A stretch of DNA of 64,000 bases, from contig JAQXNX010000003.1 of assembly GCA_029098225.1 (NCBI GenBank), forward strand, positions 62,001 to 126,000, given 5' to 3'. Positions 1 to 64,000 of this stretch are shown here, piece by piece. A program made the position numbers and the translations under genes. Each line of letters begins with the position of its first letter. Within the stretch, counting starts at the first letter, position 1. The notes beneath the pieces were generated by a model. The model was given only the letters and a program-made list of their open reading frames with translations, ran no database searches and was not told the DNA's origin. The DNA is from Spirochaetales bacterium. Lineage in GTDB: Bacteria; Spirochaetota; Spirochaetia; Treponematales; Treponemataceae.

Positions 1-470
1 ATGAAATGAAATGAATGAAAAAAAAGCGGAGCGAAGGTTCGTCTTTTGCGCAGGTTCATTTTCGTTTACCGGAGCAAAAGCCGGTTCTTCGCGTAAGCTT
101 TTTAATATGTGACAAATTGATTAAAATATGAAAATAAAAAAAATAAAAATAAAGATTTTGAATTTAGAAAACAAAAATGAAAAAAATGAATGAAAAAAAA
201 GCGGAGCGAAGGTTCAGCTTTTGCGCAGGTTCACTTTCGTTTACCGGAGTAAAAGCTGGTTCTTCGCGTAAGCTTTTTTAATATGTGACAAATTGATTAG
301 AATATGAAAATAAAAAAAATAAAAATAAAGATTTTGAATTTAGAAAACAAAAATGAAAAAAATGAATGAAAAAAAAGCGGAGCGAAGGTTCAGCTTTTGC
401 GCAGGTTCACTTTTGTTTACCGGAGTAAAAGCTGGTTCTTCGCGTAAGCTTTTTTTTCATTCATTTTAAT
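1..470. repeat. Tandem array of about 175-bp hairpin-bearing repeat units
   Basis: Three units recur with a period of 175-176 bp; the shared GCGGAGCGAAGGTTC starts at 26, 201 and 377. Each unit has an imperfect hairpin (about 18-103, 193-279, 357-467) followed by an AT-rich spacer. The arms run A-rich tract, GC, GCGAAG, CAGCTTTT and then return as AAAAGCTG, CTTCGC, AGC, T-rich tract, with matched three-base internal loops. In the third unit the outer stem extends further: 359-378 pairs perfectly with 448-467. Unit 1 differs from units 2 and 3 at a few arm and loop positions. The array may continue to the left of the window. No gene is seen in 1-561. Confidence 0.9.
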
Positions 471-502
471 TAAATTCAATTTTTTCATTAAAAAATTTTA
501 TA

Positions 503-531
503 TTGACTAATTTTTTGATTTTTGTAATAAT
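503..531 (+). promoter_or_regulatory. Sigma-70-type promoter upstream of the small ribosomal protein
   Basis: TTGACT at 503-508, a 17-base spacer and AATAAT at 526-531. The likely start of transcription is about 538, leaving a leader of roughly 24 bases with a ribosome site AGGAG at 550-554. Read by eye only. Confidence 0.55.
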
Positions 532-561
532 ATCAACACTTTATAAAGTAGGAGTGCCGTC

Positions 562-651
562 GTGCCTTGTGGAAAGAAAAGAAAGCGCCAGAAAATGGCG
601 ACACATAAGCGTAAGAAGATGCTTAGAAGGAACAGACATAAGAGCAAGTAG
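562..651 (+). CDS. Tiny basic ribosomal protein, bS22-like (AURKAIP1/COX24 domain)
   Basis: A 29-residue open frame starts at GTG 562, seven bases after AGGAG, and ends at TAG 649. The product is almost wholly Lys/Arg, with a core KRQKMATHKRKKMLRRNRHK. This matches the pattern of the very short AURKAIP1/COX24-domain proteins (bS22 type), in which basic runs flank a Met and an LR-R-NRH-like segment. That family binds the small ribosomal subunit, so a ribosomal role is inferred here. The gene has its own promoter and terminator. The family match is from memory of the pattern, not a search; the alternative is another short basic ribosomal protein. Confidence 0.75.
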   Translation: MPCGKKRKRQKMATHKRKKMLRRNRHKSK

Positions 652-677
652 TTTTTATGTCGGCGCTTATGTCAGAT

Positions 678-727
678 AGACCGTGTAGCAGCAATTTATT
701 TTTTTGCTGTATGCGGTCTTTTTTTTT
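678..727 (+). terminator. Rho-independent terminator after the small ribosomal protein gene
   Basis: AGACCG at 678 pairs with CGGTCT near 713-718. An inner stem of AGCAGCAA pairs with TTGCTGT across a T-rich loop, and nine or more T residues follow. It lies 27 bases after the stop codon, so it ends that one-gene transcript and separates it from dxs. Confidence 0.9.
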
Positions 728-767
728 AGTATAATCGAAAAAATCGATTAAATTAATTAAGTTTTTT

Positions 768-2702
768 TTGGGGTTTATTATTTTACTTTCAGATATTAAT
801 TCACCACAGGATTTATTAAATTTAACTCAAAAAGAAATCAAAGTTCTTGCTAAAGATATTCGTAAAACAATAATTAATGTTGTAGGAAATAACGGAGGTC
901 ATCTTGCAAGTAATCTTGGAGTGGTGGAATTAACAATAGCCCTTCACCGTGTATTCAATTCTCCGGAAGATGCACTTATTTTTGATGTAAGTCATCAATG
1001 TTATACGCATAAACTATTAACAGGTCGTTATAAGGAATTCAGTTCTTTAAGAAAAAAAAATGGAATTTCAGGATTTACAAAACCTTCAGAAAGTCCTCAT
1101 GATTATTTTTTTAACGGTCATTCTTCAACTTCTATTTCTTCTGCCCTTGGCTTATTAACAGCCCGCGATCTTGATAAAAAAGATGGAAAAGTAATTGCTG
1201 TAATTGGCGATGGAGCTTTGACTGGCGGTATGGCCTTTGAGGCTTTATCGCATGCTGGTCAGTTATCTAAAAATCTTATTGTAGTTTTAAATGATAATCA
1301 GATGTCAATTGATCATAATACAGGATCTGTTTCCCGTTATTTAAGCCGATTGACAACAACTTCAAGATATCAGTCTATAAGATATAAAATTGATAAGGCT
1401 ATAGATAAAATTCCATATTTAGGAAGTCATCTTGAAAAATTCATTTTCAGATTTAAGCGTGCTGTAAAAGGTCTTTTTCTTACAAATAATTTATTTGTAG
1501 ATCTTGGATTTGAATATGTTGGTCCATTAGACGGTCATAATGAAGCTGCTCTTGAGAATGTTTTTAAGCGTGTAAGAAAACTTCCACGTCCTGTTGTAGT
1601 TCATGTTGTTACAAAAAAAGGAAAAGGCTACAGCCCTGCAGAAGATAAGCCTGAGCTTTTTCATGGAGTTGGTCCATTTTTAATTAGTGATGGTACTGTA
1701 GAAAAATACGATTCTTTAAGTTTTACAGAAGCCTTCAGTAATATTATTGTTGAAGAAGCAGAAAAAAATAAGGATATAGTTGCAATTACAGCAGCAATGT
1801 CAAAGGGAACTGGTCTTTCATCTTTTTCTCATAAATTTCCGAATCGTTTTTTTGATGTTGGAATTGCAGAGGAGCATGCCGTTACTTTTGCAGGCGGACT
1901 TTCTAAAGGTGGAAAAATTCCTGTAGTATGCATTTATTCTACATTCATTCAGCGCGCAGTTGACCAGATGATTCATGATATTGCTCTTCAGAATCTTCAT
2001 GCAATTTTTATACTGGATAGAGCCGGAGCTGTAAGTGATGACGGACCTACTCATCAGGGGGTTTTTGATATTGCGTTATTTAAAACAATCCCTTCTTTAG
2101 TTTTAATGAGTCCCGTAAGTAGTAATGATCTTAAACTTTGTTTTAAATGGGCGCTTGAAAATAAATCCTCTGTGGTTATACGCTATCCTAAAGCATCTTG
2201 TCCTACAGAGCTTCCTGTTTTTTCTGAACCTGTAGTTCCTGGACGTGGATTGTTTATTCCATGCTCTGACTTTGTAATCGAAAATATCACTGAAGAACAG
2301 CTTAAAAAGCAAAAAAATAAAATCCTTCTTGTTATTACCGGTTCTTTATATTCGCAGGCACAGCAGGCAATTCGTTCTGTGCTGCTAAAAAATGGATATG
2401 CCGATTTATATATTCTGCGATTTATAAAGCCTTTAGATGAAGAATATTTACTGGAAATTGCAAAAAATTATACGGGATTTGTTCTTGCAGAAGATGGAAT
2501 GAGCGAAGGCGGAATCTGCGAAAATATAGAAAATATTCTTTTGAAAAATAAACATAAAAATATTAAAAAGTGCGGTTTTGCAGACAGATTTTATCCTCAG
2601 GGAAAAAGAGAAGAAGTTTTGCAGGATGCCGGACTTTCTGCTGCAGATTTAGAAAAGGAGATTATTGAATGTGCTGCATCGAGTTCACAAAAAAACAGAT
2701 AA
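768..2702 (+). CDS. dxs: 1-deoxy-D-xylulose-5-phosphate synthase
   Basis: This thiamine-diphosphate enzyme joins pyruvate and glyceraldehyde 3-phosphate, the first step of the methylerythritol phosphate route to isoprenoids; cytosolic. The 644-residue length fits the family. The ThDP motif begins with GDG at residues 147-149 and runs to the VLNDNQMSI segment about 25-30 residues on. The transketolase pyrimidine domain carries IAEEHAV at 366-372, with the catalytic Glu. The start is uncertain: TTG 768 gives the frame used here but has no ribosome site, while GGGG at 770-773 would suit an ATT start at 777 or 780. The end overlaps folP by 34 bases, indicating one transcript. Confidence 0.95.
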   Translation: MGFIILLSDINSPQDLLNLTQKEIKVLAKDIRKTIINVVGNNGGHLASNLGVVELTIALHRVFNSPEDALIFDVSHQCYTHKLLTGRYKEFSSLRKKNGISGFTKPSESPHDYFFNGHSSTSISSALGLLTARDLDKKDGKVIAVIGDGALTGGMAFEALSHAGQLSKNLIVVLNDNQMSIDHNTGSVSRYLSRLTTTSRYQSIRYKIDKAIDKIPYLGSHLEKFIFRFKRAVKGLFLTNNLFVDLGFEYVGPLDGHNEAALENVFKRVRKLPRPVVVHVVTKKGKGYSPAEDKPELFHGVGPFLISDGTVEKYDSLSFTEAFSNIIVEEAEKNKDIVAITAAMSKGTGLSSFSHKFPNRFFDVGIAEEHAVTFAGGLSKGGKIPVVCIYSTFIQRAVDQMIHDIALQNLHAIFILDRAGAVSDDGPTHQGVFDIALFKTIPSLVLMSPVSSNDLKLCFKWALENKSSVVIRYPKASCPTELPVFSEPVVPGRGLFIPCSDFVIENITEEQLKKQKNKILLVITGSLYSQAQQAIRSVLLKNGYADLYILRFIKPLDEEYLLEIAKNYTGFVLAEDGMSEGGICENIENILLKNKHKNIKKCGFADRFYPQGKREEVLQDAGLSAADLEKEIIECAASSSQKNR

Positions 2703-3448
2703 AAACAGAGCGTCCGGCCTTTGTAATGGGAATTGTAAATGCTACAAAAGATTCCTTTTACGATAAGAGTCGGGGAGGCATTGAACTTGCTGTAAAAATG
2801 ATAGAGCAGGGCGCGGATATAATCGATTTGGGTGCAGAATCTACGAGACCTGGTTTTACAGATGTTCCTTTTGAAGAAGAAATTAAACAGCTTGTTCCGA
2901 TTGTAAAAGAAATAAGGAAAATAAGTTCTATCCCAATCAGTATAGATACAAGAAAGTCTAAGGTTTTTGAAGCGTGTTATAATGAAGGTGCAGATATTTT
3001 TAATGATGTTACTGCCTTAGCATATGATGAAGCTTCCTGCAGTCTTGCTTCTAAGCTTGAAGTTCCTGTTGTTTTAATGCATCAGGGAAGCGCAAATGCC
3101 GGACAGGTTGCTGCTTTTTTTAAGGAAAGAATTTCTTTCGCCCTCAAAAACGGAATCCATAAAAAAAATATCATTCTTGATCCAGGAATTGGATTTGGCA
3201 AGAATGAAGATGAATGTATAGAATTAATAAAAAATACAGATAAAATGCTTGTTGAAGATTATCCGTTTTTAATGGCACTTTCGCGAAAAAGATGTATTGG
3301 AAAAATGACTGGAAAAGATGTTGATAAGCGGCTCTATGGAACTTTATGTGCAAATATGATTTCTGTACAGAAAGGTGCAAAAATTATCCGTGTTCATGAT
3401 GTTGAAGAAACAATTGATATGTTAAATGTGATGAAATTTCTTTCATAG
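2669..3448 (+). CDS. folP: Dihydropteroate synthase
   Basis: It condenses 6-hydroxymethyl-dihydropterin pyrophosphate with p-aminobenzoate in folate synthesis. The 259 residues show the pterin-binding TIM-barrel motifs: GIVNATKDSFYDKS at 21-34 (family form GIVN-T-DSF), GADIIDLGAESTRPG near 48-62, and the late RVHD segment near 240. The start at ATG 2669 is supported by AAGGAG at 2655-2660 with eight bases of spacing, although it lies inside the dxs frame. No other folate genes lie nearby, so the pairing with dxs looks like packing rather than pathway. This is the family targeted by sulfonamides; nothing in the sequence speaks to resistance. Confidence 0.93.
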   Translation: MCCIEFTKKQIKTERPAFVMGIVNATKDSFYDKSRGGIELAVKMIEQGADIIDLGAESTRPGFTDVPFEEEIKQLVPIVKEIRKISSIPISIDTRKSKVFEACYNEGADIFNDVTALAYDEASCSLASKLEVPVVLMHQGSANAGQVAAFFKERISFALKNGIHKKNIILDPGIGFGKNEDECIELIKNTDKMLVEDYPFLMALSRKRCIGKMTGKDVDKRLYGTLCANMISVQKGAKIIRVHDVEETIDMLNVMKFLS

Positions 3449-3505
3449 TATGTTATAATAGAATCCACCGATTAATAAAAGTTTTAAGTTGGTCGAGGAT
3501 AAATT

Positions 3506-4321
3506 ATGGTTGGATTTGATAAAATCTTAAACATCTACGAATATATACGCCCGGTTTTAGACATCGCCATTCTTGCAATAATAATTTACAAGGCCTACGA
3601 TTTTATTTCTAAGACTAACGGAATACAGATGATTAAGGCTGTAGTAATTATTGCAATTGCTTATGGAATTGCAGTTTTCTTACGGCTTTCTACAATCCTC
3701 TGGCTTTTAAAACTTATTGCTCCCGGACTTGTAGTAGCATTTGCACTTGTTTTCCAGCCCGAAATTCGAAAGTTATTTATACGAATCGGACAGAATTCCT
3801 GGTTCGCATTTGGTAACCGTTCAAAACATACTTATGTAGACGCTGTCTTAATTGCCGCAGATATGCTTTCTAAGCAAAGGCGCGGTATGCTTGCGGTTTT
3901 TATGCGCCATACAAAAATGGATAATATTATTCAGACTGGAACAATTTTAAATGCAGATTTGTCTTCAAGCCTTTTAATGACAATTTTTGGAAAAGACACT
4001 TCTTTACACGATGGTGCATGTTTTATTCAGGGGGGAAAACTTATTGCAGCCGGATGTTTTCTTCCAACCAGCGATAACTATTCAATTAAAAAAACATTTG
4101 GTACACGACATAGGGCGGCACTTGGACTTTCTGAAGTTTCAGATGCAGTTGTTCTTGTAGTTTCGGAAGAAAGCGGAGCATTGAGTCTGGCTTATGATTC
4201 TAAATTGAATTATGATCTTTCTCTTACAGAAGTCAGAAAAGTTCTGGAAAATCTTCTTGAAATTACACCAGAAGAAAAGGTTTTGGAGGACACTGTCGAT
4301 GAACAGAAAGTCATTGGTTGA
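3506..4321 (+). CDS. cdaA: Membrane diadenylate cyclase CdaA (DisA-N domain)
   Basis: It makes the second messenger c-di-AMP from two ATP. Three hydrophobic segments near residues 16-33, 40-58 and 62-80 anchor it in the membrane. The cytoplasmic DAC domain carries the two diagnostic motifs, DGA at 169-171 and RHR at 201-203. Length (271 residues) is typical of CdaA. GAGGA at 3496-3500 precedes ATG 3506, and a TATAAT at 3454-3459 may be a -10 box. The next gene, cdaR, overlaps its end by 23 bases, the arrangement known from many bacteria in which CdaR modulates CdaA. Confidence 0.95.
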   Translation: MVGFDKILNIYEYIRPVLDIAILAIIIYKAYDFISKTNGIQMIKAVVIIAIAYGIAVFLRLSTILWLLKLIAPGLVVAFALVFQPEIRKLFIRIGQNSWFAFGNRSKHTYVDAVLIAADMLSKQRRGMLAVFMRHTKMDNIIQTGTILNADLSSSLLMTIFGKDTSLHDGACFIQGGKLIAAGCFLPTSDNYSIKKTFGTRHRAALGLSEVSDAVVLVVSEESGALSLAYDSKLNYDLSLTEVRKVLENLLEITPEEKVLEDTVDEQKVIG

Positions 4322-5279
4322 AAAAATCCTGGACAAGTGGCCTTATAAAGTTGCATGTATTGTAATTGCAATCTTTCTGTATATTTTTCATGAAGCTTCG
4401 CTTGTTACAAAAAAGACATTCATAGTTCCATTAACAATTTCTGAAAACGGACTTGTTATGCATGTTTCAGATTCTCCTTCTACAGTTTCTGTTTTAGTAC
4501 GTGCAGGTGAAGAAAATATAAAGTCCATTCAAACTTCAGATATTCAGGCCTTTGCAAATATCGATTATATTTCTTCTTCTGGACATGTAAAAATCCCGGT
4601 TACTCTCAAAATTTCAAATGAAGTAATGTCTTTATCGCCTCTGGAAATTCGCCTTGCAGAAGAATATGTTACGCTTCATGTAGAAAAAAAGATTTCAAGA
4701 TATATTCCTCTTAGCGCAACTGTTGTTGGAGCTCCTTTGCATGGTTATGAAGTTGAAAATGTTTTTATGGATCCTTCTGTGGTTCTTGTAACAGGACCTG
4801 AATCTATGGTTAATGCGGTAGAAGAGATTCCTACTACAAAGATTACAGTATCTAATGCACAGACTAATTTTTCTACAGAGACTTCTTTAAATCAGATAGA
4901 TAATATCCTTTCAATTGAAGACGCAGGTCCTTATACAGCAACTGTCATAATTGTTCCAGAGCTTATGGAAAAATCTTTTTCAGAGATTATTCCAGAAGTA
5001 TTAAATCTTGATCCTAATCTTGTTATAGAAGGCGAGATTGAAGCTGTTACTGTAAATCTTGCGGGAACTGTTCCTGCTCTGGAAAATTATAATCTTCCTT
5101 CTAAGGCTGTTTCTATAAATCTCAGTGAATTTACAGAAGCCGGAACATATACTGTTCCTGTCCGCTATAATATATCTTCAAATTTTGAATTGATAAGTGT
5201 TTCTGAAGATAATCTTACAGTCGTACTTATAAACAAACCGGAAGAAAACGAAATTCAAAATGAAGCGGGAGAGTTATAG
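4299..5279 (+). CDS. cdaR: YbbR-domain regulator of diadenylate cyclase
   Basis: The start is taken at ATG 4299, because GGAGGA at 4285-4290 is eight bases upstream; an earlier in-frame ATG at 4212 lies deep within cdaA and lacks such a site. The 326-residue product has one N-terminal transmembrane helix (about 13-30), followed by an extracytoplasmic region of beta-rich YbbR-type repeats (segments such as FIVPLTI, IPLSATV and VNLAGTV). CdaR proteins bind CdaA and tune c-di-AMP synthesis; that role is inferred from the family and the overlap with cdaA. In spirochaetes the repeats would face the periplasm. Confidence 0.88.
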   Translation: MNRKSLVEKILDKWPYKVACIVIAIFLYIFHEASLVTKKTFIVPLTISENGLVMHVSDSPSTVSVLVRAGEENIKSIQTSDIQAFANIDYISSSGHVKIPVTLKISNEVMSLSPLEIRLAEEYVTLHVEKKISRYIPLSATVVGAPLHGYEVENVFMDPSVVLVTGPESMVNAVEEIPTTKITVSNAQTNFSTETSLNQIDNILSIEDAGPYTATVIIVPELMEKSFSEIIPEVLNLDPNLVIEGEIEAVTVNLAGTVPALENYNLPSKAVSINLSEFTEAGTYTVPVRYNISSNFELISVSEDNLTVVLINKPEENEIQNEAGEL

Positions 5280-5650
5280 TGATTTTTGGAATTGGTACGG
5301 ATGTTACGGACGTAAAGAGATTTAAAAAATGGGTTGAATCTAAAGGATATTGTGAAAGATTTTTCAATTCTGCAGAATTAAAAACAAACGGAAGTGTTCA
5401 GCATTTATGTGAGCATTATTCTGTTCGTTTTGCAGCTAAAGAAGCTTTTTCAAAGGCCCTTGGAACAGGGTTGAGTTTTAATTTAAAAGATGTTTATATT
5501 ACAAATGATGAAAGTGGAAAGCCTTCGCTGAATGTAACAGGTACTGCAAAAGACTTATTACAGCAGAAAGCTGGAAACTGTAAATTATTTGTTTCGCTTA
5601 GTCATGAAAAAGATTTTTCTGTAGCCTTTGTTGTTATAGAATCTATATAG
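5279..5650 (+). CDS. acpS: Holo-[acyl-carrier-protein] synthase
   Basis: It transfers 4'-phosphopantetheine from CoA to a serine of acyl carrier protein. The 123 residues are of family length. The N-terminal GIGTDVTDVKRF holds the metal-binding Asp (residue 8), and FAAKEAFSKALGTGL near 51-65 holds the second metal ligand Glu55 and the CoA-binding stretch. It starts at GTG 5279 and overlaps the cdaR stop by one base (TAGTG), which suggests translational coupling. The upstream GGGAGAG serves as the ribosome site. The operon mixes cell-envelope signalling and lipid metabolism. Confidence 0.93.
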   Translation: MIFGIGTDVTDVKRFKKWVESKGYCERFFNSAELKTNGSVQHLCEHYSVRFAAKEAFSKALGTGLSFNLKDVYITNDESGKPSLNVTGTAKDLLQQKAGNCKLFVSLSHEKDFSVAFVVIESI

Positions 5651-5663
5651 TTTGGGAGGTTTT

Positions 5664-6539
5664 ATGCCGGCAAAAAATTCTAATTCAGAAAAGAAAGCTG
5701 GAATTTCATATTGGTCAAAAGATAAATGTACTTGTCCAGTATGCAAAAAAGCTTTTGAACGCGAAGTTATGCGAAGCGGTAATGGTCGTATGATTGCAGG
5801 TGGATTAACCGAAGAGTTGCATAGAATTTTTGAACCTTCCGCAAAATACGGCAGAGTATATCCTTTAATTTATGAAATCGGCGCTTGTCCACATTGTTAT
5901 ACAGCTCTTTTATGGAATGACTTTAAAGAAAAAATTAGTCCTGCAGATTTGGATAAGCTTTTTTCTTCTTCTCAAAAAAGAAAGGAAGCCTGTAATCAGG
6001 TTTTTCCATATTTTAATTTAAAGAAAGAACGAACTCTTTTTGATGGTGCAGCAATGTATTATCTTGCACTTATGACTTATGATGAAATGAGTCCAAATAT
6101 GCTTCCAACAATGAAGAAGGCAATTTTGTCTTTACGCTTAGCCTGGCTTACAGATGAAATTCACAAACATTGTGATGGTCATAATTATGATGTTGTTTCA
6201 CAGATGTTTTATTCAAAGGCTTTGTTCTTTTATCAGCAGGCTGTAATTAACGAAACTTCACGTGTAGAAGCAAGTTCTTCTTTAAATAATATGGGTCCCG
6301 ACATGGATAAAAATTATGGCTGGGATGGAGTTATTTATTTATGTGGACTTCTTGAGTATCGCTATGGACAGAAAGATGATATTCAGTTGAGACTTAAAAA
6401 ACTCAGTGAATCTAAAACTGCAATTGCAAGAATTTTTGGTCTTGGTAAATCTTCAAAAAATAAACCGGGACCTCTTCTGGAGCATGCAAGAAATCTTTAT
6501 GACGATATAAGTAAGCTTGTCAGCGATGATGATTTTTAA
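5664..6539 (+). CDS. DUF2225 family zinc-ribbon-like protein
   Basis: The start is chosen at ATG 5664 because GGGAGG at 5654-5659 sits just upstream; the TTG at 5652 overlaps that site. The 291-residue protein begins with a cysteine cluster (C22, C24, C27), and a second CPHC pair lies near residues 75-78. Together these suggest a structural metal site. The rest is helical and resembles a short TPR-like array. It matches the general layout of DUF2225 proteins, common in spirochaetes and Firmicutes but without an established function. It lies between acpS and truA with gaps of 13 and 2 bases, so it is probably co-transcribed. Confidence 0.7.
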   Translation: MPAKNSNSEKKAGISYWSKDKCTCPVCKKAFEREVMRSGNGRMIAGGLTEELHRIFEPSAKYGRVYPLIYEIGACPHCYTALLWNDFKEKISPADLDKLFSSSQKRKEACNQVFPYFNLKKERTLFDGAAMYYLALMTYDEMSPNMLPTMKKAILSLRLAWLTDEIHKHCDGHNYDVVSQMFYSKALFFYQQAVINETSRVEASSSLNNMGPDMDKNYGWDGVIYLCGLLEYRYGQKDDIQLRLKKLSESKTAIARIFGLGKSSKNKPGPLLEHARNLYDDISKLVSDDDF

Positions 6540-6541
6540 AT

Positions 6542-7336
6542 ATGAATAATATTCTATTAACAGTTTCTTATGACGGAACCGAATTTTGCGGATGGCAGCG
6601 TCAGGATGGTAGTGAAGCTGAAAGCTCTCAAAGAACGGTACAGGGAGAAATTGAAAAAGCTCTTGAAAAAATATTTAAACAGAAAGTAAATATTTATGGT
6701 TCGGGAAGAACAGACAGTGGAGTTCATGCACTTGCTCAGGCAGCAAATTTTTTTTCACCTGTTGATTCAATGAATGAAGAAAATTATGTGAGGGCAATTA
6801 ATTCTTTTTTGCCGGACGATATAAGAATTCTTAAGGCGCAAAAAGTCAGCGAAAATTTTAATTCACGAAAATCTGCAACAAGCCGCGTTTACAGATATTT
6901 TATTGCCTTTGGTGAAAATCCTCCTGCAGATAGAAATCGCTTTTGTTATTATGTTCCATCTTGGAAGCCGAATCTTGAACGATTAAATAAATATTGTGAA
7001 TGTTTAAAAGGTGAAATTGATTGCGCATCTTTTACTGCAAGCGGTGATAAAAGTCTTTCCACCTTCCGTTTTATTGAACACGCAAAATTCTTTTATCAGA
7101 AAGATTTCTGGGATAAGGAATATCTGGTTTTTGAAATTGAAGCAAATGCCTTTTTATGGAAAATGGTGCGCACATTAACAGGAACTTTGATAAATCTTGA
7201 TAAAGCAGATGCACCGGAAGATTCTATGAAAAAAATACTAGAAGCAAAAGACAGAACAAAAGCCGGCGTTACTGCACCCTCGCAGGGATTGTTTTTATAT
7301 AAAATAAATTTTGATGGTATTCGAAGGCATGTTTAA
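6542..7336 (+). CDS. truA: tRNA pseudouridine(38-40) synthase
   Basis: It isomerises uridines 38-40 of the tRNA anticodon arm. The 264-residue product shows the TruA signature GSGRTDSGVHALAQ at 53-66, with catalytic Asp58, and an early YDGTEFCGWQRQ motif at 10-21. It begins two bases after the DUF2225 stop, without a clear ribosome site, so it is probably translated by coupling. It is the last gene of the dxs-to-truA run. Its final 14 or so codons lie inside the left arm of the large palindrome described at 7295-7540. Confidence 0.95.
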   Translation: MNNILLTVSYDGTEFCGWQRQDGSEAESSQRTVQGEIEKALEKIFKQKVNIYGSGRTDSGVHALAQAANFFSPVDSMNEENYVRAINSFLPDDIRILKAQKVSENFNSRKSATSRVYRYFIAFGENPPADRNRFCYYVPSWKPNLERLNKYCECLKGEIDCASFTASGDKSLSTFRFIEHAKFFYQKDFWDKEYLVFEIEANAFLWKMVRTLTGTLINLDKADAPEDSMKKILEAKDRTKAGVTAPSQGLFLYKINFDGIRRHV

Positions 7337-7540
7337 AAATAATGTAAAATCTTTTTATGAAAATTTATATATGAAAAATTTACAAAACGAAAATGCGATT
7401 TCAGATTTATAGGCGAAGATGAATAAATCTGAAATCGCGTTTTCGTTTTTCTTTTATTTTTTATATAGTTTAAAAAAAAATTTCAATTATTTTCTAAAAC
7501 CGTTTTCTTCGAATACCATCAAAATTTATTTATATAATCC
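7295..7540. repeat. Large imperfect palindrome spanning the end of truA
   Basis: The last codons of truA (7295-7326) recur in inverted form at about 7507-7540. The two copies share at least 25 identical bases in a row, and one base is missing near the far end. The inner part is also inverted: 7384-7409 pairs with 7424-7449. The AT-rich stretch between the two paired segments looks similar when one side is reverse-complemented. The whole gap between the convergent genes truA and priA is therefore one large quasi-palindrome centred near 7417. There is no gene in 7337-7559. Confidence 0.85.
7384..7449. terminator. Bidirectional hairpin terminator between truA and priA
   Basis: A 26-base arm (7384-7409) pairs with 7424-7449 with about one mismatch around a 14-base loop. 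A-rich sequence lies on the left and T-rich on the right, so the hairpin can end transcripts from both convergent genes. It forms the core of the larger palindrome. Confidence 0.88.
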
Positions 7541-7559
7541 TAATCCAATTATATTCTCT

Positions 7560-9596
7560 TTATAGTAAGCTTACAGGGTCGCAGTCGTATTCTATATAAA
7601 CATTTGGATTGTGTGAATAATCAAATAATAAATGTCGTGCTGCTTCCTGTAAAACTGAAATTGATTTGCTTTTTAATAAAATCTGAAATCTCCAGGAACT
7701 GTTCATTTTTTCTATAGGACATTCTGCCGGACCAATAATTTCTATTCCCTTAAGTTTTTTTTGTGAAATAATATTTGCTGCGTCTATGCTTGTCCTGAAA
7801 GCGGCTTCTTTGTTGTAACTTCTGAAAACAAATCTCAACAATCTTGAAAACGGAGGAAAATCCAGAAGCTCCCGCTCCTTCAGTTCGTTTTCATAAAATT
7901 CTTCAACCTTACCGTTACATGCATAAAGTATTGCTTTTCGAGATGGCTCGTAAGTCTGTACAACTACTTTTCCATCCGGAAAATATCTTCCGGCGCGACC
8001 TGCAACCTGAGTAATCAAAGAAAAAGTCCGTTCACTCGCGCGGAAATCCGGCATATGAAGTCCGGCATCTGCTAAGATTACACCGACAAGCTGAAGCTTT
8101 GGAAAATTCAAACCTTTAGCAACCATCTGTGTTCCAAGCATAATATCATATTTTCCATCTCGAAAATCATCCAGAACTTTTAAGAATTCTTCTTTGTTTT
8201 TGAATGCGTCTGTGTCTGCGCGAATTATTTTTGCCTGAGGAAATTTTGCTTTTACTTCTGCTTCTATAAATTCTGTTCCAAAACCAGTGCTGCCAATATC
8301 CATAGATGAACATTCCGGACAACTCTGCGGAGGTAATGTTGACCATCCGCAATAATGACATCTTAAGCGGTGTTCAGATTTATGATAGGTAAGTGGAACT
8401 GAGCAGTTTTTGCAGACAATTTCAAAACCACAGGAATTACATCTGAAAAAATGAGTAAAGCCACGCCGATTTAAAAATAAAATTGTCTGACGTTTGTTTT
8501 TTATACATTCAGAAATTTCCTTTTGCAGTGGAGGAGAAATACAGCAGTCATTCGGAAAATATTTTAAATCGATTGTTGAAATTTTTGGCATTGTGCCACC
8601 AGCAAGCCTTTTTGTTAATTTATGCGTTATGATTTTATTCTGCTGCATGGAATACCAGGCTTCCACCGACGGAGTTGCGCTTCCCATTACCAGTGGAATT
8701 TTTAAATTGTTGCAGCGGTGCATGGCAATCTGTCTTGCGTTGTAACGAGGACTGTTGCCTGATTTATAAGAATTGTCATGCTCTTCATCAATTATAATAA
8801 GACCAAGTTCAGGAACCGGAGCAAAAACTGCAGAACGTGCTCCAATGACAATTCTTGCTTCTTTATGCATTATACGATTCCATTCACCAAGCCTTTGAGA
8901 CGGTGTTAAACCTGAATGCAGGATAGCTGCAGTTTTTCCAAATCTTTTGGTGGCATCTTTTACTACCTGTGCAGTAAGACCTATTTCCGGAACAAGATAA
9001 ATAACTCCCTTTCCGTCAGAAAGAATTTTTTCTGCCAGCGAAAGAAATACTTCTGTTTTTCCTGTTCCTGTAGGTCCGTATATATAATGATTATTTGTTA
9101 ACGAAGCTTTACGATTTTGTTCTTTTTCCTCTGAAGATTTTTTTGTCATTTCGTAAATTGAATCAACGGCTTTCTGCTGTTCGTCAGACAAAATGTTATG
9201 CTTTTCTACAGAAAAATCATCTTCAAATGCAAAGCCGCCAAGTCCGGTTTCTCTTCTTCCTGAAGGAACCATTGTAAAAACTGCTTCGCCAAATGAACAT
9301 AAATAATAGTGCGACATCCATGCAGCTAGATCTGTAAGCTCTTTTCCGAATAAACTTTCTTTATCTATAATGCGTTTTATCAGCTTGATTTTTGTGCTGT
9401 CTACAGGGCAGTCCTCTGGAATTTGAGTTGAAGCTTTTACTATAAATCCCTGAGTTTTTCTGTTACCAAAAGTAATTTCGGCTCGCTTTCCAATAAATGA
9501 TTCTGGAGTAAGTTCTTCATCCTCATTTTCAGGTTTATAAGAATAAGTGAATGTTTGATTTAGCGGAATATTTAAAACTATCTGGAAGTAGAGCAT
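7560..9596 (-). CDS. priA: Primosomal replication-restart helicase PriA
   Basis: A 3'-to-5' DNA helicase that reloads the replisome at stalled forks. The 678 residues include an N-terminal DNA-binding region beginning MLYFQIVLNIPL, a Walker A GPTGTGKTE near residue 175, a DEEH box (IDEEHD) near 270, and motif III GSATPS. A cluster of paired cysteines follows (CNSCG, CKNC, CHYCG, CPEC; about 385-430) and binds zinc in this family. Helicase C-terminal motifs QVAGRAGR and GTQMVAKG are present. Its start overlaps the upstream glycosylase gene by 19 bases, so the two are co-transcribed. Confidence 0.96.
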   Translation of the reverse strand: MLYFQIVLNIPLNQTFTYSYKPENEDEELTPESFIGKRAEITFGNRKTQGFIVKASTQIPEDCPVDSTKIKLIKRIIDKESLFGKELTDLAAWMSHYYLCSFGEAVFTMVPSGRRETGLGGFAFEDDFSVEKHNILSDEQQKAVDSIYEMTKKSSEEKEQNRKASLTNNHYIYGPTGTGKTEVFLSLAEKILSDGKGVIYLVPEIGLTAQVVKDATKRFGKTAAILHSGLTPSQRLGEWNRIMHKEARIVIGARSAVFAPVPELGLIIIDEEHDNSYKSGNSPRYNARQIAMHRCNNLKIPLVMGSATPSVEAWYSMQQNKIITHKLTKRLAGGTMPKISTIDLKYFPNDCCISPPLQKEISECIKNKRQTILFLNRRGFTHFFRCNSCGFEIVCKNCSVPLTYHKSEHRLRCHYCGWSTLPPQSCPECSSMDIGSTGFGTEFIEAEVKAKFPQAKIIRADTDAFKNKEEFLKVLDDFRDGKYDIMLGTQMVAKGLNFPKLQLVGVILADAGLHMPDFRASERTFSLITQVAGRAGRYFPDGKVVVQTYEPSRKAILYACNGKVEEFYENELKERELLDFPPFSRLLRFVFRSYNKEAAFRTSIDAANIISQKKLKGIEIIGPAECPIEKMNSSWRFQILLKSKSISVLQEAARHLLFDYSHNPNVYIEYDCDPVSLL

Positions 9597-10465
9597 ATTT
9601 TATCAAGCTCCCTTCTGAAGGCTTTTAAATCTTCCCAGGCCGGTTTTTTTAAGCTTTCATCACGCAAGAGTGCGCTTGGATGATAAGTTGCCATTACCGG
9701 AATAGAATATTTTTCATAAAATCTTCCATGATTTTGTGTAATTGAAAAGCTTTCATTTAAAACATCTTCTGCGGCGACTTTTCCCATACATAAAATCATT
9801 TTTGGTTTTAAAATATGAATCTGCGCTTCTAAAAAAGACTTGCAAGCCTGACTCTCTTCTGGAAGCGGATTACGGTTTTCTGGAGGACGACATTTTACAG
9901 TATTTGCAATGTAACAGTTTGAATTACGGTCAAGATGAATTGCTCCAAGCATTTTATCAAGAAGAACTCCGGCTTTTCCAACAAATGGAAGTCCCTTCAT
10001 ATCTTCATCTGCGCCTGGAGCTTCGCCAATAACAAGTACAAGCGGATTAGAAACTCCTTGTCCTGGAACAACATTGTTTCTGGTTCTTGCAAGTGAACAG
10101 CGTGTACAGCGCAGCATTTTTGCATTTAATTCTTCAAGTGTAAGAGAATGATTCTGTGAATTATCTGAAGCAGCCGGTGCTGTAAATGAATTTTCTGTGT
10201 CTGCGGGAGTATGGGCTGTGGCAAATGAATTTTCTGCACCAGTGAATGTCCGGGCGGTGGCAGCTGAAGTTTCCGAACTTGCTGAAGTCTGGACAGACGC
10301 GAAAGAATTCTTTTCACCAGCAGATGACTGTTCTGTAGAAACTTCTGCATCATCTGAGAATTGAGGCTCGCCTGCAAAAATATCCCGCTGATAGCCAAGT
10401 ATGTATGAATCGGAAGTTTTGAGAAGATTATAAAGCTGCTGTTTTTCTTCTTTTTTAAGACTCAA
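9578..10465 (-). CDS. Family 4 (iron-sulfur) uracil-DNA glycosylase
   Basis: It removes uracil from DNA. The catalytic half has motif GEAPGADED, the HPSALLRD motif, and four cysteines placed as in 4Fe-4S family-4 enzymes: the CTRC pair, the Cys of VKCRPPENRNP and the Cys of QACKSF. It starts at TTG 10465, with GGAGAG upstream at six bases. Residues of about 30-105 are an unusual Ser/Ala/Thr/Glu-rich linker with repeated NSFATA/TENSFT-type units, between a short N-terminal helix and the enzyme domain. Genes upstream and downstream (thiI, priA) form one minus-strand operon. The order with priA fits a DNA-maintenance role. Confidence 0.9.
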   Translation of the reverse strand: MSLKKEEKQQLYNLLKTSDSYILGYQRDIFAGEPQFSDDAEVSTEQSSAGEKNSFASVQTSASSETSAATARTFTGAENSFATAHTPADTENSFTAPAASDNSQNHSLTLEELNAKMLRCTRCSLARTRNNVVPGQGVSNPLVLVIGEAPGADEDMKGLPFVGKAGVLLDKMLGAIHLDRNSNCYIANTVKCRPPENRNPLPEESQACKSFLEAQIHILKPKMILCMGKVAAEDVLNESFSITQNHGRFYEKYSIPVMATYHPSALLRDESLKKPAWEDLKAFRRELDKICSTSR

Positions 10466-10480
10466 AAGTTTCTCTCCATA

Positions 10481-11659
10481 TTATTCAGTTTTTAGCTCAG
10501 GCGCTTTATCAAATTCAATTTTAAAAATTTCTCTTTCTTCAAAAGCTTTTTGTATTAAATCATCAATCTCAAGATTTTTATAAATTTCTTCTGCCTGACT
10601 AACAGTTCCTCGTAATACAGGATGCTTTGGCGAGAATAAAACACAGCAATCCTCGTATGGAAGAATTGAAGTTTCGTAAGTATCAATCCAAAGAGAATCA
10701 CTTATAATTTCTTCCTTGTCCATTCCGCAAAGAGGGCGAAGAAGAGGCAGTTCTGCAAAATGTTCTGTTACAGTCATGTTTTCAATAGTCTGACTTGCAA
10801 CCTGCCCGACACTTTCTCCGGTAACAATACAATCTGCTTTACAACGCTTTGCAAGAATATTTGCAGTTTTCATCATGCATACTCTAAGCATGAGAGTAGT
10901 CCATGCAACTGGTGATTTCTGTTTTATTTTCATCTGAACATCTGTAAACGGAATTATGTTTAAATAAAGAGTAATTCCATAAAGACTTAATTTTTCAGCC
11001 AGAGTTACAACTTTTTGTTTAGCTTCTTCAGAAGTATAAGGATAAGAATGAAAATAACAGCATTCAACTTTCATTCCCCGGCGAAGCATTCTGTATCCTG
11101 CAACTGGAGAATCTAGACCTCCCGAAAGAAGAAGAAGTGCTTTTCCGCTGGAACCTACAGGAAGACCTCTGCAGCCTTTGTTCGAAGTGCAGTAAACAAA
11201 AACTCTTTCACGTACCTCAACATAAAAAACTACATCAGGATTATGAACATCAACTTTCATAATTGCTTCTGCAGGACCTGCTGCTTCACAGCAAATTTCA
11301 TAGGAGTTAAGAGGAAAACTTTTGTCTGCTCTGCGTGCGTCAATTTTATAAGTTTTAGCTCCTTTTTGAGCTTCTATTTTTGCAAGCCTTAAAACTTCTT
11401 CTGTAATTGCTTCTATTGTTTTTTCGCATACGCTTACTTTTGCCCAGCCTGTAATTCCAATAAGATGCGAAAGTAATTTTTCTACTTTTGGCGAAGACTC
11501 TTCTTCGCAATCAATGTATAATCTTCCCGCCCGCAAAGAAATCTTTACATCCTTGCAGTCTTTTAGACATTTAGAAACATTTTTCCGTAATAGATTTTCA
11601 AATTCCTGAATATTTGAACCTTTTAAGGTTAATTCGCCAATTTTTGCCAGATAAGTCAT
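10481..11659 (-). CDS. thiI: tRNA 4-thiouridine synthase ThiI
   Basis: It adenylates U8 of tRNA and receives sulfur to form 4-thiouridine. The 392 residues comprise an N-terminal ferredoxin-like region, a THUMP domain (about 50-165) and a PP-loop ATPase with SGGLDSPVAG near 180. The C-terminal rhodanese domain of the longer E. coli enzyme is absent, as in many short ThiI proteins, so sulfur relay must use another route. A good sigma-70 promoter ends nine bases before ATG 11659, leaving almost no leader and no ribosome site. It leads the thiI-glycosylase-priA operon. Confidence 0.93.
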   Translation of the reverse strand: MTYLAKIGELTLKGSNIQEFENLLRKNVSKCLKDCKDVKISLRAGRLYIDCEEESSPKVEKLLSHLIGITGWAKVSVCEKTIEAITEEVLRLAKIEAQKGAKTYKIDARRADKSFPLNSYEICCEAAGPAEAIMKVDVHNPDVVFYVEVRERVFVYCTSNKGCRGLPVGSSGKALLLLSGGLDSPVAGYRMLRRGMKVECCYFHSYPYTSEEAKQKVVTLAEKLSLYGITLYLNIIPFTDVQMKIKQKSPVAWTTLMLRVCMMKTANILAKRCKADCIVTGESVGQVASQTIENMTVTEHFAELPLLRPLCGMDKEEIISDSLWIDTYETSILPYEDCCVLFSPKHPVLRGTVSQAEEIYKNLEIDDLIQKAFEEREIFKIEFDKAPELKTE

Positions 11660-11668
11660 TATTATTTT

Positions 11669-11697
11669 ATTATAAATTATTGAATTGAATTTTTCAA
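11669..11697 (-). promoter_or_regulatory. Sigma-70 promoter of thiI, almost leaderless
   Basis: On the minus strand TTGAAA (11697-11692), a 17-base spacer and TATAAT (11674-11669). Only nine bases separate the -10 box from ATG 11659, so the message should start within about three bases of the start codon. Confidence 0.7.
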
Positions 11698-11709
11698 CGA
11701 TATGTAATA

Positions 11710-11738
11710 TTTACAAAAAAACAATTTACTCCGATAAT
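11710..11738 (+). promoter_or_regulatory. Promoter of the secreted-protein/histidine-kinase genes
   Basis: TTTACA (11710-11715), a 17-base spacer and GATAAT (11733-11738), eight bases before ATG 11747. The -10 lies within CCGATAAT, so a sigma-28-type -10 (GCCGATAA) is an alternative reading; no TAAA-type -35 is seen at the expected distance. It is divergent from the thiI promoter 12 bases away. Confidence 0.6.
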
Positions 11739-11746
11739 CAATAGTA

Positions 11747-12715
11747 ATGAAAAAATATTTTTCGTTAATTTTTCTTTTTATGCTTTATCCTCTTTTTTCT
11801 GTTTCTATGCCCGAAAATCTGGAAGGTATTTGGGAAGGAAAAGACCGTTTTGTTTTTTTTGAATCTACACCGGAAGAGCAGGGGAATAAGATTGTTATTT
11901 TATTAAAGAATTTTTACGGCTGGTATTATGACAGAGCAGCCGAACCTGAAAGTTATGCAGAAAAAGAAAATCGTATAAGAAATGATTCAACTTCTAAAAA
12001 AGCAGAACAGATATTTTTTAATTTAAATCCTCAGACAACTAATGATGCGTGGGAAATTACTTTTGAATATTCAAGACATGAACAGACTGTAATTCCTGTC
12101 TGCATTATTAATGATACAATTTATTTAAATTATTATATTCAGGATAAAGACAATCCGGAATATTACAGAGGAAATGCGGTTTCTAAAGGAGTTACATTAG
12201 ACTCACAAAATCCAAAAGAAAATATTTCATGCCTTTATATTTGCGGTGATAAGTTTTTTGATGTGCGTTACTGGAAAACGGATATGGAATATTCTTCTGA
12301 TAAAGCAAATTTAAATTTTGAAGGAAATACTTATTTTGTAGATAAACATATTTTTTCCTGCGGAAATAATTATTCCTGTACTTCGGGAAGAAGTAAAATC
12401 ATTCGAAATGTAGTTGAACCGTTTGATTTTAAGGAAGAGGATTTTGTCTTTAATGAAGATAAAACTCTAATGGCTGTTCCCTCTTCTTTGTATCTTGTAA
12501 AACTTGCAGATAAAAAAACATTTGAAAATTTAATGGAAATTGTAAAAACTGGTAACTCGCGTATACGTCCACCGGAGCCTCCTTTGTTTGAACCAAAAGA
12601 ACTTGACTGGCATTGGGATTTAATTGACGAACTGGAAAAGAATAATGAAATTATTCAGGCTGTAAGAGAAAGACAAAAAGCATTTGGCCCTCGCGGGAAG
12701 GATTTCGGAAAATGA
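11747..12715 (+). CDS. Secreted protein of unknown function
   Basis: Not recognised. The 322-residue product starts with a signal peptide (MKKYFSLIFLFMLYPLFSVS), and the mature chain begins PENLEGIWEGKDRF, reminiscent of lipocalin-like or META-like exported treponemal proteins that open with a GIW-type strand. It contains a few cysteines (CLYICG, SCGNNYSC) that could form disulfides in the periplasm. There is no ribosome site; a promoter ends eight bases upstream of ATG. The stop overlaps the start of the histidine kinase by four bases (ATGA), so it is translated together with that sensor and could supply or modulate its signal, which is inference. Confidence 0.75.
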   Translation: MKKYFSLIFLFMLYPLFSVSMPENLEGIWEGKDRFVFFESTPEEQGNKIVILLKNFYGWYYDRAAEPESYAEKENRIRNDSTSKKAEQIFFNLNPQTTNDAWEITFEYSRHEQTVIPVCIINDTIYLNYYIQDKDNPEYYRGNAVSKGVTLDSQNPKENISCLYICGDKFFDVRYWKTDMEYSSDKANLNFEGNTYFVDKHIFSCGNNYSCTSGRSKIIRNVVEPFDFKEEDFVFNEDKTLMAVPSSLYLVKLADKKTFENLMEIVKTGNSRIRPPEPPLFEPKELDWHWDLIDELEKNNEIIQAVRERQKAFGPRGKDFGK

Positions 12716-14607
12716 AATTTTTAAGGCATATTGAAGATAAACTTTCTGAAATTTCAGTATATTACAGTCTTAGAATAATATTTTGTGTATTCTGTCTTAT
12801 TCCTGTAATTTTACTTTCTCTGACATATCTTACTTTTGTTTATAAAACAATGCTTGGTTGGGAAGAAGAAAAAGTTTCTGCTTCGTTATATCAGTCCAGC
12901 AATATTTTTTCAAAATATTTAGATGATGTTAAAGAGTTCTCTGATAAAATTTATATAAATAAACATGTTAAAAAAATTCTCATGACAAACTATTCAGATA
13001 TTCAACAGGTTTACACAGATTATTCGTCCATAGATTATCTTGAAGCTTTGCTGACTAATTATAATATAATTGATAATTTTAAAATTTACACAGAAAATTA
13101 TACACTGCTCGATAATTCATTTATTGTAAAAGCTTCTTATAAAATAATTAATTCTCAATGGTATAAAAATGCAATTGAATTAAAGGGGCAGGTATTCCTT
13201 CAGTTAATGAATGATCCTATAACTAAAAAGGATTATATGTGCTTTATCCGTTCATTATGGGAAAAGGAACAGTTCCTTGGTGTTCTTGTTGTAAACTTTG
13301 ATCTAAATAAAACTACATATGCTTTGGTAAAATTACCTTATGATTATGTTTTCTTTGCAGAAAATGATTTCATTTATGGAATTATAGATAATCTGACAGA
13401 TGAAGAAAAAAAAATCCTAACTGATATAAATGGTTTTTATGATTATGAAAATTGTAAAATAGATAAAAGAGATTTTAGAAATAAAAAAGTAGCAGTAAAA
13501 GGATTATCATTTACAGTCGCGCCATATTCAGATGTGAATTTCAGGGTATTATTTTTAATTCCATTATATCATTTGAATAAAGCAACATTTAAAATGCTTA
13601 TGTATGCAATTTTAATTCTTGTCTTAATTATTCTTTTTTTCTATCTGGTTTTAAGACATTACATTTCATATATAAAATCAAGATTCATAAAAATTCAAAA
13701 GGGAATTGATAAGGTAGTTTCAAATCAATTCGAAATTGAAAATTCAATTGGCGGAAAAGATGAATTTGAAAATGTATATGAAGCAATTTATAAAATGGCA
13801 GAAGATACCAAAAAATTAATTCAGAAGGTTTATATTCAGGATCTGGAAAATCATAAGCTGATTTCCAAACAAAATGAAATAAATTTTAAAATGCTATGTG
13901 CACAGATAAATCCTCATTTTCTTTTTAATACACTGGAATCAATAAGAATGAAAGCATTAAGTTCCAGCGATAAAGAAACTGCAAAAATGCTTAGACTTCT
14001 TGCTTCACTTTTAAGATATAATCTTTCTTTAAAAGATGAACCTGTTCTTCTGGGGCAGGAATTAGAAATTATTGAGAATTATTTAAAAATCCAGAAGATG
14101 CGTTTTGGCGAAAGAATAAATTATAAGATAGAAAATCTTTGTGAAGAAAATGAAAAAATTCTTCCACTTTTAATTCAACCTGTTATAGAAAACGCTGTAA
14201 AGTATGCTTTGGAATACAATGAAGACGGAGGAAATCTTAGCATAAAAGCTGATAATGAAATTATAGATTCAATGAATTATTTAATTATAGAAATCAAAGA
14301 TGATGGACCGGGAATTCAAAAATCAAAACTGGATGAACTGAATTTGACTTTTAGTAACTTTGATGAATATTTAAAAAATCTTAATGAGAATAAAATTATA
14401 AAAGATGTCAGCGAAAAAAATGAAGCAATAAATACAGATTCAATGATTTCTTATAAATCTAAATCTGTTCTGCATGGAACTTCAATCGGCCTGGAAAATG
14501 TTAATTCAAGAATTAAGTTATATTATGGAATCAATAGTGGATTGGTAATAACGAGTAAAAAGAATGAAGGAACAACAGTAAGAATGAAAATTAAAAAAGA
14601 ATCATAA
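12712..14607 (+). CDS. YesM-type sensor histidine kinase
   Basis: Membrane kinase of the His_kinase (PF06580)/HATPase type. A transmembrane helix near 20-42 and another near 295-315 bracket an extracytoplasmic sensor domain of about 250 residues (Cache-like by size). A HAMP-like stretch follows, then the phosphoacceptor motif CAQINPHFLFNTLESIR with His402. The ATP-binding part shows IENAVKYAL and DDGPGI. The C-terminal region holds a polar insert (about 540-590) before the final GLENVNSR strand. Such kinases pair with AraC-type response regulators and sense sugars or peptides via a binding protein, matching the two genes that follow. Confidence 0.9.
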   Translation: MKFLRHIEDKLSEISVYYSLRIIFCVFCLIPVILLSLTYLTFVYKTMLGWEEEKVSASLYQSSNIFSKYLDDVKEFSDKIYINKHVKKILMTNYSDIQQVYTDYSSIDYLEALLTNYNIIDNFKIYTENYTLLDNSFIVKASYKIINSQWYKNAIELKGQVFLQLMNDPITKKDYMCFIRSLWEKEQFLGVLVVNFDLNKTTYALVKLPYDYVFFAENDFIYGIIDNLTDEEKKILTDINGFYDYENCKIDKRDFRNKKVAVKGLSFTVAPYSDVNFRVLFLIPLYHLNKATFKMLMYAILILVLIILFFYLVLRHYISYIKSRFIKIQKGIDKVVSNQFEIENSIGGKDEFENVYEAIYKMAEDTKKLIQKVYIQDLENHKLISKQNEINFKMLCAQINPHFLFNTLESIRMKALSSSDKETAKMLRLLASLLRYNLSLKDEPVLLGQELEIIENYLKIQKMRFGERINYKIENLCEENEKILPLLIQPVIENAVKYALEYNEDGGNLSIKADNEIIDSMNYLIIEIKDDGPGIQKSKLDELNLTFSNFDEYLKNLNENKIIKDVSEKNEAINTDSMISYKSKSVLHGTSIGLENVNSRIKLYYGINSGLVITSKKNEGTTVRMKIKKES

Positions 14608-14719
14608 AATAAATATCAGATATATTGTTCTGTGCAAATATATAATTTTTTTATTTTTTTCTATGATTTTCTAAAAAATTGTGTTAAAATATAAAAAAAA
14701 ATAAGTATTGGAAGTTTAG

Positions 14720-15865
14720 ATGGACTTATTAAAATTACTTATCGCCGACGATGAAGAAAATATTAGAAATGGTTTAAAAAATATCTTAAATTGGGAGAGT
14801 CTTGGAATAGAAATTTGCGGAACTGCTTCAAACGGAAAAGAGGCTTATAAGCAGATTATTGAAAATCAGCCGGATCTTGTAATCCTTGATATTAAAATGC
14901 CAGGCCTTACTGGAATTCAGCTGCTGGAAAAGCTTGCTGAATATTATGCTCAGCAGACAGTTAATAAATTTGATTTTAAGATGCCTTCAATTATTATTCT
15001 TTCTGGTTTTGCAGAATTTGAATATGCGCAGAAGGCAATGAATGCAGGGGCTAAAGCTTATCTTTTAAAACCTGTTGATGAAGAATTACTTGAAAAAAAA
15101 GTTGTTGAGCTTTCTGCTTCGATCAGAAACTCAACTCATTCAGCATTTTTCTCTAATCTTCGTGAAGATATACTGCAGAAAAAATCTGATTCTTCTGAGC
15201 AGGAATTTATTGAAAATGATTTTGTTCAGAAACTTCTTTTTTGTGTGGAAACTTACGATAAAGAAAAACTCGAAAAGAATTTTGAATTTTTATATAAAAA
15301 GTATGTCGATAATTCTTTAAAAGAAGCTCAGGTAAAAAAAGATGTTATTTCTATTCTTTTAAATCTTAGAAATTGTATTGTAGAAAAGTATCCTGAACGT
15401 GACTTTAAGGAAACTGTAAAACTTGATTTTGTTTCTGAAATGCTTGAATTGGATTCTTATAATGTGCTTCTTGAGCATTTTAAATCTGTAACAGATAATT
15501 ATATTGAATGCTTTAATTCAAATACTTCTGATTCAATGATTTTAAAGGTTGTTGCATATGTTAAAACAAACTTTAATCAGGATTTAAAACTCGAAAATCT
15601 TGGAGAGCTGTTTAATTGCAATAGTGCTTATCTTGGAAAGAAATTTAAAAGTTATACAGGTGTTCCTTTCAATACTTTTCTGGATAATCTTAGAATTGAA
15701 TCTGCAAAAGAAAAATTATTGAATACAAACTTAAAAAATTACCAGATTGCAAAATTAATTGGTTTTAATAATACAGATTATTTTTTTATGCGATTCAAAA
15801 AGAATACAGGCCTTACACCAAAAGAATTTAAGCAGCAGGCGGGAAAATCTGTTGATGAAGAATAA
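14720..15865 (+). CDS. YesN-type response regulator with AraC DNA-binding domain
   Basis: Receiver domain at 1-125, with acidic pocket DDE at 10-12, phosphoacceptor Asp57 in LVILDIKMPG and the conserved Lys in LLKPVDEE. A helical linker (about 130-270) leads to two helix-turn-helix units of an AraC/XylS domain (about 280-375), ending in FNNTDYFFMRFKKNTGLTPKEF. GGAAG at 14710-14714 precedes ATG 14720. The 112-base gap after the kinase is AT-rich and has no clear terminator. Likely phosphorylated by the upstream kinase and controlling carbohydrate-uptake genes; its last codons overlap the solute-binding protein gene by 11 bases. Confidence 0.92.
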   Translation: MDLLKLLIADDEENIRNGLKNILNWESLGIEICGTASNGKEAYKQIIENQPDLVILDIKMPGLTGIQLLEKLAEYYAQQTVNKFDFKMPSIIILSGFAEFEYAQKAMNAGAKAYLLKPVDEELLEKKVVELSASIRNSTHSAFFSNLREDILQKKSDSSEQEFIENDFVQKLLFCVETYDKEKLEKNFEFLYKKYVDNSLKEAQVKKDVISILLNLRNCIVEKYPERDFKETVKLDFVSEMLELDSYNVLLEHFKSVTDNYIECFNSNTSDSMILKVVAYVKTNFNQDLKLENLGELFNCNSAYLGKKFKSYTGVPFNTFLDNLRIESAKEKLLNTNLKNYQIAKLIGFNNTDYFFMRFKKNTGLTPKEFKQQAGKSVDEE

Positions 15866-17486
15866 AAATAATCGCATTAAGGCATTTTATTTTTTTCTGA
15901 TTATTTTATATTTTTTTATTTATGGTTCATGTTCTAAAAAGGACTCTCAAGCTTACAATGAAGAGCCTGTTATCTTTACATATTATTCACCTGATTTTAC
16001 TGGCGAAATTGAGTTTTCAGATGCAGTTGCGCAGGAAATAACAAAACGTACCGGCGTTAAACTTAAACCTGTTTATATAAACAGAGAAAAAGAAGATGTC
16101 GCTTCTTTAATGCTTGCTGATGATTTTTATCCTGATTTAATATTTGCTAAAGGAACTCTTTCTGAATTTGTAGAAAAAAAAGCACTGGTTCCTTTTGATC
16201 AATTTATTGATGAACATGGAAATAACATGAAAAAGCTTTATGGAAATCAACTTTCCAGATTGCGATATTCTATGGATGATCCTTCAATTTATGCAACCAG
16301 TGCTTATGAGATTCGTCAGGAAGTAAATACACCTTCTGGCAGCCTTCAGATTCAAAATGCTGTTTTAAAAGATGCCGGTTATCCCAAAATTCAGACTCTT
16401 GATGATTTTGAAAAAGTTCTTCTTGCTTATAAGAGAAAATATCCCGAAATAAATGATCATAAAACAATAGGACTTTCTTTTGTCTGCGATGAATGGTGGT
16501 GGTTTGTTGATTTGTCTAATCCTGCTGGTTTTGTATGGGGATTTGGTGATGATGGTCAGTGGATTGTGGATCAAAAAACATATAAGGCTACTTACAAATT
16601 TCTTTACCCCAAAATTGATGTTTATTTCCGCTGGTTAAACAAGCTTTATAATGAAGATTTGTTAGATCCAGACAGCTTTACACAAACCTTTGATGTCTGG
16701 AAAACTAAAATTTCTGAAGGATATATTCTTGGAACTTCGTGTCCTTATTATCAGCTTTCAGAACTTCAGGATAAAATTTCATTATCTGATCATCCGGAAA
16801 GAAGTTATGCCTTTCTTCCTGTAACAGCTCAGAAAGGAATTCTTGAACCTTCATTAAAAGATTATGGCTTTGCGGGCGGCTGGGGAATAGCAATTACAAA
16901 AAGCTGTAAAGATCCTGAACGTGCATTTGAATTTCTTGACTGGTTATGTTCCGAAGAAGCTCAGATTCTTACTAACTGGGGAATTGAAGGGCAGGATTAT
17001 TATTATGATAATTCAGGAAAAAGAATTTCATTGAATGATCCGGTAAAAGACAGGGAGCGGGGGATTGGTGCATGGGCTTATCCTTTCCCACAGGCAGGAA
17101 CTGCATATAAAGATTCAACCGGCAATTTCTTTGGAAAAAGTCAGAGAGATAATGTTATTAAATCTTACAATGAAGCAGAAAAAGAAACTTTACAGGCTTA
17201 TGGTGCAGAAACCTGGAATGATTTATTTCCTACAAGTGAAGAACTGGGAGTTTCTGATTATGGCCAGGTATGGCAGTATCCTTTGAAAACTCAATCGCAG
17301 AAAATTGTAGATAACGCAGATGCCTATGTAAAGCAGGCTTTAATTTCTATGATTATGGATAAGCCGGAAAACTTTGACGCCAGCTGGAATAAAATGTGCA
17401 AAGATTTAAAGAAAATGGGAATTGAAGATATCGGAAAAGAAATCACTGATTTAATTGTAGAAAAGGTTAATTTCTGGAAAGAATAA
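15855..17486 (+). CDS. Extracellular sugar-binding lipoprotein (ABC type)
   Basis: Start chosen at ATG 15855, giving 543 residues with a basic-hydrophobic signal and a lipobox YGSC (spirochaete lipoboxes are loose). The mature chain has the layout of large family-1 solute-binding proteins of the LplA/YtcQ kind: an early YYSPDF strand, a central aromatic stretch WWWFVDLSNP, and a late GGWGIAITKSCKDPERAFEFLDWL, which is the typical hinge-and-helix motif of these proteins. No permease genes follow, so it is either a sensor partner for the upstream kinase or an orphan binding protein using transport genes elsewhere. The sugar specificity cannot be read from sequence. Confidence 0.85.
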   Translation: MKNKNNRIKAFYFFLIILYFFIYGSCSKKDSQAYNEEPVIFTYYSPDFTGEIEFSDAVAQEITKRTGVKLKPVYINREKEDVASLMLADDFYPDLIFAKGTLSEFVEKKALVPFDQFIDEHGNNMKKLYGNQLSRLRYSMDDPSIYATSAYEIRQEVNTPSGSLQIQNAVLKDAGYPKIQTLDDFEKVLLAYKRKYPEINDHKTIGLSFVCDEWWWFVDLSNPAGFVWGFGDDGQWIVDQKTYKATYKFLYPKIDVYFRWLNKLYNEDLLDPDSFTQTFDVWKTKISEGYILGTSCPYYQLSELQDKISLSDHPERSYAFLPVTAQKGILEPSLKDYGFAGGWGIAITKSCKDPERAFEFLDWLCSEEAQILTNWGIEGQDYYYDNSGKRISLNDPVKDRERGIGAWAYPFPQAGTAYKDSTGNFFGKSQRDNVIKSYNEAEKETLQAYGAETWNDLFPTSEELGVSDYGQVWQYPLKTQSQKIVDNADAYVKQALISMIMDKPENFDASWNKMCKDLKKMGIEDIGKEITDLIVEKVNFWKE

Positions 17487-17499
17487 TTCAGAAGTTTAA

Positions 17500-18273
17500 T
17501 TAATCCTGCTTAATATATTTTATAATTTCAATATTATTATTTTTGCTTCTTTCTACCATTTTTTCATAAACGCGATTTCTCAAATCTGTTTGTTTTTCTT
17601 TCTTGCCAAGACTTTCATCAGGAAAAAAAGGCCCGTCCACATATGTAATAATGCGCGGATTATGCGAAAATTTTCTTTTTTGATAAGTATTTGTAAAACA
17701 GAAAGTCGGGCAGTTATTCATAATAGGGTAGCGGAATGATAAATCTGTAAATGGACGAATTTTTGTATAAAAAGGCCATATATGCGCTTCAGGATAAATC
17801 ATAATACTTGAATTTTTCTGAAGGCGAAGCTTCATTGTATTCATAAAATTTTTAGTTGCGGTCATGTTGTCTGGAAGGGGCAATGCTCCAAGGTAAGGTG
17901 TAATTTTTCCAAGAACAGGCATGGAAACATTATTCGCATTTACAACAACAAATGTTGAATGAGGAAAACTTACCATAGAAGGAATTAGTGCATCCGCAAT
18001 ATTGTTAGTATGGTTTGCAAAAACAAAAATTGAACTTTTTTTATATCTCGAAATTATTCCACGGTTAATTATTTTGTGATGATATTTTAATTTTAAATAG
18101 GCCCAGGCGATAGGGAATGCAAAAATTCTGTACCAGAAAAGCCTCATCACACGAAAATATAACGAATTATCGCCATACCAGTATTTTTCATCTATTGAAC
18201 GCGGTTTAATAGAATCTCCGGCAAATTCATCGTTTAATTCATCTTTATAATAAATTGTATCTGGCCTTTTCAT
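17500..18273 (-). CDS. Lysophospholipid acyltransferase family protein (PlsC-like), HX5D variant
   Basis: The 257-residue product carries the acyltransferase block FANHTNNIADALIPS, in which five rather than the usual four residues separate His and Asp, as in some family branches with an NHxN start. A second block reads PEAHIWPFYTKIRPF, taking the place of the PEG motif. Hydrophobic segments near residues 45-60 suggest membrane association. It lies two bases downstream of a second acyltransferase gene, and both follow a GT8 glycosyltransferase. Acylation of a lipid or glycan is inferred; the acceptor is unknown. Confidence 0.8.
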   Translation of the reverse strand: MKRPDTIYYKDELNDEFAGDSIKPRSIDEKYWYGDNSLYFRVMRLFWYRIFAFPIAWAYLKLKYHHKIINRGIISRYKKSSIFVFANHTNNIADALIPSMVSFPHSTFVVVNANNVSMPVLGKITPYLGALPLPDNMTATKNFMNTMKLRLQKNSSIMIYPEAHIWPFYTKIRPFTDLSFRYPIMNNCPTFCFTNTYQKRKFSHNPRIITYVDGPFFPDESLGKKEKQTDLRNRVYEKMVERSKNNNIEIIKYIKQD

Positions 18274-18275
18274 TT

Positions 18276-19142
18276 TTAATTACTTTCAGTTGCGTAAGTT
18301 AAAGGTATTTTATAAAAATCTTCGTAAACCTTTTTCCAGCATTCATAATTTTTTTTCTTCATTTCTTCTATATTTTCTTTATTGCTTTTAGCTGGATCTT
18401 TAAAAATAGCTGGAAGAATATTTATTGTATATTCCTGAATCGGGAATCCGTCATTGTCAATTAAATCTGAATCTTCCATAGTAATAAATATCGGAAGAAC
18501 CGGAACATCAGATTCTACTGCAAATTTAAAAGCTCCGCTTGTAAGTGGTCGTGGCTTTCTGTAGTTCCACCACATTGCCTGTTCTGCATATACAAGAATT
18601 TTTTCACCGCGTGCAAGAAGCGTTTTTATTGCATCCATAAAAAGCTTCATTGTAGCAAAACTGGAACTTAATGGAAGAGTATTACAATGTCTGAAGAAAA
18701 GTCCAAAAAGTCCAGGAAAGTTTGTATAATTTCCTTCGCGAATAACTTTATATAAATCGCGCTTTTGCTTATGAAGATATGGAAGAAGCACGTGATGAAT
18801 TGCAAAGTTATCAAAAGGATTAAAATGATTACAGGTTATAATAAGGCCTCCTTCCGAGACCTTTTCAAAATTCTCTATACCTTTTACTTCTTTTATAATC
18901 AGCTGTTTATTTTTTACAAGATTATCAATGAATTTTACGGCTTTTTTATTTACAAACTTTGTAAGGATTTTATTGATTAATTTTTTATTTAAATAATCAA
19001 CCATATCTGGCATTAAAGGAATTGTCGGAGGATCATCTTCTACATCTGTTGACCATAATCCTTTTTTTTCATATTCATTAATGCGTTCAATTATTTTTAG
19101 CCGCTGAGGATTTTTTTCCTTATTGTTGCTTTCTTCTGTCAT
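18276..19142 (-). CDS. Lysophospholipid acyltransferase family protein (PlsC-like)
   Basis: A 288-residue protein with the canonical HX4D block (CNHFNPFDNFAIHH) and a second block around YAEQAMWWNYRKPRPLTSG. It then has the VPVLPIFITM strand typical of PlsC-fold acyltransferases. It overlaps the GT8 gene by 23 bases and is two bases from the next acyltransferase, so the three genes form one transcript. Similarity to its neighbour is limited to the catalytic motifs, so this is not a recent duplication. A role in building or tailoring a glycolipid is inferred from context. Confidence 0.82.
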   Translation of the reverse strand: MTEESNNKEKNPQRLKIIERINEYEKKGLWSTDVEDDPPTIPLMPDMVDYLNKKLINKILTKFVNKKAVKFIDNLVKNKQLIIKEVKGIENFEKVSEGGLIITCNHFNPFDNFAIHHVLLPYLHKQKRDLYKVIREGNYTNFPGLFGLFFRHCNTLPLSSSFATMKLFMDAIKTLLARGEKILVYAEQAMWWNYRKPRPLTSGAFKFAVESDVPVLPIFITMEDSDLIDNDGFPIQEYTINILPAIFKDPAKSNKENIEEMKKKNYECWKKVYEDFYKIPLTYATESN

Positions 19143-20163
19143 AATTTCTCTTAATTTTATATGCTTTAATAGTTATAAGTTTTCTGATTCTTGCGAATCT
19201 TTTAATTTTATCAAAAATCCACCATACACTTCCGGTTTTTCCCTGTGTATTACGGTAGTTTTTAGGATCGTTTGCATCTTCTTCTGCCATGCGTGCAAGG
19301 TTTTCCATAAGAAGCTTATCTTTTTCTTCATCTTTTGGAGTTCGGCTGTCACGCATATTTATAAGATAATCATAAAAATCTGTCATTCTGGCATATTTCC
19401 AGAAATGCTCTTCATAAAGAACATTTTTATATTTCCATGGACGCCAGTTTATTTTCCAGTGAATAAGCTTTAAATCCTTGTCATCAAAGCTTTCATTTTT
19501 ATATGAGGTTTTGTTCCATCCAAGATTTATCCATCTTACATGTCCTTTACACAAAACATTAAGATAATCTTCATCCTGAACAACGCGGAATTTGTAACGG
19601 TTTAGCAAATCTACAAAACGTTCAGCAATAAGCTTTTTTCTCCAGCGCCTGCAGTTTATTAAAAGAATTCCAGCATTAAAATAATTTTCCCGTTTAATTC
19701 CATCAGCTTTTTCTACGTAATTTCCAAAAACTTCAAAAGTCTGCATAACTTCTTCTACTGCAGCACCAACATAAAAGCCGTGAATGTGATGATTATAAAG
19801 TTCGGCAACATCTCCTAAAACTGTAATGTCACAGTCAAGATATAAAACCTTTTTGTAATACGGAAATAGATTTGGAATAAAAATTCTGTAATATGTTTCT
19901 TTGGAATAGTAATCTCTTAAATGAAACATTCCTTGAATTTTATCCAATTCTTTTGCAAGCGAAATAAATTCAATTGAAGAATTTTCTTTATTTAATTTCT
20001 GGATCTTTTCTATATTTTCTTGCTTTAATTGGGTAATCAACACAAATATTCTATAAAAATTTTCACTTGAAGCATGATCTAAAAGTGAAGCTATTGCAAC
20101 TGCAAGAAAAGGTACATAATTATCATCAGTAGCAAAGCAAACTGGTATTTCTTGTTTTTTCAT
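19120..20163 (-). CDS. Family 8 glycosyltransferase
   Basis: The 347-residue protein opens with the GT8 signature CFATDDNYVPFLAVAIASLL and has the metal-binding DxD as D110-C-D112 in LYLDCDITVLG. The later FNAGILLINCRRWR and the HWKINWRPWKY segment match GT8 enzymes that transfer glucose or galactose to lipopolysaccharide-like acceptors. It is the first gene of a set with two acyltransferases, so the product may be a glycolipid or lipooligosaccharide-like surface molecule. The C-terminal 60 residues are basic and may bind membrane. Confidence 0.88.
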   Translation of the reverse strand: MKKQEIPVCFATDDNYVPFLAVAIASLLDHASSENFYRIFVLITQLKQENIEKIQKLNKENSSIEFISLAKELDKIQGMFHLRDYYSKETYYRIFIPNLFPYYKKVLYLDCDITVLGDVAELYNHHIHGFYVGAAVEEVMQTFEVFGNYVEKADGIKRENYFNAGILLINCRRWRKKLIAERFVDLLNRYKFRVVQDEDYLNVLCKGHVRWINLGWNKTSYKNESFDDKDLKLIHWKINWRPWKYKNVLYEEHFWKYARMTDFYDYLINMRDSRTPKDEEKDKLLMENLARMAEEDANDPKNYRNTQGKTGSVWWIFDKIKRFARIRKLITIKAYKIKRNYDRRKQQ

Positions 20164-20314
20164 AGTATATCTCTTTATATATTTTAATTTCTTTTTTGTA
20201 TATTTTCAACAGTTTAATTGGTTTAAGTGATTTGATTAATAATTTATATTTTTGGTATTTTTTTTGCCTCATGAATTATTGAATATAAATTAAAAATCTG
20301 ATATTTTCTTTGCT

Positions 20315-21160
20315 ATGTTTTCTGGTAAGAAGAGTTTTTTGGTTTGTTTAGTTTTTATATTTTTAACTTCATTTTTATTTGCACAAAATCTTACAGAAGA
20401 AGAAAATAGTCTGATTCAAAAAACCCTGGATGCCCGGTTAAAAACAAGATTGTATCACAATGAAGATGATGCAATTGAATATATGAAAGATTTTAAAAAA
20501 TCACTTGAAGCATCTGGTGAATTGAATAATATCAGTGAACAGGCTGTCTTAATTATTGATAATATGATCAATATTGAAATTTATAATTATATGTATCAGA
20601 AAGACATGCATTCAGAAAACTTAAAGCCTTTTATAACCAGTCAGTATGATAAAATTGTAGCTTTCCAAAAAAATAATTCCGTGGCTGAATTTTCACCTTG
20701 GTTTTATTTTAGCAGTGGAGATATCATAAATTCTTCCATGCAGTTTTTATCGCAGGGCACAGCAATTAAATTAGGGCTTCAGGAAAAAGATGATTATGAT
20801 GAAGTTTTAAAAGAAAATCCGACATTGTCTTTTGGTCTTATTAATGCTGCATTATGGTATTTTTTTGCTCCTTCAATCGGTGGTGGAAGTAAAAAAACTG
20901 CATTTTCATATTTTGAACGTTCATTAAAATCTGCTGCTTGTGATTATGAAAAATTTTATTCCAGAATTTATCTTTCGCAGGTGCTTTTTGAAGAAAAAGA
21001 TTTTGAAGCCTGCGAAAACCTTCTTAAAGAATGCGATGAAATTCTTCCTGAAAATGTCTACACATCTTTTATAAGATTCCTGAATAAAAATAATTACTCT
21101 CTGCTTTGTTATACAAACAACCGCGAAAAAGTTGAAAAAAAATTAGGAATACAAAAATAA
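20315..21160 (+). CDS. Exported helical repeat (TPR-like) protein of unknown function
   Basis: Not recognised by family. A signal peptide (hydrophobic about 7-22, ending SFLFAQ) leads to a 260-residue mature chain made mainly of amphipathic helices. The second half (KTAFSYFERSLKSAACDYEKFYSRIYLSQVLFEEKDFEACENLLKECDEILPEN across residues of about 195-255) fits TPR-like pairs. It has no ribosome site and stands alone: divergent from the GT8 gene and convergent with a small minus-strand gene. Possible periplasmic scaffold. Confidence 0.7.
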   Translation: MFSGKKSFLVCLVFIFLTSFLFAQNLTEEENSLIQKTLDARLKTRLYHNEDDAIEYMKDFKKSLEASGELNNISEQAVLIIDNMINIEIYNYMYQKDMHSENLKPFITSQYDKIVAFQKNNSVAEFSPWFYFSSGDIINSSMQFLSQGTAIKLGLQEKDDYDEVLKENPTLSFGLINAALWYFFAPSIGGGSKKTAFSYFERSLKSAACDYEKFYSRIYLSQVLFEEKDFEACENLLKECDEILPENVYTSFIRFLNKNNYSLLCYTNNREKVEKKLGIQK

Positions 21161-21198
21161 TTTCCGACGTTTTATTTAAACTTTTTTCTTTCTTAATT

Positions 21199-21320
21199 CG
21201 GGCGCATTTTTGCCCCAGCCGCCAGAAGGCGCCCGTGGCAAAAAACAGGCTGCTCCGGGTTCCGCTAGCGCTCCAGCCGCTTCCTTCGCTCCGCTCAGTC
21301 CAGTGGCCGCTTCGCGCCCT
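21199..21320. repeat. GC-rich palindromic repeat island
   Basis: About 120 bases are much richer in G+C than the surrounding sequence. The island contains short palindromes: TTTTTGCC (21207-21214) with GGCAAAAA (21237-21244) around an inner CGCC-AGAA-GGCG hairpin, and CGCTAGCG. On the minus strand it contains GCGGAGCGAAGG (21294-21283), the same 12 bases as the array at the start of the window. It looks like a dispersed genomic repeat inserted between genes. Confidence 0.65.
21207..21245. terminator. Hairpin with A/T-rich flanks inside the GC-rich island
   Basis: TTTTTGCC pairs with GGCAAAAA, and an inner CGCC-AGAA-GGCG stem sits in the loop. It lies 47 bases after the stop at 21160, between convergent genes, and could end transcripts from either side. 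The T-tract on the plus strand precedes rather than follows the stem, so it is better suited to minus-strand transcripts. Confidence 0.45.
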
Positions 21321-21465
21321 GCGTATCCTTTGCGCAATCAGTTTCAATCATTTTTTTCTCTTCACTGATAGTCTTTTCTGTATAGGCATTTTTATCAAAA
21401 TCGTTCGCAAAAGCAGAAACTCCCGCTGCAAAAAAAATCATAAAAATCAAAATCAGTTTTTTCAT
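21295..21465 (-). CDS. Small secreted peptide, C-terminus formed by the repeat island
   Basis: A 56-residue frame starts at ATG 21465, preceded by AGGAGCTTGAAA (a strong ribosome site). The first 20 residues form a textbook signal peptide (MKKLILIFMIFFAAGVSAFA), followed by a short charged region. The last residues (QGAKRPLD) and the stop are encoded within the GC-rich repeat island. The gene may therefore be a truncated remnant of a longer secreted protein, or a small peptide that took on the repeat as its end. It lies downstream of the Imm70-like gene on the same strand, with 37 bases between. Confidence 0.6.
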   Translation of the reverse strand: MKKLILIFMIFFAAGVSAFANDFDKNAYTEKTISEEKKMIETDCAKDTQGAKRPLD

Positions 21466-21502
21466 TTTTCAAGCTCCTAAAAATATACCAAACTTTCCTG
21501 TT

Positions 21503-21919
21503 TTACAGTTCTTCAATATTCATGCACAGTTTAAGTTCCTGTGCTTTTTCCAATGCGTGCATGAATAAAGTTATAAAATCATCGCCGTCGCTGTTAACAA
21601 AATAATTTGACAAATCTGTAATTTCACTGCTGATTTCATTTTTCCATGGCGGAAGCAAATCAGGATTTTCAAAATCCCAGACAACTTTTTCAGGCGAAAA
21701 TTTCTTCAATTGCTTTTTTATTGTTTTAAGTTCCTTGATTGCGCCGGTAACATTTTTTTCTTCCAGATGTCCCTGATAAAGTTCATTCATAATAACCGGG
21801 AATCTGCTTCCCCAGCTGCCTTCTTCAAGATTCACTGCAACCGTAGAAAAAAAACAGTGAAGAAAATCCGGCGTACCGATTTCAAACCAGAAAAATCCGA
21901 CTTTAAATCCAACTGACAT
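21503..21919 (-). CDS. Probable immunity protein, Imm70-like
   Basis: The 138-residue protein starts MSVGFKVGFFWFEIGTPDFLHCFF and has WGSRFPVIMNELYQG near 36-50. These agree with my memory of Imm70 family proteins: an N-terminal GFKVG..W-EIG strand, then FFST and a WGS-FP-IMNELYQG block. Imm70 members neutralise polymorphic toxins. No toxin gene is present within the window, so it would be an orphan. It lies beside a small secreted peptide and a repeat island, a typical site for accessory genes. The assignment needs a profile search; an unrelated DUF is possible. Confidence 0.55.
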   Translation of the reverse strand: MSVGFKVGFFWFEIGTPDFLHCFFSTVAVNLEEGSWGSRFPVIMNELYQGHLEEKNVTGAIKELKTIKKQLKKFSPEKVVWDFENPDLLPPWKNEISSEITDLSNYFVNSDGDDFITLFMHALEKAQELKLCMNIEEL

Positions 21920-22122
21920 TATAAACTCTCCAAATACATTTTTTAATCATATTTGAATATTAGCATGAAGCATAAATGGAATCAATTTTGCAAAACGTGA
22001 TTTTTGTATTTTATGATTTTTCACCACTGCCCACTGATTTTAAACATATAGAATAATTTCTTTTTTTGTGGTAATATCAGTAGAATTTTATAAGTAAATT
22101 TTCATATAAAAAGGACACACTC

Positions 22123-25100
22123 ATGAGTTTCAAACCGGTTGATCCAAAAGTTGACTTCCCGAAACAGGAAGAGGAAGTATTAAAATTCTGGCAGAATAAT
22201 GACATCTTCAAAAAGTCAGTAAGCCAGAGAGAAGGTGCAGAGGACTTCGTATTCTATGACGGTCCTCCGTTTGCTACAGGACTCCCACACTTCGGACATT
22301 TTATTCCATCAACCATTAAAGATATTATTCCACGTTATCAGACAATGAAGGGAAAACGCGTTGAGCGCCGCTTCGGTTGGGACTGCCACGGTCTTCCTGT
22401 TGAAAACCTGATTGAAAAAGAGCTTGGCTTAAACTCTAAGCACGAAATTGAAGCTCTGGGTATCGATAAGTTTAATGATGCCTGCCGTGCTTCTGTTTTG
22501 AAATATACTTCTGAATGGCGCACTACAATTACCCGCATGGGCCGCTGGGTAGATTTTGATAATGACTACAAGACAATGAATCCTGAGTTCATGGAATCTA
22601 TCTGGTGGGTTGCAAAAACTCTCTGGGATAAGGGCCTTATTTACGAAGGAAAATATATTCTTCCATATTGTCCTCGCTGTTCTACAGTTCTTTCTACTCA
22701 CGAGCTTGCTCAAGGCTATAAAGATGTTCAGGACCAGACTGTAACTGTTCGCTTTAAGATTACTAAGGCTCCGGCCGGTGTAAATGACCCTGACATGGCA
22801 AATGGAAAAACTTACTTCCTCGCATGGACAACAACTCCTTGGACCTTGCCATCAAACCTCGGTCTTTGTATGGGTCCTGATATTGATTATGTAAAGATTC
22901 TTGATAAGGAAAGCGGAGACTATTACATTTTTGCAGAAGCCCGCCTGTCTGCTTACTATAAAGACGAATCTGGCTACGAAATCATCTACCGCCATAAGGG
23001 TGCTGATTTTATTGATGCTGAATATGAGCCTCTCTTCCCATATTTTGCTCAGCTTAAAGATCCAAAAGCCTGTGAAGAAATGAGCGGCCAGAAGTGCGAA
23101 AAGGGTGCTTTCCGCATGTTCAATGCAGCTTACGTTTCTACAGAAGACGGTACCGGTATCGTTCATATTGCCCCGGCCTTTGGTGAAGAAGATAATAAAG
23201 TATTCCGTGGTTCCGGTGTTCCAAACGTTGAACCAATCGATGCAGAATGTAAGTTTACAAAAGAAGTTCCAGACTATCAGGGCCTTTTTGTAAAGGATGC
23301 AGATAAAGATATTATGAAGCGCCTTAAGGACGAGGGTAAGCTTGTTAAGCGAGATTCTATCGTTCACTCATACCCTCACTGCTGGCGCTGTGGTTCTCCT
23401 TTGATTTACCGCGGTATCGGAAGCTGGTTCGTAAAGGTTGCTGATTATCACGATGTACTTCTTAAGGCTAACAGCAAAATCAACTGGCAGCCTGCACATA
23501 TTAAGGAAGGCCGCTTTGGTAAGTGGCTGGCAGGTGCACGCGACTGGGCTGTAAGCCGTAACCGCTACTGGGGTAACCCTATTCCAATCTGGCGTTGTGA
23601 CGACCCTGACTGTAAGCACACTCTTTGTGTAGGAAGCCGCCAGGAGCTTAAAGACCTCAGCGGAACTTACCCTGATGACCTTCACAAGCAGTATGTAGAT
23701 AAAATCACTTTTAAATGTCCTAAGTGTGGAAAAGGCACAATGCGCCGTATTCCGGAAGTATTTGACTGCTGGTTTGAATCAGGTTCCATGCCTTACGCTC
23801 AGGTACATTACCCGTTTGAAAATAAAGAGAAGTTCGAAGCAAACTTCCCTGCAAACTTCATCTCAGAAGGTCTCGATCAGACTCGTGGCTGGTTCTATAC
23901 ACTTACAGTTCTTGCGGCCCAGCTTTTCGATAAGCCTGCCTTTGAAAACTGTATTGTAAACGGAATCGTACTTGCAGAAGACGGTCGAAAAATGTCTAAG
24001 TCTCTGCGCAACTATACAGACCCTGTTGAAGCAATCAATAAGTTTGGTGCAGATGCAATCCGTCTCTTCCTCATGCACTCAGCTGTAGTTAAGGCAGACG
24101 AAATCCGCTACTCAGATGCAGGTGTCCGCGACGTTCTTAAATCTATCATTATTCCTTGGTGGAACTCTTATTCCTTCTTTGTAACTTACGCAAATATCGA
24201 TAAGGCAGCTCCTACAGGACACCTCTTTGATAATAAGACCCCGTCAAATCCTCTTGATGCATGGCTTTTATCTATTACTCAGAATCTTATTAAGGAAGTT
24301 TCTACAGCCCTGGATGCTTACGACTTGTCTGGCTCTATCGACCCAATCGTAAACTTCATCGACGAGCTTAATAACTGGTATATCCGCCGCAGCCGCCGCC
24401 GCTTCTGGAAATCAGAAAACGACAACGACAAGGCAGAAGCATACGAATCACTTTATATCGCTCTTAAGACTCTTACACAGGTTGCTGCTCCATTTGTTCC
24501 ATTTATTACAGAAGAAATGTTCCAGAACCTTAAGACTTCAGAAGATAAGGAATCAGTTCACCTCTGCGATTATCCAACACCTAACAAGGCATGGATTAAC
24601 GAAGAACTTGAGTTCAAGATGGCAACTGTACAGAAGGCCGTTTCTATGGGACACAGCCTCCGCAATCAGTTCAACCTCAAGAACCGTCAGCCACTTGCAA
24701 GCGTTGCTCTTGTAACACGTAACCCAAGCGAAAAGACTGTATTGTCAGAAATGCAGGATACAATTGCAGAAGAATTGAACGTTAAGAAGGTAGAGTTCCA
24801 CGATCGCGAAGACGAGCTTGTTGAGTACAAGGCTAAGGCTAACTTCAAGGTTCTTGGTAAGGAACTCGGACCTCTTATGAAGCAGGCTGCCGGAATTATC
24901 CAGACTCTTTCTAACGAACAGATTCAGTCAATTCTTGAAGGAACTAAGCTTTCTATTGATGTTGCCGGAACAACAGTTGAACTCAACGAAGAGAAGGTAA
25001 TTGTAGAACGCTTTGAAAAAGATGATCTTAAGGTTTTGAATGACGGAACTCTTACAGTTGGTCTTGATTCTAAGATTACAGACGAACTTAAGAAAGAAGG

Positions 25101-25344
25101 TTATGTTCGTGACCTTATCCGTGGTATTCAGAACCAGCGTAAGGAAAACGGCTACAACGTAACCGACAGAATTACACTTGAGCTTGGCGGAGACGCTGAC
25201 CTCGAAGCTGCTTATAAGATGTTTGCAGACTTTATTTCCGGAGAAACTCTTGCAGAAAAAACAAGCTGGAACTCAAGTCTTTCAGGCGCTTATGAAGTAG
25301 AAGCTGATGATAAGAAGTGGAGTTTCAAGATTGAAAAAGCATAA
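22123..25344 (+). CDS. ileS: Isoleucine-tRNA ligase
   Basis: Charges tRNA-Ile. The 1073-residue protein carries the class I motifs HFGH at 56-59 (for HIGH) and KMSKS at 623-627, an editing domain with WTTTPWTLPSN, and the tryptophan-rich catalytic core. The opening FYDGPPFATGLPHFGH and the length point to the eukaryote-like (ileS2) clade usual in spirochaetes, as opposed to the shorter bacterial form. AAGGA at about 22110 is the ribosome site. Codon use is sharply different from neighbours: C-ending codons and AAG prevail, in keeping with strong expression. No T-box leader is visible upstream. Confidence 0.97.
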   Translation: MSFKPVDPKVDFPKQEEEVLKFWQNNDIFKKSVSQREGAEDFVFYDGPPFATGLPHFGHFIPSTIKDIIPRYQTMKGKRVERRFGWDCHGLPVENLIEKELGLNSKHEIEALGIDKFNDACRASVLKYTSEWRTTITRMGRWVDFDNDYKTMNPEFMESIWWVAKTLWDKGLIYEGKYILPYCPRCSTVLSTHELAQGYKDVQDQTVTVRFKITKAPAGVNDPDMANGKTYFLAWTTTPWTLPSNLGLCMGPDIDYVKILDKESGDYYIFAEARLSAYYKDESGYEIIYRHKGADFIDAEYEPLFPYFAQLKDPKACEEMSGQKCEKGAFRMFNAAYVSTEDGTGIVHIAPAFGEEDNKVFRGSGVPNVEPIDAECKFTKEVPDYQGLFVKDADKDIMKRLKDEGKLVKRDSIVHSYPHCWRCGSPLIYRGIGSWFVKVADYHDVLLKANSKINWQPAHIKEGRFGKWLAGARDWAVSRNRYWGNPIPIWRCDDPDCKHTLCVGSRQELKDLSGTYPDDLHKQYVDKITFKCPKCGKGTMRRIPEVFDCWFESGSMPYAQVHYPFENKEKFEANFPANFISEGLDQTRGWFYTLTVLAAQLFDKPAFENCIVNGIVLAEDGRKMSKSLRNYTDPVEAINKFGADAIRLFLMHSAVVKADEIRYSDAGVRDVLKSIIIPWWNSYSFFVTYANIDKAAPTGHLFDNKTPSNPLDAWLLSITQNLIKEVSTALDAYDLSGSIDPIVNFIDELNNWYIRRSRRRFWKSENDNDKAEAYESLYIALKTLTQVAAPFVPFITEEMFQNLKTSEDKESVHLCDYPTPNKAWINEELEFKMATVQKAVSMGHSLRNQFNLKNRQPLASVALVTRNPSEKTVLSEMQDTIAEELNVKKVEFHDREDELVEYKAKANFKVLGKELGPLMKQAAGIIQTLSNEQIQSILEGTKLSIDVAGTTVELNEEKVIVERFEKDDLKVLNDGTLTVGLDSKITDELKKEGYVRDLIRGIQNQRKENGYNVTDRITLELGGDADLEAAYKMFADFISGETLAEKTSWNSSLSGAYEVEADDKKWSFKIEKA

Positions 25345-26236
25345 GATAAATATGATGGCAGTTTTTGCTGCCATCGTAGGATTTAGTGCATTATTTTTTT
25401 CATGTAAATCACTTCCTGCCGGCAATGAAGTTTCTGCAATTGAACTATTAGATAACGAAAGTTCCTTTTATATTGCAATACCCAAAAATGCAGATCAGGA
25501 GTTAATTACAAGAATTATTCAGAATAATATTGAAATCTCAGAAAAAGATGCCAAATCTCTTTCTGATAGAATTGAAAAAGTTTATTGCGGCTTGAACCGT
25601 TCAAGAAATTCTACAGAAATTCAGGTTTCTGTTGATGCTTCAATTCCGCAAAAATATGTTCCTTCACTTTTAAATACTAAAAATGGATGGACTGTTTCTA
25701 AATTTATTCCAGATAATTCATTAAATGTTTATCCTGTTTATAGTTATGCTGGCATGTCTCTAGCTTTTCCTTCAGACAGGCTTGTATGCCTTGGAAGAGA
25801 TGTAGAAAAAATGCTTTCAACTTATGACAGACTTTTTTCTGCAGAAGTTATTTATGTAGAAGAAAATAATGAAGAAACAGAAGCTGATAAGCTTTCGCCT
25901 GAATTATATGCTTTTCTTGAAGGTGCAGATAGCGAAATCAGATTCTGTGCAAATAAACCACAATCTTTTTTAACTATTCTTACAGGTGCGCAATTAGACT
26001 TAAAGTTAATTGATGTAAGTGGTGCTTTTATTCAGGATCCAAAATTTAACAAGCAGTATATTCTGAATCTTTCATTTAATTTTAAAAATGAAACTTTCTT
26101 AAAAGCTGGAAAGTCTCTTTTAACTCTTGCCTTTGGTCTTACAAATTCTCAGAGTGAAATTGTCGGTAATACTACATTAAAAATAAACGGAATTAAAATT
26201 GATAAAAATCAGCTTTATAAACTGTTGTCGTTATAA
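25331..26236 (+). CDS. Treponemal lipoprotein of unknown function
   Basis: Start set at TTG 25331: TGGAG at 25318-25322 is eight bases upstream, and the resulting N-terminus (MKKHKINMMAVFAAIVGF then SALFFSC) is a lipoprotein signal with a lipobox ending FSC. It overlaps the end of ileS by 14 bases. The 301-residue mature protein has repeated strand-rich halves (SFYIAIPKNADQELIT and later DSEIRFCANKPQSFLTIL), suggesting two copies of one fold, but no family is recognised. Likely anchored to a membrane facing the periplasm. Confidence 0.75.
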   Translation: MKKHKINMMAVFAAIVGFSALFFSCKSLPAGNEVSAIELLDNESSFYIAIPKNADQELITRIIQNNIEISEKDAKSLSDRIEKVYCGLNRSRNSTEIQVSVDASIPQKYVPSLLNTKNGWTVSKFIPDNSLNVYPVYSYAGMSLAFPSDRLVCLGRDVEKMLSTYDRLFSAEVIYVEENNEETEADKLSPELYAFLEGADSEIRFCANKPQSFLTILTGAQLDLKLIDVSGAFIQDPKFNKQYILNLSFNFKNETFLKAGKSLLTLAFGLTNSQSEIVGNTTLKINGIKIDKNQLYKLLSL

Positions 26237-26256
26237 TATAATATTTGAGGGAAATT

Positions 26257-27291
26257 ATGGAGCAGAACAAAATTATCTTAAAAGCAGAAGATTTAGACGG
26301 ATATCTTACATCTGATGATATGAAAGATCTGGAAAGCCTTGAAGTTCTTTTTAAGGAAACTATGAAATCTTTTGATCCTGTTGATAAAGAAAAAATTATC
26401 GATGGCTATGATAAGATGGGCCATAAAATGCAGGAAATTTGTTCTAAGCATCCAAATATAAAAGTTTACTCTTTTGTTACAGAAGAGGGGGCTCATGCTG
26501 AATGTTCACGTGTAATTTCAAAGCTTCGCGACGAGCGCACAGACCATCAGGAGTTTATGTACTATAGTCAGCGTGCTTATGAAATGCTTTTCCGCATGGC
26601 TTATACAGATCAGCATTCAGATAAAAAAGGTCACATTATTGTAAAGACTCCAGTTACTTTCCCTGTTCAGAACTATGCAGTTCACAAAATTCCGGATATC
26701 GACCATAAAATCGAAAACACAGTAATGTGTGTCATGCTTCGCGGTGCTCTTCTTCCTAGTATGATTATGTCTAAGGAAATCCAGGAATATTCAAGCCACG
26801 GTTATAAAACTCCATTTGCACTTTTTAAGATCAGCCGTAATGATACAAAGAATGAATCTGATATGGAATATATCATGGATTTGAACAAATCCTTCTTCAA
26901 TCTTGAACAGCTTGACGGTAAGGATTTAATATTTGCTGACCCTATGAATGCAACCGGAGGTTCACTTGTGACTGTTGTAAAGTATCTTCAGAGTCAGGGT
27001 GTAAAACCAAAATCAATTGCATTCTTTAATACAATTTCTACTCTTAAAGGTTCAATTCGTGTAACCCGTGCACTTGAAAACTGTACCTGCTATACTCTCT
27101 GGATGGATCCTGTAATGAATGAAAAAGCATATATTATGCCTGGTCTTGGCGACGCAGGTGACCGATTAAACGGTTGTGATACAAAGGATGCACCTCGTAA
27201 TATGATTCAACTTATTGCAGATTACGGACATAATATATCTGGCCTTTATAAATCTCAGCTTTATGAAATTGAAAAGGTTGTCCTCGGTTAA
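26257..27291 (+). CDS. Uracil phosphoribosyltransferase family protein with N-terminal extension
   Basis: The start is set at ATG 26257, with GAGGG at 26247-26251; a TTG at 26245 overlaps that site. The last 200 or so residues have the UPRT layout: the PRPP loop DPMNATGGS at 228-236 (family DPMLATGGS) and the uracil-binding [12 protein letters not shown] near 295-306. A typical Upp is about 208 residues; this has about 130 more at the N-terminus, helical, with [16 protein letters not shown]. It may salvage uracil, but the extension suggests an altered role or regulation. Nine or so bases separate the frame from the lipoprotein gene. Confidence 0.82.
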
Positions 27292-27294
27292 TAA

Positions 27295-27888
27295 ATGAAA
27301 AAATCTGTTATAATTATTTTAATATGTATTTTTTTTCTTTCCGGTTGCAGTTCTAAACCGGTTATGTTGCCGGGAGAAAAAAAGGTTACTATTCAAAATA
27401 TTTATTCTGAATATTACAGTATTGCAGAAGAATACTATAAATTAAAAAATTATTCCAAGGCTATTGAATATTATTCTCTTGCAAAAGAACATAAGGCTTT
27501 TAAAAATCTTGCGCTTTATAAACTTGCATCCTGTTATATGTATACAAGTAAGTGGGCAGAATGTATTGATATTTATAAAAAATTATTAAATGCTGATAAA
27601 TCAAATTATTCATTAAAAGAAAATCTTGCCTATGTATATGCAATGAAAGGTGAAAAAGAAAAGGCTTTGTCTTTATATAAAGAATTACATAATTTATATC
27701 CGGAAAATGAAAATTATGTTGAAAATTTAATTATTCTTTATTTAGCCGGCGAAAAAAATAAAGAAGCAGATACGGAAGTTGTTTCTGAATTAATTAAGAC
27801 TTTAGAAACAATTTCGCCAGAAAATAAAAATCTTCAAAAATATAAAGATGCAATTAACCTTGAAAATAGTGAAGAAGCTGCTGATTAA
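27295..27888 (+). CDS. TPR-containing lipoprotein
   Basis: A 197-residue lipoprotein: a lipobox LSGC follows the hydrophobic signal MKKSVIIILICIFFLSGC. The mature chain has three or so TPR units (segments YYKLKNYSKAIEYYSLA, LYKLASCYMYTSKWAECI, LAYVYAMKGEKEKALSLY), giving a protein-binding scaffold. It starts three bases after the UPRT gene without a clear ribosome site. It converges on a minus-strand gene four bases beyond its stop. TPR lipoproteins often take part in envelope assembly; the partner is unknown. Confidence 0.8.
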   Translation: MKKSVIIILICIFFLSGCSSKPVMLPGEKKVTIQNIYSEYYSIAEEYYKLKNYSKAIEYYSLAKEHKAFKNLALYKLASCYMYTSKWAECIDIYKKLLNADKSNYSLKENLAYVYAMKGEKEKALSLYKELHNLYPENENYVENLIILYLAGEKNKEADTEVVSELIKTLETISPENKNLQKYKDAINLENSEEAAD

Positions 27889-27891
27889 TAT

Positions 27892-29157
27892 TTAGTTTTG
27901 CTGCTGTTCAAGATATTTTCTATATTTCTCAGAATCTACACGGAATGCAATGATTGGAGAATCTGTCTCGTTTTGAGCATGGATAGAAGCTTCTTCTGCT
28001 TCTTTTAAAATTCTTTCTCCACTTACTATTCTTATCGATCTCGTAGAAATTCCAATATAACATTTTGCATTTGTATCTTGAAGAATATTACAGATATCTG
28101 AATATAGTTTTTCTGCAAAATCCATTGCATTATCCAGGTCAAGTCCAATTTTAAGAGCAACTAAGCTGTCATTTTTGTATTCAAATAATAAATCCTTGAA
28201 CTGAAATTGCAATGTAAGATAATTGCAGATGTTTTTAATTTCATCTGAATTTCTGGCAAGAAGCGGAATTTTAAATACGAATACAGCAAGATCAATTTCA
28301 GAAGAAATTGCCCTGTTAATTTCGTTATCCATTCTTTGAATAAGATATTTTTCCCAGCCAATTCCTGTAACTGGTGAATATAATTCACTGTCGCTTTTTC
28401 CAGATATTCTTGCAGGTTTTTCATCTTCATAAGGAAGCTTTGCCGGTTCAACTTCGGTTTTAGCTTTTATATTTCCTAATTCGTAAACATTATTATCAGC
28501 AGGAGCTGGAGCAGATGAATTATCTGAAATTGAAGGTGTTTCCTCTTCAATATTCTCATAAACTTCTTCTTCTGAATCTTCAGCTTCATCTTCGCAATAA
28601 ATGTCTTCATCAGAAACTGCAAGCTTATCTTCTTCATCAGGAATTGATTTATTATTTTCTTGAGGTACATAATTTGAATTCTTTGCACAGATAATTACAA
28701 TGAATGTAATTAAAGTTATAATAAGAACTACAAAAAAAGCATTACGTGCGTAATAAGCAATAGAAGTAGGGCGGATTAAATAAAGTAAAGCTTGAACTTC
28801 AAAATCGCCCTGTTGTTTTGAAATTGTAGATTTGTATGTGCAGGTAAGACTTGTTTCCTGTGGAATAGAATTTACAGAAGGATAAGAATAAATTTTAACT
28901 CCGTTATACTCAATATCCAGATAAGAATAATTATTTAAGTCGCCGATTGAATCAGATAATTTGTCTGTAAAATCTTTTGAAGATAAATCAAAGGAATCAG
29001 AATTTTTTAAGGTAGAAACTATTGCGTTATAATTTATTTCTGTTCTCTCATTGCCGTGTGAATATTCGTTACATAAACTAAAGATAAAATAAACGGCAGC
29101 TCCAAAAAGAATGACTGATGAAAATATAGTATAAAATACTAAAAAACTCTTTTTCAT
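27892..29157 (-). CDS. Membrane protein with degenerate GGDEF-like domain
   Basis: A 421-residue protein: a transmembrane helix at 7-27, a periplasmic sensor stretch of about 105 residues, a second helix at about 135-156, an acidic linker (about 165-245), and a cytoplasmic C-terminal domain. The latter begins PVTGIGWEKYLIQRMDNEINRA, like the start of GGDEF domains, and ends in IGISTRS...EAEEASIHAQ, like their end. The place of GGDEF reads YKNDSLVAL, so catalytic residues are missing. It probably senses rather than makes c-di-GMP, or has another role. GAGGGG sits upstream of the ATG. Confidence 0.7.
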   Translation of the reverse strand: MKKSFLVFYTIFSSVILFGAAVYFIFSLCNEYSHGNERTEINYNAIVSTLKNSDSFDLSSKDFTDKLSDSIGDLNNYSYLDIEYNGVKIYSYPSVNSIPQETSLTCTYKSTISKQQGDFEVQALLYLIRPTSIAYYARNAFFVVLIITLITFIVIICAKNSNYVPQENNKSIPDEEDKLAVSDEDIYCEDEAEDSEEEVYENIEEETPSISDNSSAPAPADNNVYELGNIKAKTEVEPAKLPYEDEKPARISGKSDSELYSPVTGIGWEKYLIQRMDNEINRAISSEIDLAVFVFKIPLLARNSDEIKNICNYLTLQFQFKDLLFEYKNDSLVALKIGLDLDNAMDFAEKLYSDICNILQDTNAKCYIGISTRSIRIVSGERILKEAEEASIHAQNETDSPIIAFRVDSEKYRKYLEQQQN

Positions 29158-29185
29158 TTAAATCCCCTCAATTTAAACACCCTGA

Positions 29186-30730
29186 TTAATTATAACTTAA
29201 AAAAAATGAGTGTGCAAGATTTTTAAGTTCATTATATAATTTATCGGAATTTATCTCATTATTTCTTAGAGTTACATTATTTCTTAAGGCGGCAATCAGC
29301 GGAAGGTAAATTAATTCTTTTATCTGTTCTTGAGAGTTTTCAATAAGATTAAGGATTTCTGCTGTTGATTTCTTGATTTTTTGAGGTTTATATAAATTAA
29401 AATTCTTTGATTCATTTTTAAAATTTTCTGCGTCAGAGAATTTAATTTTATAAATATCGTTTTCAATTCTAAAAGAAGAATTTTCTTTTTTAATAAAATC
29501 TTCAAGTGAAGATTTATATGCGCTTAAAATTTGATTTGTATATTTTTGCTTTGAGATTTCTTCAAGATTTGTTCTGTACATTAATCTGGAAAAACTGTTT
29601 TCCTGAGAAATTATTTTATTGCTTTTATGCAGGAATTGATTTTCAAGATAGGTTCCTTTTGTATATGGTTTTCCTTCATGATAAGAAAAATCTGCACCAA
29701 AAATTTGAACGTTTGAAAAGCCCAGATTTTTGGCAATAGAAACAGCGCTGATTGTAACAGTTCCGGAACCTGAATAAACATTGGGAAAAATTGAATCTTC
29801 CGAATTATTTATGAATGAAGCAAGAGGATGTCCTGAAACAAAAAATCTTACGTTTCCTTCTTTTTCCAGAATTCTTGATGCTGCACTTGAACTTGCACAT
29901 AAATCAAATGCAAATAATGTATTTTGAATTTTTTCTACCGGGAAAAAATGAAAAGAAGATATATTCTGTGCGTCTATTGAAACAACAATGTCACTTTGAA
30001 TTTTCCTTCTTGTTAAACTTTGAAAAGCAGTATCAGTACATATGATAAAATATTTATCTCTTTGCGATTCAATTAGACTTAAGGTTTTATCTAAAGAAGG
30101 ACCTGCTGCAATTACAGCTGCAATTTTTGAAGTGTCCGGTAATGGAAAATCCTGTTTAATATTTTGCGGAAACTTTTGCAGTGAAGAAATATTAGAAAGA
30201 ATATTATGCACCCATATTTTTCCAAAATGAGCCTGAACAGAATAATCTGCGGAAATTATATTTAATGAATGTTGAATGATTTCCGAAATATCTTTTACTA
30301 AATTCTGATTTTCTAAAATCCAGGCTTTCTGTTCAATTATTTTTAAATCTCCGTACTTAGCAGGAAAATAATTATTTATTAATGTTTCATAAAGCTTTTG
30401 AATAGTTGTAAAAATTATGTTTTTGTTTGCCTTAAGTTTTTGAATCAGAGTAAAACTGTTAATAAAGTTTATGTCTTCTTCAGAAGTTTCTACGGCTATA
30501 ATTAGTGCATCTTTGTTTACATTTATAATTTCATTTATCAAAGAGCCGGAGCCACATCCAAGAATTAAAAAAGCTGAATAGGATTTTTCAAGAGAAGCAA
30601 TAATTCTTTTTGCTTCATTAGACGGTGAATATTTAGATTCCATGAATTTTCCACTTTTAAAAACTGGAATCTGCATATTATCTTTTGAGATTTCTATATG
30701 ATCGTAAATACCTGAAACTTTGGTTGTCAT
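29186..30730 (-). CDS. DUF115 / motility-associated glycosyltransferase-like protein (copy 1)
   Basis: The 514-residue product contains the DUF115 core AAVIAAGPSLDKTLSLI followed by FIICTDTAFQSLTRRKIQSDIVVSID, then the SGSGTVTISAVSIAKNLGFSNVQIFGADFS block with a TKGTYLE segment. Members of this MAF family glycosylate flagellins in other motile bacteria, and related archaeal members act in pterin metabolism. It is the last of a four-gene minus-strand set. The start overlaps the stop of the preceding DUF115 gene by four bases (ATGA), implying coupled translation. Together with copy 2 it suggests a two-enzyme glycan step. Confidence 0.85.
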   Translation of the reverse strand: MTTKVSGIYDHIEISKDNMQIPVFKSGKFMESKYSPSNEAKRIIASLEKSYSAFLILGCGSGSLINEIINVNKDALIIAVETSEEDINFINSFTLIQKLKANKNIIFTTIQKLYETLINNYFPAKYGDLKIIEQKAWILENQNLVKDISEIIQHSLNIISADYSVQAHFGKIWVHNILSNISSLQKFPQNIKQDFPLPDTSKIAAVIAAGPSLDKTLSLIESQRDKYFIICTDTAFQSLTRRKIQSDIVVSIDAQNISSFHFFPVEKIQNTLFAFDLCASSSAASRILEKEGNVRFFVSGHPLASFINNSEDSIFPNVYSGSGTVTISAVSIAKNLGFSNVQIFGADFSYHEGKPYTKGTYLENQFLHKSNKIISQENSFSRLMYRTNLEEISKQKYTNQILSAYKSSLEDFIKKENSSFRIENDIYKIKFSDAENFKNESKNFNLYKPQKIKKSTAEILNLIENSQEQIKELIYLPLIAALRNNVTLRNNEINSDKLYNELKNLAHSFFLSYN

Positions 30731-32184
30731 AATAATAAATCAGCTTTTTCTTTAAGCTCTCTAACCTCTTTTTCAATTTTTTGTTTAAGTTCAATTGAGT
30801 CTGGATTTCTTTGTAAAGATACAAAATCTAACGGAAAAATCTGTTTCTTCCATTCTTCATTTTTAAGCTGTTCTTTAATTTTGCTTTTATCAATTTTTAT
30901 ATTTTGTCTGAATTCTTCATAATTAAAATTATTTAATAAATCTTCTTTATTTATTAATTTTATAAATTCCTGAATATCAATATCGTTTATTTTTCCAAGT
31001 TGATTTTTTCTATGTGATTTTTCAATTATTCTGAAAATTTTATTTTCCGGAAAATTCTGAGTTTTAAACCACTGTTCATAAATTTTTAAGGAGTCTGAAT
31101 TAAATTCACTTTTTGTTAATCTTGTCATTCTGTTTTGAATTCTATTTTCTAATGGCTGATTATTATTTTCTATTTCATTTGGTAATGTATGTTGAAAACC
31201 TTTTTGAGAAGATAGATCCAGACCAAAGCAGAAAATTTTTTTATCGGTAATTTTTTGTGCAAGAGTTATTGCTGTACCGCTTACAGTTCCATTTCTTTCT
31301 GCAGAACTGAATTTTAACTGTGAAGCCTTTATAAGAGAATTTGAAATTCCATCTGGATAATTTAACACAAAAACAGGAAGCTTTTCCAAAAGGGATTTTT
31401 TACAAAAAGCCTCAGGGGGAAGGGCAAGAGGAATTAAATCTTGTTCCAGTAATTTTAAATGCTGTCCTGCCCAGTAGCCTCCGTCTGTTGAAAGACATAA
31501 ATCAATTTTTATTTTATTTTTTATGCAGACAGAAATTGCAGAAGATAAAACAATTATAAATAATTTATTTTGATTTTCTTTAATAAATGGCAATGCATTT
31601 TGTAAGCTGGGCCCAGACGCAATTACTGCAACTGAAGAATTAATTTTTTGAGGAAGAAAAAAAGTTTTGTTTACATATTTAAAATAATTAAGTGAATTTA
31701 TAAACCATTTTTTTTCAAAAAATTGACGTGTAATTAAAACTGTTTTTGCTTTTTCTAAAGAAAGTTTTATCTCTTTCCATATATTTTTATTTTCTTCTGG
31801 AAATACTTTAGCAGCATTTTCCCATTGCAAAATTAATGCTGAACAAAGCTTTTCTTCTCCAAAATAATCGTATAAAATTTCTGAAAAAGGAATAGAATAA
31901 TCTGAAGGATAAAATACAAAATCAAAATTTGTGTCTGATTTTTTAAACTCTTTAAAAAATCTTATTGCATAAATCTTCGATTCTGGAAATTTTTGTCTTA
32001 TAAATTTTACAGTATATGAAAGACAAGGCTCGATTAAAATAATAATTTCTGGAACGTAGGAAAGTGAAATATTTTGTGAAAATCTAAGTGCTTCCTGTTC
32101 CGGATTATATTTTGAATGCAGATACAGGTTATTAAATTTACAGGTTAATTCACCGTTTTTTGCATCTTCAAATTCAATGTTCAC
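30727..32184 (-). CDS. DUF115 / motility-associated glycosyltransferase-like protein (copy 2)
   Basis: The 485-residue protein shares the fold of the downstream gene: SVAVIASGPSLQNALPFIKENQNK near residue 185, then LFIIVLSSAISVCIKNKIKIDLCLSTDGG, and NGTVSGTAITLAQKITDKKIFCFGLDLSSQKG. Sequence identity to copy 1 is low outside these blocks, so the paralogues are old and probably act on different substrates. It ends with a charged helix. It starts directly next to the stop of the unknown gene upstream. Inferred role: transferring a nonulosonic-acid-like or other sugar to a flagellar protein. Confidence 0.83.
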   Translation of the reverse strand: MNIEFEDAKNGELTCKFNNLYLHSKYNPEQEALRFSQNISLSYVPEIIILIEPCLSYTVKFIRQKFPESKIYAIRFFKEFKKSDTNFDFVFYPSDYSIPFSEILYDYFGEEKLCSALILQWENAAKVFPEENKNIWKEIKLSLEKAKTVLITRQFFEKKWFINSLNYFKYVNKTFFLPQKINSSVAVIASGPSLQNALPFIKENQNKLFIIVLSSAISVCIKNKIKIDLCLSTDGGYWAGQHLKLLEQDLIPLALPPEAFCKKSLLEKLPVFVLNYPDGISNSLIKASQLKFSSAERNGTVSGTAITLAQKITDKKIFCFGLDLSSQKGFQHTLPNEIENNNQPLENRIQNRMTRLTKSEFNSDSLKIYEQWFKTQNFPENKIFRIIEKSHRKNQLGKINDIDIQEFIKLINKEDLLNNFNYEEFRQNIKIDKSKIKEQLKNEEWKKQIFPLDFVSLQRNPDSIELKQKIEKEVRELKEKADLLL

Positions 32185-33006
32185 TTAGTCTTCCTGAAGA
32201 AATTTTTTTAACTGAAGAAAGGTTTCACAATTTTCTTCGCTTGAAATTTCTAATAATTCAGCACAATCGCCGATTACTTCCCTTAGGTTTATAATTAAGT
32301 GAGTCATCAAAAGCTGAAATTGTGTATTTTGTTTTGCAAGGAAAATTGCCTTTAATTTTTTGACTTCGTTTTTAGAAAAAACTTTAACAGCGTTTATGTC
32401 TGTGCAGCAGATGATTCGGTTAGCAAGTTCATTAAATAATGATTCTTTAAAAACCTGAATTTCTGATTTTTCTTTTATATTAGTTGTTATAAATGAATCC
32501 AAAGCTTCGTCAAAATTAATCGTGCAGTTTATGCATTTAGTTTTAGAATTGATTTTTGAATTAAGTTTTGAACTTTCCGGTTCAGAAAAGTTTTTATCGA
32601 TTAAAGCAAACTGATCGCTAATTGCCTGATCAATTTTTTTATTGCATAAAATAAGTATTCTGTTCTCTAGTTTTAATACATTTATAGTTTCGAGTTTTTC
32701 TGTCATGTTAAAAGAAAAAAACTGGAGAAGGGGAGAAATTGAATTGTCTTTTTTAGAAAATTCTTTTACAGAATTTTCTTTACATAATCCATCCCAGAAA
32801 TCTTTTGTAGAAACTGAAGAAATAATTGAATTAGCATCAAAACCTATGCTGTTTGTAATATAAAATTTATTATTAATAAATTCAAATAAAGCACAGGTTC
32901 TTATTTCGTTATTGCAGATGAATTCTGAAAAGGAAACTGCAGAATTTAATTCAGAAGGTTTAAATTCTGCAGCTTCTATGTTTTCTGCCTTTGATAGCAA
33001 CCCCAT
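32185..33006 (-). CDS. Unknown protein encoded between acidic protein and DUF115 genes
   Basis: Not recognised. The 273-residue protein opens with MGLLSKAENIEAAEF, a possible start of a conserved treponemal family. Its first 140 residues look like an alpha/beta sensor-type domain (strands around CALFEFINNKFYITNSIG and INVLKLENRILILCNKK). A polar linker follows, then a helical C-terminal part around EVKKLKAIFLAKQNTQFQLLMTHLIINLREV. It has no signal peptide or membrane segment. It lies one base downstream of the acidic protein and directly before a DUF115 gene, so it most likely acts with them. Confidence 0.7.
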   Translation of the reverse strand: MGLLSKAENIEAAEFKPSELNSAVSFSEFICNNEIRTCALFEFINNKFYITNSIGFDANSIISSVSTKDFWDGLCKENSVKEFSKKDNSISPLLQFFSFNMTEKLETINVLKLENRILILCNKKIDQAISDQFALIDKNFSEPESSKLNSKINSKTKCINCTINFDEALDSFITTNIKEKSEIQVFKESLFNELANRIICCTDINAVKVFSKNEVKKLKAIFLAKQNTQFQLLMTHLIINLREVIGDCAELLEISSEENCETFLQLKKFLQED

Positions 33007-33007
33007 A

Positions 33008-35695
33008 TTAAGAAAGTCCTAATTCATTAAAGAGTTTCTTGTATGTTGTAAATTCATCAGATTTTGCAAATTCCACAATTTTTTCTTCCGGAAGATTTTC
33101 TAGTAACTGATCCATATAAAGAAGAACTGATTTGATATCCTGCTTTAAGTCTGAATTAATTGTTACATCTTCTGGTGTTTCTGATGTTTCATCTTTTGTA
33201 GTAAGATAATCAATATTGCTTTGTGTAATTGTTTCTTCTTTTGCAGCGTCTGTTTCGTCAAAACTTGCAACAATAGTTTCTTCTTCCGGAACAACATCCA
33301 CAGAAGTTTCTTCATCATCTACTAATGGTTCAGAAATTACATCTGTTTCATCTTCTGAATTTGCAAGAAGTTTATCAACTGTAGGAATATCATCATCTGT
33401 TTCTTCAACAACAGGTTCTTCCAAAGAAGGTTCTTCTTCGATAATTGTTTCTTCTTCAATTGAAGGTTCTTCAGCTACAGGTTCTTCTTCAATAGCAGCT
33501 TCTTCTGCTGTTTCTTCTATAACAGGTTCATCAAGTGATGTTTCTTCAAAAACTGGTTCTTCATCAGCTATTGTTTCAACTATAGTTTCTTCTGCTGCTA
33601 CTTCTTCAACCTGAGGTTCTTCGTTTTCTTTAACGCTGTCCATAAAGTCAGATGAATTAGATTCTACAAAGATATCATCTTCTTTTGGAATTGAAATTTC
33701 CTGTGGAAGATCTTCTGAACTTCCTTCGTCATCTTCAAAGTCTTCTTCTGTAGTAATATTGTCTACATCAGGTTCTTCAAGATTTTCGTTGTCATAATTG
33801 AATACTAAATCTTCGCCTTCAGAAATATCATCAGATTCTTCTAAGATTGAATCATCATCATTGAAAGGAACTTCACCTTCCTCTGTTGCAGATTCTTCAG
33901 GAATTTCAGTCTCTTCTGTTACAACTGCATTTTCAGTATTAAAGTCTTCTGAAATTTCATCTCCAAAATCTGGAAGTTCTGTATTTGCTTCTTCTGGCTG
34001 TTCCTCTGAAATTACAGTGTCTTCTGAAACTATAGCTTCTTCTTCAATTACAGGTTCCTCTGCTGAACTTTCTTCAATAACAGGCTCTTCTACTGCAGTC
34101 TCTTCAATTACAAAGTCTTCATTTTCTGTAACTTCTGGAGTTTCTGCAGGAGTTTCTTCAATTACAAGAGAATTTGCTGAATTATCTTCCGGTGCAGTTT
34201 CTTCTGTAAATGCAGCTGTATTCATTATGTTGTCAAGTTCATCTCCAGAAAGTGCGATTGTATCATCGCCGTCGTCGCCGCTAAAGAATCCGCTATTTGA
34301 GTCTGTTGTTCCAAAAGAATCAGACTCTGTGGGTCTGGGCGGGTTAGTTTTCATCTCCTCAATATTAGACTTAAGTCTGTTAATTTCATCTTTAAGTCCT
34401 GAAAGATCTGAAACAATCTGCTGTAAAAGAGAATTGTCAACTTTTGTAACATCTTCATTATTTTCTTCTGTAGTTTCTTCTACTGTTTTATCTTTTATTT
34501 CATTTACAACTGGAGCAGAGGAAATATTTTCATCTCCAACAGCCAAATCATAATCAACTACAACTTCTTTATTCTTAGCTTCTTCTACGTCCTGAGTAAC
34601 TGGAGTTTCACCTGCGTCGGCATCAATACCAAAGTCAGATAAATCTACATCTTCTGATTCAATATCATTGCTTCCGGATGGTGTGTCTGTTGTTTCTGTT
34701 GCCTCAAATGAACTTCCAAAATCGTCAATGGAAACATCTTCTGTAACAGATTCCTCTGTTTCTTCTATGTCGTCATCATCGTCTAAAGAATCATCTTCAA
34801 TTTCAATATTTTCTTCTGTTTCTACTGAATCAACAGAATCATCAAAAGAAATGTCCATTTCAAGAGGAGGTTCATATTCTACAGGAGCCTGTTCTTTTAC
34901 TTCTGCTGGAGCCATATCAAAGCTGTCTCCATCCATGAAGTCATCTAAAGAAAGTTCTTCTGTATCTCCTGAAGAAGCTGGTGCAGCAGCAGATGGCTCA
35001 GCTCCTGGCTCATATCCGTTATTTCCTGAAGCTACAGATTCATCAGAGAAGCCTTCGTCCATAAAGTCATCAAGAGAAATTTCTTCATCGTTGCCAAAGC
35101 TTACTTCTTCAAAACCATCTTCTGAAGCAGCTTCCTGTGTATCTGTAGAAGTTTCTTCTATATTTTCTTCAGAAAAATCAGGAACTGTTTCTTCTGTAAC
35201 TGTTTCTGCCGATTCTTCCATTCCCGGTACTTCAATTTCTGAAGATTCAAAATCCGGGAGTCCTGCACTTTCTTCTGTTACAGGTTCCTCAAAATCCGGA
35301 AGATCTAATCCACCTTCTTCTGTAGTTTCTTCAAAATCCGGAATTGATTCTTCGGCATCAGGTTCCTGGGGGATATCAAAAACATCTGCGTCTTCACCAG
35401 TAGAATCAATCTGTTCAATTTGAACTGTATCTGTAAGATTTGCCAATTCATCTGTGCTTAAAGCAGAATCAAGATCGTCTGAAAAACCTTCTTCACTCTC
35501 TGTAGAAAATTGTGAGTCATCTTTGAACATATCAGAAAAATCTGAATTATCAAAATCAGGAAGGTCATCGTTTATCTGTGAATTATCCAGATCATTCATT
35601 GCAGAATTATCTTGAATAGATTCATTTTCATCTGTCTTCTTTACCCATACACCGTAACTTTCAAGGTCATTTGTTTTATCTTCTGACATGCTCAT
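33008..35695 (-). CDS. Large acidic repetitive protein (Glu/Asp-rich), unknown function
   Basis: The 895-residue product is dominated by Glu, Asp, Val, Ser and Thr in degenerate repeats such as EEPVIEETAEEAAIEEEP, with very few Lys or Arg. Ordered parts are the N-terminus (SYGVWVKKTDENES), a coiled-coil-like stretch near 430-450 (LLQQIVSDLSGLKDEINRLK) and the C-terminus (LKQDIKSVLLYMDQLLENLPEEKIVEFA). The product has no signal peptide. AAGGGGA is well placed before ATG 35695. The repeats generate long serine-rich open frames on the other strand that are not genes. It could be a scaffold or a flexible organiser. Confidence 0.85.
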   Translation of the reverse strand: MSMSEDKTNDLESYGVWVKKTDENESIQDNSAMNDLDNSQINDDLPDFDNSDFSDMFKDDSQFSTESEEGFSDDLDSALSTDELANLTDTVQIEQIDSTGEDADVFDIPQEPDAEESIPDFEETTEEGGLDLPDFEEPVTEESAGLPDFESSEIEVPGMEESAETVTEETVPDFSEENIEETSTDTQEAASEDGFEEVSFGNDEEISLDDFMDEGFSDESVASGNNGYEPGAEPSAAAPASSGDTEELSLDDFMDGDSFDMAPAEVKEQAPVEYEPPLEMDISFDDSVDSVETEENIEIEDDSLDDDDDIEETEESVTEDVSIDDFGSSFEATETTDTPSGSNDIESEDVDLSDFGIDADAGETPVTQDVEEAKNKEVVVDYDLAVGDENISSAPVVNEIKDKTVEETTEENNEDVTKVDNSLLQQIVSDLSGLKDEINRLKSNIEEMKTNPPRPTESDSFGTTDSNSGFFSGDDGDDTIALSGDELDNIMNTAAFTEETAPEDNSANSLVIEETPAETPEVTENEDFVIEETAVEEPVIEESSAEEPVIEEEAIVSEDTVISEEQPEEANTELPDFGDEISEDFNTENAVVTEETEIPEESATEEGEVPFNDDDSILEESDDISEGEDLVFNYDNENLEEPDVDNITTEEDFEDDEGSSEDLPQEISIPKEDDIFVESNSSDFMDSVKENEEPQVEEVAAEETIVETIADEEPVFEETSLDEPVIEETAEEAAIEEEPVAEEPSIEEETIIEEEPSLEEPVVEETDDDIPTVDKLLANSEDETDVISEPLVDDEETSVDVVPEEETIVASFDETDAAKEETITQSNIDYLTTKDETSETPEDVTINSDLKQDIKSVLLYMDQLLENLPEEKIVEFAKSDEFTTYKKLFNELGLS

Positions 35696-35739
35696 TCAGT
35701 TCCCCTTGTTAACAATTTGAATATTGCTATACTTTTTAA

Positions 35740-35747
35740 TTATCGGC
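35740..35747 (-). promoter_or_regulatory. Sigma-28-type -10 element before the acidic-protein/DUF115 set
   Basis: The minus strand reads GCCGATAA, a perfect match to the -10 consensus of flagellar sigma-28. A TAAA-type -35 at 15 bases is weak (GATTATTT at the expected place, 4 of 8 matches to TAAAGTTT). Transcription would start about 35732, giving a leader of about 37 bases that includes a good ribosome site. Confidence 0.5.
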
Positions 35748-35860
35748 TGTTTTCGTTAAAATAATCACTATTAATATGAAAACAATTTATTTGAGCACTT
35801 TTTGCAGAGCAAAAATGCGTAAATCAAACAATGGCGGTTACGACATTGTCTGATTATTAT

Positions 35861-35907
35861 TATAACACATATTTTTATTTCAGAAAACAGAATTTATTAC
35901 CGATAAT
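35861..35907 (+). promoter_or_regulatory. Candidate promoter sites for the DivIC-like gene
   Basis: Two readings exist. TTACGA (35838-35843) with a 17-base spacer to TATAAC (35861-35866) gives a leader of roughly 45 bases. Alternatively CCGATAAT (35900-35907) lies nine bases before ATG 35917, like the site at 11731, giving an almost leaderless message. No ribosome site is seen, which favours the second. The region 35696-35916 also has a hairpin (TTTTTGC/GCAAAAA, 35799-35815). Confidence 0.4.
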
Positions 35908-35916
35908 AAAAATATT

Positions 35917-36414
35917 ATGAAACGTGCAAAGTATTTGCTAACTTTATTCCTTGGGACTTTGTGTTATGTTGTACTCTCTGTTACTGTTGGTCAAAACAGT
36001 ATTAGAAGTATTTCTCAGATGGAAGAACAGAAACGTCTCGTCAGCAGAAGGACTACAGAAATTCAGAATATTAACAGTGAGCTTTCTCTTGAATTAAATG
36101 CTTTGCAGAATGATAAGGCTGTTATAGCTGCCTATGCACGTAAACTTGATTATGTTTGTGAAGGCGAAAAATTAGTAAAAATAAATGGCTTAAAGCCTTT
36201 CCAGACTGCCTTATACGATACTGGAAAAATTCTTCGACATGAAGAGCCTGTTTTTTTAAGCGAAAAATATTGTAAGATTATTTCTGTATTTTTAGCAGCT
36301 TTGTGCTTCATTATCTTTGTTCTTTATGATTTGAATCACGGAAATTTTGCAATTACAAAAAAGAAACGACCAATAATTACAGGAATTCCTGTATATGATA
36401 TTCCTCAGGTTTAA
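35917..36414 (+). CDS. DivIC/FtsB-like septum protein with a second membrane helix
   Basis: The 165-residue protein has a transmembrane helix at 7-26, then a coiled coil (about 30-70, ISQMEEQKRLVSRRTTEIQN), and then YARKLDYVCEGEKLVKI, which resembles the conserved block after the coiled coil in septum formation initiators (A-R-LG-V-PGE). Unlike ordinary DivIC or FtsB, it has a second hydrophobic helix near 125-142 and a short tail. A cell-division role is inferred from this layout. It stands alone between divergent and convergent neighbours. Confidence 0.65.
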   Translation: MKRAKYLLTLFLGTLCYVVLSVTVGQNSIRSISQMEEQKRLVSRRTTEIQNINSELSLELNALQNDKAVIAAYARKLDYVCEGEKLVKINGLKPFQTALYDTGKILRHEEPVFLSEKYCKIISVFLAALCFIIFVLYDLNHGNFAITKKKRPIITGIPVYDIPQV

Positions 36415-36436
36415 TTAACCTTCAGATTCATTAATT

Positions 36437-37312
36437 TCAGTCTATTTTTTGCCACGAAACTTGAATTTCTCCGCTTTTATAGGAATTTCCGTCTTGAATA
36501 AGAGTAATTTTTGTTCCAGAAAGATTATTATCGCCATCTGCATGTAAAATCCATTGAATTGGTGGTGCAGAAAGTGCTGCATTTAAGGCAAGGTTTCTTG
36601 GAAGCTCCGGGAAGAAAGAAGCATTAGCCCTTCCTTTTTGAGTAATTATAATATTTGAAGAATTGCTGTTATCAAGTTCTATTGTAATATTCATTGAAGC
36701 GCCGTTTTTAAAAATTACAAATCCGCGTCCGCCGCGTAAAATAACAATTTTTTGAATGGAATCTTCGCCACTCCAGGTTCCGGCCAGGCTTTCTGTAGAA
36801 AATAAAGAAGACTCCTGTGTTTTTGGGGAACTGGAATCAAAAGTTTGAGAAGAAACTATTGCTGTTGCATTTTTATCATTTTCAATTAACTGTTTGATTG
36901 TTTCTTTTAATTCATTTTTTGATTCCATTAAAATTTTGTAAAAGGAATCATATTGCTTTGTCTTTGTGTGTTCTTCACCATTACGGGCATCTACTACATG
37001 GAAGGTTGTTATCCAGCGGTCTGAATTTTTATCCTTATTAATTACTGTATAAAATGAAAGATTAGATAAAGAAAAGGAAGAAAACTCCGGTTCAGAAGTA
37101 ATTACAGAAGATTCACGCTTATCTGAAACGTTAAAATTACTTATTTCTGAAAGCTGTGTATAATATAGATCGCTTGTCATTTTAGACATATTTGAATCTA
37201 TTTCTGTAGAAACAATTCCATAATAGTCAATATTATAATTCTGCGCAAAACAACATACTGCAATAAAGAGAAAAATTATAAATGATGTTTTCTTTGCAGA
37301 AATTATACTCAA
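36437..37312 (-). CDS. Secreted protein of unknown function
   Basis: Not recognised. The 291-residue product has a signal peptide (SFIIFLFIAVCCFAQ) and starts its mature chain with NYNIDYYGIVS. The C-terminal half is a beta-rich domain around GTWSGEDSIQKIVILRGGRGFVIF, similar in style to lipocalin-like domains, and resembles the WEG-type start of the protein at 11747. It is the last gene of the lepB-hemW-smpB run, with three bases separating it from smpB. Probably periplasmic. Confidence 0.75.
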   Translation of the reverse strand: MSIISAKKTSFIIFLFIAVCCFAQNYNIDYYGIVSTEIDSNMSKMTSDLYYTQLSEISNFNVSDKRESSVITSEPEFSSFSLSNLSFYTVINKDKNSDRWITTFHVVDARNGEEHTKTKQYDSFYKILMESKNELKETIKQLIENDKNATAIVSSQTFDSSSPKTQESSLFSTESLAGTWSGEDSIQKIVILRGGRGFVIFKNGASMNITIELDNSNSSNIIITQKGRANASFFPELPRNLALNAALSAPPIQWILHADGDNNLSGTKITLIQDGNSYKSGEIQVSWQKID

Positions 37313-37315
37313 ATA

Positions 37316-37777
37316 TTATCCTCTCAGCTTGTTCGAAAATTCTCTCTGTAAATCCCGGTCTACATCCCTTTTTTTAATGGTTTCTCTCTTATCAAAGGCC
37401 TTTTTACCTTTACAAACACCCAGAGATACTTTGACGTTACCGTTTTTAAGGTAAAAACTGACTGGAGAAAGTGTATAACCTTTCTGATCAATTTTCCTCT
37501 GCAGTTTTTTTATTTCCTCTTTATGAAGTAATAATTTTTTAGGACGGTCGGGATTATGGTTAAATATTGAAGAATATGGATATTCAGAAATATGAAAGTT
37601 CTTAAGCCATACTTCGCCGTTTTGAATTTCTGCAAAAGAATCTGGAAAAGAAATGTTTCCGTTTTTTACAGATTTTACTTCGGTGCCTTCCAGAGCTATT
37701 CCACATTCATAAGTATCTTCTATAAAATAATCGAATCTGACTTTTTTATTTTCTGCAATAACTTTTATATTATTCAT
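37316..37777 (-). CDS. smpB: SsrA-binding protein SmpB
   Basis: Partner of tmRNA in rescuing stalled ribosomes. The start is taken at ATG 37777 (MNNIKVIAENKKVRFDYFI), giving 153 residues, the usual size; the frame is open upstream to 37849 but would overlap hemW. Family blocks include YECGIALEGTEVKSVKNG, VWLKNFHISEY, PKKLLLHKEEIKKL and, near the end, KGKKAFDKRETIKKRD with the basic tail needed for tmRNA binding. It is co-transcribed with hemW and the next gene. The tmRNA gene itself is not in the window. Confidence 0.95.
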   Translation of the reverse strand: MNNIKVIAENKKVRFDYFIEDTYECGIALEGTEVKSVKNGNISFPDSFAEIQNGEVWLKNFHISEYPYSSIFNHNPDRPKKLLLHKEEIKKLQRKIDQKGYTLSPVSFYLKNGNVKVSLGVCKGKKAFDKRETIKKRDVDRDLQREFSNKLRG

Positions 37778-37823
37778 TCTTATAATTATATGACATAGAT
37801 TAAATGCTTGCAAGAATTCATTT

Positions 37824-39008
37824 TTAATAAGTTTCAAAAATTTCTTCAAGCAATTTATTCAAAAAAAGTATTCCTTTATTATTTAATGAAAAAATCATGC
37901 TGTCATTTTTAAAAGAAATATCTGCCAGCTTTTGTTTATTCCATTTATTAAATATATCTTTTACAGCGGAAGAAAATTTTTCGTTATATCGCAGCTCATA
38001 ATCTTTTTCGCAAACTCCTTCCATAAGCCTTAAGCCCATCATAAAAAATTCAATACGGCAGTTTTTTTCTGTAATGATTTCTGTTTCATAAACTGAATTT
38101 TTTGTGTATGGTGAACTTATTTCTTTGTCCGAAGAATTCCAGAAGTTTATGTATTTTTCTATATTTTGTGTATTTGTTTTTCTAATGCCTGTAAATTTTT
38201 CTTCCTTTTTATAAATAGTTCCCGTAGCACCTGCACCTGCTCCAAGATAGTTTTCCTGTTTCCAGTATTTTAAATTATGCAGACATTCTTTTCCTTTTTT
38301 GCAGAAGTTTGAAACTTCGTATTGCAGGTATCCGCTTTTAATTAAAAAATCACGTCCCTTAAGCCATAAATTATCAGCGTTATCGGAATTATAATTTTTA
38401 TATGTGCTGAATAAAGGAGTTTCTTCTTCAAGCATCAGTGAATAAAGCGAAATATGATCCGGTTCATATTCAATAATTTTATTAAGTCCGTGAATAAGCG
38501 TTTTTTCAGTTTCATAGGGAAGTGCCGTAATTAAATCTATAGAAAAAGAATTTTTCCAATGCTTTTTTATTAATTCAAGTGCATTAAGATTTGTCTGAAC
38601 ATCTGCTCTTCTTTTACATTCTTTTAGAGATTTTTCATTAAGCGATTGAATTCCTGCAGAAAGTCTTGTAACTCCGCAGTTATTCAGAAATTCCAGAAAC
38701 TCTTTTGTAATATCATCAGGGTTTGCTTCAACTGTAAATTCTTTTGGAGAACATAGAGAAGTAATCTGAGTGCATAATTTTTGAAAACTCTTTAACGGAA
38801 TTATGCTGGGAGTTCCTCCGCCAATAAAAACAGTATCAATTGTTAAATTAATATTTTGATTTACAGTAATGAACAGTTCCCTGCACAAGGCTTCTATATA
38901 ATTTTCAATAAGATGTTCTTTATTTGTGCAGCTGAAAAAATCGCAATATGCGCATTTTGATTTACAAAACGGAATATGAATATAAAGTCCGCATGAATTT
39001 AAAATCAT
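37824..39008 (-). CDS. hemW: Radical SAM protein HemW (oxygen-independent coproporphyrinogen oxidase-like)
   Basis: The 394 residues open with the radical-SAM motif C15-x3-C19-x2-C22 in IHIPFCKSKCAYCDFF, as in HemW/HemN. The SAM-binding GGGTPS and the VEANPDDIT and SAGIQSLNEKSLK blocks follow. The C-terminal region is shorter than in HemN, and the HemW type is now thought to insert or carry haem. Four bases separate it from lepB upstream and 46 bases from smpB, so the run lepB-hemW-smpB-secreted protein is likely one operon. Confidence 0.9.
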   Translation of the reverse strand: MILNSCGLYIHIPFCKSKCAYCDFFSCTNKEHLIENYIEALCRELFITVNQNINLTIDTVFIGGGTPSIIPLKSFQKLCTQITSLCSPKEFTVEANPDDITKEFLEFLNNCGVTRLSAGIQSLNEKSLKECKRRADVQTNLNALELIKKHWKNSFSIDLITALPYETEKTLIHGLNKIIEYEPDHISLYSLMLEEETPLFSTYKNYNSDNADNLWLKGRDFLIKSGYLQYEVSNFCKKGKECLHNLKYWKQENYLGAGAGATGTIYKKEEKFTGIRKTNTQNIEKYINFWNSSDKEISSPYTKNSVYETEIITEKNCRIEFFMMGLRLMEGVCEKDYELRYNEKFSSAVKDIFNKWNKQKLADISFKNDSMIFSLNNKGILFLNKLLEEIFETY

Positions 39009-39012
39009 GAAT

Positions 39013-39711
39013 TTAATATAACTTTATGCTTTTAAATGGATAGTAGCACAAAAGAGCCTTCGCCTTAATATCTTTTGAACTTACTTTTCCCCATAATCTT
39101 GAATCATCTGCAGATTTTCTGTTATCGCCAAGAACGAAATATTCGTCTTCGCCAAGGGTTATTTCTTCAAAAGTTCCTTTTATTCCTATAGAAGAATTCC
39201 AGCCGGCAGGCGGAACAAAAAATGTTACGTTATAGGTTTTTGGGGTAATTTCAAATTCTGTTAAAAAATGTTTCTGACCTTTTTCTTTTATGTAAACTAC
39301 ATAATCGCGCATAAAAATTGTATCGCCAGGAACTCCTACAATTCGTCTCAATTTTTCTTTTGTAGAAGGTGATTCATCATTTTCGTTTATAAATATACGT
39401 CTGCCTGTAAAAAAAGCACAGAACTTTACACCAAGCTTCTGCAGTTTATTTGCAGGCTTTGAATAGCGTGATTTTAAAAGTACAATATCACCGCGTTCAT
39501 AAGTTTTGTTAAGCGGGCTTACCATTACATATGACTGCTCAGGAACGTCCGGAAGCATAGAAACTGAATTTTGTTTTACAGGAAAAATTACATAATCAAG
39601 AATAAGATTTATGAATATAAAGAGCAGAATAACGTAAATAACTACAAACCAAACTTTTTTCTGAGTTTGCTTTTGAATTTCATATGAATATTGAATTAGT
39701 TTGCGATTCAA
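39013..39711 (-). CDS. lepB: Signal peptidase I, with an atypical catalytic-lysine site
   Basis: Membrane protease that removes signal peptides. The 232-residue protein has an N-terminal transmembrane helix (about 20-41), then the nucleophile block NSVSMLP with Ser51, ERGDIVLLK, the block LRRIVGVPGDTIF and FVLGDNRKSADDSR. In the third block, family members read K-R before the hydrophobic pair; here it is R122-R123 (codons AGA CGA), so the general-base lysine appears replaced by arginine. It starts at TTG 39711, with AGGTGGG upstream. It could be non-catalytic, or use another base; a second peptidase elsewhere would be expected if so. Confidence 0.88.
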   Translation of the reverse strand: MNRKLIQYSYEIQKQTQKKVWFVVIYVILLFIFINLILDYVIFPVKQNSVSMLPDVPEQSYVMVSPLNKTYERGDIVLLKSRYSKPANKLQKLGVKFCAFFTGRRIFINENDESPSTKEKLRRIVGVPGDTIFMRDYVVYIKEKGQKHFLTEFEITPKTYNVTFFVPPAGWNSSIGIKGTFEEITLGEDEYFVLGDNRKSADDSRLWGKVSSKDIKAKALLCYYPFKSIKLY

Positions 39712-39755
39712 AATTAACCCACCTCTTATTAAAGAGTATCACAAGATCCTGTTTT

Positions 39756-41102
39756 TTACAATGGCATTGTTATAGTAAAGCAGGTTCCTATGTCTTTTTT
39801 GGAATCTACGGCAATCTGCCAGCCTAAAGTGTTTACAATCGTTTTTACTACAGCAAGCCCAATTCCCATTCCTTCTTCACGCCGCGAATTTGTTCCGCGG
39901 TAAAATAAATCAAAAATATTGTTCAAATCTTTTTCTTCTATACCAATTCCGGTGTCTTCAATTTTTAATTTAATTGCATTTTCATTCTGGTCTATATATG
40001 AAATTATTTTTATTGTGTCATTATCTTTTGTGTATCTTAGTGCATTGCTGAAAAGATTTTCAAAAGAGCGCTGGGCAAGCTGGCTGTTCAATGGAATCAT
40101 AATTGAATCCGGCAGGTTTATATCGCAGATAATATTGCGTTTGAAGGCTGTTGCAAGAATTTTTGAATCTTTTGCAAAGAATCTGATCAGTTTTGCAATA
40201 TCTCCCGGAACTAAATTTTCCATCATCTCATGATTATTCATTTTTGTAAAATTAATCAGCGTATCTATCATGTCTTCAAGCTGTGTGGCTTTTGACTCAA
40301 TAAGTGTTAGTGTTGAATTCAATTCGTTTTTATCTGAAATTACCCCGTCTTTTATTGCTTCTGTATATCCTTTTATAATTGCAACCGGAGTTCTTAAATC
40401 GTGACTGATTCCCATAATGAATTTATTTTTTCTTGTTTCTGCTTCCAGAAGGGAGTTACGCATTATTTCCAGACTCTGCAATATTGCGGTAAGCTCGTTT
40501 GCCCGTTTATTTGAATTGTATGGAATTTCTACATTAAGGTTTCCTTCTGCAATCTGACTTGTTGTATATTGAATTTTTTTAATAAATTTAAATAGTGTTC
40601 TGGAAATTATTATTATTAAAATAACGCTCACAGATACAATTCCAAGTAATCCCCAGAGAATAGTCATTAAATTTGTCTGATTAGGATCTCTTCTTTTAAT
40701 ACGCGGAACTCTTGTAAGTAAAAGGGCTTTCTGTTCAATTGGCGGTGCCGTAAACTGATAGAAAAATTTTCTTGAAGTATTGTTAATATATGACCAGAGT
40801 TTATCATCTGAAATATACATGTCTGGTTCAAAATCTGGTATTGAGGAATAAATGATTTTATTATCTTCCAGAGAAAGTAAAAGGCATTCAACATCGTTCG
40901 GCTGAAATTTTAATCTTTCTATATAATTCCAGTCTTTTTCTTTAATCCTGTTATCATCCATTTTGCGGATTTCTTTTGCGCTGCTCATTAAAAATCTTTC
41001 TGAAGATTTCATGTAATTCTGGACGCATATAAAAAAAAGAAAAAATAGAGGAATAGAAATCACAATTACACCAAGAAAGAAAAAACCTTTTTTTAGAGTC
41101 AT
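39756..41102 (-). CDS. HAMP-domain sensor histidine kinase
   Basis: A 448-residue membrane kinase: a transmembrane helix at 7-27, a periplasmic sensor domain of about 115 residues, a second helix at 147-168, a HAMP domain (168-222), a HisKA block with His234 in GISHDLRTPVAII, and a HATPase with FENLFSNALRY, DTGIGIEEKD and GMGIGLAVVK. The sensor domain gives no clue to its ligand. It overlaps the upstream response regulator gene by four bases. The 44 bases after it and before lepB have no clear terminator. Confidence 0.93.
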   Translation of the reverse strand: MTLKKGFFFLGVIVISIPLFFLFFICVQNYMKSSERFLMSSAKEIRKMDDNRIKEKDWNYIERLKFQPNDVECLLLSLEDNKIIYSSIPDFEPDMYISDDKLWSYINNTSRKFFYQFTAPPIEQKALLLTRVPRIKRRDPNQTNLMTILWGLLGIVSVSVILIIIISRTLFKFIKKIQYTTSQIAEGNLNVEIPYNSNKRANELTAILQSLEIMRNSLLEAETRKNKFIMGISHDLRTPVAIIKGYTEAIKDGVISDKNELNSTLTLIESKATQLEDMIDTLINFTKMNNHEMMENLVPGDIAKLIRFFAKDSKILATAFKRNIICDINLPDSIMIPLNSQLAQRSFENLFSNALRYTKDNDTIKIISYIDQNENAIKLKIEDTGIGIEEKDLNNIFDLFYRGTNSRREEGMGIGLAVVKTIVNTLGWQIAVDSKKDIGTCFTITMPL

Positions 41103-41812
41103 TTTAAAAGATCCTTATTAAAAATGTATCCTCTTCCGAATTCTGTCTTTATAAATTCTGTTTTCGGATCTCCTGATTCAAGTTTCTTCCTTAATCTTTG
41201 AATGTAAACTGCAACTGCGGTAATGTCTCCGAATTCAACCTTCCATACTGATTTAAAAATTTCTTCCGGAGAAAGAATTTCTCCTGCATGTTTTACGAGA
41301 AATTCCAGAACCTCATATTCTTTTGATGAAAGAGGAATTTTTGAATTTCCTTTTTTAAGAACGCAGCTGTTTAATAACAATGTATAATCTGCAAATTGAA
41401 TGTTTTCTTCTGCTTTAGTTTCTGCAGAAAGCTGACGGCGTAAATTTGCCTTTACACGCGCAACAAGAACTCCCGGCGAAAATGGTTTTGTAATAAATTC
41501 ATCTGCACCAAATCCCAAACCGTTAATAATATCTTCATCTGCATCTCTGGCAGAAAGAATCATTACGTCTGGAAGTTTAGAACCATAAAGTTTATTTAAT
41601 TCTTCTAAAAAGTCAAAACCGCTCATTCCCGGAAGATTTAAATCCAGTATGATTAAATCTGTGTGCTTATCATTTTTTATAGAAGCAAGAGCATCTTCTG
41701 CATTATAAAATGTTTTTGTTTCCATATTATCCTTATTAAGGTACATGCAGATTAATTTTGAAATGGATTCTTCATCTTCGATAACGTAAATATATGGCTT
41801 TTCTTTATTCAT
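41099..41812 (-). CDS. OmpR-family response regulator
   Basis: The start is ATG 41812, because GGAGG lies eight bases upstream (41825-41821); a GTG at 41827 precedes it in frame. The 237-residue protein has a receiver domain (acidic E12-D13-E14, phosphoacceptor Asp57 in IILDLNLPGMSG, Lys in ITKPF), then a winged-helix Trans_reg_C domain with LSSKEYEVLEFLVKHAG and VYIQRLRKKLE. It is the partner of the kinase that follows. Its target genes are unknown; the neighbouring lepB operon is one candidate. Confidence 0.93.
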   Translation of the reverse strand: MNKEKPYIYVIEDEESISKLICMYLNKDNMETKTFYNAEDALASIKNDKHTDLIILDLNLPGMSGFDFLEELNKLYGSKLPDVMILSARDADEDIINGLGFGADEFITKPFSPGVLVARVKANLRRQLSAETKAEENIQFADYTLLLNSCVLKKGNSKIPLSSKEYEVLEFLVKHAGEILSPEEIFKSVWKVEFGDITAVAVYIQRLRKKLESGDPKTEFIKTEFGRGYIFNKDLLK

Positions 41813-41955
41813 TAAAAAATCCTCCACTTCTGATTTTTATGTGCAATTTAAAAAGTATATATAAATAATATACAACAAATTTGCGGAATTTGATTATATC
41901 AAACTGTTATATAACGTTTTTTTTATAAATTTTTTAATTCCAGATAAAATAATTA

Positions 41956-41983
41956 TTGAAATATGCAAAAAAAAGTTTATAAT
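41956..41983 (+). promoter_or_regulatory. Sigma-70 promoter of the flagellar operon, abutting flbD
   Basis: TTGAAA (41956-41961), a 16-base spacer and TATAAT (41978-41983). Only seven bases separate the -10 from ATG 41991, so transcription should start at or next to the start codon. No ribosome site precedes flbD. Confidence 0.65.
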
Positions 41984-41990
41984 AGTTATA

Positions 41991-42191
41991 ATGATAAATG
42001 TTATGCGGTTAGATGGGAAAAAATATTGGGTGAATCCGCATATGATAGAAAGTATGGAAACAAATCCTGATTTAACGCTCACAATGTTGTCAGGCCGTAA
42101 GCTCATCATAAAAGATTCTCCCGAAGAAATTATAGAACGAATAACTGAATACCGAAGAAATATTGGTATTGAGAAGCAGGAGTGCTTGTAA
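41991..42191 (+). CDS. flbD: Flagellar protein FlbD
   Basis: A 66-residue protein that opens MINVMRLDGKKYWVNPHMIE, matching the FlbD pattern MI-L-RLDGK. Its function is not firmly known; it usually lies between flgE and motA. Here it begins the operon, with no flgD or flgE upstream. It has no ribosome site, and the promoter ends seven bases before ATG 41991. Its stop shares one base with the start of motA. A later ATG (42003) would also give a plausible protein but loses the conserved start. Confidence 0.85.
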   Translation: MINVMRLDGKKYWVNPHMIESMETNPDLTLTMLSGRKLIIKDSPEEIIERITEYRRNIGIEKQECL

Positions 42192-42973
42192 TGGATATAG
42201 CAAGTTTACTGGGTATTGTCGGTGGTGCAGCCATGATCGTCATGTCTGTATTGACATCAGGTGGTACGTTAGGCGGAATTATCGATATCCCGTCTGTCTT
42301 CATGACTATCGGCGGTTCTTACTTTGCCATGTTCATTGCTGCTCCATTAAAGAAAGCCCTTGGTATGTTCAAAATCATGGGTAAGGCTTTTAAGGTTCCG
42401 GACTTCGGTGAAAAAAATATTGTAATCAATATGCAGGCCCTTTCAGAAAAAGCCCGCCGTGAAGGTATTCTTGCCCTTGAAGATGGACTTGATGATCTTG
42501 AAGATCCTTTTATGAAAATGGGGCTTCGTCTTGTAGTAGATGGTACAGACGGTAATATCATTCGTGCAATCATGGAAAATGAAATGACTCAGGTTGAAAA
42601 CCGCCATATGGAATGGATTGGTCTTATCAACGCATGGGCTGGATTCGCACCTGGTTTTGGTATGATGGGTACCGTACTTGGTCTTATTGGTATGTTGAAC
42701 AACCTCGAAGATAAGTCTTCCCTCGGTCCTAACATGGCCGTTGCGTTGATTACAACATTGTACGGATCTATGATGGCCAACTGGCTCATTACTCCGTTCT
42801 CTACAAAGCTTGCAAATCAGAATGCACAGGAAATGCGTTCAAAAGAAATGATTATTGAAGGGGTACTTGCCATTCAGGCCGGTGAAAACCCACGTATTAT
42901 GGCTCAGAAGCTTCTTACTTATCTTGATCCTGTTACAAGAAAAGCAATTGAAGCTGATGTTTTGAAGGATTAA
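42191..42973 (+). CDS. motA: Flagellar motor stator protein MotA
   Basis: The start is ATG 42191, with AGGAG at about 42179-42183; the stop of flbD overlaps by one base (TAATG). The 260-residue protein has four transmembrane helices (near 5-25, 30-50, 145-168 and 180-200), a cytoplasmic loop with [18 protein letters not shown], and the conserved proline-bearing helices around [15 protein letters not shown]. With MotB it forms the ion channel that powers rotation of the periplasmic flagella. Codon use is more GC-rich than the rest of the operon. Confidence 0.95.
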
Positions 42974-42996
42974 TTAAAAGGAAGTTTCAGGTAAAA

Positions 42997-43725
42997 ATGG
43001 GAAAGAAAGCTAAACAGCCCGAAAAACCATCAACCGCGTGGCTTGGTACCTATGGAGATATGATTACTCTCATGCTCTGCTTCTTCGTTATGCTTTATAA
43101 TCCTTCAGAAATGGATCCTACAACCATGGCTACTATTACACAGAGCCTTCAGATGCAGGAAACAGAAACAACTTCGGGTGGATTGTCTCTTTCTGCAGGT
43201 CAGCTTTCGGATTTAGGTAACAGTATAGATTCCCTTCCGTCTCTTGAAAAAGGAAAATCTCTTGGTATGGCAAAAAAGAAGGCAGTAAGTCTTTTTGCGC
43301 CGGATGTTAAATCGAATAAAATTACAATTACCAGTGACGAACGAGGTTTAATAATTACTCTCCTTGCAGATAATTTCTTTGAAGAGGGCAGTGCAGAGTT
43401 AAATATTAATGAAACCCGCGAAACCTTGTTACGTCTTTCTGATTTTTTTAAGTCTGATGAGCTCAAGGACAGGCGTTTCCGAATAGAAGGCCATACAGAC
43501 AGCACTCCGGTTTCTGAAGATTCAAAATTTCCAAGCAATTGGGAACTTTCTGCAACACGAGCTATTAATGTTTTACATTATTTAGCCGATTATGGAGTAA
43601 GGGAAAATAGTTTTTCCGTGGCTGGTTATGCGGATACAAGACCTAAATTTACCAGTGAAACGCCTGAGGCGAGGGCATATAACAGACGTGTAGATATTAT
43701 TATTCTAGACGAGGGACATTTTTAA
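42997..43725 (+). CDS. motB: Flagellar motor stator protein MotB
   Basis: The 242-residue protein has a short cytoplasmic start, a transmembrane helix with the proton/ion-carrying Asp21 in [16 protein letters not shown], a linker, and a peptidoglycan-binding OmpA-type domain (about 110-240) with [14 protein letters not shown] and [17 protein letters not shown] lies upstream of the ATG. A gap of 23 bases follows motA. It anchors the stator to the cell wall. Length is somewhat short but within the range for spirochaetes. Confidence 0.95.
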
Positions 43726-43766
43726 TGCTACAATAAGTATATTATTGTGGTTTTGCTGGAGGGGAA

Positions 43767-44321
43767 ATGGCAGACGATGATGATATGAACCTTGATGGGG
43801 ACAGCTCTAGTGCCGCTCCTGAAAAAAAAGGTGGACTCGGCGGACTTTTGTCGGGTGTTTTAAAATGGATAATTATTGCAGTTGCAGCTGTAATCGTAAT
43901 AGTAGTTGTAGTTATAGTTACAATGAAAATTGCAGGTAAAAACAGCTCTCAGGTAACTGCTATTCCTCAATCAGAAGAATATGTCTCTGGACAGCGCGAA
44001 GTTTATGACTGGTATACTTCATTAGGAGTAATTCAGACAACAACTTCAGATGATCCTCCTGCTACAGTTCGTGTAGATATAGCCCTGGGGTATAAAAAAG
44101 ATGACAAGGCTACTTCTACAGAAATTACACAGCGTACAGTAGAATTAAGATCTTATTTAAGACGTTATTTTAACGGTAAAACAGCAGCTGAAATTCGAAG
44201 TGCTAATAATGAAGACAGTCTTCAGAATGAAATTAAAAATGGAATTAATGATAAAATCTTGAGCAGTTCAAGAATACGCGATGTACGTTTTTTACAGAAA
44301 GACGTAATCGTACAGAATTAA
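43767..44321 (+). CDS. fliL: Flagellar basal body-associated protein FliL
   Basis: A 184-residue protein with a short acidic cytoplasmic N-terminus, one transmembrane helix (about 35-57, IIIAVAAVIVIVVVVIVTMKI) and a periplasmic domain with ATVRVDIALGYKKDDK and RDVRFLQKDVIV. FliL surrounds the stator and raises torque in other bacteria. GGAGG is placed before the ATG. It lies between motB and fliM in the order known for Treponema. Confidence 0.92.
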   Translation: MADDDDMNLDGDSSSAAPEKKGGLGGLLSGVLKWIIIAVAAVIVIVVVVIVTMKIAGKNSSQVTAIPQSEEYVSGQREVYDWYTSLGVIQTTTSDDPPATVRVDIALGYKKDDKATSTEITQRTVELRSYLRRYFNGKTAAEIRSANNEDSLQNEIKNGINDKILSSSRIRDVRFLQKDVIVQN

Positions 44322-44336
44322 TAAGGTGGATTTTGC

Positions 44337-45374
44337 ATGAACGAGGTTCTGTCACAGGACGAAATTGACCAGCTTCTTACAGCCATAAGTTCCGGAGATT
44401 CGGATGCTGATGACTTTAAGCCGGTTAATAGCGCAAAGAAAATAAAAATTTACGATTTTAAGCGTCCTGATAAATTCTCAAAGGAACAGTTGCGTACGGT
44501 CTCAAATATGCATGAGACCTTTGCTCGTTTAACAACAACATCTTTGTCTGCTCAGCTTCGTTCTATGGTTCATGTACATGTAGCTTCGGTTGATCAGTTG
44601 ACATATGAGGAATTTATCCGTTCTATTCCTACTCCTACAACTCTTGCTGTAATTAACATGGATCCTCTTAAAGGAAATGCCGTACTGGAGATTGATCCGG
44701 CAATTACTTTCTGTATGATTGACCGCCTTTTTGGTGGGCGCGGTGCTACTATTGGAAATAAGAACCGCGATCTTACAGATATTGAACAGGAAGTAATGGA
44801 AGGCGTTATTGTACGTATCCTTGCAAACATTCGTGAAGCCTGGGCTTCTGTAATAGATTTAAGACCTCGATTTGCACAGATAGAAACAAATCCGCAGTTT
44901 GCGCAGATTGTACCTCCAACAGAAATGGTCGTTCTTGTAACGCTTGAAACAAAGGTTGGAGACGAAGAAGGTATGATGAACTTTTGTATTCCTTATCTTG
45001 TTCTGGAACCTATTATATCAAAACTTTCTTCACAATTCTGGTTTTCTTCTGTTAGAAAAAATTCTACTACCCAGTATCTTGGAACAATCAAGCAGCAGCT
45101 TACTTCTGTCGATATGGATGTAGTAGCAGAAATTGGAACAATAAATCTTTCAATTCGTGATGTTCTTTCACTTCGGGTTGGAGATGTGGTAAGACTTTCG
45201 AATATTAAGATTGGAGATGAGCTTACCTTAAGTGTTGGAAATAAGAAAAAATTCTACTGTCAGCCGGGTGTTGTCGGCAAAAAAATGGCAGTTCAGATTA
45301 CAGGAAAAGTTGAAAACGTTGATTCAGACGAATTTGAAGAGCTTTCTGTAGAAGGAGACGAAACATATGAGTGA
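44337..45374 (+). CDS. fliM: Flagellar switch protein FliM
   Basis: A 345-residue switch protein. The N-terminus carries [10 protein letters not shown], the CheY-P binding segment; the middle domain has [22 protein letters not shown]; the C-terminal SpoA domain runs from about 250 to 330 with [22 protein letters not shown]. It forms the cytoplasmic C-ring with FliG and FliN/FliY. It overlaps the next gene, fliY, by eight bases. AAGGTGG is the ribosome site. Confidence 0.96.
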
Positions 45375-46575
45375 TGGTGCTATCTCACAGGATGAAATTG
45401 ATGCTTTGCTTTCTGGAGTGTCTATTGATGGTTTAAATTCCTCTGGACATGTTGGAAATGGTCCATCATATCATTTTGATGTACCTACAATTCAAAAGTT
45501 AGCAGATGATTTAAAACCAAAACTGGAAGAAAATATTAATAAAACTACAAGTGCTTCTTTTACTTGTGAAGCTCCTGTGGCAGAAGCTTCGGATAGAGAC
45601 AGAACTTTGTCTAAGCTTCCGGAAGTTGTTATTGGAGTATCTGCAGATTATAATGCGGGAATTAAAGGTGCGCATCTATATCTGCTTTCTCCAGAATTAG
45701 CTTTGAAGATTTTTCAGCTTGCAAGTTCAGAAGAAGCAACTGAAGTTGATGATATGGTTCTTTCTGTTGTTTCTGAATTTATTGCCACACATATCAGTTC
45801 AGAAATTACACAGATTGATTCAACAGGAAAAGTTCCTGGACTTGCTTATGCAACTCCGGAAAGTTTAAATGAATCTAAAGCTATGATTATGTTCCCTCAG
45901 GGAGAATTTGCACTTATCAGTTATCCATTAAAGCTGGAAGATAATGCTTATACTCTATGGGAATGTATTGGTGGCGATGCTGCAGAAGGAATTTCTAAAG
46001 CTTTTGGTGCTGGAAATGATGCTTCAGCTACTTTGAGTCCTGTTGACTTAGGTGCAGCAGCTATGCCTGATATGGGCGCTATGGCAGGCGGACAAATGGG
46101 TGGCATGCAGGGAATGGGTGCTATGCCAAATATGGGAATGCCTGGCGGACAAATGGGCGGTATGCCAAATATGGGAATGCAGATGGGTGGAATGCCGAAT
46201 ATGGGAATGCAAATGGGAGGAATGCCAAATATGGGTATGAATATGGGCATGAATGTTCCAAATATTCAGCAGTTACAATATCCATCTTTACAGCAGAGTC
46301 TTTCTGCCGGAGAACAGGGAAATATCGGTCTTATCATGGACGTATTCATGGAAATGACCGTAGAGCTTGGACGTACTAAAAAATCTATTAAAGATATTCT
46401 TGGAATGGGTGAAGGTACAATTATCGAGCTTGATAAACTTGCCGGTGAGCCTGTAGATATTCTTGTTAATCATAAACCGATTGCAAAAGGAGAAGTTGTA
46501 GTCATTGACGAAAACTTTGGTGTTCGTGTAACTGAAATTCTTTCTCCTTTGGAGCGTGTTTCAGACGCAGGTTAA
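45367..46575 (+). CDS. fliY: Flagellar switch protein FliY/FliN with a Met-Gly-rich repeat linker
   Basis: The 402-residue protein starts with a FliM-like [13 protein letters not shown], has a CheC-like middle domain (about 45-225), and ends in a SpoA/FliN domain (about 315-395) with [20 protein letters not shown] and RVTEILSP. Between them, residues of about 230-300 form a striking linker of MGGMPNMGM-type repeats that is unlike the usual acidic linker of FliY. The repeat arises from tandem DNA repeats at about 46060-46250. It is still in frame, so the gene is intact. It belongs to the switch complex. Confidence 0.92.
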
Positions 46576-46603
46576 ATTCTGATTTTGGAATAGGGTGGGG
46601 AAA

Positions 46604-47290
46604 TTGGAAAAGTTAATATCTCAAAAAAAATATTGCTGTGCATTATTTATATTGTTTTTTTCTTTAACAATAAATTTATTTGCACAGTCAACTGAATCAG
46701 TTAATAATTCTTCAAGTCCCTCAAGCGAACAGTCCGTATCTGAATCTTCTGTAATTTCAGAAAATTCAATAATTTTATATGACGAAAATACAGCTTCTCC
46801 TCAGGTTCCTGCAAAAGGCAGTTCTACATTAAAGCTTTTTTTAAGAATGATAATTGTTCTGATTATTGTTGTTGGTCTTATTTATTTTATTTTATGGTTT
46901 ATTAAAAGAAAAACAAATATTGTAAAAACTGATGATGATTATTTACGAAGGGCTGCTTATATAAATATTGCTCCCGGAAAATCTGTTGAAGTTATAACAC
47001 TTATTGATAAAGGGTATTTAATTGGTGTAACAGAAGATAATATTACATTGCTTGGTGAAATTGATGATAAAGAATTAATTAGTGCAATGAATCTTTCTGC
47101 AGACAAAAAATCAAATACAACAAAGCCATCAAACTTTTCTCAGGTTCTGGATATGTTCCTTCTTAAGGGAAACAAAAAAACAAATATTTTTGCAGATTCA
47201 GAAAGTAAAATTTATTCAGCTAATTCATTTAATCAGTCTTCATCAGATCAGTCTGCTGCAAACACAAATTCTGGTTCTGAGGAGTCGTAA
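46604..47290 (+). CDS. fliO: Flagellar biosynthesis protein FliO (FliO/FliZ)
   Basis: The 228-residue product has a hydrophobic signal-type segment at about 10-24, a Ser-rich linker, a transmembrane helix (about 75-95, FLRMIIVLIIVVGLIYFIL), and a cytoplasmic domain with YINIAPGKSVEVITLIDKGYLIGV, the FliO pattern. The start is uncertain: TTG 46604 follows GGTGGGG closely, and GTG 46595 is the other choice. FliO helps assemble FliP in the export gate. A Ser-rich tail ends the protein. Confidence 0.88.
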   Translation: MEKLISQKKYCCALFILFFSLTINLFAQSTESVNNSSSPSSEQSVSESSVISENSIILYDENTASPQVPAKGSSTLKLFLRMIIVLIIVVGLIYFILWFIKRKTNIVKTDDDYLRRAAYINIAPGKSVEVITLIDKGYLIGVTEDNITLLGEIDDKELISAMNLSADKKSNTTKPSNFSQVLDMFLLKGNKKTNIFADSESKIYSANSFNQSSSDQSAANTNSGSEES

Positions 47291-47293
47291 AAA

Positions 47294-48127
47294 GTGAAAA
47301 ATAAAAACAGATTTTTTGCAATTTTGATTCTTCTCTTTTTAGCATCTAATATAGTTGTTGCGCAGAGTTCAGATCAGAATCAAAATTTTCCTCAGGGGTC
47401 TACTCAGGGAACAACAGAAATGAATAATAATATTCATGATCCTGTAGTTCCGAATGTTTCCATTACTGTAACAGAACCGCAGACAGGAAAAGAAGTTGCT
47501 TTTTCTGTAAGACTTTTATTAGTTCTTACAATTTTAACGCTTGCTCCAAGTATTTTAATTTTAATTACCTGTTTTTTGCGCTTTTCTATTGTCCTTGATT
47601 TTATTAAAAGGGCACTTTCTTTGCAGCAGGTACCGCCAACTGCAGTTTTAAATGGTATTGCACTTTTTATGACTTTATTTGTAATGTGGCCGACTTTTAA
47701 AACTGTTTATGATAAAGCATATAAGCCTTTATCTGATGGTCAGATTGGAATTGAAGAAGCTTATCATGAAGCAGAAGTTCCGTTAAGACTTTTTATGTAT
47801 TCGCAAATGTCTGATGATACGTCTTATATAAGAATGTTTATGGGAATGGCAAAGTTAGAAAAGCCTAACACACTTGCAGATGTTCCAACCTATATTTTAA
47901 TTCCGTCTTATATTTTACACGAGTTAACGGTCGCGTTTAAAATAGGTGTCCTGCTTTACATTCCGTTTATAATTATAGATATGGTCGTTGCCAGTATATT
48001 AATGGCAATGGGTATGATGATGTTACCGCCTGTTCAGATTTCCATGCCGTTTAAACTGATTTTATTTGTGCTTGTAGATGGCTGGGGCTTGCTGACACAG
48101 CAGTTATTTAATTCAGTTATAAGATAG
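47294..48127 (+). CDS. fliP: Flagellar export gate protein FliP
   Basis: A 277-residue integral membrane protein with a signal peptide, a periplasmic start, then four helices. It carries the family blocks LLLVLTILTLAPSILIL, FLRFSIVLDFIKRAL and VPTYILIPSYILHELTVAFKIG, ending MPFKLILFVLVDGW. It begins at GTG 47294, four bases after fliO. Together with FliQ and FliR it forms the core of the type III export gate. Confidence 0.96.
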   Translation: MKNKNRFFAILILLFLASNIVVAQSSDQNQNFPQGSTQGTTEMNNNIHDPVVPNVSITVTEPQTGKEVAFSVRLLLVLTILTLAPSILILITCFLRFSIVLDFIKRALSLQQVPPTAVLNGIALFMTLFVMWPTFKTVYDKAYKPLSDGQIGIEEAYHEAEVPLRLFMYSQMSDDTSYIRMFMGMAKLEKPNTLADVPTYILIPSYILHELTVAFKIGVLLYIPFIIIDMVVASILMAMGMMMLPPVQISMPFKLILFVLVDGWGLLTQQLFNSVIR

Positions 48128-48139
48128 CAGGAGTATTAA

Positions 48140-48409
48140 ATGTCTATTGGATTGATAATCAGTTTGATGAGAGGTGCTGTAACTCAGGTAATTACAATGG
48201 TTGCTCCTGTCCTTGGACTTGCCCTTGTAGTTGGACTTATTGTAGCTATTTTTCAAGCGACAACTTCTATACAGGAACAGACTCTTACATTTTTACCAAA
48301 GCTTCTTGTAATTCTTCTTGTCATAGCTTTGCTGGGCGGTGCAATGTTTACTTCTCTTGGAGAATATACAATTGCATTATTTAATAGAATTCCAGATATT
48401 GCAAAATAA
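48140..48409 (+). CDS. fliQ: Flagellar export gate protein FliQ
   Basis: An 89-residue protein with two transmembrane helices (about 15-37 and 52-72) and the FliQ block GLIVAIFQATTSIQEQTLTFLPK. It surrounds FliP in the export gate. It lies 12 bases after fliP, preceded by AGGAG. Confidence 0.96.
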   Translation: MSIGLIISLMRGAVTQVITMVAPVLGLALVVGLIVAIFQATTSIQEQTLTFLPKLLVILLVIALLGGAMFTSLGEYTIALFNRIPDIAK

Positions 48410-48427
48410 AAATAAGGGGGAGGATAA

Positions 48428-49231
48428 TTGCTTGATAGAATTATTTTAAAAGCCCCTGTTTTTCTTTTAATATTTGTACGCTGTTTTGCATTGATTTTAA
48501 CTCTTCCAATGTTTTCCATGCGTTCTGCGTCTCGTGTTGCAAAAGTTGCTTTAGCAGGTTATCTTGCTTTTTTTATTTTTGGCAGTGCTGATTTTACAGT
48601 TTATGATCAGTATATTTCAGAAGATCAGGTGTTTTCTCTCATATATGTTTTAATCGCTGCCGGCGAAGCTCTGATTGGAATAATTATGGGATTTTTTGTA
48701 ACAGTTATTTTTGCATCATTCAGTTCTGCCGGTCAGTTTCTGGCTTTTCAAATGGGATTAAGTGCTGCAAGTTCATACGATGCTTTGTCTCAGGTTGAAA
48801 ATCCATTAATGGGACAGTTCTTTAACCTTGTAGCAATGCTTATATTTATGCAGACACAATGGTTCCAGAAGCTTTTTATGACAGGTCTTGTTTCAAGTTT
48901 TAATTCTTTAAATGCAATTTCACTGGCTGTTTCTCAGGAAAAAATTGTTACTTTTATGCTTAAAGGATTAACTTCGTTATTTTCAGATGCACTTGTAATT
49001 TCTTTGCCTGTTATGGGAACTTTATTTTTAATAACTGTCTGTACTGGTCTTTTAACAAAAGCAGCTCCGCAGATGAACCTTCTTTCTGAAGGTTTTCCTG
49101 TAATGATTTTAGTTTCTTTTACGATAATTGCTTTTGCAATGCCGGGAATTATTGATTTTTTTGTACGTTCATTTTCAAAAGGTTTTTCAGACCTTATGAT
49201 ATTCATAAATTCATTTGGGGGAGGTTCATAA
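48428..49231 (+). CDS. fliR: Flagellar export gate protein FliR
   Basis: A 267-residue protein with six or so transmembrane helices. Family blocks include APVFLLIFVRCFALILTLPM near the start and AFQMGLSAASSYDALSQVE in the middle. It starts at TTG 48428 after GGGGGAGG. FliR completes the FliP-FliQ-FliR pore, and its end abuts flhB with no gap, so the two are made together. Confidence 0.95.
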   Translation: MLDRIILKAPVFLLIFVRCFALILTLPMFSMRSASRVAKVALAGYLAFFIFGSADFTVYDQYISEDQVFSLIYVLIAAGEALIGIIMGFFVTVIFASFSSAGQFLAFQMGLSAASSYDALSQVENPLMGQFFNLVAMLIFMQTQWFQKLFMTGLVSSFNSLNAISLAVSQEKIVTFMLKGLTSLFSDALVISLPVMGTLFLITVCTGLLTKAAPQMNLLSEGFPVMILVSFTIIAFAMPGIIDFFVRSFSKGFSDLMIFINSFGGGS

Positions 49232-50305
49232 ATGGCAGCAGAAGATGAAGGCCGCACCGAAGAACCTTCCGAATACAAACTGGAAAAAGCCCGCAAGGAA
49301 GGAAGGGTTGCAAAAAGTCAGGAAGTAGCGGGTGCTTTAATTTTACTTCTTTGTGTAATTACAATTATTTTTCTTGCAGGATATCTTTTAAAGCAGTTTA
49401 CAGGAATCCTTACATATTATTTTTCTTTATGCGGAAGTCATGATGTAACAAATCCTTCGCTGGTTACTGCTTTTTTCCAGTTTTTCTTAAGATGTGTTCT
49501 TCCGGTTAGTATAGTCAGCGTAATTGCAGCAATTGCTGCAAATATTCTGCAAACCCGCGGTCTGATTTTTAGTTTAAAGCCTATAGAACCAAAATTTTCT
49601 AAAATCGTTCCAAAGATTGGAGAATATCTGAAAAAGACAATGTTCTCCGGTAAGGGGCTTTTTAATATTTTTAAATCATTTTTAAAAGTTGCTTTAATTG
49701 TTGCTGTCGGCTACATCTATATTAAAAAAGATATATATGTGCTTATTGAAATAATCAGTAACGGTCAGATTGCTGCAGCCCTTGCAAAAATTGCTTCAAT
49801 GGCTGCTCAGATTTTAATAACCGTCGCAATAATTTTTTTAATAATTGCAATTCCAGATTACTTTGTGCAGAAGCGTGATTTTATGGAAGAAATGAAAATG
49901 ACAAAGCATGAGGTAAAACAGGAATATAAAGAAATGGAAGGTGATCCCGAAGTTAAGAGCCGGCTTCAGCAGATGCAGCGTCAGTTACTTTCGCAGAATA
50001 TTCCAAAGGCTGTTGCTGAGTCTGATGTAGTAGTTGCAAACCCTACACATTTTGCCGTTGCCTTAAAATGGGATTCTGCTGTGTCTGAATCTCCTATGGT
50101 AAATGCCAAGGGAGCAGATAATATTGCATTACAGATAAGACGATTTGCAGAAGAAAATAATGTGCCGGTTGTAGAAAATCGTCCTGTAGCAAGAGAGTTG
50201 TATACAAATCTTGAAGTTGGTGATATAATACCAGATGTGTATTATAGTGCTATTGCTGTAATCTATTCGCAACTTGAGAAATTTAAAAAATATAGCAATA
50301 AATAA
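49232..50305 (+). CDS. flhB: Flagellar export switch protein FlhB
   Basis: The 357-residue protein has four transmembrane helices and a cytoplasmic domain with the self-cleavage motif NPTH at 270-273 in VVANPTHFAVAL. It starts with a typical charged block, EGRTEEPSEYKLEKARKEGR. Autocleavage at Asn-Pro switches export from rod/hook to filament substrates. It follows fliR without a gap. Confidence 0.96.
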   Translation: MAAEDEGRTEEPSEYKLEKARKEGRVAKSQEVAGALILLLCVITIIFLAGYLLKQFTGILTYYFSLCGSHDVTNPSLVTAFFQFFLRCVLPVSIVSVIAAIAANILQTRGLIFSLKPIEPKFSKIVPKIGEYLKKTMFSGKGLFNIFKSFLKVALIVAVGYIYIKKDIYVLIEIISNGQIAAALAKIASMAAQILITVAIIFLIIAIPDYFVQKRDFMEEMKMTKHEVKQEYKEMEGDPEVKSRLQQMQRQLLSQNIPKAVAESDVVVANPTHFAVALKWDSAVSESPMVNAKGADNIALQIRRFAEENNVPVVENRPVARELYTNLEVGDIIPDVYYSAIAVIYSQLEKFKKYSNK

Positions 50306-50333
50306 TTAGAAAAAGGATGCTGGGTGGGGACTT

Positions 50334-52478
50334 ATGGCAGACGAAAATAAGAGGGGAAGTATAGTATCTATACTGCAGAACAATATTGTTCCTGTTGCTA
50401 TAGTTCTTTGTGTTTTTCTTCTCTTTATTCCAATACCGAAAATCTTTGTAGATTTAAGCATGATTTTAAATCTTGCTCTGTCTGTTATTATCCTCCTTGT
50501 AGTTGTTCAACTCCCGCGCCCTTCAGACTTTCAGACCTTCCCGAGAGTTATACTTTTTCAGACATTGTTCAGTCTTGGAATTAATATTTCTTCTACAAGA
50601 CTTATTCTTGCCGGTCAGATTCAAAATGGTGAATTAATCGGACAGAGCGCTATGGTAAATGCTTTTGCATCCATTGTGGCAGGCGATAATCTTGTTGTTG
50701 GTTTTGTAATCTTTATAATTTTAATTGTAGTTCAGGTTCTTGTTGTTACAAAAGGTGCCGGACGTGTTTCTGAAGTTGCTGCACGATTCTCCCTGGATTC
50801 CATGAATCAGAAGCTGTTTGATATAGATAACAGACTTAATTCCGGAGTTATTGATGAACAGCAGGCTGAATTATTAAAGGAAGAAATCCGCCGTGATATA
50901 GACTTTTATTCTAATATGGACGGTTCTTCAAAATTCGTAAGTGGAAATGTTAAAGCCGGTATTGTAATAACAATTGTAAACTTAATTGGTGGAATTATAG
51001 CTGGAACTGTTTTAGCAGGAGATAGGGCACTTACTGTTACAGAAGCAATTCAAACCTATTCTCGTCTTACAATTGGTGACGGTTTAACTTCTCAGCTTCC
51101 ATCTCTAATTATTTCTTTTGCAACCGGTTTACTTGTAACCGGTACTAAATCTGAAGAAACGTTTGATCAGCAGCTTAAGAAAGAATTCGCAGTTGACGGA
51201 AGAATTTATCAGATTGTTTCGGTTGTCCTTCTTGTAGCGGGAGTTGTATTCTCTATAAACGGCCAGCCATCTTTACTTGCAGTTTTACTTCCTGTCGGCG
51301 GGCTTTTGTTTTATATTGGAATCAGAATGTCCAGAGAAGAAACTGCAAAAAAAATGGCAGTTGCTCAGGCTCAGACATCTTCCCAGGCTTCTGCACAAAA
51401 TGCAGGCCAGTCAGAAGGTGAACCAATTGTTATGCTTGATCCTCTTTCTCTTGAGTTAGGTTATGCATTAATTCCTCTTGTGGATAAAGATAAGGGTGCC
51501 GAACTTCTTGATAGAATTTCCAGAATAAGAATAGAAGCCCGTCACGACATAGGTCTTGATATTCCAAAAATCCGCATTCAGGATAACATGACTCTTGAAC
51601 CAAACGATTACAGCTTTAAAATAGAAGGAATAGAAGCAGGACATGCTTCTGTAAGACTTGGTTATGTAATGGCCATGGATACAGGTGATGTCCTTGAAAA
51701 AATGGATGGCGAAGCTACAAAAGATCCTACTTTCGGAATGGAAGCAATATGGCTGCCTGAAGAGAAAAGAAGCGAAGCAGAAAGCCGCGGTTATGTTGTT
51801 GTTGATGCTCCTACTATTATTTCTACACATATTACAGAAATTATCCGCTGGCATGCTGCAGAAATGATTAATCGTCAGTCTGTTTCTGTAATACTTGAAA
51901 AAGTAAAAGAAAAGAATGCTGTTCTTGTTGATGAAGTTTTAAATACACTAAAGATTTCTTATGGTACAATAGAAAAGGTACTTCAGAATCTTCTTGCAGA
52001 AAAGGTTTCTATCAGAAATTATGTAAAGATTCTGGAAACAATAGCAAACTATGCACATGTTTCTCAAAATCCTTGGGATTTAACGGCAAAAGTTCGAGAA
52101 GCTTTAGGACTTCAGATATGTATGCAGTATGTTGATCCTGAAGAAAAGAAGCTTCGGGTTATGAGATTGTCTCAGGAATTAACAGAGCTGGTTCAGCAGC
52201 GTGCATATGTTCCGCCAGATGGTTCAGCTCCTTATGTAGGCTTTGATCCTGTAGAAAGCCGAAGATGGCATAACGCATTTGAAGCATCTATGGGAAGAAT
52301 AAGTAAAATGGGTTTTGCACCTATTATTCTTTGTGTAAGTCCAATCAGACAGCTTGTTCATTCAGCAATAGAAAGAGAAATTCCGGGTGCTGTAGTTCTT
52401 TCAGATATGGAAGTCTATGCAGCCGGTAAAAATGTAAAAGTAGAAATTATTGATGAAATTACTGATGTTGAGATATAA
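50334..52478 (+). CDS. flhA: Flagellar export protein FlhA
   Basis: The 714-residue protein has an N-terminal membrane half with eight or so helices and the FHIPEP-type block SLGINISSTRLILAGQ and GRVSEVAARFSLDSMNQKL. A linker near residues 340-365 is rich in Gln, Ala and Ser. The cytoplasmic half (about 370-710) carries VVDAPTIISTHITEII and the substrate-binding region. It acts as the export-gate channel and receptor. GGGTGGGGA precedes the ATG; 28 bases separate it from flhB. Confidence 0.96.
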   Translation: MADENKRGSIVSILQNNIVPVAIVLCVFLLFIPIPKIFVDLSMILNLALSVIILLVVVQLPRPSDFQTFPRVILFQTLFSLGINISSTRLILAGQIQNGELIGQSAMVNAFASIVAGDNLVVGFVIFIILIVVQVLVVTKGAGRVSEVAARFSLDSMNQKLFDIDNRLNSGVIDEQQAELLKEEIRRDIDFYSNMDGSSKFVSGNVKAGIVITIVNLIGGIIAGTVLAGDRALTVTEAIQTYSRLTIGDGLTSQLPSLIISFATGLLVTGTKSEETFDQQLKKEFAVDGRIYQIVSVVLLVAGVVFSINGQPSLLAVLLPVGGLLFYIGIRMSREETAKKMAVAQAQTSSQASAQNAGQSEGEPIVMLDPLSLELGYALIPLVDKDKGAELLDRISRIRIEARHDIGLDIPKIRIQDNMTLEPNDYSFKIEGIEAGHASVRLGYVMAMDTGDVLEKMDGEATKDPTFGMEAIWLPEEKRSEAESRGYVVVDAPTIISTHITEIIRWHAAEMINRQSVSVILEKVKEKNAVLVDEVLNTLKISYGTIEKVLQNLLAEKVSIRNYVKILETIANYAHVSQNPWDLTAKVREALGLQICMQYVDPEEKKLRVMRLSQELTELVQQRAYVPPDGSAPYVGFDPVESRRWHNAFEASMGRISKMGFAPIILCVSPIRQLVHSAIEREIPGAVVLSDMEVYAAGKNVKVEIIDEITDVEI

Positions 52479-52496
52479 AAATGGGGAAAGATAAAA

Positions 52497-53744
52497 ATGG
52501 AGCAGATTAGACAAACTGTAGAAGCAAGTTCCTTAGAAAAATGTAAAGAAATTCTATGGAACCGATACGGAAAAAATTACAAAATTATTGATTACCGGAC
52601 AGATACTCGAAAAGGCTTTTTACATTTAAGAGAACATCCTGTAACTGTTGTAACTTATACAGAAACTCATCCTCAGAATTTTAACCCAGAATATGTAATA
52701 ACATCAGAAAGAGAAGAATACAGAGATCAAAAAAGCAGGGAACAGATTTTACAGAATAGCAATTCAATTTTAATTAATTCTCAGTTGAATCAGATTTCTC
52801 AAATGAAGGATAGTGTTGTTTCTTCCGTGCAGCAGATTTCTGAATTGAAGGATGAGCTTACAAAAAAAATTCAGGAAATTTCGGCAGGTACCGGAGATAA
52901 GCATCCTACAATAAAGCATATAGAAGAGCTTTTATCTCAGAATGATTTTTCTTATGATTTCATTAATTCAATTAATGATAAAATTAATAAAGAGTTTTCG
53001 CTTGATCAGTTAAAGGATGCAGAGCTTGTAGAACGTTATGTAGTTGACTGGATAGGCGAAGAAATTTGTATTGCCCCAAAAAAGGTTTTCCGTCCGCCTC
53101 ATGTTTTTATTATTGTAGGACCAACAGGTGTGGGAAAAACAACTACTCTTGTAAAGCTTGCTGCTCAGTTTATTAAATCTTATGTGCCGGAGCATAACGG
53201 CGAAAAACCAAGATTGTGTTTTATTACAACTGATTCTATGCGTGTTGGAGCGCTTGAACAGCTTGAACGCTGGGGAAGTCATTTAAATTCTCCTGTTTAC
53301 AAGGCAGAACGTCCTGAAGATTTAAAGACTCTTTATGATCAGTACCGTAATGATGTTGATGCCGTTTTTATTGATACAAGTGGATACAGCCCGAATGATG
53401 CTACTCATATAGCTCAGGTAAAAGAAGTTTTAAGCGTACAGGGAATGAATCCTGATATTTATCTTGCAGTAATGGCTTCTACCAAAACAAGAGATTTGCA
53501 GAATATTATGCAGAATTATGAGTTATTCGGATATAAATCTGTTATAATTACAAAATGTGATGAAAGCGGACAGTTTGGAAATGTAATAAGCGTGCTTTCG
53601 GAAAAACACAAGGAAGTTGCTTATCTTACACATGGTCAGGTTGCTTCAAGAGATATTACAGAAGCTTCTGTAGTAGAATTCTTAAAGCGTCTTGAAGGCT
53701 TTAAAATTGATAGAGTTCATATAGAAAATAAATTTGGAGAATAA
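52497..53744 (+). CDS. flhF: Flagellar SRP-like GTPase FlhF
   Basis: The 415-residue protein has an N-terminal B-domain-like region, a helical N-domain, and a G-domain with GPTGVGKTT at 208-216, FIDTSGYSPND and TKCDE. FlhF sets the place and number of flagella, fitting the polar insertion of spirochaetal periplasmic flagella. The next gene is its usual partner, flhG, two bases later. Confidence 0.95.
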   Translation: MEQIRQTVEASSLEKCKEILWNRYGKNYKIIDYRTDTRKGFLHLREHPVTVVTYTETHPQNFNPEYVITSEREEYRDQKSREQILQNSNSILINSQLNQISQMKDSVVSSVQQISELKDELTKKIQEISAGTGDKHPTIKHIEELLSQNDFSYDFINSINDKINKEFSLDQLKDAELVERYVVDWIGEEICIAPKKVFRPPHVFIIVGPTGVGKTTTLVKLAAQFIKSYVPEHNGEKPRLCFITTDSMRVGALEQLERWGSHLNSPVYKAERPEDLKTLYDQYRNDVDAVFIDTSGYSPNDATHIAQVKEVLSVQGMNPDIYLAVMASTKTRDLQNIMQNYELFGYKSVIITKCDESGQFGNVISVLSEKHKEVAYLTHGQVASRDITEASVVEFLKRLEGFKIDRVHIENKFGE

Positions 53745-53746
53745 AA

Positions 53747-54658
53747 ATGGAAGAACAGGCAGAAGGTTTGAGTGAATTATTAAATTCAGATGGAAAAAAT
53801 GATGGCACTTATCAAGCTTCTTCATCTGCAGCCACATTGAAAAAAAATAAGAACACCCGCATTATTGCAATAACCAGCGGTAAGGGTGGTGTAGGAAAAA
53901 CAAATTTTGCAGTAAATATGGCAATTGCTTATGCTCAGCTTGGTAAAAAAGTCATTTTGATTGACGGTGACCTTGGAATGGCAAATGTAAATGTTCTGCT
54001 TAATATAGTTCCTCAATATAATCTTATGCATGTAATAAATAAAAAGAAGTCAATGAAAGAGATTATCATTGATACTGAATTTGGAATTAAATTTATTGCA
54101 GGTGCAAATGGTTTCTCTAAAATTGCTAATCTTACAGTTGAAGAACTTGATTATTTTGCTAATCAGTTTGTAACGCTTGGAAATGCAGATATAATTATCA
54201 TTGATACGGGCGCGGGAATTGCAAATAACGTTCTTCAGTTTGTTGCTGCTGCAGATGAAGTTTTTGTTGTTACAACACCGGAGCCTACTGCAATTACAGA
54301 TGCTTATGGAATGATAAAAATCATTACAACAGAAATTGTTGATAGAACAGTTAATATTAAACTTGTTGTAAATAGAGTTCATTCTACTGATGAAGGAAAG
54401 AGAATTGCAGAAAGAATGATTACAATTGTAGGACAGTTCCTCGGATATAAAATTGAATATCTGGGATGTCTTCCTGAAGATCCTCTTGTACAGGCTTCTG
54501 TAATTCGACAGAAACCTTTTATCGTTGTTAATCCAACTTCTAAGCCTTCTGTATACTTAAAGCATATAGTTGGAAGAATAGAAAAAACTGAGCCGGAATA
54601 TAATGATGGCGTAGCAAATTTCTTAAAGAAGTTTTTAAGCAAAAAAAATAAATATTAA
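53747..54658 (+). CDS. flhG: MinD-like ATPase FlhG (FleN/YlxH)
   Basis: A 303-residue ParA/MinD-fold ATPase with the deviant Walker A GKGGVGKTN at 45-53 (the first Lys is K46), VILIDGDLGMANVN, and IIIDTGAGIANNV. It limits flagellar number by stimulating FlhF. Its C-terminal part lacks a clear amphipathic MinD-type tail but ends in a basic segment, KKFLSKKNKY. It is co-transcribed with flhF. Confidence 0.94.
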   Translation: MEEQAEGLSELLNSDGKNDGTYQASSSAATLKKNKNTRIIAITSGKGGVGKTNFAVNMAIAYAQLGKKVILIDGDLGMANVNVLLNIVPQYNLMHVINKKKSMKEIIIDTEFGIKFIAGANGFSKIANLTVEELDYFANQFVTLGNADIIIIDTGAGIANNVLQFVAAADEVFVVTTPEPTAITDAYGMIKIITTEIVDRTVNIKLVVNRVHSTDEGKRIAERMITIVGQFLGYKIEYLGCLPEDPLVQASVIRQKPFIVVNPTSKPSVYLKHIVGRIEKTEPEYNDGVANFLKKFLSKKNKY

Positions 54659-54725
54659 AAATATTTCTGTTATTTTTTTTAGATATGGTGTATAATAGTA
54701 TTGGGTGTATTGTGTGGGAGGAAAA

Positions 54726-55583
54726 ATGCGAAAAATAAAGTTTTCCGCAGTTTTTGCAGCTATTGGATTTATTTTATCTTTCATAGCAGGTTTCTTTTCC
54801 CATTCGTCAATAATCTTTATTTTTTTAAAAGCTCTGCTTAGTGCACTTGCTTTTGGAATTTTAGGTTTTGGTATTAATATTGTTTTTGAAAAATTTTTAA
54901 ATGATTCTTCTGAACAAGATTTTAGTACAGACGGCCCGGTACAAACTGCTTCTCAACCGCAAAAAGGCCAGCTTGTAGATATTACGATTCAAGATGAGGA
55001 ATTACAGGAAAGTGATTCTGGTAATCATTTTGTGGTTGGTTCAAACCGTCAGATGTTGAATAATGCTGATACAGCAAGAACAGCATCTTCAGCAGCAAGT
55101 GCTGTTAAGCCGGCAGTTTCTGCAGCAACTACACCTTCAACGACTACGGTTGCTGCTCCAGTTTCTCCAGTTAGAAACGAACCTGCACCTTCAGATAAAT
55201 CAGAAGTGCATGCGTCGGCTGAAGAAAATAAAATGGCTGGAAGCAATATGGAGGCTGCTGCCAGTGCTTCAGGTTTTGTACCTGTAAGAAATCTTGAAAC
55301 AATTACAAGTGTTTCAGGAAAGGAGGCTGTAAAGTCTTCTGAAATAAGTTCTCCAGATGAGAATTCTGCGCCGCAAAACGTTGATGAAGAACTTGATGTT
55401 TTACCGGATATGGAAGGTCTTTCATTTGCAGAAAATGATGAGGATGAAGGAATAGATGCAGACACAGATTCTGATTTTGTATCTGTTCATAAAAAAAGCG
55501 GAGAAGAAAGTTCCGCAGATATAAAGGACGCTGAATTAATGGCAAAAGCAATTAGTGATGTCCTTTCAAGAGATGATTCTTAA
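54726..55583 (+). CDS. Membrane protein of the flagellar operon, unknown function
   Basis: Start set at ATG 54726, with GGGAGG at about 54716-54721. The 285-residue protein has two N-terminal transmembrane helices (about 5-23 and 28-52) followed by a long disordered acidic tail rich in Ser, Ala and Glu. It ends with a short ordered stretch (IKDAELMAKAISDVLSRD). No family is recognised, but treponemal flagellar operons hold a similar gene between flhG and fliA. Possibly a flagellar placement or stability factor. Confidence 0.75.
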   Translation: MRKIKFSAVFAAIGFILSFIAGFFSHSSIIFIFLKALLSALAFGILGFGINIVFEKFLNDSSEQDFSTDGPVQTASQPQKGQLVDITIQDEELQESDSGNHFVVGSNRQMLNNADTARTASSAASAVKPAVSAATTPSTTTVAAPVSPVRNEPAPSDKSEVHASAEENKMAGSNMEAAASASGFVPVRNLETITSVSGKEAVKSSEISSPDENSAPQNVDEELDVLPDMEGLSFAENDEDEGIDADTDSDFVSVHKKSGEESSADIKDAELMAKAISDVLSRDDS

Positions 55584-55627
55584 AAGTGGTTATACTACTG
55601 ATGTGGAGTTTTTTAAAGGGGAAATAA

Positions 55628-56410
55628 ATGCCGATTAATGACGAAAAAGAAGAAGATGACCTTTGGGAAGAATTTAAAAAAACAAAATCTCCTGCCTTAA
55701 GGGATAAATTTATCAGACAATATATGCCTCTTGTAAAATACGTAGCTGGAAAAGTTGCAGTAGGTTTGCCTGCAAGTGTAGAATTTGATGACCTGGTTGG
55801 TTATGGTCAGTTTGGACTTCTTGATGCAATTAATAAATATGATACTTCAAAGAACGTAAAATTTAAAACCTATGCAGTTACAAGAATCAGAGGTGCAATT
55901 TTTGATGAATTGCGTCAGATAGACTGGGTACCTCGTTCTGTAAGACAAAAGTCCAGAGAGATAGAAGATGCAATTGTAACTCTTGAATCTAAATTAGGAC
56001 GAACAGCTTCTGATTCAGAAATTGCTGGTTCTCTTAATATGAGCGAAGATGAATATCATAGAACTGTAATGAAGGTTTCGGGAACAAGCGTACTTTCGTT
56101 AAACGATGTATGGTATTCTGGAGATGATAACGATAACCTTTCTATTGGAAATAATATTGAAGCACCTTCAAGCTTGAATCCTGATGTAATTGCTGAAAGA
56201 GAAGAAATCAGAAAAGTAATTGCTCAGGCAATCAGTGAGCTTCCTGAAAAAGAAAAAATGGTAATCGTATTGTATTATCATGAAGATTTGACATTTAAAG
56301 AAATTGGTGAAGTCCTTGAAGTAAGTGAATCTCGAATTTCTCAGCTCCATACAAAAGCAAATCTGAGATTACGTGCTAAACTTACTAATTTACGAAGGGG
56401 TATTATTTAA
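55628..56410 (+). CDS. fliA: Flagellar sigma factor FliA (sigma-28)
   Basis: A 260-residue sigma factor of the FliA/WhiG class. Region 2 contains LVKYVAGKVAVGLPASVEFDDLVGYGQFGLLDA and KFKTYAVTRIRGAIFDELRQIDW; region 3 has RSVRQKSREIEDAI; region 4 has LPEKEKMVIVLYYHEDLTFKEIGEVL and SRISQLHTKA. AAGGGG precedes ATG. It should direct late flagellar genes with GCCGATAA-type -10 elements, one of which lies before the acidic-protein/DUF115 set in this window. Confidence 0.95.
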   Translation: MPINDEKEEDDLWEEFKKTKSPALRDKFIRQYMPLVKYVAGKVAVGLPASVEFDDLVGYGQFGLLDAINKYDTSKNVKFKTYAVTRIRGAIFDELRQIDWVPRSVRQKSREIEDAIVTLESKLGRTASDSEIAGSLNMSEDEYHRTVMKVSGTSVLSLNDVWYSGDDNDNLSIGNNIEAPSSLNPDVIAEREEIRKVIAQAISELPEKEKMVIVLYYHEDLTFKEIGEVLEVSESRISQLHTKANLRLRAKLTNLRRGII

Positions 56411-56416
56411 TAGTAA

Positions 56417-58384
56417 ATGGTAACTCTTGAAAAAATTCGCCAGGACATGAAAAATCAACTCGCAATTGATCGTGATCTTCATTACGTAGTTGTTCATGCA
56501 GATACAATTGATGAAGCTCTGGCGGATGCAGCCGTACAGCTTGATACTCATATTTCTAACCTTCACTATGAGATTGAAGAAAAGGGAAGTGAAGGAATTT
56601 TAGGGCTTGGTAAAAAAAACTGGAAATTAAAAATTTATCAGGATCCAACTACAATTAAGCGTGCAGAAAAACTTGCTTCTGAAGGTCTTATGGATAGCCT
56701 TGATGAAGATGAAGTTAATGTAATTCCAAACAGAGACGGCTTGTTCTATATCAGACATTTCCAGTCAGATATTATGTTAAAGGTTATTTTACCAACCGGC
56801 AATGGAAATCCTGTCATTTTAAAAGATGTTCTTGATGAAGTAAAACGTCAGGATACAATTGAATTTGATGAAGATTTAATTAAAAAGCTTGTTAAGAACG
56901 GTACTGATTCAGAATATAAACCTGTCGGTCAGTATAAGCATGTTGCAGCAGGCGATGTTGTAATTGGTATTGAAGTTACAAAAGACGAAATGTCAGGTTC
57001 TGTAGTTGTTTCGCCACCTTCTATGAGTGGTTCTGAAGCTTCAGAAGATATGATCAGACGTGCGTTAATGCAGCAGGGTGTCGTTGAGGCCTGTATTAAT
57101 AAAGATAAAATTACAGAGTTTGTTGATAATCCTGTTTATAATGTTCCGTTTGAAGTTGCAACTGCTATTCTTCCGGTAGATGGAAAAGATGCATATGTTG
57201 CATATAATTTTGAAACAGATCCTAAAAAGTTAAAGGCTAAGGTTTCTGAATCAGGTCAGATTAATTACAAGGAACTCAACCAGATTCAGAACGTTATTGC
57301 AGATCAGCCGCTTGCACAGAAAATTCCTGCAGAAAGAGGAACTGGCGGAAAGACTTTATTCGGCCGCTATCTGGAAGCAAAAAATGGAAAAGATATTCAG
57401 GTTCAGTTAGGCCAGAATGTAATCTGGGATAAAGACGGTGTTACTATTAAGGCTGCAATTGACGGCGAAGTTATGCTTGTAAATGGAAAAGTTAGTGTTG
57501 AACCAATTAAATACCTTGATGCCGTTAATGTTAAAACTGGCGATGTTAAATTTATTGGAACAGTTGTTATTAAAGGTTCTGTTGAAGAAGGTTATAAAGT
57601 TGAAGCAACAAATATCGAAGTTAATGGAATTGTTGATAAGTCGCGACTCGAAGCAACAGGAAACATTATTGTTCGTCAGGGAATTTTTGGTAAAGGCGAA
57701 GGTTTCGTAAAAGCTGGTAAATCTTTGTGGGCTAAGTTTATTAACGAGACAACTGTAGAAGTTGAAGAAAACGTAATTGTTTCAGATTCAATTGTGAATT
57801 CAAATGTTACTGCAATGAAGAACATTGTAGTACGAGGAAAGAAAGCTCAGATTATTGGTGGACATCTTATGGCAACTGAGGAAATCTGTGCTAAAAAAAT
57901 TGGTTCTCCCGGAGGAGGTACAGAAACTGTTCTGGAAGTTGGAACTGATCCTCGTGCTAAAAAGAGACTGGAAGAGCTTCAGGATATGCAGGCAAAGGCA
58001 TCTAAGGAATATGAAAACTGTGATCTTGATGTTCAAAACCTTGAACAGCAGAAAAAGCTTCGAAAGAAACTGCCTCAGGAAAAGCAGGATAAGCTTAATA
58101 CACTTAAAGAACGTTGCGCACAGATAACACAGGATCTTGAGCAGATGACAGATGAGATAAATAACATTCAGGCTCATTTGCGGGAGCTTAAGGCTATTGG
58201 AAAAGTTAAAGTTGAAGCAGATGTTTATTCCGGTGTAAAGATTTATATTCGTGATGTTCTTGATGAAGTAAAGATTGATACAAAGAGTGTAACATTCTAT
58301 TACGATAATGCATTCAGTAAGCGGGGTCCTTATGAACCTCCTGCTTTACAACTGGAGGAACCGGATGGGTATAGCACCAATTGA
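56417..58384 (+). CDS. fapA: DUF342 flagellar assembly protein A
   Basis: The 655-residue protein belongs to the FapA/DUF342 family. It has an N-terminal Jag-N-like region (ADTIDEALADAAVQL with ILGLGKKNWKLKIY), a middle domain, a beta-helix stretch (about 340-510, with repeats like VKAGKSLWAKFINETTVEVEE), and a C-terminal coiled coil (about 510-600). These proteins affect flagellar or cell polarity in other bacteria. Starting six bases after fliA, it is part of the operon. Confidence 0.9.
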   Translation: MVTLEKIRQDMKNQLAIDRDLHYVVVHADTIDEALADAAVQLDTHISNLHYEIEEKGSEGILGLGKKNWKLKIYQDPTTIKRAEKLASEGLMDSLDEDEVNVIPNRDGLFYIRHFQSDIMLKVILPTGNGNPVILKDVLDEVKRQDTIEFDEDLIKKLVKNGTDSEYKPVGQYKHVAAGDVVIGIEVTKDEMSGSVVVSPPSMSGSEASEDMIRRALMQQGVVEACINKDKITEFVDNPVYNVPFEVATAILPVDGKDAYVAYNFETDPKKLKAKVSESGQINYKELNQIQNVIADQPLAQKIPAERGTGGKTLFGRYLEAKNGKDIQVQLGQNVIWDKDGVTIKAAIDGEVMLVNGKVSVEPIKYLDAVNVKTGDVKFIGTVVIKGSVEEGYKVEATNIEVNGIVDKSRLEATGNIIVRQGIFGKGEGFVKAGKSLWAKFINETTVEVEENVIVSDSIVNSNVTAMKNIVVRGKKAQIIGGHLMATEEICAKKIGSPGGGTETVLEVGTDPRAKKRLEELQDMQAKASKEYENCDLDVQNLEQQKKLRKKLPQEKQDKLNTLKERCAQITQDLEQMTDEINNIQAHLRELKAIGKVKVEADVYSGVKIYIRDVLDEVKIDTKSVTFYYDNAFSKRGPYEPPALQLEEPDGYSTN

Positions 58385-58706
58385 CCTTCAGACAATGTAT
58401 TCTCAACTTTCTAATGTCTCTAAAACAATGTCTGGTGCTCAGCAGGCTCAATTAACAGAATCTATGCAGCAGCAACAAAATATTCAGAGAGATCTGGAAA
58501 ATTCACAGAAAGTTCAGCAGCCTTCAAATGAAAAAGCAAACGCATCAAAAATAAATCAGAATGGTTCAGGTTCACAGTCATTTGCAGGTAAGCATGAAAA
58601 AAAAGAGAATTCAGAAGAAAATCAAAATGCTCAGAATGAAGACCAGAACATCTATAACAAATATAAACCTTCATATCTTGGAAATATAATTGACATTTCG
58701 AGGTGA
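58365..58706 (+). CDS. Gln-rich protein of the flagellar operon, unknown function
   Basis: Start chosen at ATG 58365, after GGAGG at 58354-58358, inside the last codons of fapA (20 bases of overlap). The 113-residue product starts MGIAPIDLQTMYSQLSNVSK, followed by a Gln- and Asn-rich coiled stretch and a C-terminal YKPSYLGNIIDISR. It has no signal or membrane segment. A small protein at the same place is expected in treponemal operons. Its function is unknown. Confidence 0.7.
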   Translation: MGIAPIDLQTMYSQLSNVSKTMSGAQQAQLTESMQQQQNIQRDLENSQKVQQPSNEKANASKINQNGSGSQSFAGKHEKKENSEENQNAQNEDQNIYNKYKPSYLGNIIDISR

Positions 58707-58708
58707 TG

Positions 58709-59410
58709 ATGCTTTTATATCTTTCAATTTTTCTTTCTGTTATCTGCATTTTATTAATGGTAGTAATACTTGTCCGTTTTAAGAAACTTTTTTCTACAGA
58801 GTCAATTGTGGAAAAGGTTAAGGCAACTATGGATAGAGTCATTATGGATATTAATAATAATGCAAATCGTGATATAGATTTAATAAATGAAAAGTGTCGT
58901 GAAGCACGTTCGTTAATTGCTACTGCTGATAGAAAAATTTCTGAATTTCATCAGGCTACAGAACTTTTAAGAAATACAATTGCAGAAGCAGAAAATGCCG
59001 CAGGAAAAAAACGTCGTGTTTTTTATGATGATACTAATCAACAAAAGGAAAATAAATCATATAGTTCCTATATTCCTCAAACAAATACTTTTACTCATTC
59101 AGCTTCTATTTCACCAGATGCCTCTTTTTCTGTAAAGAAAAAAGAAGAAAGTAATGTTCAACCGTCTTTGTTCGAAGAAGAAAGTATTATAAATGATGTT
59201 ACAAATGTAAAACAAGACGGAACAGCTTATAAAGAAGTTCCATTATTTGCAGCAAAGGTTTATAATGATAAGAAAATTGAAGAAAATAAGCAGGATTTAC
59301 TTAAGCAAAAAATTTCTAAATTATTTGCTCAGGGAATGAATGCAGAAGATATTGCACTGGAACTTTCCTGTTCTGTATCTGAGGTTCAATTTATAATAGA
59401 TATGCAATAG
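58709..59410 (+). CDS. SwrB-like (DUF6115-type) membrane protein
   Basis: Start taken at ATG 58709, since GAGG at 58700-58703 is five bases away; ATG 58706 and GTG 58703 are other choices. The 233-residue protein has an N-terminal transmembrane helix (about 3-22), a coiled coil (about 25-95), a disordered linker, and a C-terminal helix-turn-helix-like unit, KISKLFAQGMNAEDIALELS followed by CSVSEVQFIIDMQ. That end resembles SwrB of Bacillus, which follows sigD in the fla/che operon and activates FliP. The place after fliA supports a similar role. Confidence 0.6.
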   Translation: MLLYLSIFLSVICILLMVVILVRFKKLFSTESIVEKVKATMDRVIMDINNNANRDIDLINEKCREARSLIATADRKISEFHQATELLRNTIAEAENAAGKKRRVFYDDTNQQKENKSYSSYIPQTNTFTHSASISPDASFSVKKKEESNVQPSLFEEESIINDVTNVKQDGTAYKEVPLFAAKVYNDKKIEENKQDLLKQKISKLFAQGMNAEDIALELSCSVSEVQFIIDMQ

Positions 59411-59425
59411 CTGTTTGGAGGAAAA

Positions 59426-60490
59426 ATGAAAGTTACAAAACAGAAATTTGGTGTATTATGTGATGGTACAAAAGTTAATCTTTATACTGTATCAAATTCA
59501 AAAATGTCTTTTTCTTGTACAGATTACGGCTGTACACTTACAAGTATAGTTCTTAATCAGGAAGATGGTTCTAAAACCGATGTTCTTCTTGGTTATTCAA
59601 CATTTGAAGGTTATTTAAATTCTAATTACTGTTTTGGTGCAATTGTCGGAAGATTTGCAAATAGAATTGGAAAAGCTTCATTTGCTTTGAATGGTAAAAA
59701 ATATGAGCTTGATAAAAATGACGGTCCAAATTGTCTTCACGGCGGTTTTAATGGTTATGATAAAATGCTTTGGACTGGAAAAGAAATAAAAGGAAAGAAA
59801 TTCTGTGGAGTAAAATTTACAAGACTTTCTAAAGACGGTGAGCAGGGCTTCCCCGGAAATGTAAAACTTTCAGTTTCTTATATTCTTGATGATAATAATA
59901 ATTTGAATTGTTTATATACAGCACAAACCGATGCAGCAACTCCAATTAATCTTACAAATCATGCATATTTTAATTTAGCTGGAAATGGCTGCATTGATAA
60001 TCATCTTATGCAGATGAATTCTCCGGGATATCTTGAAGTAAATGATAAGCTTATTCCAACAGGAAAGATTATTCCTGTAGCAGGAACAAATTTTGATTTT
60101 ACAAAAGAACATAAAATAGGTCAGAATATTAAATCTGTTGGAGTAGGTTATGATCACTGTTACCTGACAGATATGTATGATGCAGAAAACAAGAAGAGCG
60201 GTGTTCCTTTAGATGATTCCGATTTAGTTGAATTCTGTACAGTACGTGATGAGAAGACCGGAAATAAAATGCAGGTATTTACCAATATGGTAGGCTGCCA
60301 GTTTTACAGTGCAAATTATATAAAAAATATTCAGGGAAAAAATGGACGAATCTACCAGAATCATGAAGCATTCTGTCTGGAAACTCAATGCTTCCCTGAT
60401 ACACCGAATAAACCTGATTTTCCAACCTGTATCCTTGAAAAAGGTCAGAAAATGAAAGCCAGAACAATATATTCGTTTACAATCGGTTAA
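59426..60490 (+). CDS. galM: Aldose 1-epimerase
   Basis: It interconverts the alpha and beta anomers of hexoses. The 354-residue protein shows the family blocks GRFANRIGKASF, NCLHGGFNGYDK with one catalytic His, TNHAYFNLAG with another, and FCLETQCFPDTPNKPDFP with the Glu base. GGAGG is well placed. It starts 15 bases after the last flagellar gene, so it may be transcribed with it, although the function is unrelated. The protein appears cytosolic. Confidence 0.93.
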   Translation: MKVTKQKFGVLCDGTKVNLYTVSNSKMSFSCTDYGCTLTSIVLNQEDGSKTDVLLGYSTFEGYLNSNYCFGAIVGRFANRIGKASFALNGKKYELDKNDGPNCLHGGFNGYDKMLWTGKEIKGKKFCGVKFTRLSKDGEQGFPGNVKLSVSYILDDNNNLNCLYTAQTDAATPINLTNHAYFNLAGNGCIDNHLMQMNSPGYLEVNDKLIPTGKIIPVAGTNFDFTKEHKIGQNIKSVGVGYDHCYLTDMYDAENKKSGVPLDDSDLVEFCTVRDEKTGNKMQVFTNMVGCQFYSANYIKNIQGKNGRIYQNHEAFCLETQCFPDTPNKPDFPTCILEKGQKMKARTIYSFTIG

Positions 60491-60550
60491 AATAATAAAA
60501 ATAATTTAATAATCATTCTCAAAAAGTAATAAAAAAAATGTCTCTAAGAC

Positions 60551-60580
60551 TGATTTTATATTTGCAAATATATAAAATCA
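60551..60580. promoter_or_regulatory. Palindromic operator-like site overlapping the V-ATPase promoter
   Basis: TGATTTTATA (60551-60560) and TATAAAATCA (60571-60580) form a perfect 10-bp inverted repeat around a central TTTGCAAATA that is itself partly symmetric. It covers the -35 box at 60562-60567. This arrangement is typical of a repressor site, but the AT-rich composition makes chance more likely than usual. Confidence 0.4.
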
Positions 60581-60590
60581 CTTGTAAAAT
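60562..60590 (+). promoter_or_regulatory. Sigma-70 promoter of the V-ATPase operon
   Basis: TTGCAA (60562-60567), a 17-base spacer and TAAAAT (60585-60590). Transcription would start about 60597, 16 bases before ATG 60613, and the leader contains GAGG at 60603-60606. Confidence 0.6.
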
Positions 60591-60612
60591 TAACAGTTAT
60601 GCGAGGTTAGTA

Positions 60613-61233
60613 ATGGACGTACAGTTACAAGAATTGATTGATAAAATCAAAAAAGATGGCGTTTCTGCTGCAGAAGCTAAATCTGAGCAAATTATTGCTG
60701 ATGCTAATAAAAAAGCTGAATCTATAATTGAAGATGCTCAGACTAAGGCTGCTGAAATTATTAAGACTGCTAAGTCTGAAACACAAAAGATGGAAAAGGC
60801 AAGTGAGGAAGCTATTGTCCAGGCCGGACGAAATTTGCTTCTTTCTTTTAAAGATTCACTTGTTGAAGCGTTAGATGGGCTTATTCAGGCGGAAACTGCT
60901 AAAGCGGTTTCTAAGGATGTTCTGGCAAAGCTCGTGCCAGAAACTATCAAAGCATGGGCAAAAGATACTGATGCATCTGAACTTTCTGTGTTGCTTAGCG
61001 AAAAAGATTTAAAAGCTCTCGAAGCAACATTTACTACAGCTCTTAAAGCAGAATTAAAGAAAGGGCTTGAAATAAAACCTGATAAGACTCTTACTGCAGG
61101 ATTTAGAGTTGGAATAAAGAATGGTGCAGCATTTTATGATTATTCTGCCGAATCTCTTTCAGAGATGTTCGCCGCTTATCTTAATCCAAAAGTTGCAGCT
61201 CTCATGAAAAACGCTGCAAAGGATGCGAACTAG
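60613..61233 (+). CDS. atpE: V-type ATP synthase subunit E
   Basis: Start at ATG 60613, with GAGG six bases upstream. The 206-residue protein has a long N-terminal helix (KAESIIEDAQTKAAEIIKTAK, within about 35-60) and a mixed C-terminal domain, as in subunit E, which forms the peripheral stalk with subunit G. It starts the operon, consistent with the E-(DUF2764)-A-B order in spirochaetes. The stop overlaps the next gene's GTG by one base. Confidence 0.85.
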   Translation: MDVQLQELIDKIKKDGVSAAEAKSEQIIADANKKAESIIEDAQTKAAEIIKTAKSETQKMEKASEEAIVQAGRNLLLSFKDSLVEALDGLIQAETAKAVSKDVLAKLVPETIKAWAKDTDASELSVLLSEKDLKALEATFTTALKAELKKGLEIKPDKTLTAGFRVGIKNGAAFYDYSAESLSEMFAAYLNPKVAALMKNAAKDAN

Positions 61234-61775
61234 TGGCTTATTATTATCTGGTTTCACAATTACCGAATATCTCTTCTTCTGAAGGAAAATCTGCTTTGCC
61301 TTTAAACGGTGAACAATTTTTTGAACTTGCTTCTCGTTTTATAAGCGAGGAGGAAAAAAAGGTTTTAAGTAATCTTTCACTTGTTCCTCCAATGGAATTG
61401 TGTTCTACAGGTTCAGAATTTCTTGATATCTGGTATGAAAAAGAAAGAAATCTGCGTTGTGCACTTGCTCAAATTCGTGCACAGAAACTCAAAAAAGACA
61501 GTATTCCGCTTCCACCTGGATGTACAGCAGATATCATTTCTGCTGCAAGAACAGCAGTTGGAATGGATAGTCCTTTGAGTGCAGAGCAGTTTCTTTATGA
61601 GTACAGGTTACGCCTGCTCGATGATTTGCGTCCTCTGGATGGCTTTTCAATTGATGCGGTGTATGCCTATGGCCTCCGTCTTATGCTTGTTGAAAGAATG
61701 CGTAAGTTCGAGGTTGAAAACGGTAAAACATCTTATCATAAGATTTACGACGAAATTTTAGTTGGAGATAAATAA
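61233..61775 (+). CDS. DUF2764 protein of the V-ATPase operon
   Basis: The 180-residue protein starts at GTG 61233 (MAYYYLVSQLPNISSSEGKS), the family-typical opening. Its sequence is helical with conserved aromatic and Arg residues, such as WYEKERNLRCALAQIRAQK. DUF2764 members lie between atpE and atpA in spirochaetes and Bacteroidetes, and are thought to replace subunit C or act in assembly. The stop shares one base with the start of atpA. Confidence 0.8.
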   Translation: MAYYYLVSQLPNISSSEGKSALPLNGEQFFELASRFISEEEKKVLSNLSLVPPMELCSTGSEFLDIWYEKERNLRCALAQIRAQKLKKDSIPLPPGCTADIISAARTAVGMDSPLSAEQFLYEYRLRLLDDLRPLDGFSIDAVYAYGLRLMLVERMRKFEVENGKTSYHKIYDEILVGDK

Positions 61776-63544
61776 TGACTAATACTAAAGCAAAAGTAGT
61801 CGGCATCAACGGAAACATGGTCACGATTGAATTCGAAGGCTCTGTTTCTATGAATGAAGTAGGCTACGTAAATGTAGACGGAAAGAAGCTCCGAGGTGAA
61901 ATTATCCGTATTCGCGGAAATAAAGCTCAGATGCAGATTTTCGAAATGACACAGGGAATAAAAGCCGGTGATAAGGTAGACCTTGCAGGTGATCTTCTTT
62001 GTGCAGAGCTTGGTCCGGGACTTCTTGGCCAGACTTTTGATGGACTTCAGAATCCTCTTCCATTGGTTGCAGAAAAAGCAGGCTTCTTCCTTGAGCGTGG
62101 TGTTTATGTAGATTCACTTCCACGCGATAAAAAATGGGAATGGACACCAACCGTAAAACCTGGTGATAAAGTTCTCCGTGGTGACCCTATTGGTTCTGTT
62201 CCAGAAGGACCTTTCACTCATAAGATTCTTGTTCCTTTTGATCTTCTTGGAATGTACACAGTAAAAAAGGTTGAAAAAGCCGGCGAATATACAATTGAAG
62301 ATACAATCTGTGTTGTAACAGATGAAAAAGGAAAAGACCATAAGCTTCAGATGGCCTTCAAATGGCCTGTAAAGCGTGCAGTTGACTGCTATGCAGAACG
62401 TCTTGCACCAAGTGAGCCAATGGTAACACAGGTTCGCCTTATCGATACTTTCTATCCTGTATCTAAGGGTGGTACATATTGTATTCCAGGACCTTTCGGT
62501 GCTGGTAAGACTGTACTTCAGCATACAACATCACGTAACGCCGACGTTGATATCGTAATCATCGCTGCCTGCGGTGAACGTGCTGGTGAAGTTGTAGAAA
62601 CAATTAAAGAGTTCCCTGAATTGAAGGACCCAAGAACAGGCCGTTCTTTGATGGAGCGAACAATCATCATCTGTAACACATCTTCTATGCCTGTTGCTTC
62701 CCGCGAAGCATCTGTATACACCTCTGTTACACTTGCTGAATATTACCGCCAGATGGGCCTGCATGTACTTTTGCTTGCAGACTCAACTTCCCGCTGGGCT
62801 CAGGCTCTTCGCGAAATGTCTGGTCGTTTGGAAGAGATTCCTGGAGAAGAGGCATTCCCTCCTTACCTCGAATCTTATATTGCAGCTTTCTATGAACGTG
62901 CAGGTATCGTACGCCTCCGCGACGGTAATGTTGGTTCTGTAACAATTGGTGGAACCGTTTCTCCTGCCGGCGGTAACTTTGAAGAGCCTGTAACTCAGGC
63001 AACCTTGAAGGTAGTAGGTGCCTTCCACGGTCTTAGCCGTGAACGTTCAGATGCACGTAAGTATCCTGCAATTGACCCGATTATTTCATGGTCAAAATAT
63101 AAATCAGTTATCCGCGAAGACTGGGTAGCTTATGCACGCAAGGTATTCCTTAGCGGTGTTGAAGTAAACCAGATGATGAAGGTAGTAGGTGAGGAAGGTA
63201 CAACAACCGAAGACTACATCGAATACCTTAAGAGTGAATTCCTGGATGCTGTTTACATGCAGCAGAACTCTTTCGACGAAATTGATGCGGCTGTAAGCGT
63301 TGAACGCCAGCAGTACACTTTCGCAAAGGTTCTCAAGGTTCTTGGTGCTGATTTTGAACTTGCCGATAAGGATGCAGCACGAAACTTCTTCAACCAGATG
63401 CGTCAGAAGTTTATCGACTGGAACTATTCTCTATGGAACAGCGACAAGTTCAAGAAGGCCGAAAAGGATGTAGATGCTCACTTTGCTTCTGCAAATGGAA
63501 AAGTACGCGACGAAGTAGCAGCAATGCTCAAGGATGGTAAATAA
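61775..63544 (+). CDS. atpA: V-type ATP synthase catalytic subunit A
   Basis: The 589-residue protein has the beta-barrel start ([14 protein letters not shown]), a nonhomologous insert near 130-180, and the P-loop GPFGAGKT at 239-246. It also has the catalytic GERAGE, and [26 protein letters not shown] around residue 330. It hydrolyses or makes ATP in the V1 head. Codon use is biased to C-ending codons and AAG, as in ileS, in keeping with high expression. Confidence 0.97.
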
Positions 63545-64000
63545 TGAACAAAGTATATAGTAAGATTGAATCCATCGTCGGAAGCGTTATTACCGTAAAG
63601 GCAGACAATGTTGCATACGGTGAGCTTGCCGAAATTGAAACACGCTTTGGTAAGTCTCTTGCCGAAGTAAATAAAATCGAAGGTGATGTAGTATCGCTGC
63701 AGGTATTTGCCGGCGGACGCGGTATTTCTACTGGAGACCACATTAAGTTCCTTGGACATCAGATGGAAGTTTCTTTCTCTGATGATTTGCTTGGACGTAT
63801 CTTCAACGGTTCAGCACAGCCACGCGATAACGGCCCAGCCCTTACAGACTGTCTCGTTACAATTGGAGGACCTTCTGTAAACCCTTCAAAGCGTATCATG
63901 GCCCGCCGTATGATTCGTACCGGTATTCCAATGATTGATATGTTTAATACACTGGTAGTTTCTCAGAAGCTTCCAATCTTCTCTATCTCTGGTGAACCTT
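63544..64000 (+). CDS. atpB: V-type ATP synthase subunit B (cut by the window edge)
   Basis: Begins at ATG 63544, overlapping the atpA stop by one base. The visible 152 residues ([20 protein letters not shown] to the edge) contain [34 protein letters not shown] and [23 protein letters not shown], as in the regulatory nucleotide-binding B subunit of V-ATPases. The 3' part lies beyond the window. Codon use matches atpA. Confidence 0.95.

What the first reader, a model, noticed from the sequence alone, without database searches (positions are those of the whole stretch)
29186..35747. A possible sigma-28-controlled glycosylation module: acidic scaffold, unknown protein and two MAF-type (DUF115) proteins
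Seen: four tightly packed minus-strand genes follow a perfect GCCGATAA -10 element (35747-35740). Known: DUF115/MAF proteins glycosylate flagellins in other genera, and GCCGATAA is the sigma-28 -10 consensus; fliA lies in the same window. Inference: the set is a late flagellar module in which the 895-residue acidic protein and the 273-residue unknown protein act with the two glycosyltransferase-like proteins. The -35 part is weak.
Basis: partly seen in the sequence, partly recalled or inferred. Interest (0 to 1): 0.8.

Follow-up and report, generated by a model that had tools for sequence, protein, structure and literature searches.

The report
Spirochete flagellin-sugar operon with scaffold
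An ancient five-gene set in spirochetes, switched on by what looks like the flagellum's own late-gene signal, most likely attaches sugars to the flagellum's building blocks, with three never-described helper proteins that can now be tested.

Summary
The operon has five genes: acidic protein, 273-aa protein, Maf1, Maf2, membrane protein (27892-35695, minus strand). All 40 fetched Treponemataceae regions keep the order, as do most other Spirochaetia families checked. GCCGATAA alone is not significant here, but CCGATA stands upstream of the acidic gene in 35/41 Treponemataceae regions (2.2 expected), while nine other conserved genes of these regions are at background. Comparison therefore supports sigma-28 control.

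Both DUF115 proteins are Maf-like. In 198 Spirochaetia genomes DUF115, flagellin and NeuB occur together; Borreliaceae (20/20) keep flagellin but lack DUF115, NeuB and the acidic protein, and FlaB sampled there lacks the two serines glycosylated in T. denticola. The likely job is adding nonulosonic acid to FlaB before export.

The acidic protein is a probably disordered linker with conserved ends, single-copy across the phylum. The 273-aa protein looks GAF plus GGDEF-like; the fifth is a membrane-anchored degenerate GGDEF. One flagellum-less lineage keeps only the acidic and membrane genes, so these may have a second role. Nothing biochemical was tested.

The parts
35740..35747 (-). GCCGATAA, -10 element of the sigma-28-type promoter
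   Evidence: CCGATA conserved upstream of the gene in 35/41 Treponemataceae regions
35758..35767 (-). TGATTATTTT, -35-like element in the conserved register T[A/G]..TTTT-N11
   Evidence: lacks the canonical TAAA
33008..35695 (-). Acidic, probably disordered 895-aa linker protein; single-copy family across Spirochaetota with no Pfam or NCBIfam match
35639..35668 (-). N-terminal motif DLESYGVWVK of the acidic protein (M1)
34187..34294 (-). Central motif of the acidic protein, GFFSGDDGDDTIALSGDELDNIMNTAAFTEE (M2); degenerate in the flagellum-less relatives
33011..33151 (-). C-terminal motif of the acidic protein, DLKQDIKSVLLYMDQLLENLPEEKIVEFAKSDEFTTYKKLFNELGLS (M3)
   Evidence: (20 invariant columns)
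32185..33006 (-). 273-aa protein: N-terminal GAF-like domain, C-terminal GGDEF-like domain (from predicted structures only)
30727..32184 (-). Maf1, MptE-like/DUF115 protein, probable flagellin glycosyltransferase paralogue
29186..30730 (-). Maf2, MptE-like/DUF115 protein, probable flagellin glycosyltransferase
27892..29157 (-).
35900..35906 (+). CCGATAA on the opposite strand, 17 nt before the ATG of the divergent DivIC-like gene; CCGATA conserved there in 25/39 regions

Best explanation
This is a late flagellar operon that adds sugars to flagellin. FliA (sigma-28) transcribes it together with flagellin and chemotaxis genes. Maf1 and Maf2 (plus two further Mafs elsewhere in the genome) transfer a CMP-activated nonulosonic acid to Ser/Thr of FlaB in the cytoplasm, before export. 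The acidic protein is a long flexible linker that ties the Mafs, the GAF/GGDEF-like 273-aa protein and the membrane-anchored degenerate-GGDEF protein into one complex near the export site. Shown here: gene order, conserved promoter, Maf homology, co-occurrence with flagellin and NeuB, target motif in FlaB. Inferred: FliA dependence, the acceptor and donor, and above all the scaffold role.
For: Order acid-u273-maf1-maf2-g421 in 40/40 fetched Treponemataceae regions, in a T. pallidum-sized genome and in most other families of Spirochaetia examined. CCGATA upstream of the acidic gene in 35/41 regions against 2.2 expected, with nine other well-sampled genes at background, and close to the start codon in 12 of 16 regions from flagellated genomes outside the family. 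The same -10 in front of flaB and an MCP operon in this genome. Mapped T. denticola sigma-28 promoter P_flaB2: -10 CCGATAA, -35 TTAA (PMC9481697). Maf profiles match PDB 5mu5, the M. magneticum Maf (1e-10 and 4e-8), better than archaeal MptE. Of 198 Spirochaetia: DUF115 and flagellin both in 137; flagellin only in 20, all one family (f22, Borrelia type); DUF115 only in 3; neither in 38. Strong NeuB in 133 of 140 DUF115+ genomes and 3 of 58 without. FlaB of this genome carries VEVSQL and DRIAS, the motifs glycosylated in T. denticola (PMC7431986); three Borreliaceae FlaB have IEIEQL and NRIAD or NRVAD instead. Borrelia lacks sigma-28 (PMC12655853). Maf-dependent flagellin glycosylation precedes export in Aeromonas (PMC4065374).
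Against: The -35 of the window site lacks TAAA. The acidic gene (G153, G212, G180) and the fifth gene (G153, G212) persist in genomes without flagellin or DUF115, so their function is not only flagellin modification. G150 has the acidic and 273-aa genes but no adjacent Mafs. Genomes carry about four DUF115 genes, so this operon's two may be redundant or act on other targets. Binding between these proteins is untested. The co-occurrence counts are not corrected for phylogeny.
Confidence: 0.7

Rival explanations
1. The acidic protein and the membrane GGDEF-like protein have an older, flagellum-independent role, for instance in cell envelope, pole or division. The 273-aa protein and the Mafs are a cassette that uses them, or merely shares the transcript.
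For: In flagellum-less f12 genomes (G153, G212) the acidic and membrane genes are directly adjacent and, in G153, lie in the ancestral context between DivIC/Sua5 and an RNase Z-like gene, with u273-maf1-maf2 missing. The divergent neighbour is a DivIC/FtsB-like gene with its own conserved CCGATA.
Against: The acidic family is lost with DUF115 in Borreliaceae and most flagellum-less genomes: 122 both, 3 acidic only, 18 DUF115 only, several of these incomplete. The central motif M2 is degenerate in the flagellum-less relatives, as if that part served the flagellar cassette.
Confidence: 0.25
2. The glycosylation operon is real, but transcription comes from a sigma-70 promoter and the GCCGATAA is incidental in this species.
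For: The motif count in the window is not above chance; the -35 is poor; T. denticola flaA and flaB1 use sigma-70 promoters (PMC9481697).
Against: Position-specific conservation over 35/41 regions while other genes of the same regions are at background.
Confidence: 0.1
3. The DUF115 pair modifies another acceptor (sheath or hook protein, surface glycan) or makes a pterin, as the archaeal MptE name suggests.
For: Pfam names the domain after archaeal 6-hydroxymethylpterin diphosphokinase; two other DUF115 genes sit beside a penicillin-binding-like protein and a SurA-like protein, not beside flagellin.
Against: Best solved relative is a Maf, not MptE; linkage to flagellin and NeuB across the class; FlaB, not the sheath protein, is the glycosylated filament part in treponemes (Wyss 1998, title cited in PMC13144727).
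Confidence: 0.1

Closest known systems
Maf (motility accessory factor) flagellin glycosyltransferases, e.g. Aeromonas caviae Maf1, Campylobacter Maf/PseD, C. botulinum Maf, M. magneticum Maf (5mu5)
   Same: Central PF01973 domain; genome also has flagellin and a NeuB-type nonulosonic acid synthase; likely acts on flagellin in the cytoplasm
   Different: Two paralogous Mafs in tandem within a conserved five-gene operon, behind a sigma-28-type promoter and away from flagellin genes, with three accessory proteins not described for other Maf systems in the papers found here
T. denticola FlaB glycan (Kurniyati et al. 2017, cited in PMC7431986 and PMC13144727)
   Same: Same phylum and target protein; the modified motifs are present in this genome's FlaB
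   Different: The transferase genes are not named in the papers readable here; this operon is a candidate for them
PelD-type GAF plus degenerate GGDEF receptors
   Same: The predicted domain order of the 273-aa protein is GAF-like then GGDEF-like, and its C-terminal half aligns with PelD among others (Z 6.8, rmsd 3.9 over 113 residues)
   Different: No significant sequence similarity; models of low confidence; c-di-GMP binding untested
T. denticola sigma-28 promoter P_flaB2 (PMC9481697)
   Same: CCGATAA -10
   Different: -35 TTAA there; T[A/G]..TTTT pattern here

Membership tests
Maf flagellin glycosyltransferase | Central MptE-like/DUF115 (PF01973) domain above the curated cut-off | tested here: met
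   99.1 and 67.1 bits against cut-off 34.6
Maf flagellin glycosyltransferase | Closest solved structure is a Maf rather than archaeal MptE | tested here: met
   5mu5 1.3e-10 and 3.6e-8; MptE 8sd5 4e-8 and 2.6e-4
Maf flagellin glycosyltransferase | Three domains: degenerate Rossmann-like N-terminus, PF01973, helical C-terminus (PMC11339370) | tested here: inconclusive
   Lengths fit and Maf2 has weak methyltransferase-like N-terminal hits, but the match to 5mu5 covers only the central part
Maf flagellin glycosyltransferase | Genome encodes flagellin and a nonulosonic acid synthase (NeuB family) | tested here: met
Maf flagellin glycosyltransferase | Transfers nonulosonic acid to flagellin; mutant loses the glycan | not testable with these tools
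   needs mass spectrometry of mutants
PseD equivalog (NCBIfam NF050051) | Score over the curated cut-off of 670 bits | tested here: not met
   35.9 bits for Maf2, none for Maf1
Sigma-28 promoter | GCCGATAA -10, conserved in orthologous position | tested here: met
Sigma-28 promoter | TAAA-type -35 at 14-16 nt from GCCGATAA | tested here: inconclusive
   Window has TGATTATTTT; the family consensus is T[A/G]..TTTT; a few orthologues have TAAA-like sequences
Sigma-28 promoter | Transcription depends on FliA | not testable with these tools
   needs a fliA mutant
Active GGDEF diguanylate cyclase (421-aa protein) | GG[DE]EF signature | tested here: not met
   Profile matches GGDEF structures (5euh 4e-6), but the signature region reads EYKNDSL: degenerate domain
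PelD-like GAF-GGDEF protein (273 aa) | GAF domain followed by degenerate GGDEF domain | tested here: inconclusive
   N-terminal half of the T. bryantii orthologue: all listed rows GAF-type, Z up to 9.8; C-terminal half of the window model: Z up to 7.9, many GGDEF but also Thg1 and transposases; no profile match

The most novel reading that the evidence does not exclude
A phylum-wide disordered linker protein, a GAF/GGDEF-like protein and a membrane-anchored degenerate GGDEF protein form a membrane-docked complex that holds Maf transferases at the flagellar export site, so that flagellin is glycosylated as it is made and delivered: an organised, possibly signal-regulated glycosylation machine not described for other flagellated bacteria.
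Probability: 0.35. Interest if true: 0.75.

Novelty: new variant of a known kind. Interest (0 to 1): 0.6.

Why it matters
[quoted passage not shown] denticola (cited in PMC13144727), but no operon for the transfer step was found in the literature searched. This locus is a concrete, conserved candidate, also present in a T. pallidum-sized genome, with a mutant-by-mutant prediction. It also brings out a single-copy Spirochaetota protein family (the acidic linker) that Pfam and NCBIfam do not hold, and offers gene loss as the reason why Borrelia-type flagellin lacks the modified serines.

Tried and rejected
GCCGATAA as evidence by itself: rejected, not above chance. MptE-type pterin enzyme: rejected as the likely role, since the closest solved relative is a Maf. 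Homology of the 273-aa protein to the GGDEF of the fifth gene by profile comparison: not significant (hhalign E 0.077), though the aligned register is the one expected. PDB profile search with the 273-aa family: no real match; Foldseek with its model: nothing at E <= 0.001. AlphaFold2 with two sequences gave low confidence (pLDDT 54.7 and 63.1), so domain assignments are leads. The search for related loci brought one locus only (T. bryantii). Papers on TP0178-TP0182 or DUF115 in Treponema: none found; Kurniyati et al. 2017 is not held.
Full report
What is there. On the minus strand, 35695 to 27892, lie five genes in one direction: acidic protein (895 aa), 273-aa protein, Maf1 (485 aa), Maf2 (514 aa) and a 421-aa protein, with gaps of 1, 0, -4 and 28 nt. 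The next gene runs convergently. Upstream, a DivIC/FtsB-like gene (35917-36414) is divergent. FliA lies at 55628-56410, and the window holds further flagellar genes including MotA, FliL, FliM, FliO, FliP and the FliR- and FlhB-type export proteins.

Is the promoter real? GCCGATAA is at 35747-35740, but one such octamer is unremarkable: two in the window against 1.22 expected, and CCGATAA in the genome 312 against 273 for the reversed pattern. Comparison changes this. Upstream of the acidic gene CCGATA occurs in 35 of 41 Treponemataceae regions against 2.2 expected, and it is the most over-represented 6-mer of all. As a control, nine other well-sampled conserved genes of the same regions (smpB, TP0183 family, maf1, maf2, the 273-aa gene, the fifth gene, three neighbours) have 0-4 hits, at expectation. 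The only other gene with an excess is the divergent DivIC-like gene (25 of 39 against 1.8). Aligning 28 proximal sites gives T[A/G]..TTTT-N11-[G/A]CCGATA: the -35 half has information, but differs from TAAAGTTT. Outside the family, 12 of 16 regions from flagellated genomes have CCGATA within 110 nt of the predicted start. In this genome the same -10 with a good TAAA stands before flaB and before an MCP-cheW-type operon. In T. denticola the mapped sigma-28 promoter of flaB2 has CCGATAA and TTAA (PMC9481697). I conclude that sigma-28 control is likely; it is not proven.

What the enzymes are. Both DUF115 proteins pass the PF01973 cut-off, are paralogues (hhalign 1.3e-36), and have as closest solved relative the M. 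magneticum Maf 5mu5. They do not reach the PseD equivalog cut-off, so they are Maf-like, not PseD. Each Treponema genome has about four DUF115 genes; the other two of this genome sit beside a penicillin-binding-like and a SurA-like gene.

Who has them. In 198 Spirochaetia genomes, DUF115 and flagellin occur together in 137, DUF115 alone in 3, flagellin alone in 20, neither in 38. Strong NeuB (E < 1e-40) is in 133 of 140 genomes with DUF115 and 3 of 58 without. Within family f14, genus g71 has both DUF115 and flagellin and genus g34 neither, so losses have happened more than once. Relatedness inflates the Fisher values; the pattern of parallel loss is the better argument. FlaB of this genome carries the VEVSQL and DRIAS motifs, whose serines are modified in T. 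denticola and replaced in B. burgdorferi (PMC7431986). The three Borreliaceae FlaB read here have IEIEQL and NRIAD or NRVAD. A review states that Borrelia also lacks sigma-28 (PMC12655853). So sigma factor, sugar synthase, transferases, acidic protein and target serines are all absent in that family.

The accessory proteins. The acidic protein has conserved ends (M1 ELxSYGVWVK; M3 about 47 aa with 20 invariant columns) and a central motif (M2 GFFxxDDxDETIALSGDELDNI), joined by variable acidic stretches that bring the total to 500-1800 aa. M3 is found once per genome in 125 of 198 Spirochaetia and 64 of 80 Spirochaetota, in no Pfam or NCBIfam family. The 273-aa protein has no sequence relatives of known structure. 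Its predicted N-terminal half (T. bryantii orthologue, pLDDT 63) matches GAF domains only among the listed rows, Z up to 9.8 over about 115 residues. The C-terminal half (window model, pLDDT 55) matches GGDEF folds among others, Z up to 7.9. These are leads. The 421-aa protein has hydrophobic N-terminal segments and a C-terminal domain whose profile matches GGDEF structures (5euh 4e-6), but the signature is lost (EYKNDSL).

A complication. In two flagellum-less genomes of family f12 the acidic and 421-aa genes sit side by side, and in G153 they keep the ancestral place between DivIC/Sua5 and an RNase Z-like gene; the 273-aa, maf1 and maf2 genes are absent. M2 is degenerate there. A third flagellum-less genome (G180) keeps a 210-aa acidic protein only. 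So the acidic protein probably has a role beyond flagellin, and M2 is the best candidate for the part that serves the Mafs.

Mechanism proposed. Sigma-28 switches the operon on with flagellin. Mafs load nonulosonic acid onto FlaB in the cytoplasm before export, as in Aeromonas (PMC4065374). The acidic protein tethers the Mafs and the 273-aa protein, and the 421-aa protein anchors the set at the membrane. The first two steps I hold at about 0.75, the tether at about 0.4.

Novelty. Maf glycosylation, the T. denticola FlaB glycan and sigma-28 in treponemes are known. New, as far as the searched literature shows, are this operon as the candidate transfer module of spirochetes, its conserved promoter, and three associated protein families.

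Noticed in passing
window 35900-35917: A CCGATA conserved 14-20 nt before the ATG of the divergent DivIC/FtsB-like gene in about 25 of 39 Treponemataceae regions; if it is a -10, the transcript would be nearly leaderless. Many copies also share an upstream block TTTCAGAAAACAGAAAT. It would link a division-type gene to the flagellar sigma factor.
   Followed up: partly
L158 (G153) 6363-8746 and L160 (G212) 1-1887: Flagellum-less spirochetes keep the acidic gene directly next to the 421-aa gene; u273-maf1-maf2 are missing between them.
   Followed up: partly
L117 8094-9713 and L118 8212-9840 (own genome, contigs 19 and 16): The other two DUF115 genes of this genome lie after a penicillin-binding-like gene and after a SurA-like gene; a T. 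pallidum-sized genome also has two extra DUF115 genes, one after a similar membrane gene (L120 8769-10490).
   Followed up: no
G195, G298, G313 and G244: Flagellin-less genomes of family f11: three have strong NeuB without DUF115, and G244 has both NeuB and one DUF115 gene, perhaps for another glycoconjugate.
   Followed up: no
L124 1506 and L125 3658 (own genome): Good sigma-28-type sites (TAAA-N15/16-GCCGATAA) directly before a secreted 443-aa protein and a LysM-type 297-aa protein, candidate further members of the regulon.
   Followed up: no
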